From the IMG/VR virus record IMGVR_UViG_3300025131_000540, positions 1 through 20,594 of that record: DNA of 20,594 nt. One strand, 5' to 3'. A program made the translations under genes and the position numbers. This document shows, one piece after another, positions 1 through 20,594 of the stretch. Below the pieces are notes generated by a model. It was given only the letters and a program-made list of their open reading frames with translations, was not told where the DNA came from and searched no databases. Origin of the DNA: a virus. Each line of letters opens with the position of its first letter. Position 1 is the stretch's first letter.

Positions 1-49
1 TCTCCCAGTCGGCAGCGTATGTACGGTTCTGTATGGTGATATAAATCTA

Positions 50-640
50 ATGAAGGATCCCGTAATTACATCCATTGGCGCGAAGGTATTTGATATAGAT
101 CTGGAACACTCTCAGGTAACTCTGGCCGAGCGCTGGGGCTCTGGCACTGCTAGGACGATGATACAAGGAAGAGTATCTCCGGAACACGACCGCTACCTCG
201 ACAAGCTTCTGGGCATACTCGAACGCGAGAAGTTCGAGGTCACCGATGAATATCGGGAACCCAACAGACACACAACGGCACCACACTTTCATTTTCAAAC
301 CCGCGCCTCCACCACGCTTTTGCAGGATCCCAACAGCACTCCCAATGCAGATGCCTTCCGCGAACAACTGAAGCTTCCGGACTATGACAATATTACTGAA
401 AAAGGTTCTGAACTGTCGAATGGTGGAGATATAACCGTGGCCATGAAGGACAAGCTAATTGTGTTATTAGGCATCCTAAGGAGTGATCCCGATTTTAATA
501 AAGATTCCGGCCAGGAGCTGGAGTTCACCGGTGGCAATGACGAGTATCATCAGAGAAAGCATCCCAACAGCCGCCACCGCTTCGGCGAGGGTATTGATCT
601 GGTGCTCACTGTCGGTGGGACCCGGGTTGAATGGGAATAG
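50..640 (+). CDS. Putative M15/LAS-type peptidoglycan peptidase-like protein, possibly 5'-partial
   Basis: The 196-residue product carries two motif blocks typical of zinc D-Ala-D-Ala/L-Ala-D-Glu peptidases (M15, LAS superfamily). PHFHF at residues 78-82 resembles the C-terminal HxH metal site. TGGNDEYH (160-167) followed by SRHRFGEGID (174-183) resembles the N-terminal SxHxxGxAxD site. The order is reversed relative to the family, where SxHxxGxAxD comes first, so this is either a permuted domain, or the tail of one domain fused to the head of a second, truncated one. The ATG at 50 has no clear Shine-Dalgarno sequence and the frame is open to base 2, so translation may begin outside the window. 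No signal peptide or membrane segment is visible. In a tail cluster such an enzyme would fit local cell-wall digestion during DNA injection. Function is inferred from motifs only; activity is uncertain because the protein stops soon after the second motif. Confidence 0.7.
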   Translation: MKDPVITSIGAKVFDIDLEHSQVTLAERWGSGTARTMIQGRVSPEHDRYLDKLLGILEREKFEVTDEYREPNRHTTAPHFHFQTRASTTLLQDPNSTPNADAFREQLKLPDYDNITEKGSELSNGGDITVAMKDKLIVLLGILRSDPDFNKDSGQELEFTGGNDEYHQRKHPNSRHRFGEGIDLVLTVGGTRVEWE

Positions 641-654
641 TAAAGGAATAATAA

Positions 655-1647
655 ATGTCAGGTTCAGAAAATGATATAGACCTATCAAAGAAAAAAGCAG
701 TCGCCGGAATCGATTTTAATACGCTTTCGCTACCCATAAAAAGACGTCTTGCGCTCATGACCGATCTTGAGATAGCATCTTATTTTGCTCCGGCCGGTAC
801 AGGAAGGCAAAATTTTGATACACCAAAATTTATAAAAACTGAAGCTGAAGACGTTATAGCAAATGGAAATGCTTCAATTGTTTTGGGTGTTGATAGACCG
901 GGCAATAAGCTCTCCTCGGCCTTCGGGACTCATTGTGCCGCTATAGATATTGTTGCTGGTCGCCTCGGCGCCTATGCGACTTCAAAGGCGAACGACGGTG
1001 AGGACATATATGTTAATCCTAATTTTAAGTTGGATGCCGCTCGAATTTACATAAGTCAAAAGAGCGACCTAGATAATTATTTTGGGCTCGAGAAGGGTAA
1101 AGTGGGTAGCACAGACAACAAAAACCCTCGTTCTGGAGTAGGAATTAAAGCCGATGTAGTTAGGATAATCGGTAGAGAAAACATTAAATTGGTCACTAGA
1201 ACTGATAATAGGAATGCTCAAGCCGGCGAAACTTCCAATTTGAATCAGGGTATTTATGGAATCGATCTAATGGCTATGAACGGCGATGGCGGCCAGCAGC
1301 CCCTGGTTAAGGGAGAGAATTTGGTTGAATGTTTGGTTGATATGGCGGAGGCAATTGCCAGCCTAAGAGGTTTATTCGAGAATTTTCTAGAATATAATAG
1401 TATAGTTAATAAGGCCCTTATGACTCACACCCACCATAGCCCTTTCTTTGGAATTCCAACTAGTCCGAGTATACAAGTCATACCTACCGCGCTGAACTTC
1501 GAGATAAATAATACCATTAACACAACAATTCCAACATTGCTGCAGCATATGATGGAGTCGACTAATATTGTTAGTACATATCTTGAAGCCGGCGGTGGCC
1601 TCACGTCTAAAAAATATATTTTAAGCAAATTTAATAGTACAAATTAA
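655..1647 (+). CDS. Virion structural protein of unknown role, possibly baseplate/spike-associated
   Basis: This is a 330-residue protein with a good ribosome binding site (AAAGGA about 7 bases before the ATG), starting 14 bases after the previous stop. I do not recognise a named family. Visible features are a charged N terminus (MSGSENDIDLSKKK), a beta-rich middle with alternating hydrophobics around GIKADVVRIIGRENIKLVTR (about residues 162-181), a helical stretch around LVECLVDMAEAIASLRGLFE, and an HTHH motif at 258-261 followed by SPFFGIPTSPS. HxH motifs bind iron in the tips of some phage central spikes, but here about 70 residues follow, so a spike role is only a possibility. No signal peptide or transmembrane segment is present. 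Position before the wedge genes and near-abutment with the next gene argue for a baseplate or tail component. Confidence that it is a real gene is high; function is inferred from context alone. Confidence 0.85.
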   Translation: MSGSENDIDLSKKKAVAGIDFNTLSLPIKRRLALMTDLEIASYFAPAGTGRQNFDTPKFIKTEAEDVIANGNASIVLGVDRPGNKLSSAFGTHCAAIDIVAGRLGAYATSKANDGEDIYVNPNFKLDAARIYISQKSDLDNYFGLEKGKVGSTDNKNPRSGVGIKADVVRIIGRENIKLVTRTDNRNAQAGETSNLNQGIYGIDLMAMNGDGGQQPLVKGENLVECLVDMAEAIASLRGLFENFLEYNSIVNKALMTHTHHSPFFGIPTSPSIQVIPTALNFEINNTINTTIPTLLQHMMESTNIVSTYLEAGGGLTSKKYILSKFNSTN

Positions 1648-1649
1648 AC

Positions 1650-4600
1650 ATGAGCCCTCCTACATCAAATACTACTGGAATCAATTTAGAGGCAGCAATC
1701 TCATCAAATTCGCCCAATATTCCTTTTTCATCGCGACACACAACAGAAGCTAACACAACAGCAATTCGTTATAATGTTGTTGTTTATTACGAGGGCGATA
1801 ATCATGTGGCTTCGCTTTCCACTGCCGCGGATGATACTACTTTGAAGCTTCTTGCAACAGAGGCCCTCTTAACACACTACTTTCCTGAATTTTATCCGTT
1901 CATAGTAGGAGAGAATACCAGTGCAATATCTCATCTGGAAAGTATTTTTCTCGCCCTGAGGGATGAGATAAATAATTCGTTGAGTGCAACTTTCACAAAA
2001 AGAGTAACGGGGGCACTCTTTCCAAGTGCTCTGAAAATTATTTTTTCTACATTTGTGAATTTTTACGACAAGAGGCACGAACTTTATCTTGAAGCCGAAC
2101 TGCCTTCATTCGATGCCGCCCTGACGCTTTTTAATACAAAACAAGGTTACGGCGCTCCCCATACAACGAAAAATTTTGATATTACGGCCACCGCCAACAC
2201 GACCGATGCCATGTCGGATATTTTTGAAAATTTGGGGGAGCTATATAGCCACGCCAATCCTCCGTTGAATTATACTTTTGATTTTGGGTCCATGCAGGTA
2301 GGTTTTCGAGCCGCCATGAGAGTAATATTAGATGTAGTTTATAACACAATAGATCTTCGTGGGAATCAGGCAGACCCCACTGATGAAGATTATATTACAA
2401 TTTATTTTGATGATCAAAATAATATTGTTAAAATGGAATATTTCATGATAGAAGAAAATCAAGGAAATACGATGACTTCTAAAATAGGCTATTTTACAAA
2501 TATAAAATATAATTCAACCTTTCGAGACCCGATGCTCAGAAACATGTTGATGAATTATGATTCAATAATGAACGAGGCCGGAGAGAGATCTGGCCTAAAT
2601 CAGCAAACATCAATAATTGATTTTTTTGAGAATTACGGCGCTCAAGCCAATTTAGACTCCCCAGGAGATTTTACAGAGTGGGGGGTTCCTTTCGGCCCCG
2701 ACACCGGCGGCGGCCCTCCATATAATAATATTTTTGCACCTCGTTCGTTTGATAGGCCTCTTGACTTTGATGATTTTGAAGAATTGAAATCAACAATTAA
2801 ATCTTTTGTTAAGTTTGATGAGGTCGTCGCTATCAATAATCTCACCAACGATCCCGATTTTCGCCGTCGCATGTTCGCCATGGAAAAGGCGAAAAGGATA
2901 AACGCAGCAATACAAGTTACCAACATTTTTGATAAAGTCGTTAATTTTAATCTACCTTTGGCCGGCCCAAATAAAACCAAAGAAGCAAAAATGATAAATC
3001 AAATCCTGCAGCAATTTGGAATAACACAGCTTATCAAAGAGGCTATAATGTGTTTCGCCAGCGGAGCCGTGGCATCTATGACGCGAGTTTCTGCAGCAGT
3101 TAGAAATGCCCTGATGGAGGCCGATCTTTATGCTCCCCCCTCAATGCCATCTGATGAGCTTAGTCTCGATGGCCTCAAACCTCCACTGGGCGCTTTTAAA
3201 ATATATTTTTCAATTTCAGGAGATCCGCCCCTCGGGAAGCAAATTTTAAACATAATTTTTAACGCTTTGGCCAATGCTGGCTTTGAGATTATCAAAGGAA
3301 TATCTGAGATCATCCAAACCGCATGCGGGGAATTGTTTGATGCCAGCACCGGCGATATAGACATTTCAGTCGAGCTCGAGCAAGCCCACGCACAATTAGA
3401 TATCCCGAATTTAGATGATATTTTGAATACTCAGTATCGCGCAGCTGGGTTTGATTCCCTTTCGCAGGGGTATGAATATTTAGCAGAGGTGTCGCAAATA
3501 CTTAATGTAATTGAAGTATGTAGACTACTAAATTCCACGGGCGACGTCACTACCGAAACTATTGAAAGAATTGTTGTTTTTAATCAGGCATATGAAGTTC
3601 AAAATATTCGAAGAACTATGACGACCAGAAATCAGATTCTAGCATTTTTTCAATCTATCTCGCGTTATGTCGACACCACAACAATGTGCAATGAATTGAT
3701 TAATAATTATGTTGTGCCGGCTGTTGCCGATTGCGAAATATGTTTAGATGAAAATATTTTCACGCCCGGGCCAGCGATAGAAAATCTAATAGATTTGTTA
3801 GAAAATGGCCCCCAGATCGAAATACCAGATATAGACTTTTTATGTCCGAACAGTGAATATTTTGTTCCAAATCCGGTCATCGAACGGATTATCCCGCGTT
3901 TATTTTATACTATGGTGGAGTCGATAGATGTATTTTTCGCCAGCTCTCTTGAGGCGTCACGCACAGCGCTGTTGTCTCCGACTCTTTCCACCGCGAGCAG
4001 CGACATGCTGGAGATGTTGGAGGCAATGGGTCTTTGGCCCCCTCAAACCGGCGATGGCGAAGAAGACCCGGTAGAACCAGACCCGGATATCATAGAGGAT
4101 ATTATTGACATCTTCGAAGATCTCGAATCAGGCCTGGAACACGTGGAAAATTTTGTAGATAGCTGTCCAGACGTAGATACGAGTCGCCTTCCGGGCTTCG
4201 ATGAGATCGGGATCATCGTCGACGCTCTTAAGGAAGGCCTAGCCGCAAGCAGCGACAGTATTGAAAATTTTAAAGACTCAATAACCAATCTTCATGATAA
4301 TTTATCAAACAACGGCGAGCCGATCACCCCGGGAAGCGTGACAGTAGAACTAGCATTCCCTACAGAGTATAAGAATCGGTTTGACCAAGCAATTGGGCAG
4401 ATAATTTTCAACCCTGATGCTCGGCCCCTACCAGCCCGGGCAGACGTACGTACTGCTCGCCACGTGTTATCCGACGTCTCCCCTTGGGACCAACCTGCTA
4501 TCCAAGCCCTCCAAGCCGCCGGCCTCTCTGGTTCAACCTCAGACAAACGGATCGCAGGATCAGTTTTTAAACATGACCATGTTTCATCTCTCTATGAAGA

Positions 4601-7343
4601 AGGCCGCATTCAATTTGATTTCTTGCGAAATAAAGAGAATTATGATATTACTATTGAATACCCCTCGCTGAAGGCTCCGGGTGATCCACAGTTTAATTTT
4701 ATATATAATTTAACCAGAGATCGTCTAGGCACCGGCCTCGAAGCTGACATGGTGGGTACTATAGAAAACTTTGTCGACCCGCTGCACGACCCGCGCCTCG
4801 AAGTAGGTCCTCCGATCGACCATCAATTGAATGAATATATTTATAGATTTTTGCAGCAAGAAGATCCGAATTTGAATTCCCCTGGCTGGCCTACTAAGGT
4901 CCAGGCCGATTTCCCGATGGTGTATCTGAATATGATAGACCGGGTGTTTAATTATATTTTAAATAATGGCTCTTTTAACGAAGCTAAGATAAATGCTTTA
5001 AATTTATTTAAAAACAATATTCACTGCGATGGCCCAAATGTAGGAGACCTGCTTGACGCAGACGGGATCCTGGAACAGCTGAAACAGGAATTTGCAAGAT
5101 CTGCATGCGAAGATGAGCGCGCCGGCTTAAACACAGAAAGTATCAAGGAAAAAACTAGGAACGCCCTTCGATTTGGAATAATTAATCTTTTAATACAGGC
5201 ATTGATAATTCGCTTTTTTATAAAAAATATTGTGGCCTTTAGTGCCTTCAGTATGCAAGATATACTAAGCCCTAACTATCCCTTTAAGGATATGATTGTT
5301 GAAATAATAATAAGTGAATTTGAAGATTTGCCACACAATGGGACTCCTGCATTTAAGAAAGCTCTAGAGGAGTACTTTATAAGATTATCCAGCCGTCCCA
5401 CCGCAGCAGACGCCGGCGGAATTGCACACTCATATACACCAAATGTGGTGGTTTCTGGGTTTGAGGCTCCCGATTATCCGTCCATTGGCACTGTACGTCC
5501 TATGATTCGGTTTATGGTTGAAGAGCGACTCGGATTTACTTGGTCAGATGCTTCTTCCCCTGATTCTAATCTTCCTAATAACCGCTCCTGCGCGACTGCC
5601 ATCACTAGTGTTATAGGCGCGAGGAAAAAGTCATATGCTGATGCTTTTTTGTATGATATTGTGGGCATTTATACTGGATTTGGCAAAATGGGCGACGTAC
5701 GTGCTGATATATGGCCCGGAAAATTTGGAATTGTTAAAGAAATCATTATAGAAGGCGAAGGGGAAACGATTAAAGACCCCAACGACCCGAGCGGACTACA
5801 AAAGATGCTGGTCACCCCGGAACATCATCTAACAGTTGATTATTTTGTTGAGCACTTTGAAGTGCTTCAAGAAAAAGAACTTTTTGGCTTCAAAACCGTC
5901 GAAGACCCGGAAGAAAGCGATTACTCCAGCAGCTCCGGCGGCGACAAACATATATCTTTCAAAAAGATAAAAACTGCCTATAGCTTATATTATTGGCCAC
6001 CAGCAACCAAAGAAGCGCAAGGGATCCCAGGAATCGCGCACTACGGCTCGACTGCACAATACCGCGAGCTCATAAAAGCATTCATCACCATCTTACGCGG
6101 TGAGCCCCTCCCAACAACGACGGGCCCCACCCCGGCCATCGGCGGTCAGTTCGGTTGGGAAAATATGACAGAAGAGTCGATTGCTGATGCAATGATTATA
6201 GGCTACACCGGTGATCTTCCGTCCAACATGTTCGGCGATCTCTCCAATGATGGATCTACGATAACGCCTCGGGTTCCCGCCGATCAACGCCCCCAAAGAT
6301 TGCTGACAGTCCCGGCACTTTCACTCAGCCCCGCGCCAATTAAAAATTATAATGAGTTACCCCCAGAAATTTTATATTTTATGGGCTGCAGCGACGGCCG
6401 GCCACCAAGACCAAACAACAAAGATTACGCTTTTATAAAGAACTCAGCTGCATTTAATACTTTCTTTAATCAGGTGCTAAATCGTCATGCAGCCCTTATG
6501 GTGCCGATTCTGTATAACACATATTTAGCCGGAAAATATTGTCCCGAGCTTGCGGGAGCATTTGACAGTACTATCTCTGCTATTGTTGGTCTTATGGACA
6601 CCGTCGAGAAAACCAACTCACCCCCGGAACTTCAACCACGAGGGGTTTCAGTTACTAACCCAACCAATTCTTCGTTCGATATCGCGGGAATGTTTAGGGA
6701 AATAATATTGAAATTCTTAAGAGAGACGCCAATCCATATCCTCAGGGGATTGGCGGAAATACTTGACCCACATGTTGTTGTCTGCAAAATAGTACGACAA
6801 ATTAGCGCCATACCTCTTGATATCATCGCGCGCTCGATCACAGCGGCCATCAAAGCGGCACCCGACGATGGCCCCATGGCCCCCCTGAAGGCTCACAACA
6901 CCAGAGGCGAAGATATCATGAACTTGGCCTTCTGTGCCTATAATCTGGGCAACACCAAGATTTCTGATGCCGTCGAGGGCAACATCGATGATGTCGAGTT
7001 CGAGATGGGCCCTGATTCACCGCGAGTTGGTCCTTGGATTGACTTCAAAGGAGTGGATTTCCTGGGATCTGTGTCGGGGATGTTTATGATGCCCCCGTTT
7101 ATATTCGGTATTTTGTATTTATTGCTCAGACTTTTGTTGTCGAAAATTGATGAAGGAGATTATGGGTCGGCCAGTCCTCAACTATCAATGGAACCATCCG
7201 CAGGTATGTTGTCTTCTGGTATGGAGGGCGCTTGCGGGGATTCGGATTCGGTCGACGCTCAAGGAGATCCTGCTTGTGTCGATCTATCGGCAAATCTATC
7301 GGCAAAGCAATTGCAAACCGATGTTTGTGCCGAAGATGAATAA
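1650..7343 (+). CDS. Very large (1,897 aa) unrecognised virion-type protein with C-terminal hydrophobic segment
   Basis: The ATG follows the upstream stop by two bases with no Shine-Dalgarno sequence, suggesting translation coupled to the preceding gene. I cannot assign a domain family. The N-terminal third is mixed alpha/beta and rich in Asn, Thr and Asp. An acidic, helical linker-like stretch starts near residue 801 (GDGEEDPVEPDPDIIEDIID). A hydrophobic helix lies near 1177-1200, and a strong one near 1811-1830 (MFMMPPFIFGILYLLLRLLL) looks membrane-capable. A 67-residue acidic tail with three Cys follows. There is no N-terminal signal peptide. Size and position ahead of the baseplate genes recall a tape measure protein, but it lacks the long continuous helical or coiled-coil character expected, so I do not call it one. 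A baseplate, tail or membrane-contacting injection component is plausible. Nearly 5.7 kb without a stop makes the gene itself certain. Confidence 0.88.
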   Translation: MSPPTSNTTGINLEAAISSNSPNIPFSSRHTTEANTTAIRYNVVVYYEGDNHVASLSTAADDTTLKLLATEALLTHYFPEFYPFIVGENTSAISHLESIFLALRDEINNSLSATFTKRVTGALFPSALKIIFSTFVNFYDKRHELYLEAELPSFDAALTLFNTKQGYGAPHTTKNFDITATANTTDAMSDIFENLGELYSHANPPLNYTFDFGSMQVGFRAAMRVILDVVYNTIDLRGNQADPTDEDYITIYFDDQNNIVKMEYFMIEENQGNTMTSKIGYFTNIKYNSTFRDPMLRNMLMNYDSIMNEAGERSGLNQQTSIIDFFENYGAQANLDSPGDFTEWGVPFGPDTGGGPPYNNIFAPRSFDRPLDFDDFEELKSTIKSFVKFDEVVAINNLTNDPDFRRRMFAMEKAKRINAAIQVTNIFDKVVNFNLPLAGPNKTKEAKMINQILQQFGITQLIKEAIMCFASGAVASMTRVSAAVRNALMEADLYAPPSMPSDELSLDGLKPPLGAFKIYFSISGDPPLGKQILNIIFNALANAGFEIIKGISEIIQTACGELFDASTGDIDISVELEQAHAQLDIPNLDDILNTQYRAAGFDSLSQGYEYLAEVSQILNVIEVCRLLNSTGDVTTETIERIVVFNQAYEVQNIRRTMTTRNQILAFFQSISRYVDTTTMCNELINNYVVPAVADCEICLDENIFTPGPAIENLIDLLENGPQIEIPDIDFLCPNSEYFVPNPVIERIIPRLFYTMVESIDVFFASSLEASRTALLSPTLSTASSDMLEMLEAMGLWPPQTGDGEEDPVEPDPDIIEDIIDIFEDLESGLEHVENFVDSCPDVDTSRLPGFDEIGIIVDALKEGLAASSDSIENFKDSITNLHDNLSNNGEPITPGSVTVELAFPTEYKNRFDQAIGQIIFNPDARPLPARADVRTARHVLSDVSPWDQPAIQALQAAGLSGSTSDKRIAGSVFKHDHVSSLYEEGRIQFDFLRNKENYDITIEYPSLKAPGDPQFNFIYNLTRDRLGTGLEADMVGTIENFVDPLHDPRLEVGPPIDHQLNEYIYRFLQQEDPNLNSPGWPTKVQADFPMVYLNMIDRVFNYILNNGSFNEAKINALNLFKNNIHCDGPNVGDLLDADGILEQLKQEFARSACEDERAGLNTESIKEKTRNALRFGIINLLIQALIIRFFIKNIVAFSAFSMQDILSPNYPFKDMIVEIIISEFEDLPHNGTPAFKKALEEYFIRLSSRPTAADAGGIAHSYTPNVVVSGFEAPDYPSIGTVRPMIRFMVEERLGFTWSDASSPDSNLPNNRSCATAITSVIGARKKSYADAFLYDIVGIYTGFGKMGDVRADIWPGKFGIVKEIIIEGEGETIKDPNDPSGLQKMLVTPEHHLTVDYFVEHFEVLQEKELFGFKTVEDPEESDYSSSSGGDKHISFKKIKTAYSLYYWPPATKEAQGIPGIAHYGSTAQYRELIKAFITILRGEPLPTTTGPTPAIGGQFGWENMTEESIADAMIIGYTGDLPSNMFGDLSNDGSTITPRVPADQRPQRLLTVPALSLSPAPIKNYNELPPEILYFMGCSDGRPPRPNNKDYAFIKNSAAFNTFFNQVLNRHAALMVPILYNTYLAGKYCPELAGAFDSTISAIVGLMDTVEKTNSPPELQPRGVSVTNPTNSSFDIAGMFREIILKFLRETPIHILRGLAEILDPHVVVCKIVRQISAIPLDIIARSITAAIKAAPDDGPMAPLKAHNTRGEDIMNLAFCAYNLGNTKISDAVEGNIDDVEFEMGPDSPRVGPWIDFKGVDFLGSVSGMFMMPPFIFGILYLLLRLLLSKIDEGDYGSASPQLSMEPSAGMLSSGMEGACGDSDSVDAQGDPACVDLSANLSAKQLQTDVCAEDE
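7282..7305 (+). repeat. Perfect 12-bp tandem duplication (two copies)
   Basis: ATCTATCGGCAA occurs twice back to back inside the 3' end of the 1,897-codon gene. It encodes the repeated LSAN/LSAK in the acidic tail. The unit is a multiple of three, so copy-number change would keep the frame. It is a small slippage product with no known role. Confidence 0.75.
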
Positions 7344-7361
7344 GTAAAACATCGTGTATTG

Positions 7362-7382
7362 TATTTTAACCCGGTTAAAATA
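7362..7382. repeat. Perfect 10-bp inverted repeat in the intergenic spacer
   Basis: TATTTTAACC, one central C, then GGTTAAAATA form a perfect palindrome in the only sizeable spacer of the window. A one-base centre makes a stable RNA hairpin less natural (a CCG loop with a 9-bp AT-rich stem is possible), and no U-run follows on the plus strand. It could be a protein-binding site or a weak terminator/processing hairpin between the 1,897-codon gene and the wedge genes. Confidence 0.6.
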
Positions 7383-7393
7383 TAAATTATAAG
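7381..7393 (+). promoter_or_regulatory. Possible T4-late-like promoter element upstream of the wedge genes
   Basis: TATAAATT matches the T4-type late promoter consensus TATAAATA at 7 of 8 positions. It lies about 28 bases before the next start codon, leaving a short leader that contains the ribosome binding site. The same octamer appears by chance inside the following gene (about 7558), and the region is AT-rich, so support is weak. Confidence 0.25.
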
Positions 7394-7401
7394 TATTTAT
7401 T

Positions 7402-7408
7402 AAGAGGA
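7402..7408 (+). promoter_or_regulatory. Strong Shine-Dalgarno sequence for the gp25-like gene
   Basis: AAGAGGA lies 7 bases before the ATG at 7416. It is the best ribosome binding site in the window and fixes the start of the wedge gene after the only real spacer. Confidence 0.65.
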
Positions 7409-7415
7409 TAAAAGT

Positions 7416-7817
7416 ATGGCATCTGGACTAGCAGTTAAATTACCTCTGGTAACCGACAACACTTTTGGTGCATATAACTTAATTACCGACTATACGTCAC
7501 TAATAAAGCAAAACCTAAAAATGTTGATTTTGACCAACCCGGGCGAAAGAATGATGGATATAAATTTTGGAGTCGGGCTGCGCCGTCGAATATTTGAACA
7601 ACACATCGGCTCCACTTATGCAGAAATTGATAAAGACATTCGAAGACAGGTCAAGAGATATCTGCCGTTTGTAGAAGTAGTAAAGATAAACTTCATGACA
7701 CCAGAAAATAGTCCAGATCTTTTTCCGCACAGATTAACGGTGCAGGCATATTTCGTAATCATCCCTCTACAGCTGAATACGCTTTTAGAAATTGATGTTC
7801 AAAATATGGCAGCCTAA
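7416..7817 (+). CDS. Baseplate wedge protein, gp25/GPW-like (lysozyme-fold family)
   Basis: The 133-residue product has the length and pattern of the gp25/GPW family of contractile-tail baseplate wedge proteins (T4 gp25, P2 gpW). Diagnostic is the early helix DYTSLIKQNLKMLILTNPGE, continuing into RMMDINFGVGLRRRIFEQ. This matches the family pattern in which a long helix is followed by a GER-type turn and a (P/D)xFG loop. The C-terminal half alternates strands (VEVVKINFM, RLTVQAYFVIIP). In known baseplates this small protein links the wedge to the sheath and helps initiate sheath assembly. The gp6-like wedge partner follows 20 bases downstream, the classic neighbour order. The start is set by AAGAGGA 7 bases upstream. 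No oddities are seen. Confidence 0.9.
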   Translation: MASGLAVKLPLVTDNTFGAYNLITDYTSLIKQNLKMLILTNPGERMMDINFGVGLRRRIFEQHIGSTYAEIDKDIRRQVKRYLPFVEVVKINFMTPENSPDLFPHRLTVQAYFVIIPLQLNTLLEIDVQNMAA

Positions 7818-7837
7818 TTATTTGGCAGGTATAAAAG

Positions 7838-9631
7838 ATGACAAAAAAGATTGTACCAATAGATTACACTAATAGAGATTTCGACTCTATTAGAGAAGCG
7901 TTAGAGAATTTTACCAAGAGATACTATCCAAATACCTATCGAGATTTTAATCAAGCGTCCTTTGGCTCTCTCATGTTGGACACAGTTGCCTATGTAGGTG
8001 ATATTCTATCTTTTTATTTAGATTATCAAGTAAATGAAAGTTTTTTGGACAGTGCCATAGAATATTCCAACGTCCAGCGAATCGCCCGGCAACTTGGATT
8101 TAAGTCAAGCACCAACCCGTCGTCTCATGGAATCTTGACATTTTATATTGAAATACCCTCCTCGACCACAGGCTTGGGCCCAGATACGTCTCTGAATCCA
8201 ATTTTACAGGCAGGCTCTGTATTCGGTTCTTCGGGTGGCGGGATGTATACCCTTTTAGACGATGTTGATTTCACCGACCCCGCGGCTCAAATAGTTGTTG
8301 GCTCGAGCGACCCCACTACCGGCAATGTGCTTACCTATGTAGTCCGTGCGGTTGGCAGAGCGGTCTCCGGCCGCGGCGGGGTGACAAGAATAGAGTTGGG
8401 ATCTTTTAAAAGATTTCGTAGGGTAAGTTTAGGAAAGATAAACCTAAGTGATATTATCAAAGTAACCGACATAGAAGGAAATGAATACTTTGAAGTCGAT
8501 AATTTATCACAAAATATAATTTACAAAGCAGTCAGGAATACCACAGCAACCAGAAGCACTGTCCCTAATATTTTGAAAGCGGTCCCCGTTGCTAGAAGAT
8601 ATGTGTTGGAAACAGTTGATGGTGAAACCTTTTTACAATTTGGCTACGGCTCAACTGATAATAATTTGACAAATCCGGTCGTCGACCCCACAGAAGTGGT
8701 GTTGGACTTAAGTGGTAGAAATTATACAACAGATCTGGAATTCGATCCAACAAAATTAATAAGTACGGATAAGTTTGGGATTGCTCCCTCAGATACTACT
8801 TTAATAATAGAATATCGTTTTAATACGACTCAAGACGTGAATACAGCAACCAATACGATTTCAGACGTTATTGAAGGAAATTTTAAATTTGCGAATCAAG
8901 GAGCCCTATCTCCCGTTAAAAGAGACGTGGTCATTGGTTCCTTGGAAGTGAGTAACGAAAATCCATTTGTGGGGGATGTCTCTCTTCCCTCATCGGAAGA
9001 AATTAAACAAAGAGCATACGGTTATTTTGCTACACAGAATAGGGCCGTGACGGCGCAAGATTATCAAGCGCTAACGTACAGCATGCCAGCCAAGTATGGG
9101 GCGATTAAGAGATGTGCCGTTGGCAAAGACGCGGATGAGTTTAAACGAAACATTAATTTGTATGTTATATCAGAAACAAGCACGGGTAAATTAACTTTGG
9201 CTAATGTCACATTAAAAACAAACCTTAAGAACTGGCTTCTTCAACACAAAATGATTAGTGATACGATAGACATTTTAGATGCCAGAATAGTTAATTATAC
9301 TCTTCATTATGAGGTAATGCCAACTCTCAACTCGAATCGTTTTGAAGTTATTAATCAATGTAATAGGGCAGTAGCGAAAGAATTTACAACTATTTTAGAT
9401 ATCGGAGAACCGCTTTTGTTGAGCGATCTGTATAGAGTTTTACAGCCAGTTCCTGGTGTTCTAGACGTTATTTCGGTGGAGGCAAGACTTGCGGACGGAC
9501 CCCTATATTCTGTTTCAAGTTATGATTTTGACGCGGCTTTATCGGCAGACGGAAGAATGGTACTCGCCGATAAAAATGTTATTTTTGAGCTAAAATATCC
9601 TAATCTTGATATTAAAGGATCTGTTAGGTAA
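7838..9631 (+). CDS. Baseplate wedge protein, gp6/baseplate J-like
   Basis: This 597-residue protein begins with a typical gp6/baseplate-J opening: PIDYTNRDFDSIREAL, then the hallmark MLDTVAYVGDILSFYLDYQV at about residues 47-66, then RIARQLGF. The middle is a beta-rich domain, including the FLQFGYGSTD loop typical of this family. The C-terminal part has the usual sequence of PSSEEIKQRAYGYFATQNRA, VTAQDYQAL, then helices (KTNLKNWLLQH) and LLLSDLYRVLQPVPGVLDV. Known homologues dimerise and form the inner ring of the baseplate wedge that opens on contraction. A GGCAGG ribosome binding site precedes the ATG by about 8 bases. The stop codon directly abuts the next start (TAAATG), implying a co-translated unit with the DNRLRE-like protein. 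Assignment is from recognisable family pattern and neighbour order; confidence is high. Confidence 0.9.
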   Translation: MTKKIVPIDYTNRDFDSIREALENFTKRYYPNTYRDFNQASFGSLMLDTVAYVGDILSFYLDYQVNESFLDSAIEYSNVQRIARQLGFKSSTNPSSHGILTFYIEIPSSTTGLGPDTSLNPILQAGSVFGSSGGGMYTLLDDVDFTDPAAQIVVGSSDPTTGNVLTYVVRAVGRAVSGRGGVTRIELGSFKRFRRVSLGKINLSDIIKVTDIEGNEYFEVDNLSQNIIYKAVRNTTATRSTVPNILKAVPVARRYVLETVDGETFLQFGYGSTDNNLTNPVVDPTEVVLDLSGRNYTTDLEFDPTKLISTDKFGIAPSDTTLIIEYRFNTTQDVNTATNTISDVIEGNFKFANQGALSPVKRDVVIGSLEVSNENPFVGDVSLPSSEEIKQRAYGYFATQNRAVTAQDYQALTYSMPAKYGAIKRCAVGKDADEFKRNINLYVISETSTGKLTLANVTLKTNLKNWLLQHKMISDTIDILDARIVNYTLHYEVMPTLNSNRFEVINQCNRAVAKEFTTILDIGEPLLLSDLYRVLQPVPGVLDVISVEARLADGPLYSVSSYDFDAALSADGRMVLADKNVIFELKYPNLDIKGSVR

Positions 9632-11128
9632 ATGTCAATTCTAAGATATACGGCCAGTGCTGATACAACTATTGCTAACGCCTTCGAAGCAAACCTTTCT
9701 ACTCGCGGAACTGGATCTAATATGGGTTATGCCGATTCGCTTGAAATATTTTCTATCTATGGACAAAAATCCGGATCAGCCCTGGGACAATCTCAGGAAC
9801 TTTCCCGTGCGCTTATTAAATTTCCCACAACAAAGATGTCCTCCGACAGGACCGCGGGGACGCTTCCAGTTTCTGGCAATGTTTCATTCTATCTAAAAAT
9901 GCATAATGCACGCCACCCCTTTACATTACCACAGAATTTTAATTTAGTTGTAGCTCCTGTATCTAGATCGTGGTCAGAGGGCTCGGGCCTCGATATGGAA
10001 GAATATCAAGATATTGGTTCTGCAAATTGGATTAAATCTGGCGATAACACCACTTGGACATCCATCGGGGGCGATTATTTAGCAACTTCAAATTATAATG
10101 TGTCGTTTCCGCAAGGCTATGAAGACATTGAGTTGGATGTAACACAAATAGTGGAACAGTGGATGGGAGGTGCGGTTAGTAATAATGGGTTTGGCATTAG
10201 ATTGACAGCCAGTCAAGAGGGGTACTATTCTAGTTCTACTGGCCAGAATACCTCTGTTTTAATACATAATGCCGGTGGAGCGACTGAATCATATTATACA
10301 AAGAAGTTTTTCTCGCGCTCAACCGAGTTTTTTTTCCGGCGCCCAGTAATCGAGGCGCGCTGGAATTCGTCTGTTCGTGATAGGAGAGAAAACTTTTATT
10401 ATTCTAGCTCTTTGGCTCCGGCCACTGATAACTTAAATACCTTATATTTATATAATTATATTAGAGGCCGCTTAGTCGATATACCTGCAGTTGGACGTGG
10501 CTCAATTTTGGTATCTTTGTATTCTGGTTCTACCGCGGCTCCAACCAGCTCGGCACTTGTATTGTATGACGGCAACACTAATATAACGGGTGGGTGGGTT
10601 AGCACTGGAATTTATTCTGCATCCATGGCAATTACTGCCGCGGCCACACCCTTGCAAGTATTGCTCGATGTTTGGCATGCCGGAACCACAGAATATTTTA
10701 CTGGCTCAATTTATCCGGAGAAAATGCCCACCTATAGTTCAGCGCCGACATTTAATAAGGTGACAAGCATCAAAAATCTTAGAAAGTCTTACTCTACTGA
10801 AGAAAAGGCAAGATTTAGATTATTTATTCGTGACAAAGATTGGAACCCAACGATTTATACAGTCGCAAAGTCAGTCAATCCAACCGATATTATTGAAAGC
10901 GGAGCGTATGCCATATCAAGAGTTACAGATAACTTGCGCGCCATTTCATATGGAACGGGCAGCGACCTACAGACTTTGATGTCGTACGATGGCAACGGCA
11001 ATTATTTCGACTTAGAAATGTCTTTATTGGAGTCTGGATATATGTACCAGATTAATCTAGCATATTATAATGACTCAATTTCTACTTGGGTGGAACAACC
11101 TTATACGTTTAAATTTAGAGTTGAATAG
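9632..11128 (+). CDS. DNRLRE-type beta-sandwich virion protein (probable baseplate accessory or adhesin)
   Basis: The N-terminal roughly 240 residues of this 498-residue protein match the DNRLRE/carbohydrate-binding beta-sandwich pattern. It opens with YTASADTTIANA, then a G-rich NMGYADSLEIF segment, LSRALIKFP, SRSWSEGSG, and IELDVTQIVEQWMGG followed by NNGFGIRL (about residues 165-190). The rest is beta-rich with many Ser, Thr and Tyr; no catalytic motif, signal peptide or membrane segment is seen. The start codon abuts the stop of the gp6-like gene (TAAATG) with AGG just upstream, so the genes are probably co-translated. The giant LamG gene follows after 10 bases. DNRLRE domains are mostly known from secreted bacterial surface proteins, so the role as a baseplate-rim or host-contact protein is inference from position and fold. 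Confidence 0.75.
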   Translation: MSILRYTASADTTIANAFEANLSTRGTGSNMGYADSLEIFSIYGQKSGSALGQSQELSRALIKFPTTKMSSDRTAGTLPVSGNVSFYLKMHNARHPFTLPQNFNLVVAPVSRSWSEGSGLDMEEYQDIGSANWIKSGDNTTWTSIGGDYLATSNYNVSFPQGYEDIELDVTQIVEQWMGGAVSNNGFGIRLTASQEGYYSSSTGQNTSVLIHNAGGATESYYTKKFFSRSTEFFFRRPVIEARWNSSVRDRRENFYYSSSLAPATDNLNTLYLYNYIRGRLVDIPAVGRGSILVSLYSGSTAAPTSSALVLYDGNTNITGGWVSTGIYSASMAITAAATPLQVLLDVWHAGTTEYFTGSIYPEKMPTYSSAPTFNKVTSIKNLRKSYSTEEKARFRLFIRDKDWNPTIYTVAKSVNPTDIIESGAYAISRVTDNLRAISYGTGSDLQTLMSYDGNGNYFDLEMSLLESGYMYQINLAYYNDSISTWVEQPYTFKFRVE

Positions 11129-11138
11129 TAATTAGGAT

Positions 11139-14100
11139 ATGAGCTTTAAAACTTTATTTGATAAAGCCAACGCGGCCTCATCTTTATCCAATAAGTCTGC
11201 ACAGGATATCGGTGCAGAAGTTGAATCTGTTGGATATCACACAGAGGACATGAAAAAAGAAGCGCGGTTTATTCCGCGTGTAGACTTTTCAAGGCCAGAA
11301 AATTTTGCTCGTTATGGGTCCGCAGAAGAGTATTATCAACAATCGCTCGAGCGCATATGGGAAACGTATCCATATGATGGTTCTCTAAAAGAAAAATTGC
11401 AGTGGGAAAATGATTCTACTGAGATAGATCTTCATATTTTTGATAATTTATATCCTCGCACTAATGGATATATTAATTTTTCTGCTAAAGGGTGGGGATC
11501 CCTTCAGGGCTCGAAGAGGGATGGCTATGGTCTCTCGGACGGTAGAGAGTACATCTATTTTAAGGGAGGCCCACACCCCAGTACTGACAGTACAACATCC
11601 TTATCGACAAAATTTACGGGATCAAATTATTATGAGCCAGACGCCAATCGCGCCAGTAATCTACATTTTGATCTTAAGAATAAAGGCACTACAGTTGAGT
11701 TTTGGCTTAAAAAAGAGCGGTTCGATCCCGACTCAACAGAAAAAGAAGTCATTTTCGATCTTTGGAATGGTGAAGCCCCCGGATCCTCAGACTATGGAAG
11801 GTTTAGAATTGAATTAACGGGCGCCACCGATGGGGTTGGTCCGTTTAGAGTTACAGTAATGTCGGGCACTACAGGAGTTATCAACGCTTCAGTTGCCGCT
11901 ACTGCCTTTACTACCGCTTCAGTTGCCGACAATGCATGGCACCATTATGCGCTTTCTTTGAAGACACCCCAGTCCACCACCGCCCAGAAATCGGTTCTAT
12001 TTGAGGCCTCGACTTCGGATAGAATAAATATAGGCGCCAGCTGGGAATCTCCGATCGGCGGAGAGACATCAGCAGCGCGCCCGTTTACTCTTGCAGCATG
12101 GGTATATATAGACCCAGATACGACCGAGGCCACTCCTATGGTGCTTAGCTTCGGCCACAACCGCACCTTCAAATATAACCTTTCCACTGGAAAATTCGAG
12201 TTTGTGATTCGAGATGACAGTTTGTCGTATACAACGGCTACAACAACCAACATTATTTCCAAGGGACAATGGCATCATGTTGTGGCCACCTATAGCGGGG
12301 GGAGTACGTATGGCGATGGCGTAGGCACCATGAAGATATACATCGATGGCGTTCATGAGACCAGCGCGCCCACCACGGAGACATCCGCGAAGGCCATCGT
12401 GGCCTCGACAGGCTACATCGGCGGGTGGGGCACCCCATCGCATAGCAACTTCTGGGATGGATATATTGATGAGGTAACCATCTGGAGTGCGGCGCTAACC
12501 GCTGCCGAAGTTACCGCCGTTTATAATAATGGCATACCCAGCAGCCCCACGGCCACCGGGATGCCCTCTTCCCTTCTATCATGGTATCAGATGGGAGACA
12601 ATGCCAATGATAGTCTTGATGGTACCACTTCCGCCTCGTCGACTAATAAGATTGTTGATAAAAAAGGCGGCAGGGACGGATATTCTGATAATGGCTCTAT
12701 GGCTGCAAACCAAATCGTTTCTTATTCGGCAGCCAATAGCTCGCTTAAGACAAAATTTTATGTCGATGGCAACTTAAATAAAGAGGATCTTTTTAGTACT
12801 GGCCTGCTTAGCCTTGATTCCTCTAACATTAACGAGGTTTCGGGCGCCCTTCGAGCATACATCGGCGCATTAATTACATCTCCATCCGCGTCCTCGGCAC
12901 CACAGTATGCAGGAAAATTATCTGCTTCGTTGGATGAATTTCGTTATTGGAAAGCTCAAAGAAGTTCAAAAGATATTGGGCGCTTTTGGTTCGACCAAGT
13001 TGGTGGGGGTACCAATACCGATCCCGAACCATTTACAGACACACAAATATCAGTTAATACTAATTTAGGAGTTTATTTTAAATTTAACGAAGGCATTGTG
13101 GGCAACACATCGACAGATAGTATTGTATTAGATTATTCAGGCCGCGTTTCTAACGGCGCCTGGACTGGATATAGTGCTGGGTCTCGTAATACTGGGTCTG
13201 CTATTGTGGAGTCAAGCGCGGCAACAAAAGAATTTAAAGATCCCATAATCTATTCCGGACACACAGACGTAGTAAATCTTCAGAATAGTTTGAGCATATC
13301 TGGCTCCGATCACGATGTTGGCAATAATGCTTTAATTTACAACTCAATTCCTACCTGGATAACAGAAGAAGACACAGCCGGCCAGAAACATTTAAAACAA
13401 TTAACTCAGATAATGGCAAGTTACTTCGACACCTTGCATCTCCAAATTGAATCATTGAACAGCCTGAAGGATGTGCAATATGTAAGCGGCAGCGACAAAC
13501 CCCTTCCTTTTGCGGCAAAATTATTAGATTCTCATGGGTTCATATCCCCAGAAATATTTTTAGATGCTGATGTTCTGGAAAAACTGGCCGATCGAAGTGA
13601 AGATCGTTTATACGATAAATCCCTATCTGATATCAAAAATATTATTTATCAAAACATATACAATAATTTAACATTTATTTATAAGTCAAAGGGCACAGAA
13701 AAATCATTTAGAAATCTTATTCGTTGTTTTGGTATAGATGATGAATTAATAAAACTTAAGCTTTATGCCAAAAATACAGACTTTGAATTTAGAGAAAACC
13801 GCAGAATATTGTCGGTTGCCAACAAGTTTGTTAATTTTAACACAGGATTAAATACTAATGCAACTGTCTTTTCTTTCAAAGAGAGTGGCAACCCGGATAC
13901 CACAGGTATTATACCAGAAGTTGCAGCATTAACTGACGGCTTTGCATTTACATTAGAAACAGACCTCTTTTTCCCCAAAAAGCGTGAAATAACAAATCCT
14001 GCATATTTTAATACTAATGTTATCTCATCTTCTTTGTTTGGCATACACGGTACCCTAGATGCTGCAACCGCATCGACTGATACTACATGGCCCGTTGCGT

Positions 14101-17100
14101 TTTCCACTTCATCTTGGACAACAAATGAGGCGGTTAATTTTCAAGTGTATGCAGTCAGGGACGAGCTTAAGTCTAGAAATGTTAGGTTTGTTTTAACAGG
14201 TACCGCCGGCGGAGAAGTTCCTCGTCTTGAGTCGGACTTGTATGAAGATACATATAATGATGTAAATTGGAACTTGTCTGTTCGAATAAAGCCTGAGAAT
14301 TATCCTTTAACAACATTAAAAAATACCTTTAATACTGGACACTATACAGTTGAACTTCACGGAATTAAGGCTCAATCGGGTGAGATAACAGACACCTTTA
14401 CCATATCCGGATCTGTTCTGTCTGCAAGTAATAGCTTTATTACGGGAAGTCGTCGAGTATTCGCCGGCGCGCATAGAACAAACTTTACTGGCGCAGTTTT
14501 ACAATCTAGTGATGTAAAACTGGAGGCATGTCGTTTTTGGCTTGATTATGTTGAAGACACAGCATTACGTAATCACGTTTTAGATTCTGAAAACCATGGC
14601 CCGCTGCAGCCATCGGAATACGCTTTCCCGTTTGAAGTTAGCGGCGCCTACAACGATCTCAAAAAAGCAGATACCCTAGCCTTTAACTGGGAGTTTAGTG
14701 CCAATACAGGGTCCAACGCATCTGGCGAATTTATTATTGCTGATGAAACGTCGGGCTCGGCCACTATAGCTAATAATAGATTTGGCGTCTTAGGACCAAT
14801 CGTTGGCAAACAATATAGTGGCAAAGGCTATGGCTTCGAGGCTTCATCTACTTCGCCCATTTCTAAAGAGTCTGTGGTTGTTTCAAGATTAAATGAATTG
14901 GAAACGATCGCCCCGGCAGAAATGATCAGTGTTCTCAGCACCGAAGACCAGCAAGTATTTAAGATTGATTCCCGCCCGGTAAATTATTTTTTCTCTTTTG
15001 AGAAAAGCATGTATAACACAATCAGCGAAGAGATAGTAAATTATTTTGGCACTTTAAAAGATTTTAATAATGTTATTGGATCCCCGGTTGAGCGTTTTAG
15101 AGGACGGTATAAGTCCATGGGGGTACTCAGGCAAAGGTTTTTTGAAAAAATTAAAAACGATGAAATTGATTTTGATAAATTTTATGAATTTTATAAATGG
15201 TTTGATTCGTCACTCTCCTTTATGCTCGGCCAGTTGGTACCGGCGTCGGCCGATTTTGCTGAAAATGTTCGTACGATTGTCGAAAACCACGCTTTAGAGA
15301 GGAATAAATATCGAAACAAAGTTCCCTTTTTAGATAAAGAATCCACAGTGTTCGAAACAAATCTCTTTAGCAACGTTGATTACGGGGAAGCCGTTTCATC
15401 TCCGGATGATGATGCCCAAGGTACGGGATTTTATCCTCCTCAGGCCCCGAGCCGCCGCGTTGCTGGTCTATCTACCGCAGGGTATGTCGATAAATGGAAA
15501 TATGTTCATGCACCACCAGACGCGAGTGAAGATGAAAAATATCTTTGGTGGAAACACAAAGCCGAAAAAGAGTGCAATACGGGCCTCTGGGGCGACGGCG
15601 ACATTCGAGTCTGCGAATCTCGAACCAAAATAGCCGATACCATGGGCAGCGCCGATGCACGAGAAAAGGCAAGATGTTATAGATTTTCAGTCGCTGGAAA
15701 CTACTCTTTAGGTGGCGTCGGCTTGTCGTTTAACAAAAGGCCTAATTTTGTTTTTAATGCCACTGCTCCCTTTGGAAGAGTTGTTTCAGGAACAGAGGCC
15801 ATTGAAAACATAATTGTGGCGAAAGCGTCAGAAGTGGAAACACTTTTGGATACTATGGATGAATTTTATCCTTCTTATAAACAGAGACTTGGATTCCAGG
15901 CTGATCCCGATATTAATAAAAACAACAGCTCCGATGCCAAGACGAATGGCACCATAATAGCGCCGTTTAGTCTATATAGTTCTTCTGTGACCACAGGCTA
16001 TAACGAAGAACTTGGCAATTTGTTCAAATCTGGCGTCACAATTACAAATCTACACCACGATTTGGTATATGACAATACGCTTCCTGCGCAGGGGCCCTTT
16101 ACAGAAAGGTTCGTCGGTGGCCGAAAACATCGTCATACTCCAATAAACCAGGGATCCGACGGAATTTATACCCGCGCCGAGGGTTGGCGCATTCAATTTG
16201 GGGGGGTATCCTCTTCTGCTGGGGGGACCTTCACTAGTTCCCTAGCAATGATTCCTCCAGATTCCCGCGGCGCTTCATCAATATCCAGTATTCCAACAGC
16301 TTATAAGTTCAGAGACGAAACCGCCAAGCGGCCAGTCAATATCAAAAATATTTTAATGACCACTGCGTCTGCGGACACGGCTCTCTCTGGGGTGTTGGTT
16401 CATGGTCCTATAGGTAATTATCAAAAGAACTATCAGGTAGTTCAAACAACGGGGCGCACAACCAACGATCCATTTTTTCAAGACCAGTCTTTTGATTTTG
16501 CCCGTTACCCAGAAACCCTAGCCACCCGCGGCCGCTTCCCTCTTGCACCCCAAGGAGGGAAATCTGTTCATTTTGATGGTGGCAATGATTATATTGAAGC
16601 AGGGGTTGCGGGCGGCAGCGATTGGGAGGCTGCTGTCGGCGGCGCCGGGGCAGCTGCGAAGCCTGTTAGCTTTTCAATGTGGTTGAATGCTGACTCGCTC
16701 CCGTCCGGATATTGGATTTTCAAACTCGGCGACACTTCTACCCCAACTTATAGTATGCAAATTAACTCTAGCAAACTTAGATTTGTAGTTGGCAAGAGCG
16801 GCACCGACCCATATGTGTTTTCTTCGACAATTTCAGCTGGGACATGGTACCACGTGGTTGTAACTCTTGCTGCTGGGACCGGCAACAAGCCCAATATGTA
16901 TATTAATGGAGCACTTGATAATGGTACTTTAGGTAGCGCAACTAGCGACAATATAGCGATAGCCGATATACTACGAATTGGAGACGCAGCCCTTTGTTAT
17001 GATGGATATATCTGTGACTTTGCGGTATGGGGCAAGGAACTTTCAGCTGCAGAAGCGTCGACAATTTACTCCGCCGGCGGCCGCATCAACTTGCGACATA

Positions 17101-20100
17101 TTGGGAGTGACAGTCGTACCGGCGGACTAAATCCAACTCCGAACGGTCTAATTGCTTGGTATCCACTTGGAGATGATAGTCGCGATGCCAATGACGGCAC
17201 TTTTCATGATCAAATGGGGTTTGCTAACGGTACTGCTAACAATTTCAGTGAACCGACGAACGCTGACTCTGGCATTTCGCCTGAATTCCCTCCCTACAGC
17301 GCATACGGAAGTCTTATAGAGAACCCGAGAGGCAATCTAGATTATGAGTTGCCTAATCGAACCGGCGCGAATTCCAATCAATCTGTTATTGTAAATCGCT
17401 TTAGTGCAGGCGGTGCTGGCTATGAAGTCAACTCCCCCGGATATATGGACCCAGCGCATGAAGAGATGTCAGTTTACAATGCGTCTCCTTACCGAAGCCC
17501 CCGCACCCTTAACTTTGGAAATACAGGATCTCTTGGACAAGTCTACGGCGAACTTTCAGGCACCATTCAGGTCCGAGATCAGATCGGAAGACCGCGAGGT
17601 CTTAGGCAGCTTTCTAGGCTTCACAGTGGCAGGTTCGGTGCAGATGGAGTCTTCGGGGAAGTGGTGCCTCAGACATATGTGACCGTTCCGTCTTATCATA
17701 AGACCAATCGGAATGCTAAGGTGGTAATGAAAGAGGTCACTGGGCATGCTGCTAAATTTGATAGCCCCTATGAGTCTGGAGTTGGATATGCCCTGGGAAC
17801 TGTGGCTAGCGGCGCGATAGGCGGAGCGGCATACGGTTCTACGCTGTACAACGCATATATGAATTTCACCCCAAATCCTGTCTCCAACTGGTCCATGGCA
17901 ACATGGCTTTATATTGATGCAAACTCGCCCAATATGCCTCCCTCGGGAGATGTCTCAAGTACACCATCCTTGGGTCGGCATAATGTATTTGCTGTTACTG
18001 TTGATAATGGACAAGAGAAAACGTCGCTGTATTATAACCAAAGCGACGACAAAATGGTGTGGCATTACTCAGGCTCTGAAAATGGTCTTATAGAATGCGC
18101 CGGCGCAGCCCCCTTAAATCGGTGGTTCCATATTGCATTGGTTCGCAAACAGGGGCTCAACAACTCAACGATCGACGAAAAGTTTTTGAGAATGTATATC
18201 AATGGTGTTGAAGACTGGCAACTGAGGATCACGGGTAGTGGAACCGGCATATTACAAGTCCCCTTGCAGGTGAACTCGCAACTATCCCTCGGCGCCAGCG
18301 GCGATGGCGGCACCCCCTTGAGGACTTTTAACGCTACGTCATCATATCCGTGGATTGGTTCTATGAGCGAAATGGTGTGGTATGTTCATCGCTCCTTGAC
18401 TACGACACCAATTCAGAGCCTTTATAACGGAGGATATACGTTTGATCTTTTTGATAGTTCAATGGTTAAACAAGCTTCCACAGAAACTGTACGCCAAGAG
18501 TATAATGAATTGGGTCTACCACATCCCTCCACTTCGGGATCCTATCCTACTGATTTATTAACCAATCTTGTCGCGTATTATCGTTTTCATCAATTTTCTG
18601 GCTCTCAAATAGGAGGCACCGATACTTCTTATGGTTATTCGGACAACCCAGCGCGCCATGATGGTGCTGATGCCTGGAACACTCTGGGCGTTCTTAATGC
18701 TATTCAGAAGTGGTTCACTGGGTCTTACCCCACCTATCCAGTCAAAGAGACGCGCAACGCCACGATGCCGCTTTCGTCTGTTTATCTCAATGGTAATGTT
18801 AAATTTGAGAGCACGAATTCACCCAAATATGTGCAGCGATCCATTCAGTATGACAACTTGTTTGTACAGCATCCAATTCCGAGATCTGTGCAACAATATA
18901 GTTGGGTTACTTCTTCTTTACAATCACATCCAGCATATCGTCCCATCCCGGCGCAAGATACTTTTTATGATCTCCAGGCGCCGAGTTGTATAAAAGCCAC
19001 TTCTCTCGAAGGTATCGCTACTCACGGAGATGCTTTTTCTCGGGGCCCTCGTATTCAAAGAGTTAACACTACTAGGTGGGGGCGCCCCACTCCAGTTACC
19101 GGATCAGATAGATTGATGTTTTTCGGTAGAGAGCCCTTGCATGTTGGCTTGAACACAATGATTGTAGACCCTGTAGATACGAGCCTCCATATCCAGGGTG
19201 CCACGGTTGTAGAACCCCCGACCGGAGATCCTACTCCTGAGTGGCCTGCAACGCTTACCCCGCGCCGCCTAGGCGGTCCCCAAACCGTACCGACAAATTA
19301 TGAGGCAACCCCTGTAATCTCTTCTCGTGATGGACAGCACTTTAACAACGTCTGGGGGACAACATATTTTGGGCACATATATGAGTGGGACGCACTTATC
19401 GGCACCGGTTCGACAAATGCAAATCAAATGTCCTGGACATGGTGGATGAGAAGAGACGGTCCGGGCAAGAATGCATATAACTATAATACAGTACACCAAT
19501 ATTCGACCCCTGCGCACTGGCCTAGAATTTTTAATTTTGGTAATTCTAATATGTACGGCTCCGTACGAGCGCAACCAGGCACTTTCTTTACAACGGTCGA
19601 CGATGATGGCTATTTATCGTTATACGCAAGTAACTTCTCGACAGCCACCGGTTCCTGGGTTGTTTGCGACGAAACGGGCGGATCCACTATTGAGAATGGA
19701 AAGTGGTATCATGTTGTAATGACTTATGATGGGTCCTCTGCTTCAAACAATCCTATCTTTTATGTTAATGGACGAAAATACACTGTCTCTGGTTCAGCCA
19801 TCGGCGGATCAGGCGGTAATATAGCTTGCCGTACGCGACCGACTGGTTCATATGTAGGATTATCCTCTAATTTCACCGATATGACTGTAGGAAATTCTTC
19901 TTACTATGCAGGCTATGGCTTGGGTACCGTGCAGGGCACGTGGGATGGAATGTTTGCTGACCTAGCCGTATGGAATACGATTTTGAATGATTCCCAGGCC
20001 GCCGCGTTATATAACAACGGCGCCGCAACAAATATCAAACAGCTTCTCCCGGAGGATTTGGTGGCTTGGTATCGCTTCAGCCCGGGCGCCGGAGACCGCG

Positions 20101-20594
20101 CGGACACGCCCTACAACCACGCGATTCCCACTGCATATTCTCAAAGTAACGCCGGCGCCATCGCACTGGGCGAAATCCCGATGCTCACCTCGACCTTCCC
20201 AACGTCGGGGTCTCTTATGCCCGTTCGCAATACTGCACCTGACCTTAAAACCTTTGAATCTGATTACGCCACATCTTTTAACACTCTTAATCTGGGTCGT
20301 AATGGACCTTATGGACATCCCACGTGGAAACAGATAAGAACCGGTGAGCACAAAGTTGCGCGTCAATTGCGCAAGGAGAACAAGATCGGCGTTCTTATAC
20401 CCCCGGCGCCAACTAAGTCTCGCCGTGGTCTACAACAAGGCAAGCAAGCCAACAAATTTGTGGATTATACCGAAATGCCGGTCGTTTACGATACCGCCAA
20501 GCCCATTGAGTTTGTATTCGAAGATCGTGCCGGCGGAAACAAAGACAACGATCTGAGACTCAAGGTTAGTTATCAGAATAACATGGACTATTTC
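11139..20594 (+). CDS. Giant baseplate/tail adhesin with five LamG modules (3'-partial, at least 3,152 aa)
   Basis: A single frame without stops runs from the ATG at 11139 past the right edge. TTAGGA lies unusually close to the ATG, but MSFKTLFDKANAASS and the following ESVGYHTEDMKKEARFIPRV read as a genuine N terminus. Order of parts by residue: scaffold 1-150; LamG-1 first part about 154-275; nested LamG-2 about 276-537; LamG-1 remainder 539 to about 650; tail-protein-I-like section from about 731, with YKSKGTEKSFRNLIRCFG at 848-865; a long beta-rich scaffold, with WWK- and Cys-containing residues near 1467-1520; LamG-3 about 1808-2010; LamG-4 about 2240-2485; LamG-5 about 2760-2980; and a C-terminal scaffold with LGRNGPYGHPTWKQIR at 3052-3067. 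LamG evidence is the recurring W(H/Y/F)H(V/I/Y) strand, then (K)xYx(D/N)G, then W...LYNxG and L(V/I/L)(A/S)WY. Likely role: baseplate-attached host receptor binding. Confidence 0.9.
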   Translation, partial: MSFKTLFDKANAASSLSNKSAQDIGAEVESVGYHTEDMKKEARFIPRVDFSRPENFARYGSAEEYYQQSLERIWETYPYDGSLKEKLQWENDSTEIDLHIFDNLYPRTNGYINFSAKGWGSLQGSKRDGYGLSDGREYIYFKGGPHPSTDSTTSLSTKFTGSNYYEPDANRASNLHFDLKNKGTTVEFWLKKERFDPDSTEKEVIFDLWNGEAPGSSDYGRFRIELTGATDGVGPFRVTVMSGTTGVINASVAATAFTTASVADNAWHHYALSLKTPQSTTAQKSVLFEASTSDRINIGASWESPIGGETSAARPFTLAAWVYIDPDTTEATPMVLSFGHNRTFKYNLSTGKFEFVIRDDSLSYTTATTTNIISKGQWHHVVATYSGGSTYGDGVGTMKIYIDGVHETSAPTTETSAKAIVASTGYIGGWGTPSHSNFWDGYIDEVTIWSAALTAAEVTAVYNNGIPSSPTATGMPSSLLSWYQMGDNANDSLDGTTSASSTNKIVDKKGGRDGYSDNGSMAANQIVSYSAANSSLKTKFYVDGNLNKEDLFSTGLLSLDSSNINEVSGALRAYIGALITSPSASSAPQYAGKLSASLDEFRYWKAQRSSKDIGRFWFDQVGGGTNTDPEPFTDTQISVNTNLGVYFKFNEGIVGNTSTDSIVLDYSGRVSNGAWTGYSAGSRNTGSAIVESSAATKEFKDPIIYSGHTDVVNLQNSLSISGSDHDVGNNALIYNSIPTWITEEDTAGQKHLKQLTQIMASYFDTLHLQIESLNSLKDVQYVSGSDKPLPFAAKLLDSHGFISPEIFLDADVLEKLADRSEDRLYDKSLSDIKNIIYQNIYNNLTFIYKSKGTEKSFRNLIRCFGIDDELIKLKLYAKNTDFEFRENRRILSVANKFVNFNTGLNTNATVFSFKESGNPDTTGIIPEVAALTDGFAFTLETDLFFPKKREITNPAYFNTNVISSSLFGIHGTLDAATASTDTTWPVAFSTSSWTTNEAVNFQVYAVRDELKSRNVRFVLTGTAGGEVPRLESDLYEDTYNDVNWNLSVRIKPENYPLTTLKNTFNTGHYTVELHGIKAQSGEITDTFTISGSVLSASNSFITGSRRVFAGAHRTNFTGAVLQSSDVKLEACRFWLDYVEDTALRNHVLDSENHGPLQPSEYAFPFEVSGAYNDLKKADTLAFNWEFSANTGSNASGEFIIADETSGSATIANNRFGVLGPIVGKQYSGKGYGFEASSTSPISKESVVVSRLNELETIAPAEMISVLSTEDQQVFKIDSRPVNYFFSFEKSMYNTISEEIVNYFGTLKDFNNVIGSPVERFRGRYKSMGVLRQRFFEKIKNDEIDFDKFYEFYKWFDSSLSFMLGQLVPASADFAENVRTIVENHALERNKYRNKVPFLDKESTVFETNLFSNVDYGEAVSSPDDDAQGTGFYPPQAPSRRVAGLSTAGYVDKWKYVHAPPDASEDEKYLWWKHKAEKECNTGLWGDGDIRVCESRTKIADTMGSADAREKARCYRFSVAGNYSLGGVGLSFNKRPNFVFNATAPFGRVVSGTEAIENIIVAKASEVETLLDTMDEFYPSYKQRLGFQADPDINKNNSSDAKTNGTIIAPFSLYSSSVTTGYNEELGNLFKSGVTITNLHHDLVYDNTLPAQGPFTERFVGGRKHRHTPINQGSDGIYTRAEGWRIQFGGVSSSAGGTFTSSLAMIPPDSRGASSISSIPTAYKFRDETAKRPVNIKNILMTTASADTALSGVLVHGPIGNYQKNYQVVQTTGRTTNDPFFQDQSFDFARYPETLATRGRFPLAPQGGKSVHFDGGNDYIEAGVAGGSDWEAAVGGAGAAAKPVSFSMWLNADSLPSGYWIFKLGDTSTPTYSMQINSSKLRFVVGKSGTDPYVFSSTISAGTWYHVVVTLAAGTGNKPNMYINGALDNGTLGSATSDNIAIADILRIGDAALCYDGYICDFAVWGKELSAAEASTIYSAGGRINLRHIGSDSRTGGLNPTPNGLIAWYPLGDDSRDANDGTFHDQMGFANGTANNFSEPTNADSGISPEFPPYSAYGSLIENPRGNLDYELPNRTGANSNQSVIVNRFSAGGAGYEVNSPGYMDPAHEEMSVYNASPYRSPRTLNFGNTGSLGQVYGELSGTIQVRDQIGRPRGLRQLSRLHSGRFGADGVFGEVVPQTYVTVPSYHKTNRNAKVVMKEVTGHAAKFDSPYESGVGYALGTVASGAIGGAAYGSTLYNAYMNFTPNPVSNWSMATWLYIDANSPNMPPSGDVSSTPSLGRHNVFAVTVDNGQEKTSLYYNQSDDKMVWHYSGSENGLIECAGAAPLNRWFHIALVRKQGLNNSTIDEKFLRMYINGVEDWQLRITGSGTGILQVPLQVNSQLSLGASGDGGTPLRTFNATSSYPWIGSMSEMVWYVHRSLTTTPIQSLYNGGYTFDLFDSSMVKQASTETVRQEYNELGLPHPSTSGSYPTDLLTNLVAYYRFHQFSGSQIGGTDTSYGYSDNPARHDGADAWNTLGVLNAIQKWFTGSYPTYPVKETRNATMPLSSVYLNGNVKFESTNSPKYVQRSIQYDNLFVQHPIPRSVQQYSWVTSSLQSHPAYRPIPAQDTFYDLQAPSCIKATSLEGIATHGDAFSRGPRIQRVNTTRWGRPTPVTGSDRLMFFGREPLHVGLNTMIVDPVDTSLHIQGATVVEPPTGDPTPEWPATLTPRRLGGPQTVPTNYEATPVISSRDGQHFNNVWGTTYFGHIYEWDALIGTGSTNANQMSWTWWMRRDGPGKNAYNYNTVHQYSTPAHWPRIFNFGNSNMYGSVRAQPGTFFTTVDDDGYLSLYASNFSTATGSWVVCDETGGSTIENGKWYHVVMTYDGSSASNNPIFYVNGRKYTVSGSAIGGSGGNIACRTRPTGSYVGLSSNFTDMTVGNSSYYAGYGLGTVQGTWDGMFADLAVWNTILNDSQAAALYNNGAATNIKQLLPEDLVAWYRFSPGAGDRADTPYNHAIPTAYSQSNAGAIALGEIPMLTSTFPTSGSLMPVRNTAPDLKTFESDYATSFNTLNLGRNGPYGHPTWKQIRTGEHKVARQLRKENKIGVLIPPAPTKSRRGLQQGKQANKFVDYTEMPVVYDTAKPIEFVFEDRAGGNKDNDLRLKVSYQNNMDYF
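11885..11928 (+). repeat. Short direct repeat, 14 bp twice at 30-bp spacing
   Basis: CGCTTCAGTTGCCG occurs at 11885-11898 and 11915-11928, giving the repeated peptide ASVA in LamG-1. The spacing is ten codons and in frame. It ends about 35 bases before the point where the nested LamG module begins. It may be a slippage duplication; a role in module insertion is speculative. Confidence 0.7.
11964..12750 (+). other. Nested LamG module (LamG-2) inserted inside LamG-1
   Basis: This in-frame segment encodes a complete LamG fold: SVLFEASTSDRINIG opening, FTLAAWVYID, WHHVVATYSG at 378-387, KIYIDG at 399-404, DEVTIWSAAL, VYNNG at 461-465 and LLSWYQMGDN at 479-488. It sits between WHHYALSLK (267-275) and KFYVDG (539-544) of the outer LamG, which are adjacent strands in an uninterrupted domain. 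Parts are visibly GC-richer than neighbouring stretches: 12361-12420 has 41 G/C of 60, whereas 13621-13680 has 10 of 60. Boundaries are accurate to perhaps 10 codons. Confidence 0.75.
16200..16226 (+). other. Paired homopolymer G tracts (G7 and G6) in the giant adhesin gene
   Basis: A run of seven G (16200-16206) and a run of six G (16221-16226) lie within 27 bases inside the coding sequence, encoding GGV and GGT. A one-base slip at the first tract leads to a TAG at 16235 (one alternative frame) or 16243 (the other), truncating the protein near residue 1,700 before LamG-3. The tracts are seen directly; any role as a contingency locus is inference. Confidence 0.6.

Follow-up and report, generated by a model that had tools for sequence, protein, structure and literature searches.

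A complete LamG domain lies nested within another domain of the same family, LamG-1, between the outer strands WHHYALSLK and KTKFYVDG of a 3152-aa phage protein. The arrangement is indicated by the order of motifs, a split Pfam match, homologues that are empty at the same site and predicted models, and agrees with what a preliminary description of this DNA had proposed. At the level of sequence, comparison of related contigs establishes the nesting itself, the existence of empty homologues, the recurrence of the insertion and a localised replacement of alleles. It is quite probable that the nested LamG occupies a hairpin turn of LamG-1 on a baseplate-associated adhesin, that its core is swapped by recombination, and that such swaps change the glycan or receptor recognised by the phage.

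The large ORF and its gene neighbourhood

The window, i.e., the whole stretch of DNA analysed (20,594 nt of the IMG/VR record IMGVR_UViG_3300025131_000540), carries all its main genes on the + strand, comprising a gp25-like gene, a gp6-like gene, a 498-aa gene and the 3152-aa ORF, with the 498-aa gene lying between the last and the gp6-like gene. Pfam Laminin_G_3 (LamG_3, PF13385) matches five stretches within the ORF. The features outside LamG-1 are as follows.

7416..7817, + strand: gp25-like baseplate wedge subunit (PHROG 261, E 3e-12)
7838..9631, + strand: gp6-like baseplate wedge subunit (PHROG 219, E 3.1e-21; homologues in isolates)
11139..20594, + strand: baseplate-associated multi-LamG protein, ORF of 3152 aa (five LamG_3 stretches; follows the gp25-like and gp6-like genes; right end open)
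13260..14009, + strand: conserved core downstream of LamG-1, residues ~708-957 (...YKSKGTEKSFRNLIRCFG...); the loci compared are 47-66% identical to the window
16650..17054, + strand: uninterrupted LamG module, residues ~1838-1972 (Pfam LamG_3)
17880..18314, + strand: uninterrupted LamG module (Pfam LamG_3)
19566..19790, + strand: LamG module close to the right end (Pfam LamG_3)

Judged by gene position, the product of the 3152-aa ORF appears to be associated with the baseplate and to sit at the tail tip of an uncultured tailed phage, and the company this phage keeps among metagenome contigs suggests that it is probably marine. A tblastn search of INPHARED was negative for homologues of LamG-1 and of the 787 residues that follow it, so that cultured relatives are linked by gene order and profile match only. 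By gene order, Microcystis phage Mel-JY01 and Flavobacterium phage immuto carry a large gene at a roughly equivalent place, and the immuto protein (Immutovirus YP_010114574.1) gives a profile match with E 8e-16, in three short pieces; LamG domains were searched for in the proteins of both isolates and none was found. Profiles of the conserved core after LamG-1 gave nothing significant against PDB, Pfam and PHROGs and pointed to no known baseplate protein family, and in a check for a P2 gpI or T4 gp7 type, one of 20 members matched Tail_P2_I, weakly (E 0.12).

Several small differences from three near-identical contigs (L006, L008 and L011) lie upstream of the ORF. All three share a small mismatch cluster in the 498-aa gene (window 10477-10795) and lack 21 bp of the window near the end of a 1897-aa ORF (window 1650-7343; difference within 7177-7345), at a site occupied by a 12-bp tandem repeat (7282-7306). 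In the same 1897-aa ORF, which had no match in Pfam or PHROG, the L011 version of window 6746-7045 diverges more strongly than the sequence around it and exceeds the window's in length by 27 bp.

A LamG domain inside LamG-1

LamG-1 is divided into three parts by the insertion.

11466..11963, + strand: outer LamG-1, N-terminal half, residues 110-275, last strand WHHYALSLK (Pfam, model strands, empty homologues)
11964..12749, + strand: nested insertion, residues ~276-537 (Pfam, VIA-align, missing from most homologues)
12744..13118, + strand: outer LamG-1, C-terminal half, residues 536-660, with KTKFYVDG, DEFRYWK and LGVYFKFNEG (motifs, model strands)

The nesting had originally been proposed from the spacing between two strand motifs, short in uninterrupted LamG modules and about 272 residues in LamG-1; the positions used for this argument (W267, W378, K399 and K539, and likewise 1903, 2329, 2351 and 2856) proved correct when checked on the sequence. 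The outer N-terminal half covers LamG_3 profile positions 12-89 only (residues 177-275, window 11667-11963) and stops at residue 275, and KFYVDG (539) appears only after a complete inner LamG. The outer fold is then completed, as had been claimed, by DEFRYWK (about residue 599) and LGVYFKFNEG (643), both in the outer part. The inner domain provides the best LamG_3 match of the entire ORF (residues 313-458, E 1.6e-27 as a single domain), and its 90.3 bits exceed the curated LamG_3 cut-off of 27.6, placing it far above chance level. The folded inner domain, LamG/pentraxin-like in character, spans about residues 281-534.

Empty homologues and predicted structures

Residues 1-720 of the ORF, used as a query against IMG/VR, recovered 80 loci, a handful of which match the full 2.1 kb, while most match only ~1.35-1.4 kb. 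These shorter matches join query residues ~1-276 directly to ~527-760. The preliminary description had suggested looking for homologues without residues 276-537 and regarded a segment present in every homologue as an argument against nesting; most homologues lack the segment ~276-537 and keep both flanks, and most of the 193 unique outer domains eventually collected have no insert. In the empty homologue L013, LamG_3 matches as a single unbroken stretch (profile 4-150, E 1e-12), and others behave likewise, so that the whole-fold match of the outer domain is split in the window and contiguous in L013.

AlphaFold2 models were built for residues 110-700 of the window protein (52 sequences, of which only six span the nested LamG in full; mean pLDDT 79, pTM 0.63, i.e., moderate) and for L013 (45 sequences, pTM 0.79). 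The window model predicts two jelly-rolls, the outer one interrupted and the inner one inserted at a beta-turn rather than following in sequence, as had been anticipated. In this model, the outer strands occupy model positions 74-82, 93-100, 111-118, 127-133, 136-142 and 158-166 before the inner domain and 426-433, 436-444, 463-466 and 488-495 after it. The L013 model places strands 1-6 at 75-82, 93-100, 111-118, 127-133, 138-143 and 159-169, and strands 7-10, equivalent to the window's C-terminal half, at 172-179, 182-189, 202-205 and 227-234. The ten outer strands thus map one-to-one between the two models, and only a two-residue gap separates 169 from 172 in L013, which implies that the insert takes the place of a predicted two-residue hairpin turn. 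Comparison of the two predicted models therefore puts the insert in a loop, with the parent strands intact.

Since the inner domain dominated the structural hits of the complete window model, the outer fold was examined through the empty homologue. The predicted inner fold aligned by VIA-align with LG and pentraxin structures at Z 15-22 over model positions ~172-425 (residues 281-534), including the LG domain of PAPP-A (Z 22.5, rmsd 2.4, 208 aligned, model range 174-443) and serum amyloid P (Z 18.6, 189 aligned, model range 173-423), with pentraxins at Z ~18-19. The outer domain of L013 aligned over its full length with the same two structures (PAPP-A, Z 18.1, 203 aligned; serum amyloid P, Z 16.1). 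The atomic folds of the nested and outer domains described here are those of predicted models.

Inserts across related phages

Further scans with the insert alignment and with L010, L078 and L011 as queries increased the collection to 193 unique outer domains (168 clusters at 90% identity), whose lengths are bimodal, either up to 388 aa or 448-630 aa. Large inserts are present in 17 of the 168 clusters, a proportion that is not a population frequency because the scans favour long matches. As the insert resembles its host domain, hmmalign placed it ambiguously, and the larger inserts were placed again by direct alignment.

Insertion of a LamG domain recurs in 11 lineages at the window's turn and in three lineages at two other loops. 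The former include ten clusters (window/L006, L007, L009, L010, L012, L089, L091, L092, L180 and L386) and an eleventh carrier, L175, whose contig has an upstream frameshift (around 3600-3700, in the outer LamG) that is either real or an assembly error. The remaining three carry LamG in the loop preceding the WHH strand (L174) or in the loop following the YVDG strand (L401 and L403). In addition, a small non-LamG domain occurs after YVDG in L011 and L345, near residue 235 in L065 and near residue 195 in L067/L068, thereby using two further loops and one loop also used by LamG. Three of its four copies (L011, L345 and L068) are mutually related (phmmer E 1e-5 to 1e-8). Scanned against Pfam and PHROG, the small domains found in L011, L065 and L067 had no family match other than that of the LamG flank taken along with L011. 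This small domain spans residues ~290-428 in L011, ~196-320 in L068 and ~235-380 in L065, and is probably beta-rich (...STDGTTITYT...GNT...). On a tree of residues 566-1000 built by a quick method, insert state changes five times, with at least four of these changes forced by starred branches, indicating a scattered presence that arose by gain, loss or transfer.

Allele replacement between near-identical phages

Two replaced blocks overlap the nested domain.

12006..12493, + strand: divergent allele in part of the nested domain, L006 and L008 (difference count, fourfold sites)
11880..12830, + strand: segment wholly replaced in L011 (no nested LamG; an unrelated domain of ~140 aa in the next loop)

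The contig L006 aligns to 8.7 kb of the window with 226 differing columns, 166 of which fall within 12006-12503 (498 bp, nested LamG); from 11800 to 12000, no differing columns were seen. Between a third and three quarters of the fourfold-degenerate sites in this block differ, and almost none do in its flanks. The same allele was found again in L008, from another dataset, with 99.7% identity over 5.3 kb. L011 is near-identical to the window upstream of its replaced block and 99.7% identical downstream. The nested-region alleles of the window and of L011 were each found in one contig only, so that an assembly chimera is conceivable for these two. Comparable exchanges affect other close pairs in the same gene, with L051/L063 carrying divergent LamG-1 alleles at residues ~100-350, and L057/L059 being swapped at residues ~1200-1450 and ~2150-2300, where LamG-like matches sit. 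When the remaining LamG modules of the retrieved loci were compared at the DNA level in search of a donor for the nested core, only nested cores from the same site matched, including that of L175.

Alternative explanations

Multi-LamG proteins are usually organised in tandem, and the 3152-aa ORF does contain several tandem LamG domains, which would fit two sequential domains whose motif spacing had been misread. However, homologues that lack exactly the middle segment retain both flanks, and the empty homologues form one contiguous LamG across the junction, with outer strands corresponding one-to-one, leaving the sequential arrangement highly improbable. That the chimeric arrangement of the window contig arose as an assembly artefact is hardly credible: the single-contig occurrence of the window's exact nested allele would be compatible with it, but the frame is open, about ten other divergent lineages carry a nested LamG at the same turn, and the L006 allele is recovered again in L008. 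Hypervariable lectin-like domains of phage tail proteins are classic targets of diversity-generating retroelements (DGRs), which lends some background to the idea that the LamG variation stems from a DGR or from targeted mutation instead of exchange of whole alleles. This origin is nevertheless very unlikely, given that the alleles also differ by indels and that fourfold-degenerate third positions have changed as well. A DGR target would be expected to display adenine-specific substitution; the comparison of L006 with the window revealed all substitution types and no adenine bias.

A somewhat less remote, albeit still unlikely, interpretation accepts the nested domain as real and regards it as a spacer or decoration that serves stability or oligomer contacts and does not bear on receptor choice, its divergence being attributable to drift and random recombination. 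In favour of such a role, a LamG_3 domain may be structural, a ligand of the nested domain is not known, and most relatives do without the insert. On the other hand, the differences between near-identical phages cluster in the nested core instead of being spread across the gene, and LamG modules elsewhere in the gene are the parts swapped in other pairs, in line with the recognition domains of marine phages (PMC3909814).

Proposed mechanism and significance

In the favoured explanation, namely exchange of a nested recognition module, a complete LamG domain of the concanavalin A-like/pentraxin type would have entered the tight beta-hairpin turn between neighbouring strands of LamG-1. Since a LamG domain has its N and C termini next to each other, the fold suggests that the inner domain can take the place of the turn with the outer fold undisturbed. 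The outer LamG-1 probably acts as an insertion platform that is empty, filled by LamG at the window's turn, filled by LamG at one of two other loops, or occupied by a small domain. Recombination in the conserved flanks is the likely route by which the nested core would be swapped between near-identical phages. The LamG modules of the tail-tip adhesin are expected to bind surface glycans, so that LamG-1 would bear an exchangeable second lectin in its loop, and a swap would most likely alter the glycan or receptor read by the tail tip. By analogy with other LamG and lectin domains, the nested LamG may function in receptor binding and adhesion, and host-range selection may act on its alleles. The earlier idea of a new binding lobe is plausible. 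The empty and alternative versions in related phages suggest a plug-in site for changing phage adhesion. A broader proposal, to which we lend about equal belief and doubt, is that LamG-1 is a dedicated platform, several loops of which accept whole domains, often lectins of the same fold, and that recombination swaps them, resulting in host-range switching by nested and not by terminal modules.

LamG domains, domain insertion and the exchange of recognition modules are each already known separately. No relevant description of a nested LamG or jelly-roll domain came up in a search of the open-access literature; relative to the literature searched, it appears to be new that one lectin is nested in another with the same fold, that this recurs at three loops and that the nested core is exchanged. 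Since the site occurs in nature empty, filled or filled differently, in some cases against a near-identical background, it offers ready comparisons for binding and host change, and LamG-1 represents a natural case of a lectin scaffold that tolerates large inserts at several loops.

Comparison with known systems

The inner and outer domains share the fold of the Laminin_G_3/concanavalin A-like lectins (PF13385) and the pentraxins; unlike usual LamG_3 or pentraxin domains, one copy here sits inside another, and the outer copy is split by 260 residues. According to VIA-align, the closest solved fold for both the inner domain and the empty outer domain is the LG-like domain of PAPP-A (pappalysin-1), a module of an animal protease, with a sequence identity of 13-18% that does not imply a functional relation. 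In the LNS/LG domains of neurexin and agrin, splice inserts in loops tune ligand choice. These loops accept inserts, as LamG-1 does, whereas their inserts are short spliced peptides and not whole LG domains. The exchange of recognition modules in phages is usually pictured at fibre ends; the unit of exchange here is instead a domain that sits within a loop of a conserved domain sharing its fold.

Phage proteins bearing LamG domains have been reported, e.g., in Pseudomonas phage pPa_SNUABM_DT01, where a role in host recognition was proposed (PMC8541153). They resemble the window's protein in placing LamG in a phage protein, and the accessible part of that report does not mention nesting (PMC8541153). 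In metaviromic islands, the parts that vary between near-identical marine phages include recognition domains (PMC3909814). The two systems share a sub-gene variability restricted to recognition domains of the lectin-like, C1q or tail-fibre kind; the variable sites of metaviromic islands are terminal or whole domains, whereas the variable unit in the window is nested within a conserved domain of the same fold (PMC3909814).
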